A DNA stretch of 64,000 nt. Source: Shinella curvata. Lineage in GTDB: Bacteria; Pseudomonadota; Alphaproteobacteria; Rhizobiales; Rhizobiaceae. The translations under genes were made by a program, and so were the position numbers. How positions within the stretch are numbered: position 1 is the stretch's first letter; each line of letters opens with the position of its first letter. Location: assembly GCF_022899935.1 (NCBI RefSeq), contig NZ_JALJCJ010000002.1, positions 248,001 through 312,000 of the forward strand, in the 5' to 3' direction. The notes under the pieces are model-generated. The model made no database searches. It was given only the letters and a program-made list of their open reading frames with translations, and was not told the origin of the DNA. This document shows positions 1 through 64,000 of this stretch, one piece after another.

Positions 1-2
1 CC

Positions 3-785
3 AATCAGGCGGCCGTCATCGTGCCCTTCATCCTCGGCGGCGCGATGGGACCGGTCACGAACGCCGGCGCGATCGCCCAGTCCTTCGCCGAAACGCTGGC
101 CGGCTGCGCGCTGACCCAGCTGGAGCGCAAGGGCGCGCCGGTCATTTTCGGTAACTTCCTCTCCTCCATGTCGCTGCGCTCGGGCTCGCCGACCTTCGGC
201 ACGCCGGAGCCTGCCATCGGCTCCATGGTCATCGGCCAGCTCGCCCGTCGCCTGAACCTGCCGCTGCGCTGCGCCGGCAATTTCTCCAATTCGAAGCTGC
301 CGGATGGGCAGGCCATGCAGGAAGGGTTGATGTCCATGCTGTCGGCCGTGCATTGCGGCGCGAATTTCATCCTGCATTCCGCCGGCTTCCTCGATGGCCT
401 GCTCGCCATGTCCTACGAGAAGTTCGTGATGGATGCCGATCTCTGCGGCGCGCTGCATTCCTACCTCGCCGGCGTTGTCGTCGATGACAACACGCTGGCG
501 ATGGATGCCTTCCTCGAAGTCGGCCCCGGCAGCCACTTCCTTGGCTGCGACCACACGATGCGCAACTACCAGACGGCCTTCTGGGATTCGACACTCTCCG
601 ACAACGAGCCCTTCGAGAAGTGGAGCGAGGAGGGCGGCTCGACCGACATCGCGACCCGTGCCAACCGGCAATGGAAGAAGACGCTCGCCGAATACGAGGC
701 ACCGCCGCTCGACGTGGCGATCGACGATGCGCTGCGTGACTACATGGAGCGCAAGAAGGCCGCGATGGCTGACGCCTGGTATTGA
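3..785 (+). CDS. MttB-family trimethylamine/glycine-betaine-type methyltransferase, C-terminal part
   Basis: The reading frame is open from the first bases, so the gene starts upstream of the window; about 260 C-terminal residues are visible. The run GGAMGPVTNAGAIAQ, followed by a segment like GSPTFGTPEPAIGS and HSAGFLDGLLAMSYEKFVMDAD, is characteristic of the MttB superfamily TIM barrel. Family members transfer a methyl group from trimethylamine, glycine betaine or related quaternary amines to a corrinoid protein. No in-frame TAG occurs in the visible part, consistent with the non-pyrrolysine (MtgB-like) branch that is common in rhizobia. The exact substrate cannot be told from the fragment. 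It matters for the Rieske/riboswitch locus near 51 kb, which encodes a corrinoid-independent route for similar substrates. Confidence 0.85.
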   Translation, partial: NQAAVIVPFILGGAMGPVTNAGAIAQSFAETLAGCALTQLERKGAPVIFGNFLSSMSLRSGSPTFGTPEPAIGSMVIGQLARRLNLPLRCAGNFSNSKLPDGQAMQEGLMSMLSAVHCGANFILHSAGFLDGLLAMSYEKFVMDADLCGALHSYLAGVVVDDNTLAMDAFLEVGPGSHFLGCDHTMRNYQTAFWDSTLSDNEPFEKWSEEGGSTDIATRANRQWKKTLAEYEAPPLDVAIDDALRDYMERKKAAMADAWY

Positions 786-792
786 TGGCATG

Positions 793-824
793 AAAAACCC
801 GGTGGCGCAGGGAGCGCCACCGGG
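793..824 (-). terminator. Rho-independent terminator of the PRC-barrel gene
   Basis: An 11-bp perfect stem (CCCGGTGGCGC / GCGCCACCGGG, 798-808 and 814-824) with a 5-nt loop is followed on the minus strand by five T. It lies just past the stop of the minus-strand PRC gene and 12 bases after the MttB stop, so it can serve the minus strand as a true terminator and the plus strand as a hairpin without T run. Confidence 0.8.
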
Positions 825-846
825 CTGGAGGTCAGAAAGCTGAGGC

Positions 847-1560
847 TTATTCAGCCGGCTGGGTCGTGGCCGGAGCCGTGCCCGTATCGGTCGTCGACGC
901 GGTCGTCGAGGTATCGACCGGGGTATTGGCCTGGCGTTCGGCGACCTGCTGCGACTTGGTCTTGAATTCCGGTGCAGCCTGCAGGCTTTCAGCGGTTTCC
1001 GTGGTCGTCAGCTTGACGTCATCGGAATCCGGAACCTGCGTGATCGCGATCTTTTCGAACGGAACGGCGACCCACTTTTCACCGATGCCCAGGAAGCCGC
1101 CGACACCGATGATGGCTGCGTCAACGCCGCCGGTCTTGGCCATGATCAGGTCGGAGATCTTGCCGATGCTTTCATCGCTGCTGTTGTAGACAGACTGGCC
1201 GATATAGGTGTTGGCGCTGATCTGCTCGTCCGACTGCGCCGTCAGATAGTCGCCACCAGCGGCCGGAGCCTGGGCGGTGTCTTCCGTGGGCGTCGCCGGG
1301 GTCTGAGCCGTATCCTCGGTTGCCGTGCCGGTGGCCGGCGTCTGGGCCGTGTCTTCGGTCGGCGTCGTGGTCGGGTTTGCGGCGGTGTCGCCCGGTGTCG
1401 TGCCCGTGGCGTCGTCACCGGTCATGCCCGGCTGCTGCTCCATGGTCTGGGTCTGGTCGGTCGCGGGCTTGGTGGTGTCCTGCGCATAAGCTGCGGGAGC
1501 AAGGGCCGCACCGAGGAAAATCGCACTGGCGGCAACGGAAGTAAGAAGCTTTTTGGTCAT
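847..1560 (-). CDS. Secreted PRC-barrel domain protein with low-complexity linker
   Basis: A 237-residue protein. The ATG at 1560 was chosen because it is followed by a clear signal peptide (MTKKLLTSVAASAIFLGAALAPAAYAQ-type, cut after AYA) and preceded by GGCAGG; the frame is open further upstream. After the signal comes a Thr/Pro/Asp-rich linker with three near-repeats of TEDTAQTPA (about residues 60-105), then one PRC-barrel domain (about 110-195; starts YIGQSVYNSSDESIGKI and includes WVAVPFEKI), then a Thr/Ala-rich tail. PRC-barrel proteins of this type are periplasmic or envelope proteins of rhizobia, often stress induced; the function is unknown. Monocistronic, with its own terminator. 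Confidence 0.85.
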   Translation of the reverse strand: MTKKLLTSVAASAIFLGAALAPAAYAQDTTKPATDQTQTMEQQPGMTGDDATGTTPGDTAANPTTTPTEDTAQTPATGTATEDTAQTPATPTEDTAQAPAAGGDYLTAQSDEQISANTYIGQSVYNSSDESIGKISDLIMAKTGGVDAAIIGVGGFLGIGEKWVAVPFEKIAITQVPDSDDVKLTTTETAESLQAAPEFKTKSQQVAERQANTPVDTSTTASTTDTGTAPATTQPAE

Positions 1561-1713
1561 TTGGAACCTGCCTTTTCGTCTCTCGTTGGCATCAAGGTGC
1601 GGCGGTGTTTGAAAGGCCGTCCGCACCCGCTGATGTCTAGAAAACGACGACACCCCGGTTTGGTTCCGATGAAAATTGCCTTCTTTTTGATCGGGCGATA
1701 CTTAAGCTATGCA

Positions 1714-1747
1714 TAAAAAATGGCTCCGGATCGGCAAATCCGGAGCC
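1714..1747 (-). terminator. Terminator of the galactonate operon
   Basis: A 10-bp perfect stem (GGCTCCGGAT, 1722-1731, and ATCCGGAGCC, 1738-1747) with a 6-nt loop is followed on the minus strand by a run of six T. It lies 33 bases past the stop of the SMP-30 gene, the last gene of the operon. Confidence 0.85.
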
Positions 1748-1779
1748 GCAGGCAGATGTTCAAACGATCGGACGATGTG

Positions 1780-2664
1780 TCAGATCGAGAATTTCGGCTC
1801 GAAGCGGCCTTTGACGGCAATGCCGAGTTCGAAGGTCTTGCCGGCATGGGGATCGGCAAGGCGGGCGGCTTCGTTCATGTCCGCCCAGGCGGATGTCACC
1901 AGCAGGCGGTCGGCCTTCGCGCCGATGAAGGCCGGGCAGCTGGACTGCGTGGCGGGCACGCTGTAGCGCGCGATCTTCGTGCCGTCGGGCTTGTAGACAT
2001 CGACGGCGGCCTGGCCCCAGCAGGCGTTCCAGATGAGACCATCGGCATCGCAGACCGAACCGTCCACGTCACCCGGCTCGCCGCTTTGATCAGCGAAGAC
2101 CTGAGGTTCGCCAACGGGAAGACCGGTTTTCGGATCGAGCGGCACGCGCATGATCTTGTTGACAGCAGAATCGACGAAATAGCCGGTCGCGCCATCCGGC
2201 GAGAAGCAGATGCCGTTGGGAATGGTGACGTCGGCAAACAGCTTCGTGATGGTCGTGCCGGCCACGTGATAGATCGCGCCGGAATGCTTTTGCGCAGTGC
2301 GGCCCATCGTGCTCGCCCAGAGCGCGCCGGAAGGATGCACGCGGCCGTCGTTCGAGCGGTTCTCGGCCTTATCCTCCAGCTTCGCGAAGGGGGCCAGCGT
2401 GCCGTCGGCGACGCTCCTGATGAACAGGCCCTGATCGGAAACGATGAGCTGGCGCCCAGCATCGATGACGGCGAGCACGCTGCCCAGGAAGGGCAGGTCG
2501 TGCACGGTCTTCTTCAAGGTGGCGAGATGCAATTCATGCAGCTTCTGCCCTTTGATGTCGAACCAGAACGCCGTGTCGGTCGCCGGATCGTAGGTCGGGC
2601 CTTCGCCGAGCTGGCAGTCGACCGCGTCGAGGATGCGGCCGGTGAAGGAATGGCTGTCGGTCAT
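1780..2664 (-). CDS. SMP-30/gluconolactonase-family sugar lactonase (probable galactonolactonase)
   Basis: A 294-residue six-bladed propeller protein of the SMP-30/gluconolactonase/LRE family. Visible hallmarks: the N-terminal metal-ligand motif LGEGPTYDP, the central SNDGRVHPSGALWASTMG block, the FSPDGATGYFVDS block and the late GDVDGSVCDADG block with the conserved Asp. The family hydrolyses aldonolactones. As last gene of an operon with a sugar dehydrogenase, a KDGal kinase and a KDPGal aldolase, it probably opens galactono-lactone. Its start overlaps the dgoA stop by 4 nt (ATGA), so the two are translationally coupled. Confidence 0.9.
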   Translation of the reverse strand: MTDSHSFTGRILDAVDCQLGEGPTYDPATDTAFWFDIKGQKLHELHLATLKKTVHDLPFLGSVLAVIDAGRQLIVSDQGLFIRSVADGTLAPFAKLEDKAENRSNDGRVHPSGALWASTMGRTAQKHSGAIYHVAGTTITKLFADVTIPNGICFSPDGATGYFVDSAVNKIMRVPLDPKTGLPVGEPQVFADQSGEPGDVDGSVCDADGLIWNACWGQAAVDVYKPDGTKIARYSVPATQSSCPAFIGAKADRLLVTSAWADMNEAARLADPHAGKTFELGIAVKGRFEPKFSI

Positions 2665-3299
2665 CGGCTGGCTCCATAAATGGCGTCATAGGCTTCGATC
2701 GTGATCTTGGCGCGCGCCCGTACCTCGTCGGCGCCTATGCCGATCTTGTAGAGGCTGGAGCCGAGGCCGAAGCTGCGGATGCCGATGGCGGCATAATCGC
2801 CGAAATTCTTTTCCGACACGCCGCCGACGGCTGCGATCTCAAGCTCTGCCGGCAGCACGGCGCGGATGGCCTGGATACCGGACGGGCCGAGCACGCTGGC
2901 GGGGAAGAATTTCAGGCCGGTCGCGCCGGCGCGCGCGGCGGCCAGCGCCTCGGTCGGCGTGAAGACGCCCGGCATCGTCACCATGCTCTTGGCGGCAGCC
3001 GTCGAGATGACGTCGGGCTCGACATTCGGGCTCACCATCAGCCTGCCGCCGACGGCGTCGAGTCTAAGCACGTCTTCCACCGTCAGCACGGTGCCGGCGC
3101 CGATCAGGCAACCTTCCGGCGCCATCTTCGCGGCGATCTCGATGGACTTGAACGGCTCGGGCGAGTTGAGCGGAATTTCGATGGCGGTAAAGCCGGTCTC
3201 GATCAGCGCGCCGACCACGGCTTCCGTCTCGCTCGGCTTCAGGCCGCGCAGGATGGCGATCAGCGGATATTTCATCGGGGGAAAGGGAATGCGGCTCAT
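2661..3299 (-). CDS. dgoA: 2-dehydro-3-deoxy-6-phosphogalactonate aldolase
   Basis: A 212-residue class I aldolase of the KDPG/KDPGal family. Visible: the general acid/base Glu in TAIEIPLNS (the PLNSPEPF form typical of DgoA rather than Eda), the phosphate-site run IGAGTVLT, and the Schiff-base Lys in GATGLKFFPAS. It splits KDPGal into pyruvate and glyceraldehyde 3-phosphate, the last step of the De Ley-Doudoroff pathway. The start ATG at 3299 gives MSRIPFPPMKYPL; an internal ATG eight codons later would also keep the whole domain. It lies 23 bases after dgoK. Confidence 0.93.
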   Translation of the reverse strand: MSRIPFPPMKYPLIAILRGLKPSETEAVVGALIETGFTAIEIPLNSPEPFKSIEIAAKMAPEGCLIGAGTVLTVEDVLRLDAVGGRLMVSPNVEPDVISTAAAKSMVTMPGVFTPTEALAAARAGATGLKFFPASVLGPSGIQAIRAVLPAELEIAAVGGVSEKNFGDYAAIGIRSFGLGSSLYKIGIGADEVRARAKITIEAYDAIYGASR

Positions 3300-3322
3300 C
3301 TGTCTGCTTTCGTGGAAAGGAA

Positions 3323-4240
3323 TTAGAGGGACCAGAGCGCTTTCGCGCCCGCGGCAAGGCCGTTTCGCACGGCGGTATCGGCATCGATGACGACGGGTGC
3401 AAGGCCCGCGGCGGCAAGCGCTTCACCATAGAGCGTGCCGAGTCCACCGGAAACGACCAGCGCGACGGGCGTACCCTCGGCGACGAGCGACAGCGCGCCA
3501 GCGATTTCCAGCCCGATCAGCGTGCCGGAGAGGCGGGCCTTCGCATCGTCGGGCATCAGGCCCGCGATCAGGGCGCCGGCCCGCACGGAAAACAGCTGGC
3601 TCGTCGCCAGCGCCGGTTTTTTCACCATGCGGCTGACGGCGGCGCGGAAGGCATCGCTGCCGCCGGAGACCGGGCCGGCCTCGGCAATCGAATGGCTGAG
3701 GATGGTGTTTTTCGCGATGGCGTCGAACAGCTCACCGGTCATGAAGGTCGAGAAACCCTCGACCCGGCCGCCCGAGAGACGCACCCATTTGCTGTGCGTG
3801 CCGGGCATGCAGACGAGGTGGTCGCCATCGCCGAGTTCAGCGGCGGCGCCGAGCAACTGCGTTTCCTCGCCGCGGATGACATCCGGTGCCGCCGGATCGC
3901 GCTGGGCAAGGCCGGGCAGGATGCGGATATCGGCCTCGACGCCAGGAATGCGCACGGCGGCGGCGGGAATATCGAGAAGGGCGGCGGGTGTGTCGAGATA
4001 ACCGGCCTCGACCCAGCCCTGCTTGGCGCCGGCCATGCCGCAGATCAGGACGGACAGGCCAGCGGGTGCGTCGATGGCGGAGAGGTGGCTGTTCAGGACC
4101 TCCGCAAAGCCGGTGCGGGCTGCCGTCGTCATGCCTTCGCCGCTGCGGCGTTCGGCGAGCACGCCGCCATCCTTGCCGATGAGCCAGAGGCGGAAGCTGG
4201 AGGTTCCCCAGTCGACCGCGACGTAAGCGGGTTCAGTCAT
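3323..4240 (-). CDS. dgoK: 2-dehydro-3-deoxygalactonokinase
   Basis: A 305-residue sugar kinase of the DgoK family (ASKHA fold). Visible: N-terminal phosphate-1 motif VAVDWGTSSFRLW, the ICGMAGAKQGW block, the VCMPGTHSKWV block and a C-terminal ALVVSGGLG adenosine motif. It phosphorylates 2-dehydro-3-deoxy-galactonate to KDPGal. The ATG at 4240 is chosen over upstream in-frame codons because the family begins directly with this phosphate motif and because it overlaps the SDR stop by one base (TGATG). The upstream reading frame continues as an arginine-rich shadow. Confidence 0.93.
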   Translation of the reverse strand: MTEPAYVAVDWGTSSFRLWLIGKDGGVLAERRSGEGMTTAARTGFAEVLNSHLSAIDAPAGLSVLICGMAGAKQGWVEAGYLDTPAALLDIPAAAVRIPGVEADIRILPGLAQRDPAAPDVIRGEETQLLGAAAELGDGDHLVCMPGTHSKWVRLSGGRVEGFSTFMTGELFDAIAKNTILSHSIAEAGPVSGGSDAFRAAVSRMVKKPALATSQLFSVRAGALIAGLMPDDAKARLSGTLIGLEIAGALSLVAEGTPVALVVSGGLGTLYGEALAAAGLAPVVIDADTAVRNGLAAGAKALWSL

Positions 4241-5001
4241 CAGAGCATGCCTCCATCGACAATCAATGTTTGTGCGGTGATGGCGGCGGATGCGTCCGAC
4301 GCCAGGAAAAGACAGGGGCCGACGAGGTCGTCGGCGATGAGCGAGCGCTTGAGGCACTGCCGCGCGATGCCGCCGGCAATATCGGCCTCGTCGATCCACA
4401 GGCGCTTCTGGCGCTCCGTCAGCACCATGCCGGGCAGGATGGCGTTGACGCGAATGTTGTCCGGACCGAGCTTGCCGGCGAGGGATTTCGTCAGCCCCAC
4501 AATGCCGGCCTTCGCCGCCGCGTAGCCGGGAAGCTCACCCATGTTGAGCAGGTAGGCGATGGAGGAGAAATTGACGATCGCCCCACCGCCGGCCTTCTGC
4601 ATATGCGGTGCAACGGCTTGCGCGGCGAAGAAATGATGCCGGAGGTTGACCGACTGGTTCTCGTCCCAGTCGTTGGGCTCGACGGTCTCCAGATCATGCC
4701 GGTCGTCGCGCGCCGCGTTGTTGACGAGGACGCGCAGGCCGCCAAGCACATCCGCCACTTCGGCGATGGCCGCACGCAAGGCTGCGACGTCGCGCAAATC
4801 CACCCTTATATAGTGAGGCCGGTGCGCGACCTTGCCGTCGAGGTCGGTAACGAGCGCCCGGCTGTCCGACTCGGCGATGTCGAGGAAGGCGACGCGGGCG
4901 CCCTGCGCGGCAAAGCCGGCCACCAGGGCTGCCCCGATGCCCGAGCCGCCGCCGGTGATGAGCACGCCCTGTCCGACAAGGTCGGGATAACGGCCGGCCA
5001 T
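4240..5001 (-). CDS. SDR-family sugar dehydrogenase (probable galactose/aldose dehydrogenase)
   Basis: A 253-residue classical short-chain dehydrogenase. Visible: dinucleotide-binding GGGSGIGAAL, NNAARDD (NNAG variant), catalytic Ser in NFSSIAYLL and YAAAKAG (YxxxK). The ATG at 5001 has a strong GGAGG 8 nt upstream; a TTG four codons earlier is less likely. First gene of the SDR-dgoK-dgoA-lactonase operon, so it is probably the dehydrogenase that makes the aldonolactone from D-galactose or a related sugar. Substrate is inferred from the neighbours, not from sequence. Confidence 0.88.
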   Translation of the reverse strand: MAGRYPDLVGQGVLITGGGSGIGAALVAGFAAQGARVAFLDIAESDSRALVTDLDGKVAHRPHYIRVDLRDVAALRAAIAEVADVLGGLRVLVNNAARDDRHDLETVEPNDWDENQSVNLRHHFFAAQAVAPHMQKAGGGAIVNFSSIAYLLNMGELPGYAAAKAGIVGLTKSLAGKLGPDNIRVNAILPGMVLTERQKRLWIDEADIAGGIARQCLKRSLIADDLVGPCLFLASDASAAITAQTLIVDGGML

Positions 5002-5015
5002 GGTTTCCTCCAAAT

Positions 5016-5034
5016 TGTTCCAATATCTGGAACA
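5016..5034. promoter_or_regulatory. Inverted repeat in the divergent promoter, candidate IclR operator
   Basis: Perfect 7-bp arms TGTTCCA and TGGAACA separated by 5 bases, 15 bases upstream of the SDR start and overlapping the likely promoter region between the operon and the divergent iclR-type gene. The symmetric form fits an IclR-family dimer. A weaker half (CGGAAT) follows about 15 bases on. Binding by the neighbouring regulator is inferred from position. Confidence 0.6.
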
Positions 5035-5100
5035 TAGTTTGATTATTCGGAATTATTTCGCTAGCTTGATCGCAAGTCAAGACAGGCGAGGTGCGTCACG

Positions 5101-5889
5101 ATGGAAAAGGAACGGGACGGCGAGGGCGGCACAGGAACGCTCGGCAAGGCCATGGCGATCCTCGAAACGGTGGCGCTGTCGGATCGACCATTGCGCTTCA
5201 CCGATGTGCTCGCCGTCAGCGGCCAGCCGCGCGGCACGCTGCATCGCCAGCTTTCCCATCTCGTACAGGAGGGGCTCCTGGAGCTCCGCCCCGACCACGC
5301 CTATGTGCCGGGCCTGCGCCTGCTCAAGCTCGCCTCGGCAAGCTGGGCGCGCAACGAGGTCCGCGCCGTCGCCGCGCCCTTTCTGGAGGCGCTGCACCGG
5401 CAGACCGGCGAGACCGTGCATTTCGGCGTGCTGCGCGGCCGGGAGATCATCTATCTCGACAAGGTGGAAAGCCGCCAGGCGGTGCGCATGAATTCGCAGA
5501 TCGGCAATGCCTCGCCCGCCTTCTGCACCGGCGTCGGCAAGGCGGCGCTGTCCACGCTCGATACTGCCGCGCTGGAGGCCGTCCTTGAGGGCATGGAATT
5601 CCGCCGCTTCACTCCGCACACCATCGCCGATCGGCCATCGTTCATCGCCGAACTCGACCGTATAAGGCAGAGCGGCATCGCTTTCGACCGGGAAGAGCAC
5701 GAACCGGGCATCCGCTGCGTCGCCGCGCCGGTATTCGATGACAGCCGGTCGCTCGTCGCGGGCGTTTCAGTAACGGGCCCGGCCTACCGCGTCAGCGAGG
5801 AGCAGCTTTTGGAATGGGCGCCGCTGGTCAGGGATGCGGCTGGCGGCATCATGGGTGAACTGTCGGCGCGGCTCGGTCCGCAACGGTAA
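5101..5889 (+). CDS. IclR-family transcriptional regulator of the galactonate operon
   Basis: A 262-residue IclR-type regulator: an N-terminal winged HTH (about residues 12-75, with TDVLAVSGQPRGTLHRQLSHL as the recognition part; shown as fragments SGQPRGTLHRQL) and a C-terminal effector domain (about 85-255, with the typical ETVHFGVLRGREIIYLDKVES start, the AFCTGVGKAALS block and GIRCVAAPVFD). RBS GAGGTG lies 9 bases before the ATG. Divergent from the SDR-dgoK-dgoA-lactonase operon with about 100 bases between starts, so it very likely controls it, with a pathway sugar acid as effector (inference). Confidence 0.9.
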   Translation: MEKERDGEGGTGTLGKAMAILETVALSDRPLRFTDVLAVSGQPRGTLHRQLSHLVQEGLLELRPDHAYVPGLRLLKLASASWARNEVRAVAAPFLEALHRQTGETVHFGVLRGREIIYLDKVESRQAVRMNSQIGNASPAFCTGVGKAALSTLDTAALEAVLEGMEFRRFTPHTIADRPSFIAELDRIRQSGIAFDREEHEPGIRCVAAPVFDDSRSLVAGVSVTGPAYRVSEEQLLEWAPLVRDAAGGIMGELSARLGPQR

Positions 5890-6150
5890 GTCGCATGGAG
5901 TTGGGCGCAAAATATCACATGGTTGTCTTGTGCCCCCATTTTACGGTAAATTAGAAAATCGCGCTGGACGTGAATGGGGGCCGCCATTAGCTTCCCTCTC
6001 GACCAGCTTGGAAGTTGCGTCGCCTGCCGCGGACTTGAGCGCGGTTTATCGAACATACTTGCATTGGGATACGGGGGTTCCTGAAGCAAGCAGTGCATTG
6101 TGTGGCATGTGTTGCCGCGCGGTCGCGTGCGTGCTGAAGGAAGATAGGAC

Positions 6151-6888
6151 ATGGCGGATCGATTCCATACGACATCTGCGCAATCCCAGACACGCTGGGG
6201 CCGTGGCCTACCGGCCATGGGCTCGCAGGGTGACATTACCGAGACGCTTGCCGGTCTCGCCAAGCGGTATGGCCTGCGCGGCTACCTGCTGATCAACGTC
6301 CCCTCGGAAACCTCGACCGATTTCTCCTCGAACGTGCTTTTGACGTCGTGGCCGGACGAGATGTTGAAGACCTATGACCATGCCGGTCTGATCTTCGGAA
6401 GCCCCGTCGTCGAGCGGCTGCGCCAGAGCACCAATCCCTTCGCCTACGATGCCGATGGTACGAACCGCCGCCGCCTCGACGGCAAAGCGGCGATTGCCAC
6501 TTCCCTTTTCGAAAAGCACGGCATGACGCGCGGGGCGTATTTCCCGGCGCACAATTCCGCAGGCCTGCGCGGCGCACTGGCCTTCGGCGGCACGCGCGAG
6601 GCGCTCAATCCGCGGGAAATGGCAGAACTCAACGCCGTGGCCAACCACATCTTCGCCGAAATGGTCGAGATCAGGGCCGGTGCGGGACAGCACGCCCCCC
6701 TGTCGCGGCGCGAGATCGAGTGCCTGTCCTGGGCTTCGGCCGGCAAGACGAGCGTCGAGATGTCGGAAATCCTCGGCCTCTCCGAATATACGGTCAATCA
6801 CTATCTGAACCGGGCGACGCGCAAGCTCGACGCGGTCAACCGGGTACAGGCGGTCGCCAAGGCGATCCGCGCCGGACTTTTGAACTGA
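6151..6888 (+). CDS. LuxR-type transcriptional regulator (first of a tandem pair)
   Basis: A 245-residue protein with an N-terminal autoinducer-binding-like domain (about residues 30-165) and a C-terminal LuxR HTH (about 180-245; SRREIECLSWASAGKTS and GLSEYTVNHYLNRATRKL). RBS GGAAG precedes the ATG. In the N-terminal domain several residues that contact acyl-homoserine lactone in TraR/LuxR are changed: the helix reads WPDEMLKTYD where the family has a Trp before the Tyr, and the DP pair is SP. It therefore resembles orphan regulators such as VisN/VisR more than AHL receptors. It is a paralogue of the next gene (85 bases apart). No luxI-like gene is present in the window. Confidence 0.88.
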   Translation: MADRFHTTSAQSQTRWGRGLPAMGSQGDITETLAGLAKRYGLRGYLLINVPSETSTDFSSNVLLTSWPDEMLKTYDHAGLIFGSPVVERLRQSTNPFAYDADGTNRRRLDGKAAIATSLFEKHGMTRGAYFPAHNSAGLRGALAFGGTREALNPREMAELNAVANHIFAEMVEIRAGAGQHAPLSRREIECLSWASAGKTSVEMSEILGLSEYTVNHYLNRATRKLDAVNRVQAVAKAIRAGLLN

Positions 6889-6972
6889 TGCATAAAAAAA
6901 ACCTTGAGATTTTCTGGAATGCGTACGGTCCCGCTCCAAATGCCCAAGGCGACAAAAGAAATGCGGGGAACA

Positions 6973-7716
6973 ATGACAACTGATGAAACGAGCGGCGGTG
7001 AAAACCAGCTCCAGGATGACGGCAGCGAGATCGCTGCCCTTGAGACCCAGTTCGACATCGTGCGCTACATGCGGCGCAAATGCGAACACTATGGTCTGAA
7101 ATACTTTATCGTCTTCACGCTGCCGGGCTTCGAGGCGGAGAAGCTGTCGGCCTATTCCATCGTCAGCAACTGGCCACAGGAAATTCTCGCCAAATACGAT
7201 GCGCTGCGCATGGTGCGCCACAGCGCCGGCATCCGCAAGCTGCGCCTGACGACGGTGCCCTTTTCCTACGACATGCGCGAATGGATCGGTGAATCCTCCG
7301 AGGCGACGGATTTTTCGGAATTGCTCGACCTGATGAACAATCACGGGATGCTGGTCGGCCATTTTTTTCCGGTGCACGATGCGCTCGGCAACCGTGGCGC
7401 CATTGTCTGGGGCGGCGACGATGCCGGGCTCGGCCGCGACGACCGGCTGATGCTGCAGATGATCTCCGTCCATCTCTTCAACCGTCTGGCCGAAATCGGC
7501 GCGGCGTGGAAGTCGGGCCAGGTTGTTCTCACCGAGCGCGAAATCCAGTGCCTCAGCTGGACGGCGGCGGGAAAGACGAGCCTGGAGATCGCCGAAATCC
7601 TCGGTCTCTCCGAGCACACCGTCAATCACTATCTCAACCAGGTCACCCGCAAGCTGGAAGCGGTCAACCGCACCCAGGCCGTGGTGAAGGCGATTCGCCG
7701 CGGGCTGATCGCCTAG
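6973..7716 (+). CDS. LuxR-type transcriptional regulator (second of a tandem pair)
   Basis: A 247-residue paralogue of the preceding gene. The HTH (TEREIQCLSWTAAGKTS, GLSEHTVNHYLNQVTRKL) is nearly the same as its neighbour; the N-terminal domains are more divergent. The ATG at 6973 is chosen for its GGGGAA upstream; ATG codons at 6961 and 6904 are in frame too. The ligand pocket lacks the canonical Trp and Asp (WPQEILAKYD, RHSAG), as in the first copy. The pair may form a heterodimer, as VisN and VisR do, but no flagellar genes flank it; this is inference. Confidence 0.86.
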   Translation: MTTDETSGGENQLQDDGSEIAALETQFDIVRYMRRKCEHYGLKYFIVFTLPGFEAEKLSAYSIVSNWPQEILAKYDALRMVRHSAGIRKLRLTTVPFSYDMREWIGESSEATDFSELLDLMNNHGMLVGHFFPVHDALGNRGAIVWGGDDAGLGRDDRLMLQMISVHLFNRLAEIGAAWKSGQVVLTEREIQCLSWTAAGKTSLEIAEILGLSEHTVNHYLNQVTRKLEAVNRTQAVVKAIRRGLIA

Positions 7717-7838
7717 CTTCCGTGACTTCCGGCAAAGATGCCGCTGCCCGCCGACCTTAAATTCGTTTGGCGGCTGCCTTTTCGTGCACTATCTACGAAG
7801 GCGGCGGGCTGATCCCGTGGCAGGTTGATGAGGATTTC

Positions 7839-9053
7839 ATGGCGGACGTAAGCAAGGAACAGGTGCTGGAACGGTTGCGCACGGTGCGAGGCCCGGACAT
7901 GGACGGCAACATCGTCGATCTCGGCATGGTTTCCGACGTCTTCATTTCCGACGGCAAGGCCTATTTTTCGATCACGGTACCGGCCGAGCGCGCCCGCGAA
8001 CTCGACCCGATGCGTGCCGCCGCCGAGCGCGTCGTCAAGGAAATCCCCGGCATCAAGGCCGCCATGGTGGCGCTGACGGCCGACAAGCGCGCCGCGTCCG
8101 GCCCCGCCGCCGCGCGTGCGCCGGCTCCGCCGCCGCCGGGTCGCGGTGCCGCCGAACACAGCCATGCCGGCCACAATCACGCGGGGCACAATCATGCAGG
8201 CCACGCCCACGCCGCGCCCGGCCAGCCGCAGCAGCGCGCCAAATCCGGCATTCCCGGCGTCGGCGCGATCATCGCGGTGGCCTCCGGCAAGGGCGGCGTC
8301 GGTAAGTCGACGACCTCGGTCAACCTGGCGCTGGCGCTGAAGGCGAACGGCCTGCGCGTCGGCATTCTCGACGCCGATATTTACGGCCCCTCGATGCCGC
8401 GCCTCCTGAAGATCTCCGGCCGGCCGCAGCAGATCGAAGGCCGCATCATCAAGCCGATGGAAAATTACGGCATCAAGGTCATGTCGATGGGCTTCCTCGT
8501 CGATGAGGAGGTGGCAATGATCTGGCGCGGACCGATGATCCAGTCGGCGCTGATGCAGATGCTGCGCGAAGTCGCCTGGGGCGATCTCGACGTGCTCGTG
8601 GTCGATATGCCGCCCGGCACGGGCGATGCGCAGCTGACCATGGCCCAGCAGGTGCCGCTCGCCGGCGCCGTCATCGTCTCGACCCCGCAGGATCTCGCGC
8701 TCATCGATGCCCGCAAGGGCCTCAACATGTTCTCGAAGGTTGAGGTGCCCGTGCTCGGCATCGTCGAGAACATGAGTTATTTCATCGCGCCGGATACCGG
8801 CAACCGTTACGATATCTTCGGCCACGGCGGTGCGCGCAAGGAGGCCGAGCGGATCGGCGTGCCCTTCCTCGGCGAGGTGCCGCTGACCATGGACATTCGC
8901 GAAACCTCGGATGCCGGCACGCCCGTCGTCGTCTCCAATCCGGAGGGGGCTGCGGCCAAGACCTATCGCGCCATCGCCACCCGCGTCTGGCAGGAGCTGG
9001 AGGCGGTGCAGGGCAAGGGTACACGCGGCGCGCCCGCCATCGTCTTCGAATAG
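7839..9053 (+). CDS. apbC: Mrp/ApbC-family Fe-S cluster carrier ATPase
   Basis: A 404-residue protein: N-terminal MIP18/DUF59 domain (about residues 3-80), a Pro/Ala- then His-rich linker (about 85-130, with repeated HAGHN units), and a P-loop ATPase of the Mrp/NBP35 family (deviant Walker A GKGGVGKST at about 150, DMPPGTGD, and ENMSYF). The family binds and transfers 4Fe-4S clusters. The ATG at 7839 has GAGGA upstream and starts the DUF59 domain; upstream frame is not needed. Oddity: the usual CPHC metal-bridging pair after ENMSYFI is replaced by APDTG, so no CxxC is present. Confidence 0.92.
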   Translation: MADVSKEQVLERLRTVRGPDMDGNIVDLGMVSDVFISDGKAYFSITVPAERARELDPMRAAAERVVKEIPGIKAAMVALTADKRAASGPAAARAPAPPPPGRGAAEHSHAGHNHAGHNHAGHAHAAPGQPQQRAKSGIPGVGAIIAVASGKGGVGKSTTSVNLALALKANGLRVGILDADIYGPSMPRLLKISGRPQQIEGRIIKPMENYGIKVMSMGFLVDEEVAMIWRGPMIQSALMQMLREVAWGDLDVLVVDMPPGTGDAQLTMAQQVPLAGAVIVSTPQDLALIDARKGLNMFSKVEVPVLGIVENMSYFIAPDTGNRYDIFGHGGARKEAERIGVPFLGEVPLTMDIRETSDAGTPVVVSNPEGAAAKTYRAIATRVWQELEAVQGKGTRGAPAIVFE

Positions 9054-9176
9054 CGGCCCTTTCGCCCGCCGGCATGCCCGGGGCGGTGGCCTTGATTTTT
9101 ATGTTGCGCCGCGCAATATGCGCGGCCGACCGCTGATGGACGGCGTCCAGTCCGCGCAGGGCACGCGCAAGGGAGT

Positions 9177-10193
9177 GTGAGCGATGGTCCGCTTCGGAGC
9201 CACTCGCCGGTGATCACGGTTTACCGTTCCAACGGCGAGGCGCAAGTCCTGCCCACAGAGACCGATTCCGCCGCCGCTGCTGCCCTTGCCGGCGCCGTGT
9301 GGGTCGATCTGCACGAGCCGACCCGCGAGGAGGAATTGCTGATCGAGCGCGTGCTCGGCCTCGAAGTGCCGACCCGCGACGAACTCAAGGACATCGAGCC
9401 GTCCAGTCGCCTCTACACCGAGGGCGGCTCCACCTATATGACCGCGTCGCTGATCGTGAAGGCGGAGGGTGATCTGCCGCACCTCACGGATGTCGGCTTC
9501 ATCCTGGCCGCCGGCAAGCTGCTGACGGTGCGCTACGCCGAGCCTCGCTCCTTTCCTCTTTTCAAGAGCGCGATGCACCGCATTCCGGGCGGCTGTTCCT
9601 CGTCGACGATCATGATCACGCGGCTGCTGGAAACCATTGCCGACAGAACCGCCGAAATTCTCGAAATCGCCGTCGCGCGCGCCGATCAGCTGTCGCTGGA
9701 GGTGTTCGGCGAGAACCGGCATCTTTCCCGCCGCCCGCCGCGCTATCTAGAAGACCGCGTCGTGCAGGTCTCCGCGCTGCACCGGCTGCTCGCCAAGGCG
9801 CGCGACAGCCTGATGTCGCTCTCGCGCATGCTGACCTTCCTGCACGCGCTGCCGGCGCTGCAATCCGACCGCACCAGCCTCGAACTCTGCCGCACCGTGC
9901 AGCGCGACGTGCAGTCGCTGCTGGAGCACGCCAACTTCGTCGCCGGCAACATCACCTTCCTGCTCGATGCGTCGCTCGGCCTTATCAGCCTCGAGCAGAA
10001 CGCCATCATCAAGATCTTCTCGATCGCCTCCGTGGTGCTTCTGCCGCCGACGCTGATTGCCTCCATCTACGGGATGAACTTCGAGTTCATGCCGGAACTG
10101 CATGTTGCCTATGCCTATCCGCTGACGATCGGCGCGATGGTGCTCTCGGCAATCCTTCCGTTCTTCTTTTTCCGCTGGAAAGGCTGGCTCTAG
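9177..10193 (+). CDS. corA: CorA-family magnesium/divalent cation transporter
   Basis: A 338-residue CorA-type channel: N-terminal cytoplasmic alpha/beta domain ([13 protein letters not shown] is typical), long helices rich in charged residues, then two C-terminal membrane helices with the signature GMN motif in [14 protein letters not shown], and a short basic end (FRWKGWL). It moves Mg2+ (or Co2+/Ni2+) through a pentamer. The start is uncertain: GTG 9177 has GGGAG very close; GTG 9210 (VITVYRS) is an alternative. It lies between apbC and kup on the same strand. Confidence 0.9.
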
Positions 10194-10207
10194 GGCCTGA
10201 TCGTCCC

Positions 10208-12109
10208 ATGCAACCACATGCCGGTAGCGCACCGCGCGCTCACAGCAAGGCGCGCACGCTGTTTCTTCTGTCTCTCGGTTCCGTCGGCGTCGTTTACGGC
10301 GATATCGGCACGAGCCCGCTTTATGCCTTCCGCGAGGCGCTGCGCCCCGTCGCGCATGACGGCGTGGAACGCGTGGAGATCATCGGCCTCATCTCGCTGA
10401 TGATCTGGACGCTGACGGTCATCGTCACGCTCAAATACGTGCTCTTCCTGCTGCGCGCCGACAACCACGGCGAGGGCGGTACACTCTCGCTGCTGGCGCT
10501 TCTGTCGAAGACGGCGGGCAACCATGCCCGTATCCTGTTTTTCCTGGGCGCTATCGGTGCGGCGCTGTTCATCGGCGATGCCATGATCACGCCGGCGCTC
10601 TCGGTTCTGTCGGCCGTGGAGGGCCTGGAACTGGTGACGCCTGCCCTCGGCGACTATGTCGTGCCTATTTCCGTGGTTATCCTTGTCCTGCTGTTTGCCG
10701 TCCAGTCCTGGGGCACGGCCGCCGTCTCGAAGTTCTTCGGGCCGATCACCGCCGTCTGGTTCATCGTCATGGGTGTCGCCGGTCTCAACCACATCAGCGA
10801 CGATCTCGGCATTCTTGCGGCGTTCAATCCGTATTACGCTGTCCTGTTCATGCTCAACGAAGGCTATGTCGGTCTCGTCGTGCTCGGCGCCGTCTTCCTC
10901 ACGGTCACCGGCGCGGAAGCGCTCTATGCCGATCTCGGTCATTTCGGCCGCCGGCCCATCCAGTGGGCCTGGTTCTGTCTGGTGTTTCCCGCGCTGACGC
11001 TCAACTATCTCGGCCAGGGCGCGCTGGTGCTCGCCCATCCCGAGACGATCGCCAACCCGTTCTTCCTGATGTTCCCGAAATGGGCGCTGCTGCCGGTCGT
11101 CATCCTCGCCACCTTCGCCACCGTCATCGCCAGCCAGGCAGTGATAACGGGCGCCTTCTCGCTGACGCGCCAGGCAATCCATCTCGGCTTCCTGCCGCGC
11201 ATGGAAATCTACCACACGTCGGAAACCCAGACGGGGCAGATCTACCTGCCGGGCGTCAACACCGTGCTGCTTTTCGGCGTGATGATGCTCGTTTTCATCT
11301 TCGGCTCGTCCGAGGCGCTGGCGACGGCCTACGGCATCTCCGTCACCGGTGCCATGGTGGTCACGACGGTGCTTGCCTTCGAATTCCTGCGCAAGCGCTG
11401 GCGCTGGAAGCCGCTCGCTGCCGCCGCGGTCCTCACGCCGCTCTTCCTGCTCGAATTGACGTTCCTCGGTGCAAATCTGCTCAAGGTGCATGACGGCGGC
11501 TATGTGCCGGTCGCCATCGCCGGCGCGGTCGTGGTTCTGATGTGGACCTGGACGCGCGGCACACGCATCCTGCGCGACAAGACGCGGCGGATCGAAGTGC
11601 CGCTGCCGGCCTTCGTCAAGTCCGTTGAAAAACACAGCTCGCACGCCCCCGTGCAGGTCACCGGTACGGCGATCTTCCTGACCAGCGACCCGGATTTCGC
11701 GCCCGCTGCGCTTCTGCACAATTTGAAGCACAATCACGTCCTGCACGACCAGAACTTCATTCTGACGGTCAAGACGGCCAACACGCCGCGCGTCGCGCGC
11801 ACCGAGCGCTTCAAGGTCGAGAAGATTTCTGAACGCTTTTCGCGCATCGAAATGCATTTCGGCTTCATGGAGACACAGAACGTCTCCCATGCGCTCGGCC
11901 TGATGCGCAAGTCGGGGCACAAGTTCGACATCATGTCGACGTCGTTCTATCTCGGCCGGCGAAAGCTCGTGCCGGATGCCCAGTCCGGCATGCCGATGTG
12001 GCAGGACCGCCTTTTTATCGGCCTCGCCAACCTCGCTACCGACCCCTCCGACTATTTCCGCCTGCCGACCAACCGCGTGGTCGAGCTCGGCTCGCATGTT
12101 GTGATCTGA
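10208..12109 (+). CDS. kup: Kup-family potassium uptake protein
   Basis: A 633-residue KUP/HAK/KT potassium transporter. Visible: the N-terminal signature [17 protein letters not shown], the [19 protein letters not shown] block, 12 predicted membrane helices to about residue 450 and a C-terminal cytoplasmic domain of about 180 residues. Length matches bacterial Kup proteins (about 620-640). Starts 14 bases after corA, so the two may be cotranscribed. Rhizobia often have two or more kup copies; the copy number here cannot be seen. Confidence 0.95.
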
Positions 12110-12112
12110 GCC

Positions 12113-12145
12113 GTTCCAGCAAGGCGCGCAGCGTTCGGAATTGCG
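12113..12145 (+). repeat. Rhizobial intergenic repeat, short copy
   Basis: Begins GTTCCAGCAAGGCGCGCAGC and shares its start and end (CGGAATTGCG) with a longer copy at 12359-12400; the middle GTTTTGCGTC-type part is shortened. Lies directly after the kup stop. Confidence 0.5.
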
Positions 12146-12168
12146 CCGGCTACTGACGCAAATGTGAA

Positions 12169-12188
12169 GGGGAGGTGACCACCTCCCC
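12169..12188. terminator. Hairpin after kup, probable terminator
   Basis: A 9-bp GC-rich stem GGGGAGGTG/CACCTCCCC with a 2-base centre, 60 bases past the kup stop. No T run follows, so it may be a weak terminator or mRNA-end stabiliser. Confidence 0.5.
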
Positions 12189-12203
12189 CAAAGCGGTTTA
12201 TCA

Positions 12204-12230
12204 GCATTAACCAACCATCAAGGTTAATGC
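12204..12230. promoter_or_regulatory. Inverted repeat with CtrA-like TTAACC half-sites
   Basis: Perfect 9-bp arms GCATTAACC and GGTTAATGC around a 9-base centre. Each arm contains TTAACC, the core of the alphaproteobacterial CtrA half-site (TTAACCAT). Similar elements occur at 28830-28856 and 54784-54793. Located between kup and the cell-wall hydrolase gene. Confidence 0.4.
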
Positions 12231-12358
12231 TTCATTTTACCCTGACAACGAGCCGTCAAGAGGCCCGTGCTTCGGCGCGGATAAGGCTCCCTACGAACAT
12301 TCCGGGCAGGAAACACACGCCGATCAAAGCCGGCGCGGGAGCCTGCGCGCGTCAAGCA

Positions 12359-12400
12359 GTTCCAGCAAAAGTGCGCAGCGGTTTTGCGTCCGGAACTGCG
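12359..12400 (+). repeat. Rhizobial intergenic repeat, long copy
   Basis: Starts GTTCCAGCAAAAGTGCGCAG and ends GTCCGGAACTGCG; internal GCAGCGGTTTTGCG. It matches the copy at 12113-12145 except for an insertion in the middle. Elements of this kind are frequent between genes of Rhizobiaceae. Confidence 0.5.
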
Positions 12401-12418
12401 AAAAACACAAGGGTAGAG

Positions 12419-12449
12419 GCTTTCCGCTTTTCTGTGAAAAGCGGAAAGC
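12419..12449. promoter_or_regulatory. Perfect 13-bp hairpin just before the SleB-like gene
   Basis: Arms GCTTTCCGCTTTT (12419-12431) and AAAAGCGGAAAGC (12437-12449) with a CTGTG loop. The right arm carries the GGAAAG that would act as ribosome binding site for the GTG at 12455, so folding could hide it. The rest of the 12110-12454 gap holds only the repeats listed here and an open frame without coding character. Confidence 0.5.
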
Positions 12450-12454
12450 TCTCA

Positions 12455-13660
12455 GTGCGGAGTAGTCAGTTGCGTAAGCGTAGCATTCGTCATGCAGGTG
12501 CAGGCCGCTTCTTCGCGTATCTGAAGCGGGAATGGAAAATCCCCTTGGCGCTCGGCCTCGGTATCGCCGCCGTCCTGCCGACGCAGTCCGCCCATACGGA
12601 CCTTGCCACCTATCTCGCCGGCCTCAACCGCAAGGGCGGCAACCAGACTATGGTGCTGACCCGTTCGCCCGCCGGTTCCGTCCACGAAATCGAGATCGAA
12701 TTCGCCGACGCCATGATCACCGGCGGCATCGAGAGCGGGGCAGGGGTGCAGCTTCCCGACGGCATGCAGGCGGCGCTGCGCAGCGAGCACAAGGGTCAGG
12801 GCGGAATTCCCGACGAGGACCGCGTCAATCGCCGCGACAAGAAGGGCCGAATCGTCGCCGTCATGCCGGTGCTGCCGCCGAAGGATTTTACCGCGGGCTC
12901 TATCCTCGAGCGCACCAGCTCGTTGCTCTCGCCGGTCTTCGCCACCGGACAGCGCATGGCCTTCGCCAAGGCCGAGATCAAGGGCAAGGAAATCGAGATC
13001 GCCACGGCCTTCTACAAGAAGACGCCCGTGCGCAAGGATATCGGCATCTCCTCCGCCGTCGCCGAGCTCGTGACCAGCGACAAGGCCGATGTCCTTGCGA
13101 CGGCCTATGCCCGTGTCGAGCCCGACTATGCGCGGGAATCACCCTTCGATTCGATTTTGAAGCCGAAGGAGGAGCTTGGCCGCTTCATTCCCGAAATCTC
13201 GCCGGAAGATCACGCCTGGGCGGCAACCGCGCTGCCGGCGGACGTTTTTTCCGCCAAAGAGCAGAAGTGTCTTGCGGAAGGCATCTATTTCGAGGCGCGC
13301 GGCGAGGAGCTGAAGGGCCAGGCCGCCGTGGCGCAGGTCATTCTGAACCGCGTGCGCAATCCATCCTATCCGAAAACTATCTGCGGTGTCGTTTACCAGA
13401 ACGAAAACTGGCGCAACCGCTGCCAGTTCTCCTTCGCCTGCGACCGCATTCCCGACCTGATCCTCTCGCCCTGGCACTGGAAGACCGCCAAGGAGATCGC
13501 CATGGCCGTGACGGCCGGCAAGATCTGGTTCGACGACGTCGGATCCTCCACGCACTACCACGCCACCTATGTGAACCCGCCCTGGGGCCGCACGATGAAG
13601 CGCGTCGCCAAGATCGGCAAGCATATCTTCTACCGCACCTATGGCGGCGGCTGGAGCTGA
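12455..13660 (+). CDS. SleB-type cell wall hydrolase, membrane anchored
   Basis: About 401 residues from the GTG at 12455. The frame is open back to 12227, but that part lies over intergenic repeats and looks non-coding; GTG 12455 (GGAAAG upstream) or TTG 12470 (CGGAG upstream) are the plausible starts. A basic N-terminus is followed by one membrane helix (IPLALGLGIAAVLP), a middle region without known domain, and a C-terminal hydrolase_2 (SleB/CwlJ) domain of about 130 residues: LAEGIYFEARGEELKGQAAV with the catalytic Glu, VILNRVRNP, CQFSFACD and THYHATYVNPPW. It probably cleaves peptidoglycan during growth. Confidence 0.85.
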   Translation: MRSSQLRKRSIRHAGAGRFFAYLKREWKIPLALGLGIAAVLPTQSAHTDLATYLAGLNRKGGNQTMVLTRSPAGSVHEIEIEFADAMITGGIESGAGVQLPDGMQAALRSEHKGQGGIPDEDRVNRRDKKGRIVAVMPVLPPKDFTAGSILERTSSLLSPVFATGQRMAFAKAEIKGKEIEIATAFYKKTPVRKDIGISSAVAELVTSDKADVLATAYARVEPDYARESPFDSILKPKEELGRFIPEISPEDHAWAATALPADVFSAKEQKCLAEGIYFEARGEELKGQAAVAQVILNRVRNPSYPKTICGVVYQNENWRNRCQFSFACDRIPDLILSPWHWKTAKEIAMAVTAGKIWFDDVGSSTHYHATYVNPPWGRTMKRVAKIGKHIFYRTYGGGWS

Positions 13661-13801
13661 GGCTTCCGCTTTCAGGGTAGGGTGAGTCCGCGCCAACGTG
13701 CGGACGATTCCCGGGATGAGAAGTCGCGGGTCATGCGCGATTCCTCGCAAATCATTGATTTATCTCAAAATATTTGACGTTGCACAAAGCTTCACCATGC
13801 C

Positions 13802-13830
13802 TTGACTATACGGGCACCTAAAACTATGTT
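13802..13830 (+). promoter_or_regulatory. Sigma-70-type promoter of the F0 operon
   Basis: TTGACT (13802-13807), a 17-base spacer and TATGTT (13825-13830), about 86 bases before the atpI start. Spacing and hexamers fit the rhizobial housekeeping promoter. Confidence 0.55.
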
Positions 13831-13916
13831 GCGGCCGACTTCGAAAGGGGTCGGTATGGCTTGAATCCTAGCCTTCAATATGTCCGCAATGGGGCGAAAG
13901 CGCCGCGGAAAGAGAA

Positions 13917-14324
13917 ATGGGAAGCGCCATGGCCGACGATCAAAAGGGAAGTCTGGAAGACCGGCTGAAGCGACTGGACGCGGAACTCGCGGACAAGCGC
14001 AAGGACGACGGGGCGGAAGCAGCCGCCGAGGCACGGGCATCGGAGAGCCGTAAGGGCTATGCGGTTGCCATGAAGCTCTCGAGCGAGTTTGTCGCAGCCG
14101 TCATCGTCGGGGCGCTTCTGGGCTATCTTTTGGACCATTTTGCGGGTACAGGGCCCTGGGGGATGATCGTGCTTCTTCTCCTTGGTTTTTGTGCCGGCGT
14201 TCTGAACGTCATGCGCGCGGCAGGCATGGTGGCATCGCCCCATCCCGTCGACAGGCTGGCGGGGCGCGAGCTCCGCAAGCCGGCGAGCGGACGGGACGAG
14301 ACCGAAACGAGGGATGACGCCTGA
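13917..14324 (+). CDS. atpI: ATP synthase accessory protein I (AtpI family)
   Basis: A 135-residue protein: a charged, helical N-terminus (about 45 residues), two membrane helices (EFVAAVIVGALLGYLLDHF and WGMIVLLLLGFCAGVLN as core runs) and a polar tail. This is the alphaproteobacterial AtpI form, thought to help assemble the c-ring or load Mg2+. First gene of the F0 operon. ATG 13917 has GGAAAG upstream; ATG 13929 (MADDQ) is an equally possible start. Confidence 0.9.
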   Translation: MGSAMADDQKGSLEDRLKRLDAELADKRKDDGAEAAAEARASESRKGYAVAMKLSSEFVAAVIVGALLGYLLDHFAGTGPWGMIVLLLLGFCAGVLNVMRAAGMVASPHPVDRLAGRELRKPASGRDETETRDDA

Positions 14325-14384
14325 CGGCGAAATTCCACATAGGGTGACTTCCGCCGCAAGGCGGGCAAGCGAGAGAGATAAACG

Positions 14385-15137
14385 GTGTCCAACGATCCGA
14401 CCCACCAGTTCCTGGTCAACAAGATTGTTCCGATCGAAATCGGCGGTATCGATTTCTCGTTCACCAATGCATCGCTCTTCATGGTCGCCACCGTCGCGGT
14501 CGCCACGGGCTTCCTCTATTTCACGACCGGCCAGCGCGGCCTGGTTCCGAGCCGCATGCAGTCGGTCTCGGAGATGTCCTACGAATTCATCGCCTCCATG
14601 CTCCGGGAAGGGGCGGGCAGCCACGGGATGAAGTTCTTCCCGTTCGTCTTCTCGCTTTTTATGTTCGTGCTCACCGCGAACCTGCTCGGCATGATGCCGT
14701 ACTTCTTCACCGTCACCAGCCAGATCATCGTGACCTTCGCGCTTGCGCTGCTCGTCATCGGCACGGTCGTTGTCTACGGTTTCTACAAGCACGGTTTCGG
14801 CTTCCTCAAGCTCTTCGTGCCGTCGGGCGTTCCCGGCGCGCTCCTGCCGCTGGTCGTCTCGATCGAGGTCATCTCGTTCCTCTCGCGTCCGATCAGCCTC
14901 TCGATCCGTCTCTTCGCCAACATGCTGGCGGGTCACATCACGCTCAAGGTCTTCGCCGGCTTCGTCACCTCGCTCAGCGCGCTTGGCGCCGTCGGTGTCG
15001 CCGGTGCGATCCTGCCCCTTTTCATGACCGTCGCTCTGACCGGTCTCGAATTCCTCGTGTCGTTCCTGCAGGCTTACGTCTTCGCAGTTCTGACATGCAT
15101 GTACCTGAACGATGCCGTGCATCCGGGTGGTCACTAA
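14385..15137 (+). CDS. atpB: ATP synthase F0 subunit a
   Basis: A 250-residue integral membrane protein with a GTG start. Visible: [25 protein letters not shown] and the proton-channel helix [14 protein letters not shown] with the essential Arg, then [23 protein letters not shown] at the end (conserved Gln/His-type half-channel region). It forms the two proton half-channels next to the c-ring. Second gene of the F0 operon. Confidence 0.97.
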
Positions 15138-15202
15138 GGAAAAAGTCGCCGGCGCTCTCGGGCGCCGCTCATAGCCGCAACAACCCATTCAAGGAGTTCA
15201 AC

Positions 15203-15430
15203 ATGGAAGCGGAAGCAGCAAAGTACATCGGCGCAGGTCTTGCCACGTTCGGTCTCGCCGGTACGGCTCTCGGCCTCGGCAACATCTTCGGCAACTACCT
15301 GGCCGGCGCTCTTCGCAATCCGTCTGCTGCTGACAGCCAGTTCGGCCGTCTCGTATTCGGCTTCGCCGTTACGGAAGCTCTGGGCATCTTCTCGCTGCTC
15401 ATCGCTCTCCTCCTCCTCTTCGCCGTCTAA
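15203..15430 (+). CDS. atpE: ATP synthase F0 subunit c
   Basis: A 75-residue hairpin proteolipid. The ATG at 15203 has a strong AAGGAG and gives [15 protein letters not shown]; a longer open frame upstream overlaps atpB and is ignored. Helix 1 has the glycine-rich [14 protein letters not shown], the loop has RNP ([10 protein letters not shown]), and helix 2 has the proton-binding Glu in [10 protein letters not shown]. It forms the rotor ring. Confidence 0.97.
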
Positions 15431-15444
15431 TACCGGCTGAGGAC

Positions 15445-15475
15445 TGGACCATGGCCCCTGCAGGGCCGTGGTCCA
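15445..15475 (+). promoter_or_regulatory. Intercistronic hairpin between atpE and the b' gene
   Basis: A 13-bp stem (TGGACCATGGCCC with GGGCCGTGGTCCA, one G-U pair) and a 5-base loop lies 15 bases past the atpE stop. No T run follows. Such a structure can protect the 3' end of the upstream message and so raise subunit c output relative to b and b'. Confidence 0.6.
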
Positions 15476-15520
15476 TCGTACGTTTCGTACATGATCTGAG
15501 AGTGCCCCCTGGAGGTCAGC

Positions 15521-16174
15521 ATGTCTGTGACCTTGGCATCGGCCGAGTCCACCCCCTTCGAAATCGCCCAGGCGGAAACTCCTGCGGATACGCATGAGAC
15601 CCCTGCGGATGCGCATGCGGCTCAGCCGGCAGGCGAAGTGCACACCGAAACGGGTGTTGCCCATGGTGAGGAAGCCGGTTCCGGCGTGTTCCCGCCTTTC
15701 GACCAGACCACGTTCGCATCGCAGCTCCTGTGGCTTGCGATCACCTTCGGTCTTTTCTACCTTCTCATGTCGAAGGTCGTCATTCCGCGCATCGGCGGCA
15801 TCCTCGAGACGCGCCATGATCGCATCGCGCAGGACCTCGACGAAGCTTCCCGCCTGAAGGCGGAAGCCGATGCTGCCATTGCCTCCTACGAGCAGGACCT
15901 CGCGTCCGCCCGCACCAAGGGCAATGCGATCGCTTCGGCCGCCCGCGAAGACGCTAAGGCCAAGGCCGACGCTGAACGCGCCAAGATCGAAGCCTCGCTG
16001 CAGGACAAGATCGCCGGTGCCGAAACCCGCATCGCCGAAATCAAGGCCAAGGCGCTTGCCGATGTCGGCACGATCGCCGAGGAAACGACCGCCGCTCTCG
16101 TCGAGCAGCTCGTCGGCTCCAAGGCCACCAAGGCCGAGATCGCTTCCGCCGTGAAGTCGGTCGCAGGCAAGTAA
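15521..16174 (+). CDS. atpF2: ATP synthase F0 subunit b'
   Basis: A 217-residue b'-type stator subunit. It has a long acidic, Ala/Pro-rich N-terminus (about 60 residues with the repeat [14 protein letters not shown]), one membrane helix ([19 protein letters not shown]) and a long coiled-coil rich in Ala, Glu and Lys. RBS GGAGG is 5 bases before the ATG. Photosynthetic and alphaproteobacterial F0 units use a b/b' heterodimer, which the next gene completes. Confidence 0.93.
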
Positions 16175-16185
16175 GGGAGGTTTCG

Positions 16186-16671
16186 ATGCATTTCGACGCA
16201 ACATTCTACGCCTTTGTCGGCCTGCTGCTGTTCCTCGCCCTCATTGCCTACCTCAAGGTTCCGGCAATGATGGCCAAGGGTCTCGACGCCCGCGCCGAGA
16301 AGATCCAGAACGAGCTGGCGGAAGCCAAGCGTCTTCGCGAGGAAGCCCAGCACCTGCTCGCCGAGTACCAGCGCAAGCGCAAGGATGCCGAGGCGGAAGC
16401 CGCCAGCATCGTCGCTGCCGCTGAACGCGAGGCAAGCGCGCTGACCGCCGACGCCAAGCAGAAGACCGAAGAATACGTCACCCGCCGCACGGCGTTGTCG
16501 GAGCAGAAGATCAAGCAGGCGGAAGCCGACGCGATCAACGCCGTCCGCGCTGCCGCCGTCGACCTCGCTGTCGCCGCCGCCGAAAAGGTGATCGCTTCGA
16601 AGTCCGACGCCGCCACCGGCAAGGCTCTCTTCGACAACGCCATCAGCGAAGTGAAGACCCGCCTCAACTAA
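16186..16671 (+). CDS. atpF: ATP synthase F0 subunit b
   Basis: A 161-residue protein with an N-terminal membrane helix (TFYAFVGLLLFLALIAYLK) followed by an Ala/Glu/Lys-rich coiled coil to the end. Forms the peripheral stalk with b'. Starts 11 bases after the b' gene with GGGAGG upstream; last gene of the operon, followed by a terminator. Confidence 0.95.
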   Translation: MHFDATFYAFVGLLLFLALIAYLKVPAMMAKGLDARAEKIQNELAEAKRLREEAQHLLAEYQRKRKDAEAEAASIVAAAEREASALTADAKQKTEEYVTRRTALSEQKIKQAEADAINAVRAAAVDLAVAAAEKVIASKSDAATGKALFDNAISEVKTRLN

Positions 16672-16693
16672 GCGGTTCTTACGGATTGATTTG

Positions 16694-16722
16694 AAAAGGC
16701 CGGCGGAAACGCCGGCCTTTTT
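16694..16722 (+). terminator. Terminator of the F0 operon
   Basis: GGCCGGCG and CGCCGGCC arms with a GAAA loop, flanked by A4 and T5, 22 bases past the atpF stop. Confidence 0.9.
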
Positions 16723-16805
16723 GTTTTTGGTTTGTCGAGCGCACGGCAAAAGACCCAGATGCAGGGGAACATCCGGGTCTTCGGTGAGGTCAGTGGTGAG
16801 GTTGC

Positions 16806-16982
16806 TTAGCGGCAGACCTTGATGCGCTTGATGACGACATTGCCGTAGTAGTCGTAGGACTTGATCTTCTTGATGAAGCAGGTGGGCTGATAGTCGTAGC
16901 TGTAGTAGCCGGCCTGGGAGGGAGCCGCGAACGAGACGGCGGCGACGAGGGCAACGGTGGCGGAAACGATGAATTTGCGCAT
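16806..16982 (-). CDS. Small secreted Tyr/Lys-rich protein
   Basis: A 58-residue frame below the usual length cut-off. ATG at 16982 with AGGAGA 7 bases upstream. Signal peptide MRKFIVSATVALVAAVSFA, cut after SQA, leaves about 36 residues rich in Tyr and Lys with two cysteines (PTCFIKKIK and VIKRIKVCR), which could form a disulfide. Function unknown; the signal peptide, RBS and codon use make it credible. Convergent with the ATP synthase operon. Confidence 0.75.
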   Translation of the reverse strand: MRKFIVSATVALVAAVSFAAPSQAGYYSYDYQPTCFIKKIKSYDYYGNVVIKRIKVCR

Positions 16983-17004
16983 GGGGTCTCTCCTGATCGG
17001 TTAA

Positions 17005-17023
17005 GGATGAGCCTCTCTCATCC
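17005..17023. promoter_or_regulatory. Small inverted repeat upstream of the small secreted gene
   Basis: Arms GGATGAG and CTCATCC with a 5-base loop, 22 bases before the minus-strand start at 16982, in the region between it and the divergent VOC gene. Could be an operator or a 5' leader hairpin; no direct evidence for either. Confidence 0.3.
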
Positions 17024-17137
17024 GGTGATTGGAAGGTCTCATATCCCCATGCGTGCCGCTGTTCCTGACGGAACAGGGTGTTGACGGGCGGCGTAACCGA
17101 CCTAGCTAGAAGGCTTTGATTTTAAGGGAGAGCAGGC

Positions 17138-17566
17138 ATGGAAACGCAGGAACTCCATCGCGGCCGTCTCATCGACCATATCCAGCTGGTCGTGCGCGAT
17201 CTGCCAGCAAGTCGCCGTTTCTACGAGACCATCTTCGACGCGCTGAAAATCCCGATCGGCGGCACCGGACCAGACTATTTCTGGGTGGACGAACTGTTCA
17301 TCTCGAGCGTCGACAGCGAGGCGGCGACCGGCAAGCTGACCGGGCGGCACCATCTCGCCTTCCAGGCGGCGGATCATGCGATGGTCAAGGCTTTCCACGA
17401 GGCTGGGCTTGCCGCGGGCGGCAAGGACAATGGCGGTCCGGGTGAGCGACCCTACCATCCCGGCTATTTCGCCGCGTTCCTGCTCGACCCTGACGGCAAC
17501 AATATCGAGGCGGTGCATCACGGTGAGGCGAAACGCAGCGCGCCGTCGGTGAAGATCACCTTCTAG
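17138..17566 (+). CDS. VOC-family (glyoxalase/dioxygenase fold) protein
   Basis: A 142-residue single VOC module: IDHIQLVVRDLPASRRFYE at the start with the first metal-ligand His, HHLAFQA in the middle and FLLDPDGNNIEAVHH with the Glu ligand at the end. The family includes glyoxalase I, ring-cleaving dioxygenases and fosfomycin-resistance proteins; this type is usually annotated only as glyoxalase-like and its substrate is unknown. Monocistronic. Confidence 0.85.
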   Translation: METQELHRGRLIDHIQLVVRDLPASRRFYETIFDALKIPIGGTGPDYFWVDELFISSVDSEAATGKLTGRHHLAFQAADHAMVKAFHEAGLAAGGKDNGGPGERPYHPGYFAAFLLDPDGNNIEAVHHGEAKRSAPSVKITF

Positions 17567-17603
17567 CGGCCTCCAGACATGGCTTTAGCCAAAGCGTGAC
17601 GGT

Positions 17604-18257
17604 TCAATCGTCTCGCCGCAAAGGGCGAAAACTCATGCGGTGAAGGCGGCAGGGGCCGAGGGTCTGGATGGCCGTGCGGTGCACCTGGGTGGCATAGCCG
17701 GCATGGACGGCGAAGCCGTAGCCGGGGAAGGTGTTTTCCGCCCGCGCCATCATACGGTCGCGCGTGACCTTGGCGACGATCGAGGCGGCGGCGATGGAGA
17801 CGGAGAGCGCATCGCCCTTGACGACGGCGCGGCCCTCGCAGCCGAGGCCGGGCGGTACGTCGCGGCCGTCGGTCAGCACGAGCTTCGGCGCGATCTCCAG
17901 TCCGGCGACGGCGCGGCGCATGGCGTCGAGGCTGGCCTTGCGAATGTCCGTCCCGTCGATGCGGCGCGACCCGCTGGAGGCGATGGAGACGAAGGCCGAT
18001 TGCAGGATGAGGGTGAAGAGCGCCTCGCGTCTTGCCGCCGTCAGCTGCTTGGAATCGTTCAGCCCCTCCGGGATGTTGTCCGGATCGAGGATCACGGCGG
18101 CAGCCACGACGGGGCCGGCAAGCGGCCCGCGTCCGGCCTCGTCCGTGCCGGCGACGGGCCAGAGGCCGCGCTTGCGGGCGGCGATCTCCATCGCAAAATC
18201 CGGCCCTTCGGGCAGCGCGAAAAGAAGGCGGGAATCGGAGGATATGCTCTTGGCCAT
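17604..18257 (-). CDS. rnhB: Ribonuclease HII
   Basis: A 217-residue RNase HII. Visible: [20 protein letters not shown] with the DEAGRG active-site pair, [28 protein letters not shown] (Asp ligand nearby) and the GYAT block. It removes RNA from RNA-DNA hybrids and single ribonucleotides. The frame is open upstream to 18401; starts at 18257 (MAKSIS) or 18269 (MVAAMAK, GGACGG upstream) fit the family length. Downstream of the radical SAM gene on the same strand. Confidence 0.93.
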
Positions 18258-18470
18258 GGCGGCGACCATGCACATCCGTCCGATTCCCTGCAAGTCCTCC
18301 GACGTTTGCGGCGGGTCGGAGGAACGCCCGGCACGTCCAGGGGCTGACGCTGCCGGAAGAGGTGTTGCAAGATCCGCACCGGCGCGGCGCGGATCCCACA
18401 TATTCAGTTCAAGTGCACGATGACTGGATCCAGCGACATGGAGACAGCGTTCGGCGTTGCGCTGGCATCA

Positions 18471-19628
18471 TCACAGCAGGGAAAGCTGCACGCCGCTGCC
18501 GGAGGGCGGTACGAACTGGTCACTGGCGAGGCTGCGCCGCGTGCGGGTCAGCCCCAGCCGCTTGGACGCCATTTCGAAGCGTCGGGCGATCTGCCAGGCA
18601 TAGGGACCGGCGCCCTTCATGCGCTTGCCGAATTCGGCATCGTAATCCTTGCCGTCACGCATCGAGCGCACCAGCGACATGACGTGGCGATAGCGGTCCG
18701 GGTAGTTGCGCAGTAGCCAGTCGCGGAAGAGGGGGCTCACCTCAAGCGGCAGGCGCAGCAGCACGTAGCTCGCCTCCAGCGCCCCGGCCGCCTTGCCCGA
18801 ATCGAGCACCCGCTCGATCTCGTGGTCGTTAAGGCCAGGAATGATCGGAGCCATCATGACGGCGGTCGGGATGCCCGCTTGCGAAAGCGCGCGGATCGCC
18901 TCAAGCCGGCGCGCCGGGGTTGCGGCGCGCGGTTCCATGGTGCGCGCCAGCTTGCGGTCGAGCGTCGTGACGGACAGGCCGACCCAGGCGAGGCCGCGTG
19001 CGGCCATGCGCGAGAGAATGTCGATGTCGCGCATGACAAGCGCCGACTTGGTGACGATGGAGACCGGATGGTTGGCCTTGTCCAGCACCTCGAGGATCTG
19101 GCGCATGATCCGCCATTCCTTTTCGATCGGCTGGTAGGGGTCGGTATTGGTACCGATGGCGATGACGCGCGGCTTGTAGCCGGGCTTGGAAAGCTCGCGT
19201 TCCAGAAGTTTCGGCGCATCGGGCTTGGCAAACAGCTTCGCCTCGAAGTCGAGACCGGCGGACAGTCCCATGAAGGCATGCGTCGGCCGGGCGAAGCAAT
19301 AGATGCAGCCATGCTCGCAGCCGCGATAGGGATTGATCGAGCGATCGAAAGGAATGTCGGGCGATTCGTTGCGGGTGATGATCGTGCGCGGCTTTTCGAC
19401 TTGCACATCCGTGCGGAAGGGCGGCAGCTCTTCCAGCGTCTGCCAGCCGTCGTCGAAGCCTTCCCGCGTTACCGGCTCGAAGCGGCCGGTGAAGTTCAAC
19501 CCCGCGCCGCGGCCGCGCCGGCGGTCCCCGTCGATGCGCATGCCCGTTTCAGCCAGCAGCGCTTCGGCAACGTCTTTCGTGTGGCCGGGCGCAAGCGCGC
19601 CCTGCCTGAGGCTCACAAGATCGTTCAT
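18471..19628 (-). CDS. Radical SAM protein of the PA0069/SplB-like family
   Basis: A 385-residue radical SAM protein with the CxxxCxxC cluster motif in GCEHGCIYCFARP, preceded by SINPYRGCEHG; IGTNTDPYQPIEKE and VTKSALVMRD are typical of the Rv2578c/PA0069 group related to spore photoproduct lyase. Reaction unknown. ATG 19628 has GGAGA upstream and removes a 25-residue non-conserved extension. On the same strand as rnhB but more than 200 bases away. Confidence 0.88.
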   Translation of the reverse strand: MNDLVSLRQGALAPGHTKDVAEALLAETGMRIDGDRRRGRGAGLNFTGRFEPVTREGFDDGWQTLEELPPFRTDVQVEKPRTIITRNESPDIPFDRSINPYRGCEHGCIYCFARPTHAFMGLSAGLDFEAKLFAKPDAPKLLERELSKPGYKPRVIAIGTNTDPYQPIEKEWRIMRQILEVLDKANHPVSIVTKSALVMRDIDILSRMAARGLAWVGLSVTTLDRKLARTMEPRAATPARRLEAIRALSQAGIPTAVMMAPIIPGLNDHEIERVLDSGKAAGALEASYVLLRLPLEVSPLFRDWLLRNYPDRYRHVMSLVRSMRDGKDYDAEFGKRMKGAGPYAWQIARRFEMASKRLGLTRTRRSLASDQFVPPSGSGVQLSLL

Positions 19629-19787
19629 GGCTGTCTCCGGGAGCGCTGGCTCCGATTCAATGACTATATTCCTATCGCCGGAATGAGAACATTGCAAGAA
19701 CAAAATTCCATTCCACAGCTAACCATGCCCGACATTGGCAAGGGAGGAACGGTGGATATCCATGCTGCAATGCGGTATTGAAGGGGC

Positions 19788-20321
19788 ATGCTGACAATCA
19801 TCATGGAATGCCGGGACAACGAGGCGGAGCTGGCGCAGACCCTATCGGCGCTGGTGGCCGGTGCTGTCGAGGGTGTGGTGCGGGATGTGATCGTGCTCGA
19901 CCATGGGTCACGCGACGGCTCCTCCAGGGTGGCGGACGCCGCCGGCTGCCGTTTCCTGACGAGCTGGGACATGAAGGACGTGGTGCGTTCGGCACGGGGC
20001 GATTGGCTGCTGCTTCTGGAGCCTGGAGCACGGCCGCTAGCCGGCTGGGTGGATGCGGTCGTCGACCATGTGGCGATCAACGGCCATCCGGCGCGGTTTC
20101 TCGGCGCGCGCAGCCACCGCAGGCCGTTTTTCCAGCGGTTCGGCCGGCGCAGGGCGCCGCTGGAACTAGGTTATCTCGTCAGCAAGCGCCATGCCTCCGC
20201 TACCGTGCGTTCGGGCATGACGCTTGCGGATATGGCAAAGGGAGCCGGCGTGCGCGCAATGGTCGCCGAGATCGTGCCGGCTTGGGCGGTGAAGGCCTTG
20301 CGGGCCGAGATGGCCCGCTAG
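19788..20321 (+). CDS. Small family-2 glycosyltransferase-like protein
   Basis: A 177-residue protein beginning MLTIIMECRDNEAELAQTL, with VIVLDHGSRDGSS and ARGDWLLLLEPGARPLAGW; these match the nucleotide-binding half of a GT-A fold with DxD-like positions changed (LEPGA). Shorter than true GT2 enzymes (about 230-300), so it may be inactive or act in a complex. GAAGGGG precedes the ATG. Its stop lies 2 bases from the stop of the convergent RTX gene. Confidence 0.65.
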   Translation: MLTIIMECRDNEAELAQTLSALVAGAVEGVVRDVIVLDHGSRDGSSRVADAAGCRFLTSWDMKDVVRSARGDWLLLLEPGARPLAGWVDAVVDHVAINGHPARFLGARSHRRPFFQRFGRRRAPLELGYLVSKRHASATVRSGMTLADMAKGAGVRAMVAEIVPAWAVKALRAEMAR

Positions 20322-20323
20322 TT

Positions 20324-21316
20324 TCAAAGAAGGAAGTCGCCCTTCAGCAGGCTGTCCACGCCGCGCACTTCGATTTCCAGATCGGCACGGCCGTCGCCGT
20401 TGATGTCGCCGGAGACGATGCCGTCCTTGAAGCGCAGCTCGCCCGCCTTTTCGGAGAAGGCGTTCGCACCGATGAAGCTGAAGGCCTGATTGCCGGCTTG
20501 ACCGGAAACGGCGTCGATGCCGCGCAGGTCGATCCTGTCGCGTTCACCGTGGTTGAAGTCGAGGATGACGTCACGGCCGTCGCCCGCCACACTTTCCAGA
20601 CGGGAGTTGAAGTCGAAACGGTCAGCGCCGGCATCGCCCTGAAGCAGATCCGTGCCGCGCCCGCCGACGAGCACATCATTGCCGGCGCGGCCCGCCAGGG
20701 CGTCGTTACCGCCAAGGCCTTTCAGCACATTGGCGACGCGCGAGCCGAAGATGGCGTCGTCGGCATTCGTGCCTTCGGCTCTCTCGATGCTGATCAGCTG
20801 TTCGAAGCGGTTGGCGCCGGTCTGGGCGATCCCTTGCTGCAAGTCGATGCCGACGCCGGAACCGCCGACCACATTGTCGTCGTCGCGGGGCAGATAGCTG
20901 ATGGAATCCACGCCCTTGCCGCCGTTGAATGTGTTCTGCTGGCCGACCGAGAAGAAGCGGTCGTTGCCGCTTTCGCCCAGATAGGTGCTCTTGAAGGTGC
21001 TGACGACGATCGTGTCGTTGCCGGCACCGGCCTTGAGGAAATCTGCGCGCTCGCTGGAAAAGGAGGCGAAGCCCGTGCCGACATAGGTGTCGTTGCCGCT
21101 GCCGAGCAGGATGACGTTGCCGTCTTCCTTGGCGTTGACAACATTGTCGTTGCCGGCGCCCGCATTGACGAAGTTGCGGCCGCCGAAATCGTCGGAACGA
21201 TCGAGAATGATCGTGTCATTGCCGCTGAGCGCGCGGATCGTCAGGTCGGTGTTGTTGATATTGCCGCCCTGGACGATGCGGTCTGCGTTGCCGGTTCCGG
21301 TGATCGTGCGTGCCAT
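20324..21316 (-). CDS. RTX-type calcium-binding protein (hemolysin-type repeats)
   Basis: A 330-residue protein without signal peptide. It has at least eight degenerate and canonical nonapeptide repeats (GAGNDNVVNA, GSGNDTYVG, GLGGNDALAGRAGNDVLVGG, GDAGADRFDF) that bind calcium in a beta-roll. The end (DINGDGRADLEIEV then SLLKGDFLL) matches type I secretion signals of rhizobial RTX proteins. No ABC exporter, membrane fusion protein or catalytic domain is adjacent, so it relies on an exporter encoded elsewhere. Confidence 0.85.
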   Translation of the reverse strand: MARTITGTGNADRIVQGGNINNTDLTIRALSGNDTIILDRSDDFGGRNFVNAGAGNDNVVNAKEDGNVILLGSGNDTYVGTGFASFSSERADFLKAGAGNDTIVVSTFKSTYLGESGNDRFFSVGQQNTFNGGKGVDSISYLPRDDDNVVGGSGVGIDLQQGIAQTGANRFEQLISIERAEGTNADDAIFGSRVANVLKGLGGNDALAGRAGNDVLVGGRGTDLLQGDAGADRFDFNSRLESVAGDGRDVILDFNHGERDRIDLRGIDAVSGQAGNQAFSFIGANAFSEKAGELRFKDGIVSGDINGDGRADLEIEVRGVDSLLKGDFLL

Positions 21317-21393
21317 GTGCGCTCTCCCAAGCTCTCTGTGTCGAAGGCTTTATAGGAGAGCCTGGAAACCGGCGCAGTTCCCAATGGAACAGG

Positions 21394-21942
21394 TCAGCCG
21401 GCAGAACGCTTCAGGTGTTCGTCGAGGCGCGGCATGATTTCCACGAAGTTGCAGGGCATGTGACGATAGTCGAGCTGCGCCTTCAGAATCCCGTCCCAGG
21501 CATCCTTGCAGGCGCCGGGCGAGCCCGGCAGCACGAAGATGAAGGTGGCGTTGGTGACGCCGCCCGTCGCGCGCGACTGGATCGTCGAGGTGCCGATCTT
21601 GTCGTAGGAAATACGATGAAACACTTCGGAAAAGCCGTCCATGCGCTTTTCGAAGATCGGTTCCAATGCTTCCGGCGTCACGTCGCGGCCGGTGAAACCT
21701 GTGCCGCCGGTCGTGATCACCACGTCGATGGCGTCGTCGCGGGTCCAGGCTTCCACCTGCGCGCGGATCTCGGCCACATCGTCCCTGACGATGGCGCGGG
21801 CGGCAAGCCGATGGCCGGCCTCTGCGATGCGGGCGGCAAGCGTGTCGCCGGAGCGATCATCGGAAAGGCTGCGCGTGTCGGAGACAGTCAGGACGGCGAT
21901 GCCGACGGGAAGGAAGGGCCGCGTTTCGTCAAGCTTCGCCAT
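21394..21942 (-). CDS. moaB: Molybdenum cofactor biosynthesis protein B
   Basis: A 182-residue MoaB/Mog-family protein. Visible: GIAVLTVSDTRSLSDDRSGDTL, the TTGGTGFTGRDVTPEAL molybdopterin-binding block and FVLPGSPGACKDAWD. MoaB/Mog adenylates molybdopterin before metal insertion. The ATG at 21942 lies inside the ispE end (14-base overlap), so the two are translationally coupled; the extended frame beyond it is the ispE shadow. Confidence 0.93.
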   Translation of the reverse strand: MAKLDETRPFLPVGIAVLTVSDTRSLSDDRSGDTLAARIAEAGHRLAARAIVRDDVAEIRAQVEAWTRDDAIDVVITTGGTGFTGRDVTPEALEPIFEKRMDGFSEVFHRISYDKIGTSTIQSRATGGVTNATFIFVLPGSPGACKDAWDGILKAQLDYRHMPCNFVEIMPRLDEHLKRSAG

Positions 21943-22828
21943 CGACGTCTCCAAGTGTGATCGTGGCGGCGAAGAACCAGTGCGGGTGTTTTTGCTTGAG
22001 TGCGGCCGCCGCCGCTTCCGCCGCCTCCATGGAAGGATATAGCGCGAAGCAGGTCGCGCCGGAACCGGACATGCGCACCACGCGCGCATCGGTCGCGGCA
22101 AGGCCGTCTGCGATGACGGCTATGTCCGGGCAGAGCTGGCGAGCGGGAGGTTCCAGATCGTTGCGCAGGCGCGCAAGGGCACTCAGCCAATCGGCGGGGC
22201 GGGCTTCCAGATCCAGCGGCGGATTATCTCGGCAGGCAAGTGCCTTGAAGACGGCGGGCGTCGAGACGCCGACCAGCGGGTTGGCGAGCACGATGGGCAT
22301 TGCCGGAAGGGCGACGGGCGTGATCTCCTCGCCGATGCCACAGGCGATGAGCGGGCGGCCGGCGAGACACATCGGCACGTCGGCGCCGAGGCCGATAGCG
22401 ATGGCGTCGAGCACGCTTTGCGGCAGAGTGCCCCGCCAGAGGGTCAGAAGACCGCGCAGCGCCGCCGCCGCATCCGCCGAGCCGCCGCCGATGCCGGATG
22501 CGATCGGCAGGTTTTTTTCGAGATGGATGTGAACGGGCGGGGCGTCCTGCCCCTGTTCGGCAAGCGCCCTGCGCAACCGGTCGCGCGCACGGGTCACCAA
22601 GTTGTCGTCATCGGCGTCCAGGGCTGCGCCGAAGCGGCCGGAGATGGTGAAACGGTCTTCCGGAGCGGAGGAAAGGCCCAGACGATCACCGAAGGCGGTG
22701 AAGGTGACCAGGCTGTCGAGCAGATGATAGCCATCCTCGCGCTGCCCGACGACGCAGAGCGCGAGGTTTATCTTTGCCGGCGCCTGTTCGACGACGGCAA
22801 AGCCTGAAAGGCTATCTACGACCTGCAT
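21929..22828 (-). CDS. ispE: 4-diphosphocytidyl-2-C-methyl-D-erythritol kinase
   Basis: A 299-residue GHMP kinase: PAKINLALCVVGQREDGYH with the catalytic Lys/Asn/His start and the ATP loop PIASGIGGGSADAAA. MEP pathway step that phosphorylates CDP-ME. Starts 4 bases after the TPR gene stop and overlaps moaB. It feeds the isoprenoid pool also used by the polyprenyl diphosphate synthase and UbiA encoded in this window. Confidence 0.95.
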   Translation of the reverse strand: MQVVDSLSGFAVVEQAPAKINLALCVVGQREDGYHLLDSLVTFTAFGDRLGLSSAPEDRFTISGRFGAALDADDDNLVTRARDRLRRALAEQGQDAPPVHIHLEKNLPIASGIGGGSADAAAALRGLLTLWRGTLPQSVLDAIAIGLGADVPMCLAGRPLIACGIGEEITPVALPAMPIVLANPLVGVSTPAVFKALACRDNPPLDLEARPADWLSALARLRNDLEPPARQLCPDIAVIADGLAATDARVVRMSGSGATCFALYPSMEAAEAAAAALKQKHPHWFFAATITLGDVDGEA

Positions 22829-22832
22829 GCGC

Positions 22833-24677
22833 TCAGGACTTGCGATCGACCGCCGTGCCCTCGGGAGAAGGGTTCTGCACCGGCTTTTCGTCCTTCGCCT
22901 CGGCGGAGGCAGGTTCGGTCTTCTTCAGCTCCGGCAGGCCGTTTTCGACCTTCAGCTTGATCTTCGGGATTTCCGCTTCTTCCGGCTTCAGACCGAGCGC
23001 GCGGTTCCACTGGAAGGTCGCTTCCAGTTTACGGCCAACGCGCCAATAGGCGTCTCCGAGGTGGTCGTTGATCGTGGGATCGCCGGCCTTGAGTTCGGCG
23101 GCGCGCTCGAGTTCCGCCACCGCGTCGTCGAAACGGCCGAGGCGGAAATAGGCCCAGCCGAGCGAATCGACGATGTAGCCGTCATCGGGCTTGAGGCTCA
23201 CGGCTTTGCGGATCATGTCCAGACCCTCGTCGAGGTTCCGGTTCATGTCGACCCAGGAATAACCGAGATAGTTCAGCACCTGCGGCTGGTCCGGATTGAG
23301 CTCCAGCGCCTTGCGGAAGTTCGGCTCGGCCTTGTCCCATTCCTTCAGGCGCTCATGCGCGATGGCGCGCTGGAAGAAGATGCTCCAGTGGTTGCGCTGC
23401 GGCACGGCACCAATAACCTCGGCCGCCTTGTCGTAGAGCGTTGCCATCGCCCTGTAGTCCTTGGCGTCGGACAGCACGCTGCCGAGCGCCAGATAGCTGC
23501 GCAGATCGGACGGGTCGGCGTCGATCAGTTCCTGCAGATGCTTCTTGGCCTCCGGCACCTTGCCGGTATCGGCGAGGTTCAGGCCAAGCTGCAGCTCGGA
23601 AATCCGGCGCATCGGCGATTTTTCCGGCACGGCGCGGTAATATTCGATGGCGCGCTCCGGCTTCTTCTGGTTTTCGGCAAGGCCGCCGAGCAGCACCAGC
23701 ATGTCGTCGCTGTCGGGATCGAGCGCGCGGGCCGTCTGCAGGTAGAGCGAAACGATGTCCTCCGCGCCGTCGCGGTTGAGCGCGCCGCCGATGGAGAAGA
23801 GCACGGCGGCGGCACCCTGGGCTGCGGTGCGGACCTGCTGTTCCTGCTTTTCGCCCGATTCGATGCTCTGGCGCAGCGCCTTGAGCGGCGCATAGCTGGT
23901 GATGAAATTGTCGCCGACGGCGACGGCGTCGAGCGCCTTCTGCTTGTTGCCTTCGCGCGCCTCCAGGCGGGCAAGCGCCATCACGGCGCGCAGGAACGTG
24001 TCGGGGGCGGCACTGGCGCCATTGCGGTCGAGGATCGCCTCGTTCAGCCGCGCGCGGGCTGTCGATTTGTCACCGGCGGCGGCGGCGAGCGCACCGGCAT
24101 GATAATTCTTGAAGATGGCGAGCCATTCCGGCCCCTCCATCCCGCTGATCAGCTTGAGCGCATCCTTCGGCTTGCCGTCGCCGAATTTGGCCCAGGCGAG
24201 CAGAAGGTCGTTCATCATCTTGTCGAGATCGTTCGGGCCTTTGTAGACGAGGATCTTTTCGGCGGATTTGTATTCGCGCTTGCGGATCGCCTCCATGCCG
24301 CGAACGACAGCGGTGATGCGCTCGACGGCCGGGTCGTTCTTGAGGGCGTCGGCGAGCTTCACGCCTTCCTCGAAGTCGCCGTTCATCAGCTGCGTCACCA
24401 TCAGGCGCTGCTTGACGTCGGCATTGGTGGCATCAAACTGCAAGGCGATCTTGTAGAGCGCCACGGCAGTCTCATAGTCCTTGTCGAAATCCGCCGTGCG
24501 GGCGGCGAGGAAGGCGCCGGAGAAGGTGTTGACGCTCAACGGGTCGAACGGCGTTTCTTCGGCGGCGGCGACCGCTGCGGGCTTTTCTTCCGCGAGGGCC
24601 GCGAGAGGGCCGGTCAGCGCGATGCTGGCCGCGAGCGCGACGCCGGAGAGGAGCCGGAGGAGGAGGGAATGCCGCAT
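22833..24677 (-). CDS. Exported TPR-repeat protein
   Basis: A 614-residue protein with signal peptide (MRHSLLLRLLSGVALAASIALTG-type core, cut after ALA), then about 12 tetratricopeptide-like repeats (for example RFDDAVAELERAAEL and EWDKAEPNFRKALELNPDQP) and a Lys/Glu-rich tail. ATG 24677 with AAAGG upstream; the longer open frame adds a non-signal extension. Such periplasmic TPR proteins act in envelope assembly or lipoprotein sorting, but no specific role can be given. First gene of the TPR-ispE-moaB operon. Confidence 0.87.
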   Translation of the reverse strand: MRHSLLLRLLSGVALAASIALTGPLAALAEEKPAAVAAAEETPFDPLSVNTFSGAFLAARTADFDKDYETAVALYKIALQFDATNADVKQRLMVTQLMNGDFEEGVKLADALKNDPAVERITAVVRGMEAIRKREYKSAEKILVYKGPNDLDKMMNDLLLAWAKFGDGKPKDALKLISGMEGPEWLAIFKNYHAGALAAAAGDKSTARARLNEAILDRNGASAAPDTFLRAVMALARLEAREGNKQKALDAVAVGDNFITSYAPLKALRQSIESGEKQEQQVRTAAQGAAAVLFSIGGALNRDGAEDIVSLYLQTARALDPDSDDMLVLLGGLAENQKKPERAIEYYRAVPEKSPMRRISELQLGLNLADTGKVPEAKKHLQELIDADPSDLRSYLALGSVLSDAKDYRAMATLYDKAAEVIGAVPQRNHWSIFFQRAIAHERLKEWDKAEPNFRKALELNPDQPQVLNYLGYSWVDMNRNLDEGLDMIRKAVSLKPDDGYIVDSLGWAYFRLGRFDDAVAELERAAELKAGDPTINDHLGDAYWRVGRKLEATFQWNRALGLKPEEAEIPKIKLKVENGLPELKKTEPASAEAKDEKPVQNPSPEGTAVDRKS

Positions 24678-24842
24678 CAAAATGCCTTTCGCCAGCAGGT
24701 ATGAAAGAAGCCCCGGAAACCACGCATGACAAATCATGCCACGATGGCGCCCAAATCAGGCAAGGACTCATGACGGCAGAGAATGGCTTTTTTGGCGCGG
24801 TGCGGCAAGAAAATCCTGCCGCCCGCTTTTGGGTCTATCGGA

Positions 24843-25859
24843 TCAGCTGACGCGCGAGATGCAGAAGTCGATGACTTCGAGCAGCGCATCCTTCCAGGGC
24901 GAGGCCGGGAGCGGCGCCAGCGCGTCGCGGGCGATCATGCCGTAATGCTGCGCGCGGGCGATTGTGTCGGAAAGACCATTGTAGCGCGAGATGAGCGCAA
25001 AGGCGCGCTCGAGATTGGCATCATCGCTCTGGCCGCCTTCGATGGCCTCGCGCCAGAAGGCGCGGTCCTCCGCCGTGCCGCGCCGCCAGGCGAGGATGAC
25101 CGGCAGCGTGATCTTGCCTTCGCGGAAATCGTCGCCGGTGTTCTTGCCCAGATCGGCCGCCTTGCCGCCATAGTCCAGCGCGTCGTCGACCAGCTGGAAG
25201 GCGAGGCCGAGATTCATGCCGTAGCTCTTCAGCGCGTTGCGCTCGGCTTTGCTGGTGTTGGAGACGATCGGGCCGACTTCGGCGGCGGCGGCGAAGAGCG
25301 CTGCCGTCTTGGCGCGGATGACCTGGAGATAGTCGTCCTCAGTCGTTTCCATGTTCTTGGCGACGGAGAGCTGGAGCACCTCGCCCTCGGCGATCACGGT
25401 CGCGGCGGTCGAGAGAACATCCAGTGCCTCGAGAGACCCGACCTCGACCATCATCTTGAAAGCCTGGCCGAGCAGGAAATCGCCGACCAGCACGCTTGCC
25501 TGGTTGCCCCAGATCATGCGGGCGGTGGATTTTCCGCGGCGCAGGTCGCTTTCATCGACCACGTCGTCATGCAGCAAAGTTGCCGTGTGCATGAACTCGA
25601 CGCTGGTCGCGAGCTTGATGTGATGGTCGCCATCATAGCCGAACATCGAGGCGGAGGCGAGCGTCAGCATCGGGCGCAGGCGTTTTCCCCCCGAGGAGAT
25701 CAGGTGGTTGGCGACCTCCGGGATCATCTGCACGTCGGAGCCGGCTTTCGACAGGATCAGCTGGTTCACCCGCTCCATGTCGGCCTTGGTCAGGTCCACC
25801 AGCGGCTTCACCGATGCCTGTTTGTTTTTGCCTTCTTCAAGCGGTATCACGACGCCCAA
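24843..25859 (-). CDS. ispB: Polyprenyl (octa/decaprenyl) diphosphate synthase
   Basis: A 338-residue trans-prenyltransferase. First Asp-rich motif in LLHDDVVDESDLRRG, second in QLVDDALDYGG, plus GGKRLRPML. Makes the side chain of ubiquinone (Q10 in rhizobia; ddsA is the other name). Start choice: TTG at 25859 (MGVVIPLEEG) has AGGAG 9 bases upstream and the right family length; GTG 25850 is possible. Divergent from the DUF2007 gene. Confidence 0.92.
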   Translation of the reverse strand: MGVVIPLEEGKNKQASVKPLVDLTKADMERVNQLILSKAGSDVQMIPEVANHLISSGGKRLRPMLTLASASMFGYDGDHHIKLATSVEFMHTATLLHDDVVDESDLRRGKSTARMIWGNQASVLVGDFLLGQAFKMMVEVGSLEALDVLSTAATVIAEGEVLQLSVAKNMETTEDDYLQVIRAKTAALFAAAAEVGPIVSNTSKAERNALKSYGMNLGLAFQLVDDALDYGGKAADLGKNTGDDFREGKITLPVILAWRRGTAEDRAFWREAIEGGQSDDANLERAFALISRYNGLSDTIARAQHYGMIARDALAPLPASPWKDALLEVIDFCISRVS

Positions 25860-25967
25860 ATGCCCGGACTCCTGTTCATTTTTGTTGAAAGACAATAGAA
25901 AGCGGGGCTTCCTGCGGCAAGAGGCGAATTGTCCCGCCTCCCTAATTATGGCTGGAAAACGACCGGA

Positions 25968-26189
25968 ATGATCGAACTGATCCGCACCAACGACGCCGTC
26001 CTGCTCTCCTTCGCGGAAAGCCTGATGAAAGAAGCGGGCATCCATTGCCTGATCGCCGACGAGGGCATGAGCATATTGGAAGGCTCGCTCGGCATGCTGC
26101 CGCGCCGCTTCCTCGTCGAGATCGACCGCGAGACCGAGGCGCGGCGCATCCTCAAGGATGCGGGGTTGGAAGCGGAGCTGCGCGCGTGA
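25968..26189 (+). CDS. DUF2007 small protein
   Basis: A 73-residue protein starting MIELIRTNDAVLLSFAESLMK and containing GMSILEGSLGMLPRRFLV, typical of the DUF2007 (putative prokaryotic signal-transducing) family, which is often next to a methyltransferase gene. The stop overlaps the GTG start of the methyltransferase (GTGA), so the two are coupled. Function unknown. Confidence 0.85.
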   Translation: MIELIRTNDAVLLSFAESLMKEAGIHCLIADEGMSILEGSLGMLPRRFLVEIDRETEARRILKDAGLEAELRA

Positions 26190-26980
26190 GCGAAGCGGCG
26201 CAAAAGCCCGTCACCGAGACCGTCGACGCCTTCCACTACGGCCGTTTCCATCTGGTGCAGCCGAAGGGCATCGGCCACCGCTCGGGTATGGATGCCATGC
26301 TGCTGGCGGCGCTCGTCGCCGGCAATGGCCAGATGCGCGTCGCTGATCTCGGCGCGGGCGCGGGTGCTGCCGGTCTCGCAGTCGCCGCCCGCATCGAAAC
26401 GGCCGAGGTGCTGCTCGTCGAGCGCTCGCCGCTGATGGCCGGCTTCGCCCGCAAGACGCTGGCGCTTTCTCTTAACGCCGCCTTCGCGCCGCGTGTTTCC
26501 GTGCTGGAAGCCGATGTCGGCCTTTCCGGCAAGGCGCGTCTCGAAGCCGGTCTGACGGATGACGCCTACGACCACGTCATCATGAACCCGCCCTTCAACG
26601 ACCGCATCGACAGCCGCACGCCCGATGCCCTGAAGGCCGAGGCGCATGCCATGGAGCACGACCTCTTCGAGCGCTGGATCAAGACGGCCGGCGCCATCAT
26701 GAAACCCGGCGGCCAGCTCTCGCTGATCGCCCGCCCGCAATCCATCGCCGAGATCATCGCCGCCTGCGGCCGCCGCTTCGGCGGCATCGAGATCACCGCG
26801 CTGCACGCCCGCGACGGCGAACCGGCGCTGCGCATCCTCGTCACCGCCGTCAAGGGCTCGCGCACCAAACTCGCCCTGCGCATGCCGCTCGTCATGCACG
26901 AACCCGGCCGCCACGACTTCATCCCCTTCGTCAACGACCTCAACAACGGGCTTGCGGCGTACAAGCGCCTGCCGCGTTGA
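26186..26980 (+). CDS. tRNA1(Val) adenine-N6 methyltransferase-like enzyme
   Basis: A 264-residue SAM-dependent methyltransferase with a GTG start overlapping the DUF2007 stop. Visible: SAM loop VADLGAGAGAAGLAVA, acidic ERSPLMAGFA and the N6-adenine catalytic motif NPPFND, characteristic of TrmN6/YfiC-type enzymes. Probably modifies A37 of a tRNA; the exact target is inferred from family. Confidence 0.87.
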   Translation: MSEAAQKPVTETVDAFHYGRFHLVQPKGIGHRSGMDAMLLAALVAGNGQMRVADLGAGAGAAGLAVAARIETAEVLLVERSPLMAGFARKTLALSLNAAFAPRVSVLEADVGLSGKARLEAGLTDDAYDHVIMNPPFNDRIDSRTPDALKAEAHAMEHDLFERWIKTAGAIMKPGGQLSLIARPQSIAEIIAACGRRFGGIEITALHARDGEPALRILVTAVKGSRTKLALRMPLVMHEPGRHDFIPFVNDLNNGLAAYKRLPR

Positions 26981-27029
26981 CAATCAGCGGACAATGGAGG
27001 ACCCTGTATTACAAATGATGGGGTTTTCT

Positions 27030-27293
27030 ATGGAAAATCAAAGAAGCCTTTCGGATCCGATCACTCTGCGCCTGCCAAATGATGTGCTTGATGCCATCGA
27101 AGCCGTTGCACGCATTTCCGGCCGTTCACGCAGTTGGGTCATGGTGCGGGCGATGAAGGCGTATCTCGCCGCCGAGGGGCAGGATATCCTCGATCTCGAC
27201 GCGGCCCGGCGAGCCGCTGCCGAGGAGGGGGCGACGGGGCTCGACGACCTTCTTGCCGACCTCGATCGGACGCTTCCTGGCGACGCCGCCTGA
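27030..27293 (+). CDS. Ribbon-helix-helix antitoxin-like protein
   Basis: An 87-residue protein. N-terminal RHH/CopG fold: PITLRLPNDVLDAIEAVARIS and SRSWVMVRAMKAYL; the C-terminus is acidic (DDLLADLDRTL) and could wrap the toxin. ATG 27030 has TGGGG upstream; ATG codons at 27015 and 27018 are possible. Overlaps the next gene by one base (TGATG), the common antitoxin-toxin arrangement. Confidence 0.8.
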   Translation: MENQRSLSDPITLRLPNDVLDAIEAVARISGRSRSWVMVRAMKAYLAAEGQDILDLDAARRAAAEEGATGLDDLLADLDRTLPGDAA

Positions 27294-27613
27294 TGCGAAA
27301 GGTGCTCCTCGCGCCGCCGGCCAAGATTTTTATCGAACAGGAAATACGCTATCTGCGCGACCGAAACCCGGCGGCCGTTGCGGCTTTTCGCGCGAGTATC
27401 TCGCGGCTCGGCAGCCAGCTGGTGCGGTTTCCGCGATCGGGATTTTTGCGCGAAGACATCCCTTTGGCCGGCGTCCATCGCATCGTCTTTGGTGACTACC
27501 GGGCCGACTATGAACTGATGGCAGATGCGGTGCTGATCTTGCTTGTGCGCCACGGGCGCCAGGCCGAACCTGGCCTGCCGGTTGACGACGATACGGATTA
27601 CGAAGTGCCCTGA
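27293..27613 (+). CDS. RelE/ParE-family toxin-like protein
   Basis: A 106-residue protein with the RelE/ParE fold: LAPPAKIFIEQEIRYLRDRNP at the start, SISRLGSQLVRFPRSG, then HRIVFGDYRADYEL and ILLVRHGRQAE at the end. The YRADYEL-VRHGRQ layout matches ParE-like toxins (gyrase or mRNA targets). Coupled to the RHH gene before it; the pair forms a type II toxin-antitoxin module whose activity is not proven here. Confidence 0.8.
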   Translation: MRKVLLAPPAKIFIEQEIRYLRDRNPAAVAAFRASISRLGSQLVRFPRSGFLREDIPLAGVHRIVFGDYRADYELMADAVLILLVRHGRQAEPGLPVDDDTDYEVP

Positions 27614-27676
27614 TCTTGTGTTTTCTCCACTCGTGCATACATCAGCCGGGCAATTCAACAGGAGACGACACGCGCG

Positions 27677-28552
27677 ATGGCCGGATTTTTGAAGACGCTG
27701 GTGCCGAAGAGATTCCGCAAGCAGGGCGTGGCGATCCCGGTCGTCAGGCTGCACGGCGCGATCATGGCGGGCGGCAGCCAGTTCCGGCCGGCGCTCAATC
27801 TCGCGACCGCCTCCGCAGCACTTGAAAAGGCGTTTTCCTACAAGGACGCACCGGCCGTCGCGATCTCCATCAATTCCCCCGGCGGTTCGCCGGTGCAGTC
27901 GCGGCTGATTTTTCAGCGCATCCGTGATCTTGCCGAGGAAAAACGCAAGCGCGTCTTCGTCTTCGTCGAGGACGTTGCGGCTTCCGGCGGCTATATGATT
28001 GCGCTGGCGGGCGATGAGATCTTTGCCGATCCGACCTCCATTGTCGGCTCGATCGGCGTCGTTTCCGGCGGTTTCGGTTTCCCGGAAATGCTGAAGAAGA
28101 TCGGCGTCGAGCGCCGCGTCTATACGGCCGGTACCAACAAGGCGATCCTCGATCCGTTCCAGCCGGAAAAGGAGCACGAGATCGACTATCTCAAGACGCT
28201 CCAGCTCGAAATCCACCAGGTCTTCATCGACATGGTCAAGACGCGCCGTGCCGGCAAGCTGGCCGACGATCCGGATCTGTTCTCCGGCCTGTTCTGGACA
28301 GGCGTTCGCGGCCTGTCGCTCGGCCTGATCGACGGCCTTGCCGACATGCGCTCGGAACTGAAGAAGCGTTATGGCGAAAAGACCCGCCTCGAACTCGTCG
28401 CTGCGCCAAAAGGGCTGTTTGGTCGCAAGGCGCCGGGCGTCGGGGGGCTTTCCGAGGACATGGCCGGGCGTATAGGCTCGGCCGGCGTTGCGGCGGTCGC
28501 CGATCTCGCGGAAGAAAAAGCGCTGTGGGGCCGTTTCGGGCTTTCCGGCTAA
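27677..28552 (+). CDS. S49-family (SohB/SppA-like) peptidase
   Basis: A 291-residue single-domain S49 peptidase. Visible: INSPGGSPVQSRLIF (oxyanion region), catalytic Ser in VEDVAASGGYMIALAGD, catalytic Lys in YTAGTNKAILDPF and SIVGSIGVVSGGFGF. No obvious signal peptide; short hydrophobic stretches only. Family members degrade signal peptides or membrane proteins. The next small membrane protein starts 24 bases after it. Confidence 0.9.
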   Translation: MAGFLKTLVPKRFRKQGVAIPVVRLHGAIMAGGSQFRPALNLATASAALEKAFSYKDAPAVAISINSPGGSPVQSRLIFQRIRDLAEEKRKRVFVFVEDVAASGGYMIALAGDEIFADPTSIVGSIGVVSGGFGFPEMLKKIGVERRVYTAGTNKAILDPFQPEKEHEIDYLKTLQLEIHQVFIDMVKTRRAGKLADDPDLFSGLFWTGVRGLSLGLIDGLADMRSELKKRYGEKTRLELVAAPKGLFGRKAPGVGGLSEDMAGRIGSAGVAAVADLAEEKALWGRFGLSG

Positions 28553-28576
28553 AACAAGATTCTTGGGGGAGGGGCG

Positions 28577-28768
28577 ATGGCCCAGATCATCTTTCTGCTT
28601 CTGGTCGTCGGCCTTGCCTGGTTCGGCTATCGCAAATTCGTCGCCGATGCCGAGCGGCTCTCCCGGTTGCGCAAGCGTGCCGAAGAGGAACGCCAGACCG
28701 GCGCGACGGGCACGCTCGTCAAGGATCCGAAAACCGGCGAATACCGCCTGCGCCGCGACGACGACTAG
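28577..28768 (+). CDS. Small single-pass membrane protein
   Basis: A 63-residue protein: N-terminal membrane helix (QIIFLLLVVGLAWFGYRKF), then a charged Arg/Glu-rich segment and an acidic end. RBS GGGGAGGGG lies before the ATG. It is conserved downstream of the S49 peptidase gene in rhizobia as far as I recall, which suggests a shared role; the function is unknown. Confidence 0.75.
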   Translation: MAQIIFLLLVVGLAWFGYRKFVADAERLSRLRKRAEEERQTGATGTLVKDPKTGEYRLRRDDD

Positions 28769-28829
28769 TTTCGGCACGATCCGTGCCGTTGCTGGAATGG
28801 AAAAAGACCGTCTCCGTGCCGGCCTGGCA

Positions 28830-28856
28830 CATTAACCAAGCCTCGTAAGGTTAATG
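28830..28856. promoter_or_regulatory. Inverted repeat with CtrA-like TTAACC half-sites
   Basis: Arms CATTAACC and GGTTAATG around an 11-base centre, about 120 bases before the epimerase start. Same arm sequence as the element at 12204-12230. Confidence 0.4.
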
Positions 28857-28974
28857 CCGGATTTACACTGCCGCACCCCAGGGTTTTGCTTGCTCCCGCG
28901 CGCAGGAAGGCCGATCTAACGGCAAAGGTCGCATGATGCGGCCCGCCTATGCATGCAGTGATCGGAGTAACATC

Positions 28975-30054
28975 ATGGCCTCGCTCGACCTCGACCGGAT
29001 CCGCACCATCGTCGTGACCGGTGGCGCTGGCTTCCTTGGCTCGCATATCGTCGACGACCTGCTGCACCACTGCCCGAATGCCCGCATCCGCGTGCTCGAC
29101 AGCTTCACCTACGCCGCCGACATGGCGCATCTCGACGGTGCCTTCCGCTCCGGCCGCGTGACGCTGCAGGAGGGCGATGTCGGCAATCTCGATCTCGTCA
29201 CCGAAGTCCTGAAGGATGCCGACCTCGTCGTGCATGCCGCCGGCGAAAGCCATGTCGAGCGTGCCTTTTCCGTGCCGGAACGCTTTACGCTGGCCAATGC
29301 GCTCGGCACGCAGGTGCTGGTGGAGGCGATGGGCCGCCGCCGCGTGCCGCTGATGATCCATATCAGCTCGGCGGAAGTCTATGGCGCCGGCGCGGGCGGC
29401 AATGGCGCGCCGGTCGGCGAACTCGCGCCGCTCTTGCCCGACAATCCGCACGGCGCCTCCAAGGCTGCTGCGGAAATGTTGATCGCGGGCCTTACCCGCT
29501 CCTTCGGCGTCGATATCCGCGTGCTGCGCCCGGTCAATGTTATCGGCACGCGCCAGAACGTGGAAAAGCTGCTGCCGCGCTTCCTGGAACTTGCCGCCGT
29601 CGGCCGGCCGCTGCCAGTGCATGGCGACGGCGCCCAGATGCGCGCCTTCGTCACCATGGCGGATTTCTGTGCCGCACTGCGCACGGTCGTGACAAAGGGG
29701 GCGGAAAACGCCACCTACAATGTCGCCGGCGATGAGCTCTTCGATATCCTGACGGTCGCCCGCATGGTGCTCGATGCCGTGCAGGAGCCGGTCTCCGGCG
29801 TCAACTTCGTGACCGGCCGCCCCGAAAATGTCAGCCGCCCGCCGCTCGATACGCGTGCCCTGAAGGCGCTCGGCTGGGAGGCGAAGGGGTCGCTGCGGCG
29901 CGAGCTGCCGGCCCTTGCGGCTTGGTATGGCGCGCGCATTCCGCCTGGCCTGCGCCGGCAGATCCGCAATGTTCCGGATCTCGCGCCGCAGCGCGTGCAG
30001 GCGGTGACACAGGCGGCTGGATCCGGCCTGTTCCGTTCGCTTGAGAGGCACTGA
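28975..30054 (+). CDS. NAD-dependent epimerase/dehydratase with altered catalytic Tyr
   Basis: A 359-residue extended [21 protein letters not shown] for NAD binding, the [12 protein letters not shown] block of dTDP-glucose 4,6-dehydratase type, the SSAEVYG catalytic Ser region, and [12 protein letters not shown] where the usual YxxxK reads HxxxK. The C-terminus extends about 30 residues past the fold. ATG 28975 has CGGAG upstream. Probably acts on a nucleotide sugar, or the Tyr to His change has altered it; the substrate is unknown. Confidence 0.85.
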
Positions 30055-30146
30055 GGGGGACGGGCGCCTGCCCGAAACGCTTGACCCCCCGGCCGCATCG
30101 TGGCACCAGTCCGCCAGCTTTTCAAAGAATGCCCGGATCGACGCCG

Positions 30147-31106
30147 ATGACCTCTGCCCTGCCTGATCACATGAACCCGACCCGCTCCTTCCAGGGGCTG
30201 ATCCTGACGCTGCACAACTACTGGGCGGACAAGGGTTGCGCGGTTCTCCAGCCTTACGACATGGAAGTCGGCGCCGGCACGTTCCACCCGGCGACCACGC
30301 TGCGCGCGCTTGGCCCGAAGCCTTGGCGCGCGGCCTATGTGCAGCCCTCGCGCCGTCCGTCGGACGGTCGCTATGGTGAAAACCCGAACCGTCTTCAGCA
30401 CTATTACCAGTATCAGGTCATCCTGAAGCCGAACCCGTCGAACCTGCAAGAGCTTTACCTCGGCTCGCTCGCAGCGATCGGCCTCGATCCGCTGCTGCAT
30501 GACGTGCGCTTCGTGGAAGACGACTGGGAAAGCCCGACGCTCGGCGCCTGGGGGCTGGGCTGGGAATGCTGGTGCGACGGCATGGAAGTCTCGCAGTTCA
30601 CCTATTTCCAGCAGGTCTGCGGCATCGAATGCGCGCCGGTCGCCGGCGAGCTGACCTACGGGCTTGAACGTCTTGCCATGTATGTGCAGGGCGTCGACAA
30701 TGTCTACGACCTGAACTTCAACGGCCGCGAAGGCGACGAGAAGATCACCTATGGCGACGTCTTTCTGCAGGCCGAGCAGGAATATTCCCGCCACAACTTC
30801 GAATTCGCCGATACCGCCATGCTGCACCGCCACTTCATCGACGCGGAGAAGGAGTGCATCGCGCTGCTCGCCGCCGGTGCGCCCGGTGATGCCGATAACC
30901 AGCGCCTGCACAAATGCGTGCTGCCGGCCTATGACCAGTGCATCAAGGCCAGCCATGTCTTCAACCTGCTCGATGCGCGCGGCGTGATTTCCGTCACCGA
31001 GCGCCAGAGCTATATCCTGCGCGTGCGCACGCTGGCCAAGGCCTGCGGCGAGGCCTTCCTGCTCACCGAGGCCGGCGGCGTGAACTGGGCCAAGGACGCG
31101 GCCTGA
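30147..31106 (+). CDS. glyQ: Glycyl-tRNA synthetase alpha subunit
   Basis: A 319-residue class II synthetase subunit: [52 protein letters not shown] and the [12 protein letters not shown] motif. It forms an alpha2beta2 enzyme with GlyS (34310). Unusual only in that five kb including LemA and DUF2207 separate glyQ from glyS. Start at 30147 ([15 protein letters not shown]) fits family length; ATG 30129 and 30171 are alternatives. Confidence 0.96.
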
Positions 31107-31147
31107 GGGTCAGTCTTTCTGTTGCCGGCGCTGCCGCACCTCTCCTC

Positions 31148-31231
31148 CGTCATCCTCGGGCTTGACCCGAGGATCCACGCGGCAAACTCAGCGGGTGTGG
31201 ATGGATCCTCGGGTCAAGCCCGAGGATGACG
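31148..31231. repeat. 30-bp perfect inverted repeat (intergenic palindromic element)
   Basis: Left arm 31148-31177 begins CGTCATCCTCGGGCTTGACC; right arm 31202-31231 is its exact reverse complement; the spacer is 24 bases. Each arm itself contains the palindromic CCTCGGG-TTGA-CCCGAGG core. Such units are dispersed in alphaproteobacterial genomes. Lies right after glyQ. Confidence 0.8.
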
Positions 31232-31278
31232 ACAGAGGGGATGCGCCGTCCAGGCGACACTCACATGCGCTACCTAGC

Positions 31279-31311
31279 AAAAAGCCATCCGGCAAGCCCG
31301 GATGGCTTTTT
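31279..31311. terminator. Bidirectional terminator between glyQ and the small minus-strand gene
   Basis: Stem AGCCATCCGG/CCGGATGGCT (31283-31292, 31298-31307) with a 5-base loop, A-rich on the left and T-rich on the right, so it can end both the glyQ transcript and the small minus-strand gene whose stop is at 31330. Confidence 0.85.
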
Positions 31312-31329
31312 GCTTTGGGAGGAAAACCC

Positions 31330-31527
31330 TCAAGCCTGCGAAGAGACCTTCACGCCGAGTTCCCAGACGGGCTTCAAGGTGGGGAAGGCGCCGGTGGGAA
31401 GCTGGCCAGCATAGGTCTGGAGAGCCCGGCGTACACCCGTCGGACGGTCGACCGAAGCGCCTATCGTATAGGCGAAGAACAGGGCGGTGAAACCGAGGAC
31501 GTTGAGGGTGAGGGCGAGGGCTTTCAT
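31330..31527 (-). CDS. Small membrane or secreted protein, unknown
   Basis: A 65-residue frame. N-terminal hydrophobic helix (MKALALTLNVLGFTALFFAY) followed by a polar segment ending VWELGVKVSSQA. ATG at 31527 with a weak RBS; the long frame upstream of it is the shadow of lemA. Supported by a terminator placed just past its stop. Function unknown. Confidence 0.6.
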   Translation of the reverse strand: MKALALTLNVLGFTALFFAYTIGASVDRPTGVRRALQTYAGQLPTGAFPTLKPVWELGVKVSSQA

Positions 31528-31725
31528 GGCAGTGGCTTCAAGGTTTGTGTTGTTGATGAAGCGACTATCGGCCAAAGCGCGTCCGCGCGCGGTTCCCGCG
31601 GTGACAGGGTCAGGGAGCCTCGGTGCGTATTGATGCAGCGGCTGCCGGTGCCGGCTCGGAAAAGGCTTTCCTGCCGCGCGGCGAGTGCTAAGTTTCAGCG
31701 AGAGAAAAGAGGAGCGGAGAACCCA

Positions 31726-32274
31726 ATGATCGGTCTGGCAATTGCGGCTGTTGTCGTCATCTACGCCATCATCATCTACAACGGCCTCGTGCGTGCGCGC
31801 CAAGTCAAGGAAGAGGCCTGGTCGGGCATCGACGTGCAGCTGAAGCGCCGTGCCGACCTGATCCCGAACCTGCTCGAAACGGTGAAAGGCTACGCTGCGC
31901 ACGAGAAGGACACGTTGGAAAAGGTCGTGGAACTGCGCAACCGCGCCCAGGCCGTGCCGGCGGGGGATGTTGCCGGCCGCGCTGCCGCCGAGGGCATGCT
32001 GAGCCAGGCGCTCGGCCGCATCTTCGCGCTTGCCGAAGCCTATCCCGACCTCAAGGCCAACGAGAATTTCGCCGAATTGCAGCAAACGCTGGAGACCACC
32101 GAAGGCGAGATCCAGATGTCTCGGCGCTACTACAACGGCGCAGCGCGCGATCTCAACGTCAAGGTCGAAAGCTTCCCGTCGAATCTCGTGGCGAGCGTCT
32201 TCAAATTCATCAAGGCGCCCTATTTCGAAATCGACAACCCGGCCGACCGCGCCGTTCCGACTGTCAAATTCTGA
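31726..32274 (+). CDS. lemA: LemA-family protein
   Basis: A 182-residue LemA protein: N-terminal membrane helix (LAIAAVVVIYAIIIYNGLV), then the four-helix family domain with QVKEEAWSGIDVQLKRRADLIPNLLETV and the end block RRYYNGAARDLN and FPSNLVASVF. RBS GGAGCGGAG. Paired with the DUF2207 gene 15 bases on, a common and conserved pairing. Function unclear; related to membrane-stress and signalling roles. Confidence 0.93.
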   Translation: MIGLAIAAVVVIYAIIIYNGLVRARQVKEEAWSGIDVQLKRRADLIPNLLETVKGYAAHEKDTLEKVVELRNRAQAVPAGDVAGRAAAEGMLSQALGRIFALAEAYPDLKANENFAELQQTLETTEGEIQMSRRYYNGAARDLNVKVESFPSNLVASVFKFIKAPYFEIDNPADRAVPTVKF

Positions 32275-32289
32275 TCCCGGAGCTTTTCC

Positions 32290-34224
32290 ATGACGCGGAT
32301 TGCTGCGCTCCTGACGCTTTGCTTGTTCATTCTCGTCGGCGGCGCGGCGCGGGCGGAGGAGTTTTTCGACCGCTACGATTCCGATATCAGGGTGGCGAAG
32401 AATGGCACGCTGACGGTGACGGAGGTCATCCGCGTCTATGCCGAGGGCAACCAGATCCGGCGCGGCATTTATCGCGATTTCCCACTCACCTTCGTCGATG
32501 CCAATGGCCGGGAACTACAGGTCGGCTTCAAGATCCTGAGCGTCGAACGCGACGGTAAACCGGAGCCCTATCACACGGAAAGCATCCGCCGCGGCGTGCG
32601 CATCTATTTCGGCTCGGCCGATGTGCTGCTCGATCCCGGTTATCACGATTACCGCCTGACCTACGAGACGACACGGCAGATCCGCTTCTTCGACAGCCAT
32701 GACGAGCTGTTCTGGAACGTCACCGGCACGGAATGGGCGTTTCCGATCCGTGAGGCGACCGCGACCGTCACCCTGCCGGAGGGCGTGAAGGCGGAGGAGC
32801 TGACCTATTTCACCGGCCCGCTCGGCGCGACGGACAAGAACGCGCGGGCGGAAAATCGTGGCAACCGGGCCACGTTCGAAACCACCCGTCCGCTCGGCGT
32901 CATGGAAGGGCTAACGATCGGCGTGAAGATGCCGACCGGCAGCATAACCAAGCCGACGGCGGCGGAGGAACGCATGCTGTTCCTCCAGGACAACAAAAGC
33001 CTCTTTCTCGCCTTTGGCGGCTTGATCCTCGTCGTCGGATATTATCTCTGGGCCTGGCTCTCCGTCGGCCGCGATCCGCCGGCCGGCGTCGTCGTGCCGC
33101 GCTGGGATGCGCCGGAGGGCATGTCGCCGGCGCTCGTCAACTATATCGACGAGAAGGGGTTCGGCGGGCAGGGCTGGACGGCCGTGTCGGCCTCCTTCCT
33201 CAACCTCGCGGTCAAGGGGCTGGTCGAGCTCAAGGACCTCAAGAACTCCATCACCGTCACCCGCACCGCCAAGCCCATCGAGGGGCCGCTGCCGACAGGG
33301 GAGGCCACCCTGATGTCGTCGCTGCGCGCCGAGGGCAGCCTCTTCGTCATCGAAAAATCCAATGGCAAGCGCGTACAGACGCTCGGCAAGGATTTTCGCG
33401 AGGCGATGGAGCGGGAACACCGCCGCAAATATTATCTCGCCAACTGGCCGCAGGCGATCGGCGGCGTGCTGCTGTCGCTCGTCTGCCTGGCGGCACTGCT
33501 GATCTTCGGCGCGCTGCCGGAGGAGGGGATCGCGCTGGTCGTCGTTCCCATCTTCGCCTCGGTCTTCATCTCGATCTTCGCCGTGGCGCTCGGCCAGAAT
33601 CTGCGGCAGGCGCGCTCGCTCGGCGCGCGCATCTTCGCGGTCGCCATCATCGCTTTCGTCGGCTTCATCTTCCTCACCGTGTTCGGCGGCCTCGCCATCG
33701 GCTTTTTCGTGACGGGGGCGGCGAATGGCCATCTGCCGCTGCTCGCCGCGCTCTGCGGCATCCTCGTCACCAATCTTGTGTTCTTCTTCCTGATGGGCGC
33801 ACCCACCCCGCTCGGTCGCAAGATGATGGATGGCATAGAGGGCCTGCGGCAATATCTGACGCTGGCCGAAAAGGATCGCATGAACATGGCCGGTGCGCCG
33901 GACATGTCGCCGCGCCATTTCGAGACCTTGCTGCCCTATGCCGTGGCGCTCGGCGTGGAAAAACCCTGGGCCGAGACCTTCGACCGCTGGCTGCTGGCAG
34001 CGGCTGCGGCCGGCGCGGCGGCGACCTACCACCCCGCCTGGTATCACGGCGACAGTTTTTCTTCCGGCAGCTTCTCCAATCGCATGGGCGGCTTTGCCGG
34101 CTCCATGGCTGGTACCATGACCTCTTCGCTGCCCGATCCGCCGAAAAGCTCGTCCTCCGGCTTCTCCTCCGGCGGCGGTTCCTCCGGTGGCGGCGGAGGC
34201 GGTGGCGGCGGGGGCGGCTGGTAG
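32290..34224 (+). CDS. DUF2207 membrane protein
   Basis: A 644-residue protein: signal peptide, a large external DUF2207 domain (DRYDSDIRVAKNGTLTVTEVI, GIYRDFP), a membrane helix near residue 240, a cytoplasmic segment, two or three further helices around 385-500, and a glycine-rich end (about 12 consecutive Gly then Trp). The Gly tail and the LemA partner are typical of this family, which is predicted to work with LemA at the membrane. Function unknown. Confidence 0.92.
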   Translation: MTRIAALLTLCLFILVGGAARAEEFFDRYDSDIRVAKNGTLTVTEVIRVYAEGNQIRRGIYRDFPLTFVDANGRELQVGFKILSVERDGKPEPYHTESIRRGVRIYFGSADVLLDPGYHDYRLTYETTRQIRFFDSHDELFWNVTGTEWAFPIREATATVTLPEGVKAEELTYFTGPLGATDKNARAENRGNRATFETTRPLGVMEGLTIGVKMPTGSITKPTAAEERMLFLQDNKSLFLAFGGLILVVGYYLWAWLSVGRDPPAGVVVPRWDAPEGMSPALVNYIDEKGFGGQGWTAVSASFLNLAVKGLVELKDLKNSITVTRTAKPIEGPLPTGEATLMSSLRAEGSLFVIEKSNGKRVQTLGKDFREAMEREHRRKYYLANWPQAIGGVLLSLVCLAALLIFGALPEEGIALVVVPIFASVFISIFAVALGQNLRQARSLGARIFAVAIIAFVGFIFLTVFGGLAIGFFVTGAANGHLPLLAALCGILVTNLVFFFLMGAPTPLGRKMMDGIEGLRQYLTLAEKDRMNMAGAPDMSPRHFETLLPYAVALGVEKPWAETFDRWLLAAAAAGAAATYHPAWYHGDSFSSGSFSNRMGGFAGSMAGTMTSSLPDPPKSSSSGFSSGGGSSGGGGGGGGGGGW

Positions 34225-34309
34225 ACTTTTCGGCATTGAGCGGATGACATTTGCGCCGGGGCTTGCTAAGTCCCCGGCCAGTTGAAAAATCAGATGTTTG
34301 TGAACGCCT

Positions 34310-36424
34310 ATGCCCGATCTTCTGCTTGAACTCCGCTCCGAGGAAATTCCCGCCCGCATGCAGCGCAAGGCGGCAGGCGACCTGAAGAAGCTCCTGACCG
34401 ATGCACTGGTCGAGGCGGGCCTGACCTATGAGGGCGCGCGCGAATATTGGACGCCGCGCCGCCTCACGCTCGACATCCGCGGCCTCAATGCCCGTTCGAG
34501 CGATGTGCGCGAGGACATCAAGGGACCGGCGACGTCGGCACCCGACCAGGCGATCCAGGGCTTCCTGCGCAAGGCGGGCCTCACCTCGATTTCCGAGGCG
34601 CATGTCCATTCGGATCCGAAGAAGGGCGATTTCTACGTTGCCCATGTCGTCAAGCCCGGTCGCCCGGCCGACGAGATCGTTGCCGGCGTGATGCCCGGCA
34701 TCATACGGAATTTCCCCTGGCCGAAGCCAATGCGCTCCGGCGCCGGCTCTGCCAAGCCCGGCTCGCTGCAGTGGGTGCGCCCGCTGCAATCGATCGTCTG
34801 CACCTTCGGCTCGGAAACCGAAGAGACGCGCGTCGTGCCCTTCGAGGTTGGCGGCATCGTCGCCGGCAATATTACCTATGGCCACCGCTTCCATGCGCCC
34901 GAGGCCATCACGGTTCGCCGCTTTGAGGACTATGTCTCGAGCCTCGAAAAGGCCAAGGTCGTGCTCGATGCCGAGCGCCGCAAGCAGATCATCGCCACGG
35001 ACGCCAACAACATCGCCTTTGCCAACGGCCTGGAACTCGTCGAGGACGAGGGCCTGCTGGAGGAAGTCTCCGGCCTCGTCGAATGGCCGCAGGTGCTGAT
35101 GGGCACCTTCGAGGAAGAGTTCCTGGCGATCCCCTCGGAGATCATCCGCCTCACCATCAAGACGAACCAGAAATGCTTCGTCACCCGCAAGCCGGGCGCC
35201 GAAACGCTTTCCAACCACTTCATCCTCGTCTCCAATATCGAGGCGAAGGACGGCGGCAAGGAGATCGTTCACGGCAACGGCAAGGTCGTGCGCGCCCGCC
35301 TGTCGGACGCCAAGCACTTCTGGCTGCGCGACCAGGGCAACCTGCCCGATCTCGAAACGCTCGAAGCCTCAGCCGCGAAATTCAACCTCGATCTCGCCAA
35401 GCCGCTCGATCAGCGCATGGCCAAGCTCGACGCGCTGAACGTGACGTTCCACGCCAAGCTCGGCACGCAGGGCGCTCGCGTCGAACGCATCCGCAAGCTC
35501 GCCGCCGAACTCGCGCCCGTCGTCGGTGCCGATCCGGCTCTCGTTGACCGTGCCGTGGTGCTCGCCAAGGCGGACCTGCGTACCGAAGCCGTCGGCGAAT
35601 TCCCGGAACTGCAGGGCATCATGGGTCGCAAATACGCGGCGCTGCAGGGTGAGGATGCCGCCGTCGCGGCCGCGATCGAGGACCACTGGAAGCCGAACGG
35701 CCCATCGGACCGTCTGCCCGCGGAGAAGGTCGGCCTGACCGTGGCGCTCGCCGACAAGCTGGATACGCTTGTCGGTTTCTGGGCCATCGACGAAAAGCCG
35801 ACCGGCTCGAAGGATCCCTATGCGCTGCGCCGTGCCGCCCTTGGCGTCATTCGCATGCTGCTGGAAAAGAATGTCCGTCTGCCGCTCGCTTCGGTGGCGA
35901 AGGACCCGGATCTCATCGCCTTCTTCCACGACCGCCTCAAGGTCTATCTCCGCGACATGGGCGCGCGTCACGATCTCATCGACGCCGTGCTGACGCCCGA
36001 GGCCGATGACCTCCTGATGGTCGCCCGCCGCGTCGAGGCGCTGACGGCCTTCATCACCTCGGAAGAGGGCCAGAACCTGCTCGCCGGCACCAAGCGCGCC
36101 ACGCAGCTTCTTGCCGCCGAGGAGAAGAAGGGTACCGTCGTCGATGGCGCCGTTTCGCCCGCCCTCCTGCTGCTCGATGCGGAAAAGGCGCTCTACGCCG
36201 CCGTGGAAAGCGCCTCGAAGGATGCGGCCGGCGCCGTCGCCAAGGAAGACTTCCGCTCGGCCATGGAAGCGCTCTCGACGCTGCGCGGCCCGGTCGACCA
36301 GTTCTTCACCGACGTGCTCGTCAATGACGAGGACCCGGCGATCCGCGCCAACCGCCTGGCATTGCTGGCCGCCATCCGTTCGGCGACCGGCACGGTTGCC
36401 GATTTCTCCAAGATCACGGGGTAA
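34310..36424 (+). CDS. glyS: Glycyl-tRNA synthetase beta subunit
   Basis: A 704-residue protein matching the bacterial beta subunit: [14 protein letters not shown] at the start, [20 protein letters not shown], the RRKQII block, [19 protein letters not shown], and [23 protein letters not shown] with an HD-like region, then an anticodon-binding C-terminus. Partner of GlyQ. The DUF523 gene starts 14 bases past its stop. Confidence 0.95.
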
Positions 36425-36437
36425 GGGACGGGCGCTG

Positions 36438-36923
36438 ATGGTCGGGAAAATCCTCATCAGCGCCTGCCTTGCCGGCCTGCCGGTCCGTTACAACGGCTCG
36501 GCCAAGCCGCTGATCCACGATGCCGTCGAACGCTGGAAGGCGGAAGGGCGGCTGGTGACGCTCTGTCCGGAGCTTGCCGGCGGGTTCCAGGTGCCTCGGC
36601 CGCCGGCGGAAATCGAAAACGGTCTCGACGGAGACGACGTGCTCGACGGGCGCGCGCGGGTGCTGGAGATTTCCGGTGGGGATGTCTCCGCCGCCTATAT
36701 CGACGGCGCGCGCATCGCGCTCGATGTGGCGCGTGAGAACGATTGCCGTCACGCGTTGTTGATCGACGGCAGCCCGTCCTGTGGCTCCGGGTTCGTCTAT
36801 GACGGCTCGTTTTCCGGAAAAAAGCATGCAGGGCAGGGGGTGACGGCAGCGCTTCTGCGGCGCAATGGCATCGCCGTTTATTCCGACCGCGAGGTCGACC
36901 AACTCGTGGATGCGATCGGCTGA
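36438..36923 (+). CDS. DUF523 protein
   Basis: A 161-residue protein: ILISACLAGLPVRYNG, LCPELAGGFQVPRPPAEI and DGSPSCGSGFVYDG, with three conserved cysteines that suggest a metal or Fe-S site. The ATG at 36438 follows glyS closely. DUF523 members occur in many bacteria; function unknown. Confidence 0.9.
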   Translation: MVGKILISACLAGLPVRYNGSAKPLIHDAVERWKAEGRLVTLCPELAGGFQVPRPPAEIENGLDGDDVLDGRARVLEISGGDVSAAYIDGARIALDVARENDCRHALLIDGSPSCGSGFVYDGSFSGKKHAGQGVTAALLRRNGIAVYSDREVDQLVDAIG

Positions 36924-36931
36924 CACGAATA

Positions 36932-36955
36932 CGCCCCTGCTTGAGGTCAGGGGCG
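36932..36955 (+). terminator. Hairpin after the DUF523 gene
   Basis: Arms CGCCCCTG and CAGGGGCG with an 8-base loop, 8 bases past the stop. Weak T run, so moderate support as a terminator. Confidence 0.5.
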
Positions 36956-37023
36956 CATCGTCCGCTTGCGCGGAATCCTGTCAGTCTGGAGGGACCGAGA
37001 GGCAGGGTTCTTTCAATATGGGG

Positions 37024-37488
37024 TCAGTTGACCCGCAATTCAAACCCTGCCGGATCAAACTCCCGTGAAGAGGCCATCGTCGCCGTCTTGGCTGCATGCG
37101 CTGTATCGCTGTCGAGCGCGCTCGTCTTGGCGGTGTCGTCGATGGCGACGGTCGTGTCCTGCGCCGGTGCCACAGCATCGGCAGCCTGTACGGTTTCAGC
37201 CGGTGCCTTGCTGACGAAGAGTACAGGCGAGCCGCCCATCCAGGCTTCGGTGCGGAAAATCTTGCGCTCGCCGTCGGCTTCGCGGATCTCGACCTTCTGC
37301 GTACCCGGCTCGATCGCGTCGACGTGGTAGTCGGCCGCTTCGCGTTTGGGCTTCAGTGCCGGGCAGTTTGTGCAGCTTACGCTCGAAATACTTCCGGCGG
37401 AGACGGTTCCGGCCGTGGGAACGAACGAATCGGCGAAGGCGGGGGCGGCGGCGAGCACCAGAGCAAGGGTCGGCAGCAGGGTACGCAT
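37024..37488 (-). CDS. Secreted protein of unknown function
   Basis: A 154-residue protein with signal peptide (RTLLPTLALVLAAAPAFA, cut after AFA), a CTNC pair (SSVSCTNCPALK) that could bind metal or form a disulfide, a short globular region (ADYHVDAIEPG, RTEAWMGGSPVLFVSK) and an Ala/Thr/Asp-rich tail. AGGGAG is 8 bases before the ATG. No domain recognised. Confidence 0.75.
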   Translation of the reverse strand: MRTLLPTLALVLAAAPAFADSFVPTAGTVSAGSISSVSCTNCPALKPKREAADYHVDAIEPGTQKVEIREADGERKIFRTEAWMGGSPVLFVSKAPAETVQAADAVAPAQDTTVAIDDTAKTSALDSDTAHAAKTATMASSREFDPAGFELRVN

Positions 37489-37593
37489 CAAAGGTTCTCC
37501 CTCATGGTTGCAGGGAGAATAGCGCCAGCCGGTTACGGTCCCGTCAGGGGAAATGGTAAACTTTGAACTACCGGGCGTTTTTAACCGCCCGGA

Positions 37594-38865
37594 TCATGCC
37601 TGTTCGCGGGCGACGGCGCGCCAGCCGATATCGCGGCGGCAAAAGCCGTTGTCCCATTCGACCTTGTCGAGCGCCTGATAAGCTGCGGCCTGTGCCGCGG
37701 CAACCGTCGGCGCGACGGCCGTAACATTCAGCACACGTCCGCCGGTCGCAACCAGCTGGCCGTCCTTCAGGGCTGTGCCGGCATGAAACACCTTGGTCGC
37801 GGCGTCATCGGCGGGAATGGACCGGATCGGCGTATTCTTTTCATAGACGGCCGGATAGCCCCTGGAGGCCATGACGACCGTTAGCGCCGGGGCATCACGC
37901 CATTCTGCCGAAACCTTGTCGAGCCGGCCGATGGCCGCCGCGTGCAGGATCGGCAGGAGGTCGCTGTCGAGGCGCATCATCAGCACCTGGCATTCAGGAT
38001 CGCCGAAACGGACGTTGTATTCGATAAGCTCAGGCCCCTTGGCCGTGATCATCAGGCCGGCGAAGAGCACACCCTGAAAGGGATGGCCATCGGCTGCCAT
38101 GCCGCGGATCGTCGGCTCGATGATCTCCTTCATCGTGCGCTCGACCATCTCTGCCGTCATGACCGGGGCAGGGGAGTAAGCGCCCATGCCGCCGGTGTTC
38201 GGGCCGGTGTCGCCGTCGCCGACGCGCTTGTGGTCCTGGGCGGAGGCGAGCGGCAGCGCGTTCACGCCGTCGCAGAGGCAGAAGAAGCTTGCTTCCTCGC
38301 CATCGAGGAAGGCCTCGACCACGACTTCCGCACCGGCCGCGCCGAAGGCGCCTTCGAAGCAATCGTCGACGGCGGCCAGCGCCTCGTCGAGTGTCATCGC
38401 CACGGTCACGCCCTTGCCGGCCGCAAGTCCGTCCGCCTTGATCACGATGGGTGCACCCTCGGCCTGGATATAGGCCTTGGCGGCAGCGGCATCGGTGAAG
38501 CGCTGGTAGGCGCCGGTAGGAATGTCATATTTCGCGCAGAGATCCTTGGTGAAGCCCTTGGAACCCTCGAGCTGGGCGGCGGCGGCGGAAGGGCCGAAGA
38601 CGGCGATGCCGGCGGCGCGCAGCACATCGGCGATGCCGGCGACCAGCGGGGCTTCCGGGCCGACGACGACGAAGCCGACACCGTTTTCCTGGCAGAAGGA
38701 AACGACGGCGGCGTGGTCATCGATGTCGAGCGAGACGAGTGTGGCGCATTCCGCGATGCCGGGATTGCCGGGCGCCGCATAGAGCGTATCGAGGAGCGGG
38801 GACTGCGCCAGTTTCCAGGCGAGTGCATGCTCGCGTCCGCCCGATCCGATCAACAGAACCTTCAT
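37594..38865 (-). CDS. purD: Phosphoribosylamine-glycine ligase (GAR synthetase)
   Basis: A 423-residue ATP-grasp enzyme: [62 protein letters not shown] and [12 protein letters not shown]. Second step of purine synthesis. The ATG at 38865 with GAGGG upstream matches the family N-terminus; a 16-residue upstream extension is not conserved. Single gene. Confidence 0.96.
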
Positions 38866-38942
38866 GCCCGTACCCTCGATCCGTCCTTGGTTGTGAGGGC
38901 GGGTTAAGGGCAAAGCGGCGAAAGATCAAGGGCTGCGGGGTC

Positions 38943-39182
38943 TCAGAGGGTCGCCGCGCCCTTTTCCTCCACGCTGCGGCCGAGGTTTTCCAGTTCGGTG
39001 TCGATCAGGTGCACGTCCTCGTACCAGCCGTCGTCCTCCACCATGGCGCTTTCGGTGGCGGCGCGCTGGAGGGCGCGGGCTTCGGTGCGCAGTTTCTCAA
39101 GCTTGGCGATCTTCTCCTTGCGGGAAAGGCCGGTATCGCTGCGGATCGCGTTGAGTTTCAGTTCCATCGTGCTGACGGTCAT
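38943..39182 (-). CDS. Small charged protein, unknown
   Basis: A 79-residue helical protein (ELKLNAIRSDTGLSRKEKIAKLEKLRTEARALQRAATES as fragments; heptad-like pattern suggests a coiled coil), with an acidic second half. AGGGAG is 8 bases before the ATG. No family recognised; similar small proteins are conserved next to purD in rhizobia, from memory only. Confidence 0.65.
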   Translation of the reverse strand: MTVSTMELKLNAIRSDTGLSRKEKIAKLEKLRTEARALQRAATESAMVEDDGWYEDVHLIDTELENLGRSVEEKGAATL

Positions 39183-39349
39183 AGGAATACTCCCTGTTCT
39201 CGTCCATAAAACACCGGCGCAGGCGAATCGTTCCGACGCGCATCACCCGACGGATGGTTAGCGAAACGGTAATGAAACGCGGCTAATCCTAGGCAAATCG
39301 AAGGTTCGGCGACCCGCGGCGGGTAGGCCGGTGAAGCGAGGACTTTGTT

Positions 39350-40159
39350 TTGCGTATCCGTATTCCGACCGCAATGATTGCGGCCGCCCTCATTCTTTCG
39401 CCCGTTTCCGCTCTGGCAGGCGACGGCGAGCATTTCTGGTCCGGTGACTGGTATCTGAAGGTTGGCGCTGCCGGCTTTGCCGCGCCGCGCTATCAGGGCG
39501 CCAAGTCCTATCTGTTCCAGGTCACGCCGATGATCTCGCTCGGCAAGGCCGGCAGCACGGTGCGCTTCTCCTCGCGCAACGACAATCCGTCCTTCGCGCT
39601 GATCGACAATGGCGGCTTCCGCGCCGGCGCCACCGGCAAGCTGATCATGCCGCGCGACGAGGATGATTCCGAGGATCTCAAGGGTCTGACGCCGGTCAAG
39701 CTCGGCGGTGAACTCGGCGCCTTCGCCGAGGCCTATCCGACCGACTGGCTGCGCGTGCGCGGCGAAGTGCGTCACGGCATCCGCAGCCATCACGGCGTCG
39801 TCGCAGACCTCTCCGCCGATGCTTTCGTCGATGTCCGCCCGGATGTGCGCATCTCCGCCGGTCCGCGTATGACGCTCGCCTCGAAGGACTATATGAACGC
39901 TTACTACGGCGTGAAGCCGAGCCAGACCGCCAAGTCGGGCCTTGCAGCCTACAACCCGGACGGCGGTGTCGAATCCGTCGGCGCGGGCGCGGCGATTACC
40001 TGGCAGGTCAACGAGAAGATCGAGACCAGCGCGTTCGCCGAATACAAGCGTCTCGTCGGCCCGGCCGCGGATTCGAGCCTCGTCAAGCAGCGCGGCGACC
40101 GCGACCAGTTCCTGATCGGCCTTTCGGCGACGTATCGCTTCGATTTCACGCTGCGCTAA
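39350..40159 (+). CDS. MipA/OmpV-family outer membrane protein
   Basis: A 269-residue outer membrane protein: signal peptide (IPTAMIAAALILSPVSALA), then beta-strand patterns of the MipA/OmpV family (DWYLKVGAAGFAAPRYQG, LGGELGAFAEAYP, ISAGPRMTLASKDYMNAYYGV) and a final aromatic strand ending FDFTLR. Start is TTG at 39350 with GAGGA 8 bases upstream. MipA links murein enzymes in E. coli; in rhizobia the role is not defined. Confidence 0.87.
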   Translation: MRIRIPTAMIAAALILSPVSALAGDGEHFWSGDWYLKVGAAGFAAPRYQGAKSYLFQVTPMISLGKAGSTVRFSSRNDNPSFALIDNGGFRAGATGKLIMPRDEDDSEDLKGLTPVKLGGELGAFAEAYPTDWLRVRGEVRHGIRSHHGVVADLSADAFVDVRPDVRISAGPRMTLASKDYMNAYYGVKPSQTAKSGLAAYNPDGGVESVGAGAAITWQVNEKIETSAFAEYKRLVGPAADSSLVKQRGDRDQFLIGLSATYRFDFTLR

Positions 40160-40216
40160 AGCTCTGCGGCCTCGTGGCGGCTTGACCCCGGTCAAGCCGC
40201 TTGCGATCTAGGCTGC

Positions 40217-41185
40217 ATGATGAGCCAGACACCCGATTCAAGCCGCCCCGATACCGGTCGTGTAGCCGATGCCCCCTCCAAGAACTGGGTCTACCGCGTC
40301 CTGCCGCGCGGTCTGTGGTCCTATGCCCAGCTCGCTCGCTGGGACCGGCCGATCGGCTGGCAGCTCCTGATGCTGCCCTGCTTCTGGTCGGCGGCGCTGG
40401 CGGCCAATGTGGCGGCCTCCGCCGGCACGTTCAGCGGCGGGCGCCTCGTCTGGCATCTCCTCCTGTTCTTTATCGGCTCGGTCGCGATGCGCGGTGCCGG
40501 TTGCACCTATAACGACCTCGTCGACCACGAGGTCGACAATGCGGTGGCGCGCACCCGCTCGCGCCCGTTGCCGTCAGGCCGCGTCACGCGCAAGCAGGCG
40601 AAGATCTTCATGGTTCTGCAGGCCCTTGCCGGTCTGGTCGTGCTCCTGCAGTTCAACACATTCTCGATGGTGCTCGGCGTTGCCTCGCTCGCCATCGTCG
40701 CGATCTATCCCTTCGCCAAGCGCTTTACCGACTGGCCGCAGTTCTTCCTCGGCATGGCCTTTTCCTGGGGGGCGCTGATGGGCTGGGCAACCGAGTTCGG
40801 CACGCTCGCGGCAGCCCCCGTCGCGCTCTACATCGCCGCCATCGCCTGGACGATCGGCTATGACACGATCTATGCCCATCAGGACAAGGAAGACGATGCG
40901 CTGATCGGCGTGCGCTCGACCGCGCGCCTGTTCGGAGAGAAGACCGCGCAATGGCTGATGGGCCTCTACGGGCTGACGGTCGCGATGATCGCCGTCGCCT
41001 TCTGGCTGGCCGGCGTCGGTCTGGTGGCGTGGCTTGGTCTTGCCGTCGTGGCGCTGCTGCTCGCCCGCCAGATCGGCTCGCTGGAAATCGACGACCCCGA
41101 ACAGTGCCTGGCGCTGTTCAAGTTCAACGGGGTCGTCGGTCTGATCCTGTTTGTCGGGCTGATCGCCGCGCTGCCTTTCGCGTAA
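40217..41185 (+). CDS. ubiA: 4-hydroxybenzoate polyprenyltransferase
   Basis: A 322-residue integral membrane prenyltransferase with about eight helices, the first Asp-rich motif NDLVDHEVDNAVARTRSRPL and the second YDTIYAHQDKEDD. It attaches the polyprenyl chain to 4-hydroxybenzoate in ubiquinone synthesis, using the product of the ispB gene at 24843. ATG 40217 or 40220. Confidence 0.95.
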   Translation: MMSQTPDSSRPDTGRVADAPSKNWVYRVLPRGLWSYAQLARWDRPIGWQLLMLPCFWSAALAANVAASAGTFSGGRLVWHLLLFFIGSVAMRGAGCTYNDLVDHEVDNAVARTRSRPLPSGRVTRKQAKIFMVLQALAGLVVLLQFNTFSMVLGVASLAIVAIYPFAKRFTDWPQFFLGMAFSWGALMGWATEFGTLAAAPVALYIAAIAWTIGYDTIYAHQDKEDDALIGVRSTARLFGEKTAQWLMGLYGLTVAMIAVAFWLAGVGLVAWLGLAVVALLLARQIGSLEIDDPEQCLALFKFNGVVGLILFVGLIAALPFA

Positions 41186-41239
41186 GGCCTATCCAGCCGA
41201 AGCGAGATCGCTTCGGCGTCGAACAGGCAATCAAGTCGA

Positions 41240-42610
41240 TCAGGCGGTCTTGAGGACGTTTGCCGGTGCGCCGGAGTCGATCCGCCGCGCGCCGCCATAT
41301 TCCGTCGTGCGGTCGAAACCGATGCCCGAGGCGCCGGAACGGCGGCTGGTGGCGACGACTTGGAACGCATTGAGCGCGCCACGGTGGAAGGAGAGGGCGC
41401 AGAGCGAGAGATAGAGCAGCCAGATGCGGGTCTGCGGCATGCCGACGAGGGCGGCACCCTCTTCCCTGCGGTCGTAGAGGCGGCGCACCCAGTGCTCGGT
41501 CGTGTAGCCGAAATGCTCGCGCACGGCTTCCACTTCATGCACTTCGAAGCCGGCCTGTTCCAGCGCGCCGGTGGTCATGCCGATATGGTCGAGTTCGCCG
41601 CCGGGGAAGATGTATTTGATGATGAACTGCATATAGGGCGTCAGCCGCGGGAAGTCTTCCGGGCGGGCCGTGTTGCGGCGGAAGCTGGCCTGGCCGAAAT
41701 AGACGCCGCGCGGGCGCATGTGCTTGCGCAGGTACTTGTAGAAATCCTGGTGGTTGGCGATGCCGACATGCTCGATCATCTCGACCTGGGCGATCTTGTC
41801 GAAGACCTGGTCGTCGGAGAGGCTGCGGCAGTCGCGCAGTTCCACCTTCACGCGGTCGCCGAGGCCCATATTGGCGACCTTGGTCTTCACATGGGCGAAC
41901 TGCTCTTCCGAGAGCGTCGTGCCATAGGCTTCCACACCGTAGTGCTGGGCGGCATAGCACAGCAGACCACCCCAGCCGCAGCCGGGGTCGAACAGCTTGT
42001 CGCCGGGCGCAAGCCGCAGCTTGCGGCAGATGAGGTCGAGCTTGTTCAGCTGCGCCTCGTCGAGCGACGAGTCCGGTGTGGGGAAATAGGCCGAGGAATA
42101 GACCATCTCCTTATCAAGGAAGAGCTCGTAGAAGGCGTTGGAGAGATCGTAGTGGAAGCCGATCATCTCCTTGTCGTTGCGGCCGCTGGAAGGCGTGGCC
42201 GCCGCCGTCTTGGTGAAGCGCTTGACGAAGGAGGAAACGGAATAGCTCTTCAGAAGGATGGGCAGCGCCATCTTCAGCATGCGCACCTTGTTGATCTTCT
42301 TCGGCAGCGAGAGGAACTGCAGGTGATCGACCCGGCGCATCGCATCGACCGGGTTGGCACCGACGATGTCGAGATCGCCCGTCGCGTAGAGTTCGGCAAC
42401 GCTGATCAGCGACGGCGCGCGCAGCAGGCGGCGCAGCACGTTGGCGGAAGCGATGACGAAACGGATGTCGTCCTTGGCGCCGGTGCCGAGCGGGATGATC
42501 GTGCCGTCCCAAAGCTCAAGGCAGATATTGACGTCGAGATGTCTCGCCAATTCTCCAATGACGGCCTTGGTTGCTTGCAGTTCCCGTTCCGTACCAAGTT
42601 CACGCGACAT
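41240..42610 (-). CDS. cfa: Cyclopropane-fatty-acyl-phospholipid synthase family protein
   Basis: A 456-residue SAM-dependent CFA synthase-type enzyme: an N-terminal lipid-binding region, KLFDPGCGWGGLLCYAA-type SAM loop (seen as DPGCGWGGLL), the EHVGIANHQDFYKYLRKHMRP block and YIFPGGELDH. Converts unsaturated phospholipid chains to cyclopropane forms; several rhizobial paralogues also make other modified lipids, so the exact product is uncertain. Convergent with ubiA. Confidence 0.9.
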   Translation of the reverse strand: MSRELGTERELQATKAVIGELARHLDVNICLELWDGTIIPLGTGAKDDIRFVIASANVLRRLLRAPSLISVAELYATGDLDIVGANPVDAMRRVDHLQFLSLPKKINKVRMLKMALPILLKSYSVSSFVKRFTKTAAATPSSGRNDKEMIGFHYDLSNAFYELFLDKEMVYSSAYFPTPDSSLDEAQLNKLDLICRKLRLAPGDKLFDPGCGWGGLLCYAAQHYGVEAYGTTLSEEQFAHVKTKVANMGLGDRVKVELRDCRSLSDDQVFDKIAQVEMIEHVGIANHQDFYKYLRKHMRPRGVYFGQASFRRNTARPEDFPRLTPYMQFIIKYIFPGGELDHIGMTTGALEQAGFEVHEVEAVREHFGYTTEHWVRRLYDRREEGAALVGMPQTRIWLLYLSLCALSFHRGALNAFQVVATSRRSGASGIGFDRTTEYGGARRIDSGAPANVLKTA

Positions 42611-42721
42611 AGAGAGGCTTTCCCGACGTTTTTAAACCGGAGTGCAATGTGCTGTTTCACTGCCTGTTGTCAACCGCTGCGGGCGAAATGTCGGGGAATA
42701 CAGGAGGCTCGAAGCCCTGAC

Positions 42722-42892
42722 TTACCGGTAGCGCGGCGCCCGCGCACCGGTCGCGCTGCGCTCTTCGAGGCGCCGCAGGGTTGCGGGGTGTACGGCCAGC
42801 TCGAAACCGCGGCGCGGCGGGCGGCCGCGCTCGATGAGGGCGGCATCGGCCTTGCGGATCTGGACGAGGAGGTGAGTGAAGAGCTTTGCCAT
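42722..42892 (-). CDS. Small basic protein, unknown
   Basis: A 56-residue Arg-rich protein (MAKLFTHLLVQIRKADAAL then RRLEERSA). It lies 111 bases upstream of the CFA synthase gene on the same strand, with a weak RBS. Upstream reading frame adds unlikely residues. Coding status moderate. Confidence 0.45.
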   Translation of the reverse strand: MAKLFTHLLVQIRKADAALIERGRPPRRGFELAVHPATLRRLEERSATGARAPRYR

Positions 42893-42994
42893 TGTGATCG
42901 TGTCCCTTGCGTTCGTTGCGGCGTCAGCCGCTCGTGTTGAACGCTCTTTCCCACGCGCCGCGCGGCAAGAGTGTTCCGGAGGGAACAAGGCACG

Positions 42995-43026
42995 AAAAAA
43001 GCCGGCCGCAGGGGACGGCCGGCTTT
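42995..43026 (-). terminator. Terminator after the DUF6101-like gene
   Basis: Stem GCCGGCCG/CGGCCGGC (43001-43008, 43016-43023) with a 7-base loop, followed on the minus strand by a run of six T; 110 bases past the stop at 43138. Confidence 0.8.
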
Positions 43027-43137
43027 GGGTCCATTCCCTGACGCGAGGCGGTCGCGCCCGGAATGGCCGAAGGGAAAGGGCGCCGTCGCGACTGGAGGAA
43101 AGCGCTGACGCCCCAAGGGCTCATGTTATCGGCATGC

Positions 43138-43701
43138 TCAACGGCGGGCGATGATCTCCCGGCCGTCGATCTTCATCTGCACGCCGAGCTTGCCCGTCGT
43201 GCGGCGGACGAGGAAGCGCGGGCGGCGATCTGCGAAATAGGAGTGGCGGCGGCGCGGCTTGGCCGGCCGGTTCGAACCGGTCAGGTGGTCGTCGAGCGGG
43301 CGGGCGACGCCGTCGGCTTCCACCATCAGCATGGGGATGCGATAGGCTTCCGCCCAGCTGCGCCAGTCGGCGGCGATGTCGCAGAGGTCATGCGCCACGA
43401 GAAGCGGGATGCAGAGATCCGGGTCGTCGTGGTGCAGTTCCAGCGTCACGGTCACGTCGCCATTGCCATGGTCGATGGCGCGGGCGGCGACACCCTTGAA
43501 GGCGCGGGCCGGCAGCGCGATGGAAAGCGGCAGGCCGCTCGACGGGAGGACCTTGCGCAACACGGCGCCGCGCTCGTCAAGCGTGATGGTGGCATCGGTT
43601 CCCTCGCCGCGCAGCTCGAAGGTCATCGCCTGCGGGAAGCGCTTGGGATCGAGCCGGAGCGTGGTGCCGGCCCAGGCCGGCTTGGAAACGGTATTCAGCA
43701 T
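43138..43701 (-). CDS. Conserved hypothetical protein, DUF6101-like
   Basis: A 187-residue protein starting MLNTVSKPAWAGTTLRLDP. It has a strand-rich first half (FPQAMTFELRGEGTDATIT), a conserved central block (LPLSIALPARAFKGVAARA) and a basic C-terminus with NRPAKPRRRHSYFADRRPRF. The layout matches the rhizobial family named DUF6101, from memory. An upstream extension of 49 residues is not conserved. Function unknown. Confidence 0.65.
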   Translation of the reverse strand: MLNTVSKPAWAGTTLRLDPKRFPQAMTFELRGEGTDATITLDERGAVLRKVLPSSGLPLSIALPARAFKGVAARAIDHGNGDVTVTLELHHDDPDLCIPLLVAHDLCDIAADWRSWAEAYRIPMLMVEADGVARPLDDHLTGSNRPAKPRRRHSYFADRRPRFLVRRTTGKLGVQMKIDGREIIARR

Positions 43702-43987
43702 GTCTTTCGCCCTTGTTTTCCTTGAGAGCCGGTGTCCGGTCTTCTCATCGGGACTTTTCGTCCTCTGAGGGCGAGAATAGGCGGGGTCCCTTCCACGCCG
43801 CTTAAAAATCGCGGTTAAGAAAACTTTGCGCTTTCTGATGGTTATCAAAACCGCACGGGCTACGGTTTAGGAGACGTGAACATCGTGCGGAGCAATTGAA
43901 CCGTCGCGGAGAAAGGCCCGGACAAGCCACGCGCGCGAGAATGGGGTAAAATCGGCCTGCGTATGATCCGAAGGAAGAGTGCCCTCG

Positions 43988-46309
43988 ATGCTGTCGACCT
44001 ATACGAGCTACAACCTCATCGCGAACGACATGCTGAAGTCGTTGAACCGGACGGCGACCGAGACGGTCAATGCCCGCGATGCGGATTACTACAAGGAAAA
44101 CATCGGCAAGGTCGCCTCCGTCGACGAGTTCCTCGACGACTACCGGCTCTATTCCTATGCCATGAAGGCCTTTGGTCTCGAAGAGATGACCTATGCGAAG
44201 GCCTTTATGAAGAAGGTGCTGGACAGCGATCTGACGGACAGCGCAAGCTTCGCCAACAGCCTGACGGACGAACGCTACCGCAACTTCGCCGCGGCTTTCA
44301 GCTTTGCCGCATCGACGGCGTCCGCGCAGACCGAGGTGCAGCTCGACGAGACGATCGGCCTCTATACCGCCACCGCCAACAATGCCGGCAACGTCATCAA
44401 GGAAGAGACGCGCTACTACAACATCGTCATCGACACCACGACGAACGTCGACCAGTTCATCAACAATGAACGCATGCGCAACTACATGCTCACCGCCTAC
44501 GACATCGATCCGAACACCTATTCGCGCGCGACGATCCGCGGTGTGCTGACGAGCGATCTCAACGACCCGGCGAGCTATTTCAACACGCAGTTCGAAGCCA
44601 AGAAGACGGTTGCCGTGGCGGCGATCCAGACGGCGGCGGACGAGCTTTCCACGCTGACGAACAATGCCACCAATGCCGCCCGCATTGCCGAACTCAAGGC
44701 CGAAATCACCAGGCAGAACGCCGTCGTCACCGGTGTCGAGAAGTACCGCGCACTCGCGGAAGCCTACAACTTCAACCCGGACGGAACAGCGGCGGCCGGC
44801 TCCGTGCAGAGCGCCAGCCAGAAGGCCGGGACGAACGAACTCTACACGCTCTCCAATCCGCGCGTGACCTCGGCGGCAGCGCTCCTCAATCAGAGCTATT
44901 TCGAGGAGAAGATCAGCTCCATCTCCACTGTGAGCGAGCTTGTCAGCGATGCGCGCCTGCTCAACTACATCAAGGCGGCCTTCGGGCTCGACAAGCTCTC
45001 CGTGGTCAGCTCCACCGTCACCAACATCCTGACGAGCAGCGCGGACCCCAACGACGCGACAAGCTACATCAACCTGTTCGGCGCCGAGGACAGGGCGGCC
45101 TATTTCGCGATGCGCAACGCCTTCAATTTTCAGGAGGACGGCACGCTCGCGGCCGGCGATAGCGCCCAGACGGCCACGCAGACCGCGACCACCTCCCGCG
45201 CCTACATGAACACCTACAACGACAAGGACGACGAAGCCGACGCCACGGCCATCAAGCGCTTCAAGAGCCAGATCAGCGCGGTCAAGACGGTCAACGACTT
45301 CGTCGGCGAGGCCTCGGTCTACGACTTCGCGTTGAAGGCCTTCGGCCTCGATCCGACGAAGGTTTCCGTGCTGACGATCAAGAACGTCCTGAAAAGCGAC
45401 CTCAACGATCCCAAGAGCTATGTGTATCAGCTGAAGGACGAGCGTTACGTCGAGCTCGCCAAGGCGTTCAATTTCGATGCGAAGGGCAACATCACCGCGC
45501 CGAAGCTGGCGCAGTCCGAGGCCGAGATCATTGTCACGTCCCGCGCCTATGTGACGGAAAAGTCCCGTTTCGGAACGGAGGACGAGAAGGCGGCTGCCCA
45601 GGAGGAGGCGAAATATTACTCCGTCCAGATGCAGAAGATCGAATCCGTCGATGAATTGCTTTCCGACAAGCGCCTCGTCGATTTCGTGCTCGAGGCCAAC
45701 GACATCGACCCCGAAAGCGTCGACAACGAGTTCCTGAAGAAGATCTTCGCCTCCGACCTCGACGATCCCGCGAGCTTCGTGAACCAGCAGGCGGATCGCT
45801 CCTACCGCAAGATCGTCGCGTCGTTCAACTTCAACGCGGAGGGTAAGGTCGAGCAGCCCGACGATGCCCAGATCCAGTCGCGGCGCGGCATCTACGAGAC
45901 GATCGACAGCTATGTGCGCCAGATGCTGGAAGAGGAAGCGGGCAATGACAATGCCGGCGTGCGCCTCGCGCTCTATTTCGAACGCAAGGCCGACACGGTC
46001 TCCAGCGCCTACGACATCCTGGCCGACGACGCGCTTTTCGAGGTGTTCAAGGTACTCTTCCAGCTGCCGGACGAGGTGGGCAGCGCCGACATCGATGCGC
46101 AGGCCGACATGATCAACCGCTATCTCGAGCTTGAGGATCTGCAGGACTCGGAGAAGGTCTCCAAAATGATCGTGAAATTCTCCGTGCTCTACGATCTCGA
46201 CAACCAGACGACCCAGAATCCGGCGCTGTCGGTGCTCACCAGTTCCGGCTCGAGCGGCATCAGCGCCGAGACCATGATGTCGCTCGCGCAATTGCGCACC
46301 GGCGGATAA
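43988..46309 (+). CDS. Large DUF1217 protein with tandem modules
   Basis: A 773-residue protein made of about five to six tandem DUF1217-type modules. Each runs roughly 110 residues and has a helix such as SVDEFLDDYRLYSYAMKAFGL, then LDSDLTDSASFANSL, then an aromatic FNF or FSF end (for example YRKIVASFNF near residue 610). Rhizobial DUF1217 proteins are usually flagellum-associated and encoded in flagellar clusters; this one stands alone. GGAAGAG precedes the ATG at 43988. No signal peptide. Confidence 0.85.
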   Translation: MLSTYTSYNLIANDMLKSLNRTATETVNARDADYYKENIGKVASVDEFLDDYRLYSYAMKAFGLEEMTYAKAFMKKVLDSDLTDSASFANSLTDERYRNFAAAFSFAASTASAQTEVQLDETIGLYTATANNAGNVIKEETRYYNIVIDTTTNVDQFINNERMRNYMLTAYDIDPNTYSRATIRGVLTSDLNDPASYFNTQFEAKKTVAVAAIQTAADELSTLTNNATNAARIAELKAEITRQNAVVTGVEKYRALAEAYNFNPDGTAAAGSVQSASQKAGTNELYTLSNPRVTSAAALLNQSYFEEKISSISTVSELVSDARLLNYIKAAFGLDKLSVVSSTVTNILTSSADPNDATSYINLFGAEDRAAYFAMRNAFNFQEDGTLAAGDSAQTATQTATTSRAYMNTYNDKDDEADATAIKRFKSQISAVKTVNDFVGEASVYDFALKAFGLDPTKVSVLTIKNVLKSDLNDPKSYVYQLKDERYVELAKAFNFDAKGNITAPKLAQSEAEIIVTSRAYVTEKSRFGTEDEKAAAQEEAKYYSVQMQKIESVDELLSDKRLVDFVLEANDIDPESVDNEFLKKIFASDLDDPASFVNQQADRSYRKIVASFNFNAEGKVEQPDDAQIQSRRGIYETIDSYVRQMLEEEAGNDNAGVRLALYFERKADTVSSAYDILADDALFEVFKVLFQLPDEVGSADIDAQADMINRYLELEDLQDSEKVSKMIVKFSVLYDLDNQTTQNPALSVLTSSGSSGISAETMMSLAQLRTGG

Positions 46310-46373
46310 GGCTGGGATTTCGTTTTCGCCGCATTGCCCGATGCCGAAGCGATGCGCTCCGGCGGGAAATGGT

Positions 46374-47804
46374 TTAGACGGCCACGACCTTGCCGGGGTT
46401 CATGATGCCGGCGGGGTCGAAGGCGCCCTTGATGCGGCGCATCAGGTCCATCTCGATGGGGGCCCGCACCGCCGCCAGCTCGTCGCGTTTCAACTGGCCG
46501 ATGCCATGTTCGGCGGAAATCGAGCCGTTGTATTTCAAGACGACGCCGTGCACGAGATGGTTGATCTCCCGCCACCGGTCGAGAAAAGCCTGCTTGTCGG
46601 CGCCGACGGGCTGCGAGATGTTGTAGTGGATGTTGCCGTCGCCCATGTGGCCGAAGGAGCAGATGCGCGCGCCCGGCATCGCCGCCATCACGGCCGCATC
46701 GGCTTCCGCCATGAAGGCGGGGATGGCGGAGACCGGCACGGAGACATCGTGCTTGATCGAGCCGCCCTCCGGCTTCTGGGCCGGCGACATGCTTTCGCGC
46801 ATGTGCCAGAGCGCCTTGCGCTGCTCCTCGCTTGAGGCGATCACGGCATTCTCGACGAGCCCCGCCTCGACGCCCTCGGCCAGCAGCGCTTCCATCATGC
46901 GGCTCGCCGTCTCGGCGGCATCCGACGTGGAGATATCGATCAGCACATACCAGTCGTGGCGGGTGGCGAGCGGATCGCGCACGCCGGGAATGTGCCGCGT
47001 GGTGAAATCGACGCCAAGGCGCGGCATCAGCTCGAAACCGGTGAGTGCGGTGCCGCAGCGGCTGGATGCGCGCTCGAAGAGGGCCAATGCATCCTCGACG
47101 GATTTCAGCCCGGCAAAGGCCACCTCGTGGCCAAGCGGGCGCGGAAAGAGCTTCAGCACCGCGCCGGTGATGACGCCGAGTGAGCCCTCCGCGCCGATGA
47201 AGAGATCGCGCAGGTCGTAGCCGGTATTGTCCTTCTTGAGGCGACGCAGGCCGTTCCACACCTCGCCGGTCGGCAGCACGACTTCGAGGCCGAGGCAGAG
47301 CTGGCGCATGTTGCCATAGGCGAGAACGGCGGTGCCGCCGGCATTGGTGGAAAGGTTGCCGCCGATCTGGCAGCTGCCCTCCGAGCCGAGCGACAGCGGG
47401 AAGAGCCGGTCGACGCCTTCCGCCGCCTTCTGGATCTCCGCCAGCACCGCGCCGCCATCGGCGACGATGACATTGCCGACCGGATCGACATCGCGGATGC
47501 GGTTGAGACGGGAGAGCGACAGCACGACATCCGCCATGCCCTCGCGTGGCACGCTGCCGCCGACATGGCCGGTATTGCCGCCCTGCGGCACGATGGCCGT
47601 GCCGGTTTCGGTGGCAAGCGCAAGGATGGCCGACACCTCCTCCACCGAGCCGGGGCGCAGCACCAGCGGCGAGATGCCATGGTAGAGCCCGCGGCTTTCG
47701 ACGAGATAGGGCGCGATATCCTTGTCATCGACAAGCGCATAGGCCGGACCGGTGATTTCGGCGAAACGGGAAATCAGCGCGGGGGAAAGCGTTGCGGCAA
47801 CCAT
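46374..47804 (-). CDS. FAD-binding oxidoreductase (D-2-hydroxyacid dehydrogenase family)
   Basis: A 476-residue FAD-linked oxidase: PCMH-type FAD domain with VPQGGNTGHVGGSVP, GSEGSCQIGGNLSTNAGGTAVLAYGNMR and IGAEGSLGVITG, then a C-terminal domain with CSFGHMGDGNIHYN and AEHGIGQLKR. This is the D-lactate/glycolate/D-2-hydroxyglutarate dehydrogenase group. ATG 47804 has GGAGA upstream; ATG 47819 is also possible and would begin one base before the sua5 stop. Coupled to sua5 on the same strand. Confidence 0.88.
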   Translation of the reverse strand: MVAATLSPALISRFAEITGPAYALVDDKDIAPYLVESRGLYHGISPLVLRPGSVEEVSAILALATETGTAIVPQGGNTGHVGGSVPREGMADVVLSLSRLNRIRDVDPVGNVIVADGGAVLAEIQKAAEGVDRLFPLSLGSEGSCQIGGNLSTNAGGTAVLAYGNMRQLCLGLEVVLPTGEVWNGLRRLKKDNTGYDLRDLFIGAEGSLGVITGAVLKLFPRPLGHEVAFAGLKSVEDALALFERASSRCGTALTGFELMPRLGVDFTTRHIPGVRDPLATRHDWYVLIDISTSDAAETASRMMEALLAEGVEAGLVENAVIASSEEQRKALWHMRESMSPAQKPEGGSIKHDVSVPVSAIPAFMAEADAAVMAAMPGARICSFGHMGDGNIHYNISQPVGADKQAFLDRWREINHLVHGVVLKYNGSISAEHGIGQLKRDELAAVRAPIEMDLMRRIKGAFDPAGIMNPGKVVAV

Positions 47805-47820
47805 GGTCGTCGTCTCCATA

Positions 47821-48795
47821 TTATCCGCGCGGGGCGGCGGCCCGCTGCAAACGGTCGTTGATTGCCTCGCCGAGGCCGGTGACGGGAATGGGCGAGAAGG
47901 CGATGGATGCAGCACCCGTGGCATCCGCCTGCTTCATATAGCCGAAGAGATTGGCGGCGGCTTCCGCAAGGTCGCCGGAGGGGCTGAGGTCGAGCACCAG
48001 GGCGGCTTGCCCCTCGCCGGGAAGCGGCGTGCCCCCGAAGCGGATCAGCACTTCGCCAGGTCGCACGTCATCCGCATCGAGCCGCACCGGCGCATCGGGC
48101 GCATAATGCGAGGCGAGCATGCCGGGTGCCTCGATGGTCGCACCGGCCGTCTCGTTGCGCTGAACAGGTCGGCCGGTGACGCGCTCGATGTCCGCAGCGT
48201 CCAGACCGCCCGGCCTCAGCAAGCGGATCGTCTCGCCCTCGACCTTGATGATGGTGGATTCAAGTCCGACGACCGCCGGCCCGGCGTCGAGGACCAGCTC
48301 CAGCTTGGCACCGAAATCCTCCGCGACATGGCGCGCCATGGTCGGACTGATGCGGCCGGACGTGTTGGCGCTGGGGGCGGCAAGCGGCTTGCCGAAGGCG
48401 GCGAGCAGTCGGCTGGCAAAGCCCTTGGGAATGCGGATGCCGACTGTATCGAGCCCGGCGCGCGCCAGCGGATGGATGGCGCTCTCCGGCCGGATCGGCA
48501 CAACCAGCGTCAGCGGCCCCGGCCAGAAGGCCTCGGCGATCGTGCGCGACAGCGGGTCGAAGACGGCGTGTTTTTCCGCCATGGCGAGATCGGCCATGTG
48601 GCAGATCAGCGGATTGAAGCGCGGCCGGCCCTTCATTTCGTAGATGCGGGTAATGGCGAGCGGATTGGTGGCATCGGCGGCAAGGCCGTAGACCGTCTCG
48701 GTGGGAATGGCGACCGGCACGCCGCGGCCGAGCGTCTCGGTGGCGCGCGCCAGCGCTTCTCCCGCATCCGTGCGCGTATCAACGATATCAGCCAT
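47821..48795 (-). CDS. sua5: L-threonylcarbamoyladenylate synthase (Sua5/TsaC type)
   Basis: A 324-residue Sua5-type protein: an N-terminal YrdC domain (GVPVAIPTETVYGLAADAT, YEMKGRPRFNPLI, FWPGPLTLVVP, AAPSANTSG) and a C-terminal Sua5 extension, so the long form. It makes threonylcarbamoyl-AMP for t6A37 of tRNA. Upstream of the FAD oxidase gene on the same strand. Confidence 0.94.
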   Translation of the reverse strand: MADIVDTRTDAGEALARATETLGRGVPVAIPTETVYGLAADATNPLAITRIYEMKGRPRFNPLICHMADLAMAEKHAVFDPLSRTIAEAFWPGPLTLVVPIRPESAIHPLARAGLDTVGIRIPKGFASRLLAAFGKPLAAPSANTSGRISPTMARHVAEDFGAKLELVLDAGPAVVGLESTIIKVEGETIRLLRPGGLDAADIERVTGRPVQRNETAGATIEAPGMLASHYAPDAPVRLDADDVRPGEVLIRFGGTPLPGEGQAALVLDLSPSGDLAEAAANLFGYMKQADATGAASIAFSPIPVTGLGEAINDRLQRAAAPRG

Positions 48796-48952
48796 CTCGC
48801 CCTTCCGTCTTTGCCGCTTCCTTTACAGGGCTTTGCAAGCAAATGCCAAGAGTTGGGCGGATGGCTAAAATTCGAACGGCCGGATTAGAGGGCTCGAAAG
48901 ACCGGGCTGTTATGGTCACGGTGAAAAGTCTCGCAAGCAGGTCCGCATCTGA

Positions 48953-50002
48953 ATGGCTACCAGGAAATCCTCGACCACCGACGTCGCCTTGCGCGTTGCA
49001 ACGGCCATGAAACAGATGGGCATAGACGGCCTGCCACGCAATTACGAACTGGTCTACGAGGCCTATGCCGGCAGCAATCCGGATCTCGTACGCGATTTTA
49101 TCGCGCTTGGGAAATACAAGACCCAGGCGGCGCTTGACGAACTCGGCCGCAAATACCTGCCGCACCAGCACGAGGCGAGCGTGCTGCAACGCTCCGTCGG
49201 TGCGATCAGCAACGAGATGAGCAATTTCATGGATCTGCTCAGCCAGGAACGCTCCTCGCTGAACGACTATGGCCGCCTGATCGGCGAGGCCTCGCAGGTG
49301 ATCGGCAGCGTTGGCGGCGTGCTCGGCAGCTCGCTCGAGGCCCTGCAGCGCGCCACTGAGCTGCGCGTCACCCATACGGCGGAGATGGCGGAAAAAGTCG
49401 CCGCGCAATCGGCCACGATGGATGGAATCCAGAAGGAGATGGCGGAATTCGAGGCGATGAAATTCGTCGATCCGCCGACAAGGCTCGGCAATCGCCGCGC
49501 TTTCAACAAGGCGCTCGCCCGCGTCTATGCGAACCCCAATCTGCCGATGCTCTGCGGCGTCGTGGTGGCGGAGGTGGATGCCGAACGCCGCTTCTCGCCC
49601 GCCCAGATCGAGGCGCTGTCCGACCATCTGGTGACTTTCTACGGTGGCCTCATCCGCCAGGCCTTCCCGGCAAACGACCTTGCCGTGCGCTTCGACGGCC
49701 TGCGCTTCGGTTTCCTGTTCAACACCTCCGACGAAGGCGAGGTGGAACGGCTGATCGACCTCCTGCGCGCCGGCTTCCAGACGATGGCGCTGCGCGATCC
49801 GCGCACCAACCGCAATCTCGGCCATCTCACCCTGTCGGCCGGTGTCTGCATGTCGGATCGCGCCGACAGCGCACTCGACCTGTCCTCGGCCTGCGAAAGG
49901 GCACTTCTGGAAGCCAAGGCATCGGGCGGCGACCAGATCGTCGTCTACGGTCGCGGCGACGAGGTGCCGGCGGGCAAGGAATGGATGCTTTATAGAGCTT
50001 GA
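48953..50002 (+). CDS. Degenerate GGDEF-domain protein
   Basis: A 349-residue protein: an N-terminal helical region to about residue 170 (EMAEKVAAQSATMDGIQKE as part of a coiled coil) and a GGDEF-fold domain that starts DPPTRLGNRRAFNKAL. The active loop that should read GGDEF is DGLRF (VRFDGLRFGFLF, about residue 247), and the usual DxxxFK segment is altered, so cyclase activity is unlikely. The rest of the fold (LTLSAGVCM, ALLEAKASGGDQIVVY) is kept. A c-di-GMP or protein-binding role is possible. Confidence 0.85.
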   Translation: MATRKSSTTDVALRVATAMKQMGIDGLPRNYELVYEAYAGSNPDLVRDFIALGKYKTQAALDELGRKYLPHQHEASVLQRSVGAISNEMSNFMDLLSQERSSLNDYGRLIGEASQVIGSVGGVLGSSLEALQRATELRVTHTAEMAEKVAAQSATMDGIQKEMAEFEAMKFVDPPTRLGNRRAFNKALARVYANPNLPMLCGVVVAEVDAERRFSPAQIEALSDHLVTFYGGLIRQAFPANDLAVRFDGLRFGFLFNTSDEGEVERLIDLLRAGFQTMALRDPRTNRNLGHLTLSAGVCMSDRADSALDLSSACERALLEAKASGGDQIVVYGRGDEVPAGKEWMLYRA

Positions 50003-50005
50003 GTT

Positions 50006-50620
50006 CTAAAGCGCCTGTATGATCTTGCGCAGCGCCTCGTTGCGGGCGCCGAGCATCAGCACGTTCTTCATGGCGAGCTTCGGATCATCCGTGCGGAAGA
50101 TCACGCCGTTTCCACGCACCTTGCGGTCGATCGCGAGGCGGCCTTCGTGGTCCGTCGGCGTGATGGCGACGGCGAAATACATGCGGCCCTGCTTTTTCGA
50201 AATGCCGGCGAAGAACTGCTCTTCCTCGCCGATTTCGGCAAAGAAATTGGCCATGTAGAAGGCCCACTGCACATTCTGGAAATCCGCAAAGCTCGAATTG
50301 GCCACCGTGATGTGGCAATAGCCGAGATGCGGCGTTTCCGCGAGCGTGCGGTGAAAAATCAGTTTTGGAAACTGGATCGAGCGGTGAAAGCCGTTGATGC
50401 GGTCATGCGTGACGGAGCCGGCGCGTTCCAGCTTGCGGCCCGTGCGTTCGGCCACCTCGGTATAGGTGAGGTAGCGCTTCTCGCTCGGGCTCCAGTTGTC
50501 GGGCGTGCGGTCGATGCGGCCGGTGCGCAGGAATTCCGTATGCACGGCGGATTTCGGCGGGTTCTCGCGCTTGTAGGCGACGGCATCGTAGTAACGAAAC
50601 TTCGTCTGCTGTTGCTGCAC
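50006..50620 (-). CDS. Conserved hypothetical protein (DUF6656-like)
   Basis: A 204-residue protein: KFRYYDAVAYKRENPPK at the start, RYLTYTEVAERTGRKLERAG in the middle and VQWAFYMANFFAEIGEEEQFFAGISKKQG near the end. No membrane helix. GTG 50620 with GGGAG 8 bases upstream is preferred over GTG 50629. Its stop lies 3 bases from the stop of the GGDEF gene. The DUF number is from memory. Confidence 0.6.
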   Translation of the reverse strand: MQQQQTKFRYYDAVAYKRENPPKSAVHTEFLRTGRIDRTPDNWSPSEKRYLTYTEVAERTGRKLERAGSVTHDRINGFHRSIQFPKLIFHRTLAETPHLGYCHITVANSSFADFQNVQWAFYMANFFAEIGEEEQFFAGISKKQGRMYFAVAITPTDHEGRLAIDRKVRGNGVIFRTDDPKLAMKNVLMLGARNEALRKIIQAL

Positions 50621-50870
50621 GCCCGGCACTCCCTGCTCGCGCGGCGCTGTGTGTTCGCGCCCTGATAGCGGAAGTTTATGGAAACGCTGTTAAGCATTCC
50701 TTGCCGTTTGCCCCCTGAAACCTTGCAGGGGTGTTTTCGTGGTCGCAATATGACAACTCGCTTCTTTGTGTACCCTGTTGCCCATTCGGTCGTCATTCTG
50801 CGCGATTAAACGGCACACTATATTGATATATATCGGTAAATAAGATCGATGAGGGTGCGGTCTACATTTT

Positions 50871-50886
50871 TTTGACTGTCGTCAAA
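50871..50886. promoter_or_regulatory. Inverted repeat upstream of the riboswitch
   Basis: TTTGAC and GTCAAA arms with a 4-base centre, 65 bases before the riboswitch. The surrounding region (50797-50945) is AT-rich for this genome and holds poly-T stretches, so it is the likely promoter area of the gbc genes; the exact promoter hexamers are not clear. Between 50621 and this point I see no gene. Confidence 0.4.
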
Positions 50887-50950
50887 TCATGAAAGCGCGT
50901 CGTTTTTTGACATGTCGCCCAGCGATTCTTGCGGTTAGATAAGGACACTC

Positions 50951-51135
50951 AAGGTGCCGCCTTCTAGGGAGGGCGGAGAATTGGGAAGCCGGTTAAATTC
51001 CGGCGCTGCCCCCGCAACGGTGTTGGAGAAAACGCGGCACAAAGCCACTGGACGGAATGTCTGGGAAGGCGCCGCATGGGTCGCAGGTCAATCCTGCAAT
51101 GACCACTCCTCAGCCCGGAAACCAGCCTGGAGAAA
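50951..51135 (+). promoter_or_regulatory. Cobalamin (B12) riboswitch
   Basis: All hallmark blocks of the cobalamin aptamer are present in order: GGGAAGCCGGTTAAATTCCG (about 50983), GCTGCCCCCGCAACGG (51005-51020), AGCCACTG (51043-51050), CTGGGAAGGCG (about 51061) and the B12-box part AGCCCGGAAACCAGCC (51112-51127). Outer helices can form with CCGCC/GGCGG pairs. The expression platform lies between 51136 and the gbcA start at 51249. Riboswitches of this class usually repress when adenosyl- or methylcobalamin is bound. Confidence 0.93.
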
Positions 51136-51215
51136 AGATCGTGACTGGCTGCGGCGGGCGGCCGGGAAGCGTGCACGCCGGGCGTTTCGCGCCTGGATGC
51201 CGTCTCCTCCGTGCG

Positions 51216-51242
51216 CCTCATCCCCAAACTGGACTTATGAGG
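51216..51242 (+). promoter_or_regulatory. Hairpin masking the gbcA ribosome binding site
   Basis: CCTCAT (51216-51221) can pair with ATGAGG (51237-51242), the segment that holds the GAGG ribosome binding site before the ATG at 51249. The loop is 15 bases. This could be the OFF state of the riboswitch, or a simple leader hairpin. Confidence 0.4.
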
Positions 51243-51248
51243 ATTGCC

Positions 51249-52493
51249 ATGGATATCCGCAGCGACGTGCTCCGCAAGCTCAAGAACCGGCGTGAAGGCC
51301 ACAGCCTCGAGCAGGCATTCTACATCGACCCCGACCATTACAAGCTCGACATGGAGACGATCTGGTATCGCGACTGGCTGTTCATCGGCCATGATTGCGA
51401 AATCCCCAAGGCCGGCAATTATTTCACCGTGCAGGTCGGCGATTATCCCGTCGTCATCACCCGCGACCGCTCGGGCACTATCCGCGCGCTGCACAATTCC
51501 TGCCGCCACCGCGGCTCGCGCGTCTGCACCCAGCACAAGGGCACCTCGGCCAAGCTCGTCTGTCCCTATCACCAGTGGACCTACGAGCTCGACGGCTCGC
51601 TGCTCTTCGCCCGCCACATGGCGGAGGATTTCGACAGGACGCAGCACAGCCTGAAGCAGATCCACTGCGAGACCCTCGGCGGCTACATCTTCATCTGCCT
51701 TGCCGATCAGGCGCCGGATTTCTCCGCCTTCCGCAGCACGGCAGAACCCTATCTCGCCCGCCACCGTCTCGGTGAAACCAAGATCGCGTTCGAAAGCACG
51801 ATCATCGAGAAGGGCAACTGGAAGCTCGTCTGGGAAAACAACCGCGAGTGCTATCACTGCGCCGCCAACCATCCCGAACTCTGCCGCACCTATCCCGAGG
51901 CGCCGAGCGCCACCGGCGTGCAGGGCGCCAAGGACGATCCGGTGATTGCCGAACACTGGGCCCGTTGCGAGGCAAAGGGTCTGCCGAGCGAATTCAAGAT
52001 CTCGCCGACCGGCCAGTTCCGCGCCGCCCGCATGCCGCTCATCCAGGATGCCGAGAGCTACACCATGTCCGGCGCGCGGGCCGTCCAGCGCCCGCTGTCG
52101 AACGATGTGCTTGAAAGCGGCATCGGCACGCTGCTCCTCTTCCACTATCCGACGACCTGGAACCACGTGCTGGCCGACCACGCCATCACCTTCCGCGTCC
52201 TGCCGCTCGGTCCTGAGCTGACGCAGGTCACGACCAAGTGGCTGGTCAACAAGGACGCCGTCGAGGGTGTCGACTACCGCCTCGACGAGCTCACCCATGT
52301 CTGGACCGAGACCAACGACCAGGACCGCCAGATCGTCGAGGAAAACGCCTTCGGCATTCGCTCACCGGCCTATCAGCCCGGTCCCTATTCGCCGGAAGAC
52401 GAGGGTGGCGTCATGCAGTTCGTCGAGTGGTATTCGAATTTCATGATCGATCGGCTCGATGGCGCCAAGGCGTCGCTGTCGCGGGTGGCCTGA
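51249..52493 (+). CDS. gbcA: Rieske-type aromatic-ring-hydroxylase-like oxygenase (glycine betaine demethylase GbcA type)
   Basis: A 414-residue Rieske oxygenase. Rieske cluster: CRHRGSRVC and CPYHQW (CxH...CxxH). Mononuclear iron: EGNNRECYHCAANH-type block with His, His and the Asp ligand (seen as NRECYHCAANHPE). The protein begins MDIRSDVLRKLKNRREGH, characteristic of the GbcA/stachydrine demethylase (Stc2) group. With the reductase next to it, it should remove a methyl group from glycine betaine or stachydrine, giving formaldehyde. The ATG at 51249 has GAGGA 7 bases upstream. Confidence 0.88.
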   Translation: MDIRSDVLRKLKNRREGHSLEQAFYIDPDHYKLDMETIWYRDWLFIGHDCEIPKAGNYFTVQVGDYPVVITRDRSGTIRALHNSCRHRGSRVCTQHKGTSAKLVCPYHQWTYELDGSLLFARHMAEDFDRTQHSLKQIHCETLGGYIFICLADQAPDFSAFRSTAEPYLARHRLGETKIAFESTIIEKGNWKLVWENNRECYHCAANHPELCRTYPEAPSATGVQGAKDDPVIAEHWARCEAKGLPSEFKISPTGQFRAARMPLIQDAESYTMSGARAVQRPLSNDVLESGIGTLLLFHYPTTWNHVLADHAITFRVLPLGPELTQVTTKWLVNKDAVEGVDYRLDELTHVWTETNDQDRQIVEENAFGIRSPAYQPGPYSPEDEGGVMQFVEWYSNFMIDRLDGAKASLSRVA

Positions 52494-52494
52494 T

Positions 52495-53598
52495 ATGACG
52501 GTTTCGAGCCATTTCCGTCATTTCGACGAACTTCATCCCTGGCACGATCGCCACAACCTGCTCGAATGCATCGCCGCCACCGTAGAAACGGCCGACGTGA
52601 TGACGTTCACCTTCAGCTCCGATCAGAAGAACTGGTTCCGCTATCTGCCGGGCCAGTTCGTCACGTTGGAGCTGCCGGTGTCGGAAGACGAGCCGGTCAT
52701 GCGCACCTACACGCTGTCCTCGACGCCCTCGCGGCCATTCTCCGTCGCGGTGACGGTGAAGGCGCAGAAGAACTCGATCGGCACGCGCTGGATGTTCGAT
52801 CATCTGCGCCCCGGCATGAAGCTGAAGGCCTTCGGCCCGCTCGGCGACTTCTCCTTCGTGCGCTACCCGGCGGAAAAATACCTCTTCATTTCGGCGGGCT
52901 CGGGCGTCACGCCGATGATGTCGATGACCCGCTGGATGGCCGATTGCGCGCCACAATCCAACGTGGCCTTCGTCTCCTGCGCTCGCAAGCCCGAGGACCT
53001 GCTGTTCAAGCCGGAACTCGAATGTCTCGCCGCCCAGATGCCGAACCTCGCGCTCGGCTTCGTCGTGGAAGGTCACAATCCGCGTGACGGCTGGCACGGT
53101 CTGCGCGGCCGCATCGATGCCGCCCGCCTTTCGCTGCTCGCACCTGACTTCCGCGAGCGCACCGTCTTCTGCTGCGGCCCCGAACCGTTCATGCGCGGGG
53201 TCAAGGACATGCTCAAGGTCTGCGGCTTCGACATGAACCGCTACCACGAGGAAAGCTTCCAGCCGGCAAACGCCCCCGCTCCGGAGGAGATCGCCATCCG
53301 CGCCGGTGCCGGCGAGCAGGCCGCCGACGCCAACGCCGTCTCGACGATCACGTTCACCATGGCCGGCAAGGACGCCCAATGCCCGCCCGGCCAGACGATC
53401 CTGCAAACGGCGCGCGCTGCGGGCGTGCGCATAGGTGCGGCCTGCGAGGGCGGCCTCTGCGGCACTTGCCGGGTCATGAAGGTTTCGGGCGAAGTCGAGA
53501 TGCGCCACAATGGCGGCATCCTCGATGACGAGATCGAGGAAGGTTACATCCTCGCCTGCTGCTCAAGGCCTATCGGCGACGTGCAGATCGAGGCTTGA
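52495..53598 (+). CDS. gbcB: Ferredoxin-NADP-type reductase with C-terminal 2Fe-2S domain (GbcB type)
   Basis: A 367-residue reductase: FAD domain with RTYTLSS, NAD(P) domain with SAGSGVTPMMSM and FCCGPEPFM, and a C-terminal plant-type ferredoxin domain with CEGGLCGTC and, near the end, ILACCSRP (fourth Cys). It passes electrons from NAD(P)H to the Rieske oxygenase before it; ATG follows the gbcA stop by one base, so they form one operon. Typical of GbcB/Stc partners. Confidence 0.9.
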   Translation: MTVSSHFRHFDELHPWHDRHNLLECIAATVETADVMTFTFSSDQKNWFRYLPGQFVTLELPVSEDEPVMRTYTLSSTPSRPFSVAVTVKAQKNSIGTRWMFDHLRPGMKLKAFGPLGDFSFVRYPAEKYLFISAGSGVTPMMSMTRWMADCAPQSNVAFVSCARKPEDLLFKPELECLAAQMPNLALGFVVEGHNPRDGWHGLRGRIDAARLSLLAPDFRERTVFCCGPEPFMRGVKDMLKVCGFDMNRYHEESFQPANAPAPEEIAIRAGAGEQAADANAVSTITFTMAGKDAQCPPGQTILQTARAAGVRIGAACEGGLCGTCRVMKVSGEVEMRHNGGILDDEIEEGYILACCSRPIGDVQIEA

Positions 53599-53640
53599 GA
53601 GACGCGCCGGCGCAGCCAGCTGCGTCGGCGGGAATGCCTG

Positions 53641-54729
53641 TCAGAAATCCTGATAGTTCAGCGGCGTCACCTCGACCATGCGGCGGCCGAGCGTCGTGCC
53701 GGCCGTTCCGTTCGCCATGAGACCGGCCCGGACCTCGGCGGTGACGGTAACGGGGAACGCCGCCGCTGCGCCTGAGGCGAGCGTAACCGCACCCGCCGTC
53801 TGCGCGCCCGTGCCGGCGGCGGCTTCGGCCTTGACGGTCGCCTGGAAGGAACCGTCCGTCGGGATGGAGGCCGTCAGCATCGTATCGACCGGCTCTTCCG
53901 GCTTTTCCGGCAAAAGGCTGCCGAAGGCCCAGGTCTTGGCGAGATCCGCCTTGCTCATTGGCGCAACATTGACGTCGATATCGTTTTCCGCACCCTTCAC
54001 GCGATAGGGGCAACGGCGTTTGGAGCAGTTGACGCCTGCGGAAAACTGCCAGAGTGCGTAGCTGTCCCAGTTGCCCATCGGGAATGCACCCTCGATGCCC
54101 GGCCTGTAGCGCGCGTACCAGAGCGGCAGGCGCGAGAGGATACGGTATTTGTCGCGGTTGAGCGCGATCGTGCGGGCGGTGGAATGGTTCGTGTAGAGTA
54201 CCGGATAACGCCCGGTGCGCGTCTTGATATGGCCGGCGAAGATCTGGGCGTCCTCAAGCGACATGTAGTTGTCGGGATCGATGCCCTCGATATCGAGCAC
54301 CATCATCTCGTCGTCCTGTGGATTGGCATAGTCGAGGAAATGGTTGGCCTGGTCGATCGGATTGCCGGGACGGGCAAGATGATAGGCGCCCCAGAGCAGG
54401 CCCTTGGAGCGCGCGAGCAGGCGGCGCGTCTCGTAGAGTTCACGGCTGACCGCGTATTTGCGCCACATGGTCTTGCAGTGCGCCACCGTGTCGCCGCTGT
54501 GCTCGCCCTTGCAGCTGTAGCTTTCCGGCAGGCCGTCGGAGGCCTTGGAGATGAAGCCGGCGATGCGCGTGTCGGAGAGCATGTCCGACCAGTCGATTTC
54601 GTTCAGCTCATAGGCGTCGATGACGATGGCGTTTTCCGGCTTCTTCCACGGTTCGACCGTCGCCGCACCTGCGGACAAGGGCAGGGAGAAGAAAAGGGCG
54701 GCAAGGCCGGAAAGCTGCTTCGGGTTCAT
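53641..54729 (-). CDS. GH25 lysozyme-family protein with C-terminal extension
   Basis: A 362-residue protein: signal peptide (cut after AGA-type site near residue 22), a GH25 (lysozyme M1) domain from [15 protein letters not shown] to about residue 250, with the catalytic Asp-Glu pair in [19 protein letters not shown] and [15 protein letters not shown], then a disordered Ala/Thr-rich extension of about 100 residues. It probably cleaves peptidoglycan in the periplasm or outside. Start at 54729. Confidence 0.88.
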
Positions 54730-54783
54730 GGACGCTCCTGTTCGATTCCCGGTCCTCCGCAAGCGACCATGGTGCGACAGGCA

Positions 54784-54793
54784 TGGTTAATGC
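54784..54793. promoter_or_regulatory. CtrA-like TTAACCATG site
   Basis: On the minus strand the bases read GCATTAACCATGCC, a full match to the TTAACCAT half-site of CtrA. It lies 55 bases upstream of the GH25 gene and about 110 bases before the BA14K gene. Confidence 0.45.
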
Positions 54794-54902
54794 TTTGCTA
54801 ACGCCGGTTTTCGTGGCGGACGGAACAAACGGCCGGATGGCGCATTGTCTTGCCAAACGCCGAACCTCGTTTCAGAGTGCCGGTATTTTCGGGAGAACCA
54901 TC

Positions 54903-55415
54903 ATGAGATTTTCAGGAAAATGTTTTGCCCTTGCGATGTCGGCGCTGTTTGCCTTCACGCCGGTCGTGCCGGCTGGCGCAATGCCTTTGGTTTCGGCCAA
55001 TACGCAGCCGGCTGGCGGGCAGGGTGATGTCCAGCTCGTCCGCAATCACGATGGTCGTTATGAGGGGCGTCGTGTCTGGCGCGAACGGCGCGGCGATCGC
55101 CATTGGCGGGCCGACCGCCACCATCGTCGCCACTGGCGCGGCGACCGTGGCTATCGTCATGGCTGGCACCGTGGCCATCGCGGTTATCGCTATGCGCGCC
55201 CGGGTTATCGCCATCACAACGGCTACTGGTTCCCGCTTGCCGCTTTCGGCGCTGGTGCCATTATCGGCGGTGCCATTGCCAATGATCGCGGCTATGTCGG
55301 CGGCAGCTCGCACGTGAACTGGTGTGCCAACCGCTATCGCTCGTATCGCGCCTACGACAATACCTTCCAGCCCTATGGCGGCCCGCGCCGGCAGTGCGTC
55401 TCGCCGTATCGCTAA
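54903..55415 (+). CDS. BA14K-family protein
   Basis: A 170-residue protein: signal peptide (cut after GAMP region), a His/Arg/Gly-rich middle ([14 protein letters not shown] and similar repeats), a hydrophobic stretch ([16 protein letters not shown]) and the C-terminal BA14K signature [19 protein letters not shown] with [12 protein letters not shown]14K is an immunoreactive lectin-like Brucella protein; in rhizobia it is an envelope protein. ATG 54903 has GGGAGAACC upstream. Confidence 0.9.
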
Positions 55416-55425
55416 AGCTTAAAGA

Positions 55426-55449
55426 GGTGCCGGACGGTCCCCCCGGCAC
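55426..55449 (+). terminator. Hairpin after the BA14K gene
   Basis: Stem GTGCCGG/CCGGCAC with an internal GGTCCC centre, 10 bases past the BA14K stop; no strong T run. Confidence 0.45.
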
Positions 55450-55516
55450 ATGAAGACAGGCTGCCCGGTCCGCCAACTGGGTGGCCTGTTTTCGTATGGG
55501 ACCCATAGTGGAAAGA

Positions 55517-55532
55517 TTGACGTTTACGTAAA
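55517..55532. promoter_or_regulatory. TTGACGTTTACGTAAA element, candidate MerR-type (LiuR-like) operator/promoter
   Basis: TTGACG can serve as -35 and TTTACGTAAA is a perfect 10-base palindrome. TAATCT sits 16 bases further (55539-55544). Located 73 bases before the acyl-CoA dehydrogenase gene. The motif resembles that of the MerR-family LiuR regulator of branched-chain and fatty-acid degradation; the assignment is from memory. Confidence 0.45.
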
Positions 55533-55604
55533 AATCAATAATCTTCGCGTCGAGCATAGTGCCGTCGGGCTCGAGTCCTGAAGGCGGTCGGGAGGAGAAT
55601 AGTG

Positions 55605-57377
55605 ATGTACAAGGCGCCGGTCGAGGAGATTGCGTTCACGCTGAAGCATGTGGCAGGGCTGGGAAGCGCCCTGGACAATGGCCGTCTCGGCAACCTCACG
55701 GACGACCTCGTCGATGCCATTCTCTCCGAGGCCGGCCGTTTTGCGACCGAAGAGGTGGCTCCGCTCGCCGAGATCGGTGACAGGCAGGGGGCGCGCTTCG
55801 TCGACGGCGCGGTGAAGATGCCGGATGGCTGGCCCGCGCTTTACAAGGCCTGGGCAGAAGGCGGCTGGAACTCGCTGACGGCCGCGCCAGATTTTGGCGG
55901 GCAGGGGCTTCCTCACATGCTGCATGTCGCCGCACTCGAAATGTGGAACAGCGGCTCGATGGCCTTCGCCATCGGTCCGACGCTGACCATCGGCGCTATC
56001 GAGGCGCTGACCACGCACGGCTCCGAGCATCTCAAGACAACCTATCTGCCCAGAATGGTGTCGGGCGAATGGATGGGCTCGATGAACCTCACCGAGCCGC
56101 ATGCGGGCTCCGATCTCGGCGTCATGAAGACGCGCGCCGAACGCCGTGACGACGGCACCTACCGCCTCTTCGGCCAGAAGATTTTCATCACCTACGGCGA
56201 ACACGATTTTACGGATAATATCGTGCATCTGGTGCTTGCCCGTCTGCCGGATGCCCCGGCCGGCACGCGTGGCATCTCGCTGTTCCTCGTGCCGAAATTC
56301 CTCGTCAATGCAGATGGTTCGCTCGGTCCCCGCAACGATGCGCACTGCCATTCCATCGAGCACAAGCTCGGCATCCACGGCTCGCCGACCTGCACCATGA
56401 TCTACGGCGATGGCCGCTTCGGCGACGAGCCGGGCGCCATCGGCTGGCTGGTCGGCGAGGAAAACCGCGGCCTCGCCTGCATGTTCACCATGATGAACAA
56501 TGCCCGCCTCGCCGTCGGCATGCAGGGCGTGGCCATCGCCGAAGCCGCCACGCAGAAGGCGATCGGCTATGCGAAGGAGCGCACGCAGGGCAAGGCGCCC
56601 GGCTGGCAGGGCTCCGGCATGAGCCCGATCATCGAGCATCCCGATGTTGTGCGCATGCTCCTGACCATGAAGGTGCTGACGCAGGGCGCGCGCGCCATCA
56701 CCTATGCCTGTGCTCACGCGGTCGATATGGCGCATGGCGAGGATGCCAGACACTGGGCCGACCGCGCCAGCCTCCTCACGCCCATCGCCAAGAGTTTTGC
56801 CACGGATGCCGGCGTCGATGTCGCCTCGCTCGGCGTGCAGGTGCATGGCGGCATGGGGTTCATCGAGGAGACGGGTGCCGCGCGCCTGTACCGCGATGCC
56901 CGCATCGCGCCGATCTACGAGGGCACGAACGGCATCCAGGCCATCGACCTCGTGACGCGCAAGCTGCCTTTGTCCGACGGCGGCCACGTCCGCGGTTTCA
57001 TCGCCGAATTACGCGACATCGCCGCCAAGGCTCGCGCGGCCAACGCGCCGGAACTCGGCGAAACCGGCGATCGCCTCGAAGCCGGTGTCGCAGACCTCGA
57101 AGCTGCCACCGAATGGCTGCTCTCCACCCTCGCTGATGGCAAGCAGGCCGAAGCGCTCGCCGGCGCAACACCCTACCAGCGCCTTTTTGGCCTCGTGCTG
57201 ACCGGTGCCTATCTCGCCAAGGGCGCGCTCGCCGATGGCGGCGACGGTCGTAGCGGCGAACGCGCCGCACTCTGCCGGTTCGCGGCGGAAAACATCATCG
57301 GGGAGACGGCCGCCCTGCGCGATCGTGTCACCAGCGGTGCCGCAAGCCTTGCGGCTGCCCGCGCGGTTCTCGGTTGA
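55605..57377 (+). CDS. Acyl-CoA dehydrogenase, long (about 590 residue) type
   Basis: A 590-residue FAD-dependent acyl-CoA dehydrogenase with an extra C-terminal domain, the length class of DmdC/FadE-like enzymes. Visible: LTEPHAGSDLGVMKTRAE, FITYGEHD, catalytic Glu in IAPIYEGTNGIQAIDL and GVQVHGGMGFIEE. GGAGGAG precedes ATG 55605. Oxidises acyl-CoA to enoyl-CoA; the enoyl-CoA hydratase gene 11 bases later gives the next step. The substrate cannot be told; a DMSP (DmdC/DmdD) role is a remote alternative. Confidence 0.93.
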   Translation: MYKAPVEEIAFTLKHVAGLGSALDNGRLGNLTDDLVDAILSEAGRFATEEVAPLAEIGDRQGARFVDGAVKMPDGWPALYKAWAEGGWNSLTAAPDFGGQGLPHMLHVAALEMWNSGSMAFAIGPTLTIGAIEALTTHGSEHLKTTYLPRMVSGEWMGSMNLTEPHAGSDLGVMKTRAERRDDGTYRLFGQKIFITYGEHDFTDNIVHLVLARLPDAPAGTRGISLFLVPKFLVNADGSLGPRNDAHCHSIEHKLGIHGSPTCTMIYGDGRFGDEPGAIGWLVGEENRGLACMFTMMNNARLAVGMQGVAIAEAATQKAIGYAKERTQGKAPGWQGSGMSPIIEHPDVVRMLLTMKVLTQGARAITYACAHAVDMAHGEDARHWADRASLLTPIAKSFATDAGVDVASLGVQVHGGMGFIEETGAARLYRDARIAPIYEGTNGIQAIDLVTRKLPLSDGGHVRGFIAELRDIAAKARAANAPELGETGDRLEAGVADLEAATEWLLSTLADGKQAEALAGATPYQRLFGLVLTGAYLAKGALADGGDGRSGERAALCRFAAENIIGETAALRDRVTSGAASLAAARAVLG

Positions 57378-57388
57378 GGGGAAAGAGC

Positions 57389-58144
57389 ATGACGGACCAC
57401 ATCCTGATCGAACGTCCCGAAAACGCGCCCGGCGTACAGGTGATCCGCCTCAACCGTGCGGACAAGAAGAATGCCATCACGCGTGCCATGTATCAGGCGA
57501 TGACGGACGCGCTGAAGGGGGGCGATGCGGATGAGGCGGTGCGCGCCACCGTCTTCCTCGGTTCGGAGGGCTGCTTTTCCGCCGGCAACGACCTCAACGA
57601 TTTCATGGCCTTTGCCATGGGCGGCACGATGGGCCGCGAAGTGATCGATTTCCTGCATGCGCTTGCGGCGCATGGCAAGCCTCTGGTCTCCGGCGTCGAT
57701 GGCCTGGCCATCGGCATCGGCACGACAATTCACCTGCATTGCGACCTGACCTATGCGTCGATCCGTACGGAGTTCAGGACGCCCTTCGTGGATCTCGCGC
57801 TTGTGCCGGAAGCCGCCTCCAGCCTGCTTGCGCCCCGCCTGATGGGCCACCAGCGCGCCTTCGCGCTGCTCGCCGCCGGCGATGGTTTTTCCGCGACGGC
57901 CGCGCGCGACGCCGGCCTCGTCTATGCCGTTGTGGAGCCCGGCGCTGTTGAGGAGCAGGCGCTTGCGGCCGCCGGGCGCCTGGCCGCAAAGCCGCCGAAG
58001 GCGCTCGCCATTGCCCGTCATCTCATCCGGGGCGACCGGGTAGACGTCGCCTCGCGCATTGATGAGGAGGCCGGCCATTTCGCAGCCCAGCTGAAGAGCC
58101 CGGAAGCCCGCGCCGCGTTCGAGGCTTTCATGGCGCGCAGGTAA
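57389..58144 (+). CDS. Enoyl-CoA hydratase/isomerase family protein
   Basis: A 251-residue crotonase-fold protein: IRLNRADKKNAITRAMYQAM, the oxyanion-hole run SAGNDLNDFM, and GVDGLAIGIGTTIHLHCDL. The site residues after the second block read TPFVDLALVPEAA, the isomerase/hydratase variant. ATG 57389 has GAGGGGAAAG upstream. Same operon as the acyl-CoA dehydrogenase. Confidence 0.92.
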   Translation: MTDHILIERPENAPGVQVIRLNRADKKNAITRAMYQAMTDALKGGDADEAVRATVFLGSEGCFSAGNDLNDFMAFAMGGTMGREVIDFLHALAAHGKPLVSGVDGLAIGIGTTIHLHCDLTYASIRTEFRTPFVDLALVPEAASSLLAPRLMGHQRAFALLAAGDGFSATAARDAGLVYAVVEPGAVEEQALAAAGRLAAKPPKALAIARHLIRGDRVDVASRIDEEAGHFAAQLKSPEARAAFEAFMARR

Positions 58145-58332
58145 TCCGGCTTGTCATTTGTGGTCTGTCAATTTTAACAGGACCTTAAACACGTTTTCCT
58201 ACGGTGCGGCCATTCTCCGGCGTTCCTTGCCGGCGGCCGCATGATGCGCCCGTTCTTCGCCTTCCCGGCATGCCGTTCAGCATCACGCTCCGCCCTTCGC
58301 CGGCGGGCGCCTCCCAGGGAACATCGCGCCCC

Positions 58333-60426
58333 ATGTCCAAGCGCTCCAATCTGATGACCCGTATTCTGGTCGTCGCGTCGCTCGTCGTCGTCGCCGCCTT
58401 CACCGGTTTCTCCCTCTACATCGATAGCCTGCAGCGCAGCGTGCTGACCAATTCCGTCGAGGAGAGCATCGACAGCTCCGGCAAGCAGGCCGCACAAAGC
58501 ATCGCCAACTGGCTGAATGCCCGTGTGATGCTGACGGAGACGGCGGCGAATGCCGCCGGCAAGGCTACGGATCCGGCGGGCATCACGGCGGTGCTGCAGA
58601 ACGACGTGCTGGTCGGCCAGTTCATGACCACCTATGTCGGCGACGAAGCCGGCTCCTTCACCATGTGGCCGCAGTCTGCCATGCCCGAGGGTTACGATCC
58701 GCGCCAGCGCCCCTGGTATCAGGATGCGGTGAAGGCGAACGGCAGCGTGCTGACGGAGCCCTATATGGACGCCTCGACCAACGAGTTGATCATCAGCGCG
58801 GCCACGCCCGTCAAGCACGACGGCAAGGTGCTCGGCGTCGCCGGCAGCGACTTCTCGCTCAAGTCGCTGGTCGACATGGTCAATTCCGTCGATCTCGGCG
58901 GCATGGGCTTCGCGTTCCTCGTCAACAAGAACGGCCAGATCCTCGTGCACCAGGACAAGGCGCTTGTCACCAAGACGCTGGCCGAGGCTTTCCCGGAAGC
59001 AACACCCGCCATCGGCGGCGGCGTCATGCACACGACCTATGCCGGCAAGCCGGTGCTCGTCTCCTTCGTGCCTGTGACCGGCCTGCCGTCGGTGGAGTGG
59101 TATCTCGGCTTCACCATCGACAGCGGCATGGCTTTCGCGGCCATCGACCAGTTCCGCATCGCCGCGACGATCGCCACCATCCTCGCCGTCGTGCTGATGA
59201 TGGGGTTCCTGGCGACCGTGCTGTCGCGTCTCGTCGTGCGTCCGGTCAAGGACATGACCTCGGCGATGGACAAGCTCGCCTCGGGTGACGTACGGACGGA
59301 AATCCCTGGTCAGGACCGCACCGACGAGATCGGCCAGATGGCCGCCGCCGTCGCCGTGTTCCGCGACAATGCCATCGAGCGCGCGCGCCTGGAAAACGCC
59401 GCCGAGGAAGGCCGCGTGCTCTCCGAAAGCGAGCGCCGCGAGCGCGAGGCTGTGAAGGCGCGTGACGCTGCCGAAATCCAGCATGCCGTGGACGCGCTGG
59501 CCGATGGTCTCGGCCGCCTTGCCGAGGGCGATCTCGCGCACCGCATTGAAAAGCCCTTTGCCGACCATCTCGATCGCCTGCGCGACGATTTCAACCATTC
59601 CGTCACCAAGCTGCACACCGCGATGACGACGGTTGGCCAGAATGCCCGTGCCATTGATGCCGGCGCGACCGAAATCCGCTCGGCCGCCGACGATCTCGCC
59701 CGCCGCACGGAACAGCAGGCCGCCTCCGTGGAGGAAACCGCCGCAGCCCTCGAAGAGATCACCACCACCGTGAAGGATTCGACCCGCCGCGCCGAGGAAG
59801 TCGGTTCGCTCGTCTCGCGCACCCGCACCGGTGCCGAAAAGTCGGGTGAGGTCGTGCGCCGTGCTGTCTCGGCCATGCAGGGCATCGAAAAGTCCTCGCA
59901 CGAGATCTCCAACATCATCGGCGTCATCGACGACATCGCCTTCCAGACCAATCTTCTGGCGCTGAATGCCGGTGTCGAAGCGGCGCGCGCCGGTGAAGCC
60001 GGCAAGGGGTTTGCCGTCGTGGCTCAGGAAGTCCGTGAACTCGCCCAGCGTTCGGCCAATGCGGCCAAGGAGATCAAGGCGCTGATTACCACGTCCGGCG
60101 AGCAGGTCCGCTCCGGCGTGTCGCTGGTCGACGAGACCGGCGCGGCCCTTGAGGCCATCGTGCGCGAGGTCCAGGAAATCAACGGCCACGTGAACGCCAT
60201 CGTGCTCGCCGCCCGCGAACAGTCGACCGGCCTCCAGGAGATCAACACGGCCGTCAACACGATGGATCAGGGCACGCAGCAGAACGCCGCCATGGTGGAA
60301 GAACAGACCGCCGCAAGCCACGGCCTCGCTTCGGAAGCCGCAGCGCTCAACGCGCTGCTGGCGCAGTTCCGGCTCGGGCAGGGTGGGGCAACCTATGCTG
60401 CCATTCCGGCGCGCCGCGCGGCCTGA
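58333..60426 (+). CDS. mcpU: Methyl-accepting chemotaxis protein, McpU-like (dCACHE sensor)
   Basis: A 697-residue chemoreceptor: TM1 at about 10-30, periplasmic dCACHE domain (about 35-280, with the amino-acid-binding pattern [10 protein letters not shown] ... [14 protein letters not shown]), TM2 at about 285-310, two HAMP units, and an MA signalling domain with the tip [20 protein letters not shown]. No C-terminal CheR pentapeptide (ends PARRAA). Rhizobial McpU senses proline and other amino acids; the binding-pattern Tyr, Arg, Trp, Tyr and Asp are kept. Start 58333 fits; the longer frame upstream is non-conserved. Confidence 0.9.
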
Positions 60427-60448
60427 TTGGTCGTTTTACCTGAAGAAG

Positions 60449-60477
60449 AGCCCGGTCAGTTTTGACCGGGCTTTTTT
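60449..60477 (+). terminator. Terminator of the McpU-like gene
   Basis: Stem AGCCCGGTCA/TGACCGGGCT with a GTTT loop and T6, 22 bases past the stop. Confidence 0.92.
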
Positions 60478-60548
60478 GTTTGGCATTCTCGGTCGCAGCC
60501 TTAGCGGATATAGGCTGGTTGCACATTGCAGAGACGAGGATACGAAGA

Positions 60549-61307
60549 ATGGTTGAATTGGACGGGCGAACGGTCGTCATCACAGGCGCTGGCCGCGGGT
60601 TGGGCGCGGCGCTCGCCACCTCCCTGGCCGAGACTGGGTGCAAAATCATCCTGTGCGGCCGCAGCCTCGTGGCGCTTGAAAAAGTGGCGGACGGGATTGC
60701 GGAAGCAACGGGTCGCCGTCCCGTCTGCATCGCCGTCGATCTGGCCGAGAGCGCAAGCGTGCGCGGGGCGGTCGAGGCGATCGTCGATGCACACGAGCAT
60801 ATCGACCTCTTGATCAATAACGGTGCGATGTGGCTGGAGGCGCGCGACGAGCCGTATCCGGCCGAGGAGGTCCTCGGTGTCATCAATTCCGCCGTCACGG
60901 GGACATTCTTGTTCAGTCAGGGTCTGCTGCCGCTTCTCCGGCGCTCCGCCAACCCGGATATCGTGACCATTGGTTCGGTCAGCGGCCTGCCGAACGGGCT
61001 ACTCGATGGCGTTTCCGTCCCCTTCTACGCCGCCAAGCGAGGTCAGGCGGCGATTGCGGAAGGGCTGAGGCAAATGCTGGCGGGAACGCCGGTCCGCTCG
61101 ATCATCCTGCATCCGCCGGATCTGGACGACATCCAGCCGGGTGAATTGGCATGGGGCGAGGCGCCCGGACGAGCCAAGAGCGCGCGCGCCACCAACCGGG
61201 ATGTGGTGGAGGCGGTCCTCTTCGCTGTCACGCGCCCACGCAATATCTCGCTCTCCATCGTGCTGGATGCGGATGATGGCGGGGTGTTTCCCGCGCAGGT
61301 ATCCTGA
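60549..61307 (+). CDS. SDR-family oxidoreductase
   Basis: A 252-residue classical SDR: VVITGAGRGLGAALATSLAE, NNGAMW, TIGSVSG with the catalytic Ser and FYAAKRGQ (YxxxK). ATG 60549 with GAGGA nearby. Substrate unknown. Convergent with the rlmD/rumA-type gene; a single gene between the McpU terminator and that gene. Confidence 0.87.
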   Translation: MVELDGRTVVITGAGRGLGAALATSLAETGCKIILCGRSLVALEKVADGIAEATGRRPVCIAVDLAESASVRGAVEAIVDAHEHIDLLINNGAMWLEARDEPYPAEEVLGVINSAVTGTFLFSQGLLPLLRRSANPDIVTIGSVSGLPNGLLDGVSVPFYAAKRGQAAIAEGLRQMLAGTPVRSIILHPPDLDDIQPGELAWGEAPGRAKSARATNRDVVEAVLFAVTRPRNISLSIVLDADDGGVFPAQVS

Positions 61308-61323
61308 AGCTGGTTGCGGCCGC

Positions 61324-62577
61324 CTACTTATCGAGTACCGCCACCGCCTCCACATGCGCCGACCACAAGAACTGGTCGATGGGCGTGACAAGGCGGATGC
61401 GATAGCCGGCGGCCGTCAGGATGGCGAGGTCGCGGGCAAGGCTGATCGGGTTGCAGGAGACGGCGACGATGGTCTTGACGCCGGAACGGGCGAGTTCCTT
61501 GCACTGGTCCTCCGCGCCGGCGCGCGGCGGGTCGAAGACCACGGCGTCATAGGCTTTCAGTTCGGAGGCCATCAACGGGCGGCGGAAGAGATCGCGCCGC
61601 TCCACCGACACGGGCTTGAGGCCCTGCGTGTTGCGGGCGGCATGGTCCAGCGCCTTCAGTGCCTTCTCGTCGCCTTCGACGGCATGCACCTTGGCCTGGC
61701 GGGCGATCCGCAGCGCGAAGGTTCCGGCACCGGCAAAAAGGTCGGCGACGCGCTTGGCCTTGCCCAGCGCCGTCAGCACCAATTCCGCCATCGCCTCCTC
61801 GGCAGGCTTCGTCGCCTGCGTGAATCCGCCTGCAGGTGGCGAGACGCGCAAGCCGGAAAACTCGATTTCGGGCTTCTGCGGCTCGATGAGGATTTCGCCG
61901 TCGCTGGAAACCCGGTTGATGCCGGCACGAAGGGCAAGCACGGTCTCGGTAACGGCGCGGCGTTCCCTGTCGCCGACCTTCTTGACACCTTCGAAGGCGA
62001 GGTCAAGCCCGGCTAGGGTTTCCAGCACCGTCACGCGGAAAGGTTCCGCCGAGGTCGCAATCGCGGCGGCGACGCGGCGGATCGCCTCGAGCCGGGAGAG
62101 GATGCCCTCGCTCGAGATCGGACAGTGATCGATGGAGACGATATGATGGCTGCCGGCCTGGTTGAAGCCGACGAGCATGCCCTTTTCCGTCTTGCGTGCG
62201 GTGAAGACGACGCGGCGGCGCTCGCCCGGCCGGGCGACGACGAGGGGCGCGACTTCGGGTGTCAGGCCCTTGGATTTCAGAGCCTGCACGACGAGGCTGC
62301 GTTTGAAGTCATGGTAGAGCGCATCGCCGGCATGTTGCAGCGTGCAGCCGCCGCAGGTGCCGTTCCTGCCGTCCGGGCCGAAATGCGCGCAGGGCGGCTC
62401 CACCCGTTCGGGCGAAGCCGACGACATGGAGACGACCGTGCCGTGGTTTTTCACCCGCGCGACCGCCACCGTTTCGCCGGGAAGCGTGAAAGGCACGTAG
62501 ACCGGGCCGCCGGGCGTGTCCGCGATGCCGTCGCCGCCACTGCCGAGACGGGCGATGGTGAGGATTTCCGTGCTCAT
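61324..62577 (-). CDS. rlmD: 23S rRNA (uracil-5-)-methyltransferase, RlmD/RumA type
   Basis: A 417-residue enzyme: N-terminal TRAM region (ARLGSGGDGIADTPGGPVYVPF), a 4Fe-4S cluster set of cysteines (PPCAHFG, GTCGGCTLQH, and DHCPIS), SAM loop VADLFAGAGTFAL and catalytic Cys in VAVSCNPISLARD. It overlaps the tlyA stop by 4 nt, so both are in one operon. Confidence 0.92.
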   Translation of the reverse strand: MSTEILTIARLGSGGDGIADTPGGPVYVPFTLPGETVAVARVKNHGTVVSMSSASPERVEPPCAHFGPDGRNGTCGGCTLQHAGDALYHDFKRSLVVQALKSKGLTPEVAPLVVARPGERRRVVFTARKTEKGMLVGFNQAGSHHIVSIDHCPISSEGILSRLEAIRRVAAAIATSAEPFRVTVLETLAGLDLAFEGVKKVGDRERRAVTETVLALRAGINRVSSDGEILIEPQKPEIEFSGLRVSPPAGGFTQATKPAEEAMAELVLTALGKAKRVADLFAGAGTFALRIARQAKVHAVEGDEKALKALDHAARNTQGLKPVSVERRDLFRRPLMASELKAYDAVVFDPPRAGAEDQCKELARSGVKTIVAVSCNPISLARDLAILTAAGYRIRLVTPIDQFLWSAHVEAVAVLDK

Positions 62578-63326
62578 GGCTTGCGGCCTCCCAGCAGGAA
62601 TTCGACATTGCCGTCACCGCCGGTAATCGGGGAGGGGATGAGGCCAAGGCTCGTCCAGCCCATGTCTTCCACGAGCCAGCGTTCCAGTTCCGCGGCGACC
62701 GCGGGCGCGCTTTCGGGATCTTTCAGGAGCCCTGCCTTGCTGATCGCCTCGCGTCCGGCCTCGAATTGCGGCTTGACGAGCAGCACGCAGAAGGCGCCGG
62801 GTTGCGCCATGGACAGCGCCGGCGGCAAGGCGAGTTTCAGCGAGATGAACGAGACGTCGGAAACGACGGCGCCGATCTCGCGGTCCTCAAGATGATCCTC
62901 GTCGAGCACGCGGGCATTCAGGCCCTCGTAGTTGGTGATGCGCTCGTCTTCCCGCAGTCGGGGATGAAGCTGGTCATGGCCGACGTCGACGGCGATGACA
63001 TGGTTCGCGCCGCGCTCCAGCAGGATATCCGTGAAGCCGCCGGTCGACGCGCCGATATCTAGGCAGTCCAGGTCAGAGGGATCGAGACCGAACACGTCGA
63101 GCGCTGCCTTCAGCTTCAGCGCCGCGCGCGAAACATAGGCCTGCGCAGGGTCGTCTATCTCGATCGTGACGTTGGCGGGAAAGGTGGAGCTCGGCTTGGT
63201 GACGGTGCGGCCGTTGACGCGCACGGTGCCGCGCGAAATGGCGTCGCGCGCCCGGGAACGGCTGGCGACGAGGCCGGCATTCAGCAGGAGCTGGTCGAGG
63301 CGGATGGTTTCGATAGGTCGGGACAT
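62574..63326 (-). CDS. tlyA: TlyA-family rRNA methyltransferase / hemolysin-like protein
   Basis: A 250-residue protein: N-terminal S4-like RNA-binding domain (RLDQLLLNAGLVASRSRARD, ISRGTVRVNG) and a C-terminal FtsJ-type methyltransferase (LDIGASTGGFTDILLERGA, VSDVSFISLKL, LLVKPQFEAGRE) with the catalytic K-D-K set. Methylates ribose 2'-OH in 16S/23S rRNA; it is sometimes called hemolysin A. First gene of the operon with rlmD. Confidence 0.93.
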   Translation of the reverse strand: MSRPIETIRLDQLLLNAGLVASRSRARDAISRGTVRVNGRTVTKPSSTFPANVTIEIDDPAQAYVSRAALKLKAALDVFGLDPSDLDCLDIGASTGGFTDILLERGANHVIAVDVGHDQLHPRLREDERITNYEGLNARVLDEDHLEDREIGAVVSDVSFISLKLALPPALSMAQPGAFCVLLVKPQFEAGREAISKAGLLKDPESAPAVAAELERWLVEDMGWTSLGLIPSPITGGDGNVEFLLGGRKP

Positions 63327-63576
63327 TGCCTCTCATGACGCCTCGCGCGGCGGGTGGCAAGCCCCACAGCCGGCAAACCTCCCTCTATGGTTATGCCGGA
63401 ACAGTCGGATACCCCAAGAAACATGGTGCCATATTCACCGTTCCTTAAATTATGACAGTCACGGTTCGTTAAGGATAACCGGGATGTGTCCGGTGTTTGG
63501 CTCCATGTGCGGACGGAGCACTTCCAAAAACTTTCAGGAAAGGGCGACCCGCCGGAAACGGGCGCAAGGAGTATCT

Positions 63577-64000
63577 ATGACCCTACGTCTGTCCCACCGG
63601 ATCGGTCTGATGGCGCCGATTGCCGTCGCGGGCATTCTGCTCATCGTCGGTATCTTTGAGGTCGAACAGCGCACGGCCGAGGACTACGGCGCGCGGGTGG
63701 AGCGGCATCGCAGCGCTGCCGACGCCCTGCGCGGGCTGGAGATCGAGTTCCTGCAGAACCGGCGCGCGGAGAAGGATTTCCTCCTACGGCGCGACGAGAA
63801 ATATGTCGCCGCCCACAAGGAGATTTCGGCAAAGGCCGACGCGTCGATTGCAACGCTCGGCACGCTCGTCGACAATCCAGCGACCCGCGCCGATCTCCAG
63901 ACGATCTCGGACGGCTATGCCGCCTACCTGAAGAGCTTCGCGACGCTTGCCGAAGCCAGCGTCGCGCTCGGCCTCGATCCGTCCTCCGGCCGGGAGGGCG
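63577..64000 (+). CDS. Methyl-accepting chemotaxis protein, N-terminal part
   Basis: The frame runs to the window end (about 141 residues). ATG 63577 has AAGGAG 7 bases upstream. Visible: a membrane helix (IGLMAPIAVAGILLIVGIFEV) and a helical periplasmic segment (RHRSAADALRGLEIEF, RAEKDFLLRRDEKYVAAHKE), the pattern of a four-helix-bundle (HBM-type) sensor. The rest, including HAMP and MA domains, lies outside the window. Confidence 0.75.
   Translation, partial: MTLRLSHRIGLMAPIAVAGILLIVGIFEVEQRTAEDYGARVERHRSAADALRGLEIEFLQNRRAEKDFLLRRDEKYVAAHKEISAKADASIATLGTLVDNPATRADLQTISDGYAAYLKSFATLAEASVALGLDPSSGREG

Follow-up and report, generated by a model that had tools for sequence, protein, structure and literature searches.

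The window (the whole 64-kb stretch of Shinella DNA that was analysed) carries a gbcAB-like operon at 51249-53598. Its first gene (51249-52493, forward strand; ATG at 51249, stop codon at 52491-52493) codes for a gbcA-like group Vb Rieske oxygenase, an N-demethylase recognised by the Pfam domains Rieske and Ring_hydroxyl_A. The second gene (52495-53598, forward strand), whose ATG at 52495 comes one base after this stop, codes for a gbcB-like ferredoxin-flavin reductase with the Pfam domains FAD_binding_6, NAD_binding_1 and Fer2. Using an Rfam covariance scan (cmscan), we observed a cobalamin riboswitch aptamer (RF00174) upstream of the operon, at 50935-51144 on the forward strand, scoring 109.7 bits (gathering score 31.5), with an E value of 1.3e-26 and a match over the full length of the model (positions 1-189). 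An earlier note on this DNA had proposed a cobalamin aptamer in front of gbcA-gbcB, at 50951-51248, and had suggested a covariance search as a check; the significant match bears this out, and the proposed span takes in most of the aptamer and runs on through the leader as far as the start codon. RF00174 was the sole Rfam family reaching its gathering threshold in a scan of the whole window. The distance from the end of the aptamer to the ATG of the gbcA-like gene is 104 nt. A full-length match to RF00174 makes adenosylcobalamin the likely ligand, and the aptamer thus probably binds cobalamin in this form.

The gene names gbcA and gbcB given in the earlier note held for the class of enzyme, since the domains of a group Vb Rieske oxygenase and of its reductase were found, but not at the level of the NCBI equivalogs. 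Indeed, the GbcA-like protein scored 510.9 bits on NF058607 (cut-off 670) and the GbcB-like protein, with a fitting domain make-up, 382.8 bits on NF058606 (cut-off 500). When the oxygenase was aligned by CntA residues E205, C206, H208 and C209, Asn198 in the motif NNRECYHC occupied the position of CntA Y203, and the motif NRECYHC was present in 58/58 homologues examined. In PMC7948474, Asn instead of Tyr or Phe at the CntA-203 position is described as a mark of the group Vb Rieske demethylases (GbcA, BmoA, Stc2), enzymes that take N-methyl groups off glycine betaine or stachydrine. Stc2 of Sinorhizobium meliloti scored 496 bits on the same NF058607 model and fell in a separate, supported clade. 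The closest relatives of the GbcA-like protein among titled genome records were from Shinella, with 93% and 91% identity. Since the score is below the GbcA cut-off and Stc2 belongs to another clade, the label "gbcA-like demethylase" is safe on these sequence comparisons, and glycine betaine is the likely substrate. Similarly to GbcAB of Pseudomonas and Chromohalobacter, the Shinella pair combines a group Vb Rieske oxygenase with an FAD/NAD/2Fe-2S reductase; it differs from them by its scores below the equivalog cut-offs and by its position under a B12 riboswitch. Stc2/Stc4 of S. meliloti (PDB 3VCA and 4QUP by sequence match) belongs to the same group Vb, with an oxygenase that is about 56% identical, but apart from the separate clade it differs in that the Stc2-like loci of three genomes (G087, G001 and G095) are without a riboswitch.

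We then investigated the conservation of this arrangement in 151 genomes of the family. A GbcA homologue was found in 74 of them at E 1e-60, and 55 had one that was at least 65% identical; the 55 do not include the Stc2-like homologues from G087, G001 and G095. These 55 gbcA loci were taken as the orthologous set, and the upstream region of every one was scanned for RF00174. The survey of other Rhizobiaceae that the earlier note had called for yielded RF00174 directly upstream of gbcA, on the same strand, in 39 of the 55 loci, the other 16 being below threshold. The B12 box, GCCCGGAAACCAGCC at 51113-51127 (forward strand) in the window, was found with at most two substitutions in all 39 riboswitch-positive leaders and is altered in one of them (G091, see below). 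The conserved stretch GCCACTG of the aptamer (51044-51050, forward strand) is exact in many, not all, orthologous leaders. RNAalifold predicted 44 pairs from 17 orthologous aptamers, 21 of which are kept through changes on both sides. Taken together, the presence of RF00174 at the same place in 39/55 orthologous loci and these two-sided changes rule out a chance match.

A second set of 80 gbcA loci was drawn from titled records and scored by the B12-box motif, L122 alone being additionally scanned with Rfam. The box was present upstream of gbcA in 53 of them, including loci from Shinella, Ensifer, Sinorhizobium medicae, part of Rhizobium, Mesorhizobium, Aminobacter and Pannonibacter, and was absent from those gbcA loci of the set that belong to the Rhizobium leguminosarum group, Agrobacterium, Brucella and Ochrobactrum. 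We also observed rhizobial-type gbcA genes (68-77% identity) in records titled Bacillus subtilis SK6B4 (L162), Sphingomonas paucimobilis NBRC 13935 (L176) and an Arenimonas bin (L119); these contigs are likely mislabelled or contaminated.

In a further step, the leader between aptamer and start codon was searched for signs of its mode of control. The sequence CCTCAT (51216-51221, forward strand) is predicted to be the 5' arm of a hairpin that would hide the ribosome site; it pairs with ATGAGG (51237-51242, forward strand), the 3' arm, which overlaps the Shine-Dalgarno core GAGGA (51239-51243). Stems of length at least 6 covering the Shine-Dalgarno site were found in 31/39 riboswitch-positive leaders compared to 2/14 riboswitch-negative ones, from which two of the 16 were excluded because their site was unrecognised by the rule used. 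The sequence of these stems varies among genera, and their pairing is kept. Measured against shuffled leaders, 8 of the 39 stems were significant singly, with a combined p of 1e-4 (relatedness ignored) versus 0.85 for the negatives. The stem of the window leader was itself not significant in this comparison (p 0.31), and the fold of the leader as a whole did not surpass that of shuffled sequence (z 0.03). No terminator-like site was detected between the aptamer and the gbcA-like gene of the window. An intrinsic terminator in the leader was also considered and rejected: two terminator-like matches were found, one before the aptamer and one inside it on the opposite strand, with 0.9 expected by chance. 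No sigma-70 promoter was found in 50600-51300. Given stems over the Shine-Dalgarno site and no terminator, we expect the leader RNA to repress translation on binding cobalamin.

The genome of the window also codes for the B12-dependent counterpart of GbcAB, with four copies of MttB (PF06253), an MtgC-like and an MtgD-like protein. One mttB gene begins before the window, which contains its 3' part at positions 1-785 on the forward strand (PF06253, 774 bits; it matches G000:C12:247280-248767). One MttB gene clusters, in locus L019, with genes for an MtgC-like B12-binding protein and a pterin-binding protein resembling MtgD, together with genes for DUF1638 and MetF-like proteins and for a reactivator of the RACo type; this last gene is cut off at the end of the locus. 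The MtgC-like protein scored below the NCBI cut-offs (214.6 versus 370 bits for NF047996 and 177 versus 310 bits for NF047995); both of its B12-binding domains were recognised, and its gene neighbours resemble the set of Ruegeria pomeroyi. In that bacterium, knock-outs of mtgC and mtgD together with proteomics link the gene set to the demethylation of glycine betaine and to methionine synthesis, as described in PMC12478193, which also presents GbcAB and MtgBCD as alternatives of different bacteria. The Shinella cluster is thus similar to the MtgBCDE betaine methyltransferase/split methionine synthase of R. pomeroyi in that genes for MttB, MtgC-like, MtgD-like, DUF1638, reactivator and MetF-like proteins lie together. 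In contrast to what is presented there, GbcAB and an MtgBCD-type system share one genome in Shinella, and GbcAB stands under a B12 riboswitch.

Nine RF00174 riboswitches were found in this genome. By profile, their targets include gbcAB, metE, class Ib nrdEF (preceded by a pair of small genes), bluB, fdhA, and a 71-aa ORF followed by metH; a further target codes for an ABC-transporter binding protein that scored below its NCBI cut-off, and two more riboswitch neighbours were identified by eye only, as a TonB receptor and a cobalt transporter. The genome also has cobH. Elsewhere in the window, a gene at 20324-21316 on the reverse strand codes for a repeat-rich 330-aa protein that resembles, by eye only, a calcium-binding repeat protein.

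If GbcAB were a B12-free stand-in for MttB/MtgC, the riboswitch would be expected only where the corrinoid route exists. We thus searched for MtgC in the same 151 genomes and found it in 111 of them. Among the genomes of the orthologous set, MtgC was present in 38/39 with a riboswitch on gbcA compared to 1/16 without (Fisher p 2.1e-11), and MttB was found in the same 39 of the 55 genomes as MtgC. Counted by genus, the figures were 27/28 and 1/12 (p 6e-8). In the second set, MtgC was examined in 50 genomes behind titled records and was present in 30/31 riboswitch-positive and 1/19 riboswitch-negative ones (p 2e-11), one match (L160) being a fragment; an overlap between this set and the first is possible. 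The 30 of its 80 loci that were omitted came from metagenome bins, isolates not named to species level, additional Mesorhizobium and records with doubtful titles. All 16 riboswitch-negative gbcA genomes hold cobalamin riboswitches elsewhere, and one genome, G115, provides an internal control, with a riboswitch on metE, none on gbcA and no MtgC. In the earlier note, GbcAB had been put forward as the B12-free alternative to the MttB/MtgB-type route, with B12 gating the choice between them; the presence of the corrinoid genes and their distribution argue for this reading.

On the GbcA tree, the riboswitch and MtgC traits each need 10 changes. Strongly supported branches provide five independent pairs, of which 3.7 agree on average and 0 disagree (p 0.125). 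With only five such pairs, part of the signal may come from shared ancestry, and the phylogenetic independence of the link is partly shown. The exception among riboswitch-positive genomes is G091, which lacks MtgC; its aptamer scores 61 bits, has an altered B12 box and no GCCACTG, and looks to be in decay judging from these changes. The exception in the second set, Rhizobium sp. Leaf371 (L114), is likewise riboswitch-positive without MtgC and has the same altered B12 box as G091. Two genomes count against the rule in the other direction: in G099 and Ciceribacter lividus (L122), MtgC and gbcA are both present, yet no riboswitch was found near gbcA even at E 0.1. Moreover, the Stc2-like homologues (56-58% identity) of the MtgC-positive genomes G087 and G095 have no riboswitch despite MtgC, and the rule is thus limited to the GbcA clade and does not extend to all related demethylases. 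The gbcA leaders at L037:2889-3083 and in L114, both from MtgC-less genomes, have a decayed-looking riboswitch with an altered B12 box and no GCCACTG; loss of the riboswitch following loss of the B12-dependent partner is a possible explanation.

The following model builds on the observed riboswitch and its conservation, and on the corrinoid genes and their co-occurrence with it; ligand, direction of control, shared substrate and physiological role are parts that we infer. With plentiful B12, a cobalamin (probably adenosylcobalamin) riboswitch would repress the translation of gbcAB, and betaine-type quaternary amines would be demethylated via MttB/MtgB, MtgC and MtgD, the methyl group passing to tetrahydrofolate and no formaldehyde being formed. 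When B12 or cobalt is short, the aptamer would be empty and the ribosome site free, and the O2- and iron-dependent GbcAB would take over, releasing the methyl group as formaldehyde; in the window strain, fdhA has a B12 riboswitch of its own. This would be the same logic as that of metE/metH and of class I/class II ribonucleotide reductase, carried into catabolism. To the whole model, in which a B12 riboswitch turns off GbcAB as a back-up to corrinoid betaine demethylation, we assign a probability of about 0.7. In a more general form, which we consider fairly probable, B12 (cobalt) supply would switch rhizobia and their relatives between two betaine demethylations, a corrinoid one yielding methyl-tetrahydrofolate and an O2-dependent one yielding formaldehyde; formaldehyde removal would be under the same signal in some strains, and the riboswitch would last only as long as the corrinoid route. 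The riboswitch would thus mark those genomes in which GbcAB is the back-up and not the main enzyme.

The same switching logic could operate on a shared substrate other than glycine betaine, such as stachydrine or another betaine. The GbcA cut-off was missed (511 versus 670 bits) on a model that gives Stc2 496 bits, and the 39 MttB-bearing genomes hold 1-7 copies of a protein whose copies, according to PMC12478193, serve differing quaternary amines in other bacteria. However, Stc2 of S. meliloti lies in another, supported clade, and the MtgBCD-type cluster found here resembles the Ruegeria one tied to glycine betaine, so that we regard a different N-methylated substrate as rather unlikely. A leftover of genome history, with the riboswitch copied in together with a B12 gene and playing no regulatory role at gbcA, would fit the numerous RF00174 copies (nine in the window genome); it is hard to reconcile with a B12 box, spacing and paired positions kept in 27 genera that also have MtgC, or with the erosion of the aptamer in G091, a genome without MtgC, and we consider it extremely improbable.

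Two further explanations place the benefit of GbcAB in what it supplies and are both, in our judgement, quite improbable. Betaine is used in industrial B12 fermentation, and the conversion of betaine to glycine would feed 5-aminolevulinate and S-adenosylmethionine. Cells short of B12 might therefore induce betaine demethylation to obtain glycine and one-carbon units from which corrin and methyl groups are made, and the window genome does have the B12 synthesis marker cobH. Yet cobH does not track the riboswitch (33/39 riboswitch-positive versus 13/16 riboswitch-negative gbcA genomes, p 0.71): the riboswitch on gbcA is kept in six genomes in which cobH had no match and is missing from 13 in which cobH is present, so that precursor supply for B12 was rejected as the driver. 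Nor does precursor supply predict the tie to MtgC/MttB. Alternatively, low B12 would disable MetH/MtgCDE, and GbcAB would supply C1 units to MetE instead of replacing MttB. This rescue of methionine synthesis agrees with the closeness of the metE and gbcAB riboswitches in L055, L056 and L058; however, metE (E 1e-100) was found in only 10/39 riboswitch-positive genomes versus 1/16 riboswitch-negative ones, and since this association is not significant (p 0.15), a methionine back-up was likewise discarded as the driver of the riboswitch on gbcA.

The metE and class I ribonucleotide reductase (nrd) genes are examples of B12-riboswitch-controlled isozymes. Cobalamin riboswitches on isozymes of B12-dependent enzymes form an established category in the main text of PMC3766115, in agreement with the class of B12-free substitutes to which the earlier note had assigned gbcAB. 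Our case is similar to metE and nrdAB in its RF00174 aptamer, its B12-free target and the B12-dependent partner in the same genome, as well as in the proximity of riboswitch-gbcAB to riboswitch-metE and/or riboswitch-nrdAB in six relatives. It differs in that the gbcAB target is catabolic and O2-dependent and is not a same-product isozyme, formaldehyde being expected instead of methyl-tetrahydrofolate, and in that, in at least two genomes, the regulon also takes in a formaldehyde dehydrogenase. The words betaine, Rieske and demethyl- are absent from the main text of PMC3766115; in PMC12478193, "riboswitch" occurs once, in the reference list, and its main text has no B12 riboswitch on GbcAB. 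Consistent with the newness supposed in the earlier note for a B12-gated choice of route, we found no report of the link between B12 riboswitch and GbcAB in the main texts of open papers; an unlabelled RegPrecise entry is possible. The observation at this locus is correct, and its interpretation is well supported by the comparative evidence from these genomes. The principle of B12-free substitutes would thereby extend to catabolism, that of an osmolyte very common in plants and soil, and cobalt/B12 supply would be tied to formaldehyde production. It may also bear on an old puzzle, namely that Sinorhizobium has a second system for degrading betaine (Barra et al. 2006, cited by PMC12478193). Moreover, a riboswitch on gbcA would provide a simple genomic rule for the presence of the corrinoid route.

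The neighbourhood of the operon was further inspected in relatives. In loci L055-L060, riboswitch-gbcAB lies within a few kb of riboswitch-metE (L055, L056 and L058) and/or riboswitch-nrdAB (L055, L056, L057, L059 and L060), the nrdAB genes of L056 being checked by profile and those of L055, L057, L059 and L060 read by eye; these loci are a small island of B12-free substitutes. In the window genome, fdhA, coding for a glutathione-independent formaldehyde dehydrogenase (TIGR02819, 698.8 bits, above the cut-off of 636.95), lies at L014:9334-10497 behind a riboswitch identified by RF00174 at L014:10710-10910. Just upstream, on the same strand, is metE (L014:11184-13541, assigned by profile). Among the 151 genomes, 17 have fdhA, with a riboswitch directly upstream in two, the window genome and G103, which are both MtgC-positive. 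In G060 a riboswitch is situated about 1.3 kb further upstream, beyond an opposite-strand ORF, and no riboswitch at fdhA was found in the 12 fdhA genomes without MtgC. The gene itself is commoner in riboswitch-negative (10/16) than in riboswitch-positive gbcA genomes (5/39, p 4e-4), as expected if the former depend on GbcAB all the time. The second Rieske oxygenase gene of the window genome (product 35% identical to GbcA), which has no riboswitch, lies with an AraC-type-looking regulator gene (by eye) at L014:13903-16590 (G000:C15), directly upstream of the riboswitch-metE-riboswitch-fdhA series on the same strand.

We also observed a family of 70-90 aa proteins, with no Pfam or NCBIfam match, encoded just beyond gbcB in many riboswitch-positive loci (L053, L056-L060, L064, L067, L068, L071, L073, L075, L076, L146, L150, L154, L156, L171 and L183; in L053 and L146 on the strand opposite to gbcB). 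No riboswitch-negative gbcA locus matched this family at E 1e-4, most of these loci being covered for only 1.5 kb beyond gbcA. A 71-aa member of the family lies in the window genome at L015:4803-5018, between a cobalamin riboswitch and metH; this riboswitch is strong (135 bits), and metH, which follows the ORF, codes for a B12-dependent enzyme (L015:4487-8894, G000:C17). Finally, a fluoride riboswitch (L056:15084-15142) and a TPP riboswitch (L067:2891-3007) were found near the riboswitch-gbcAB of two relatives.
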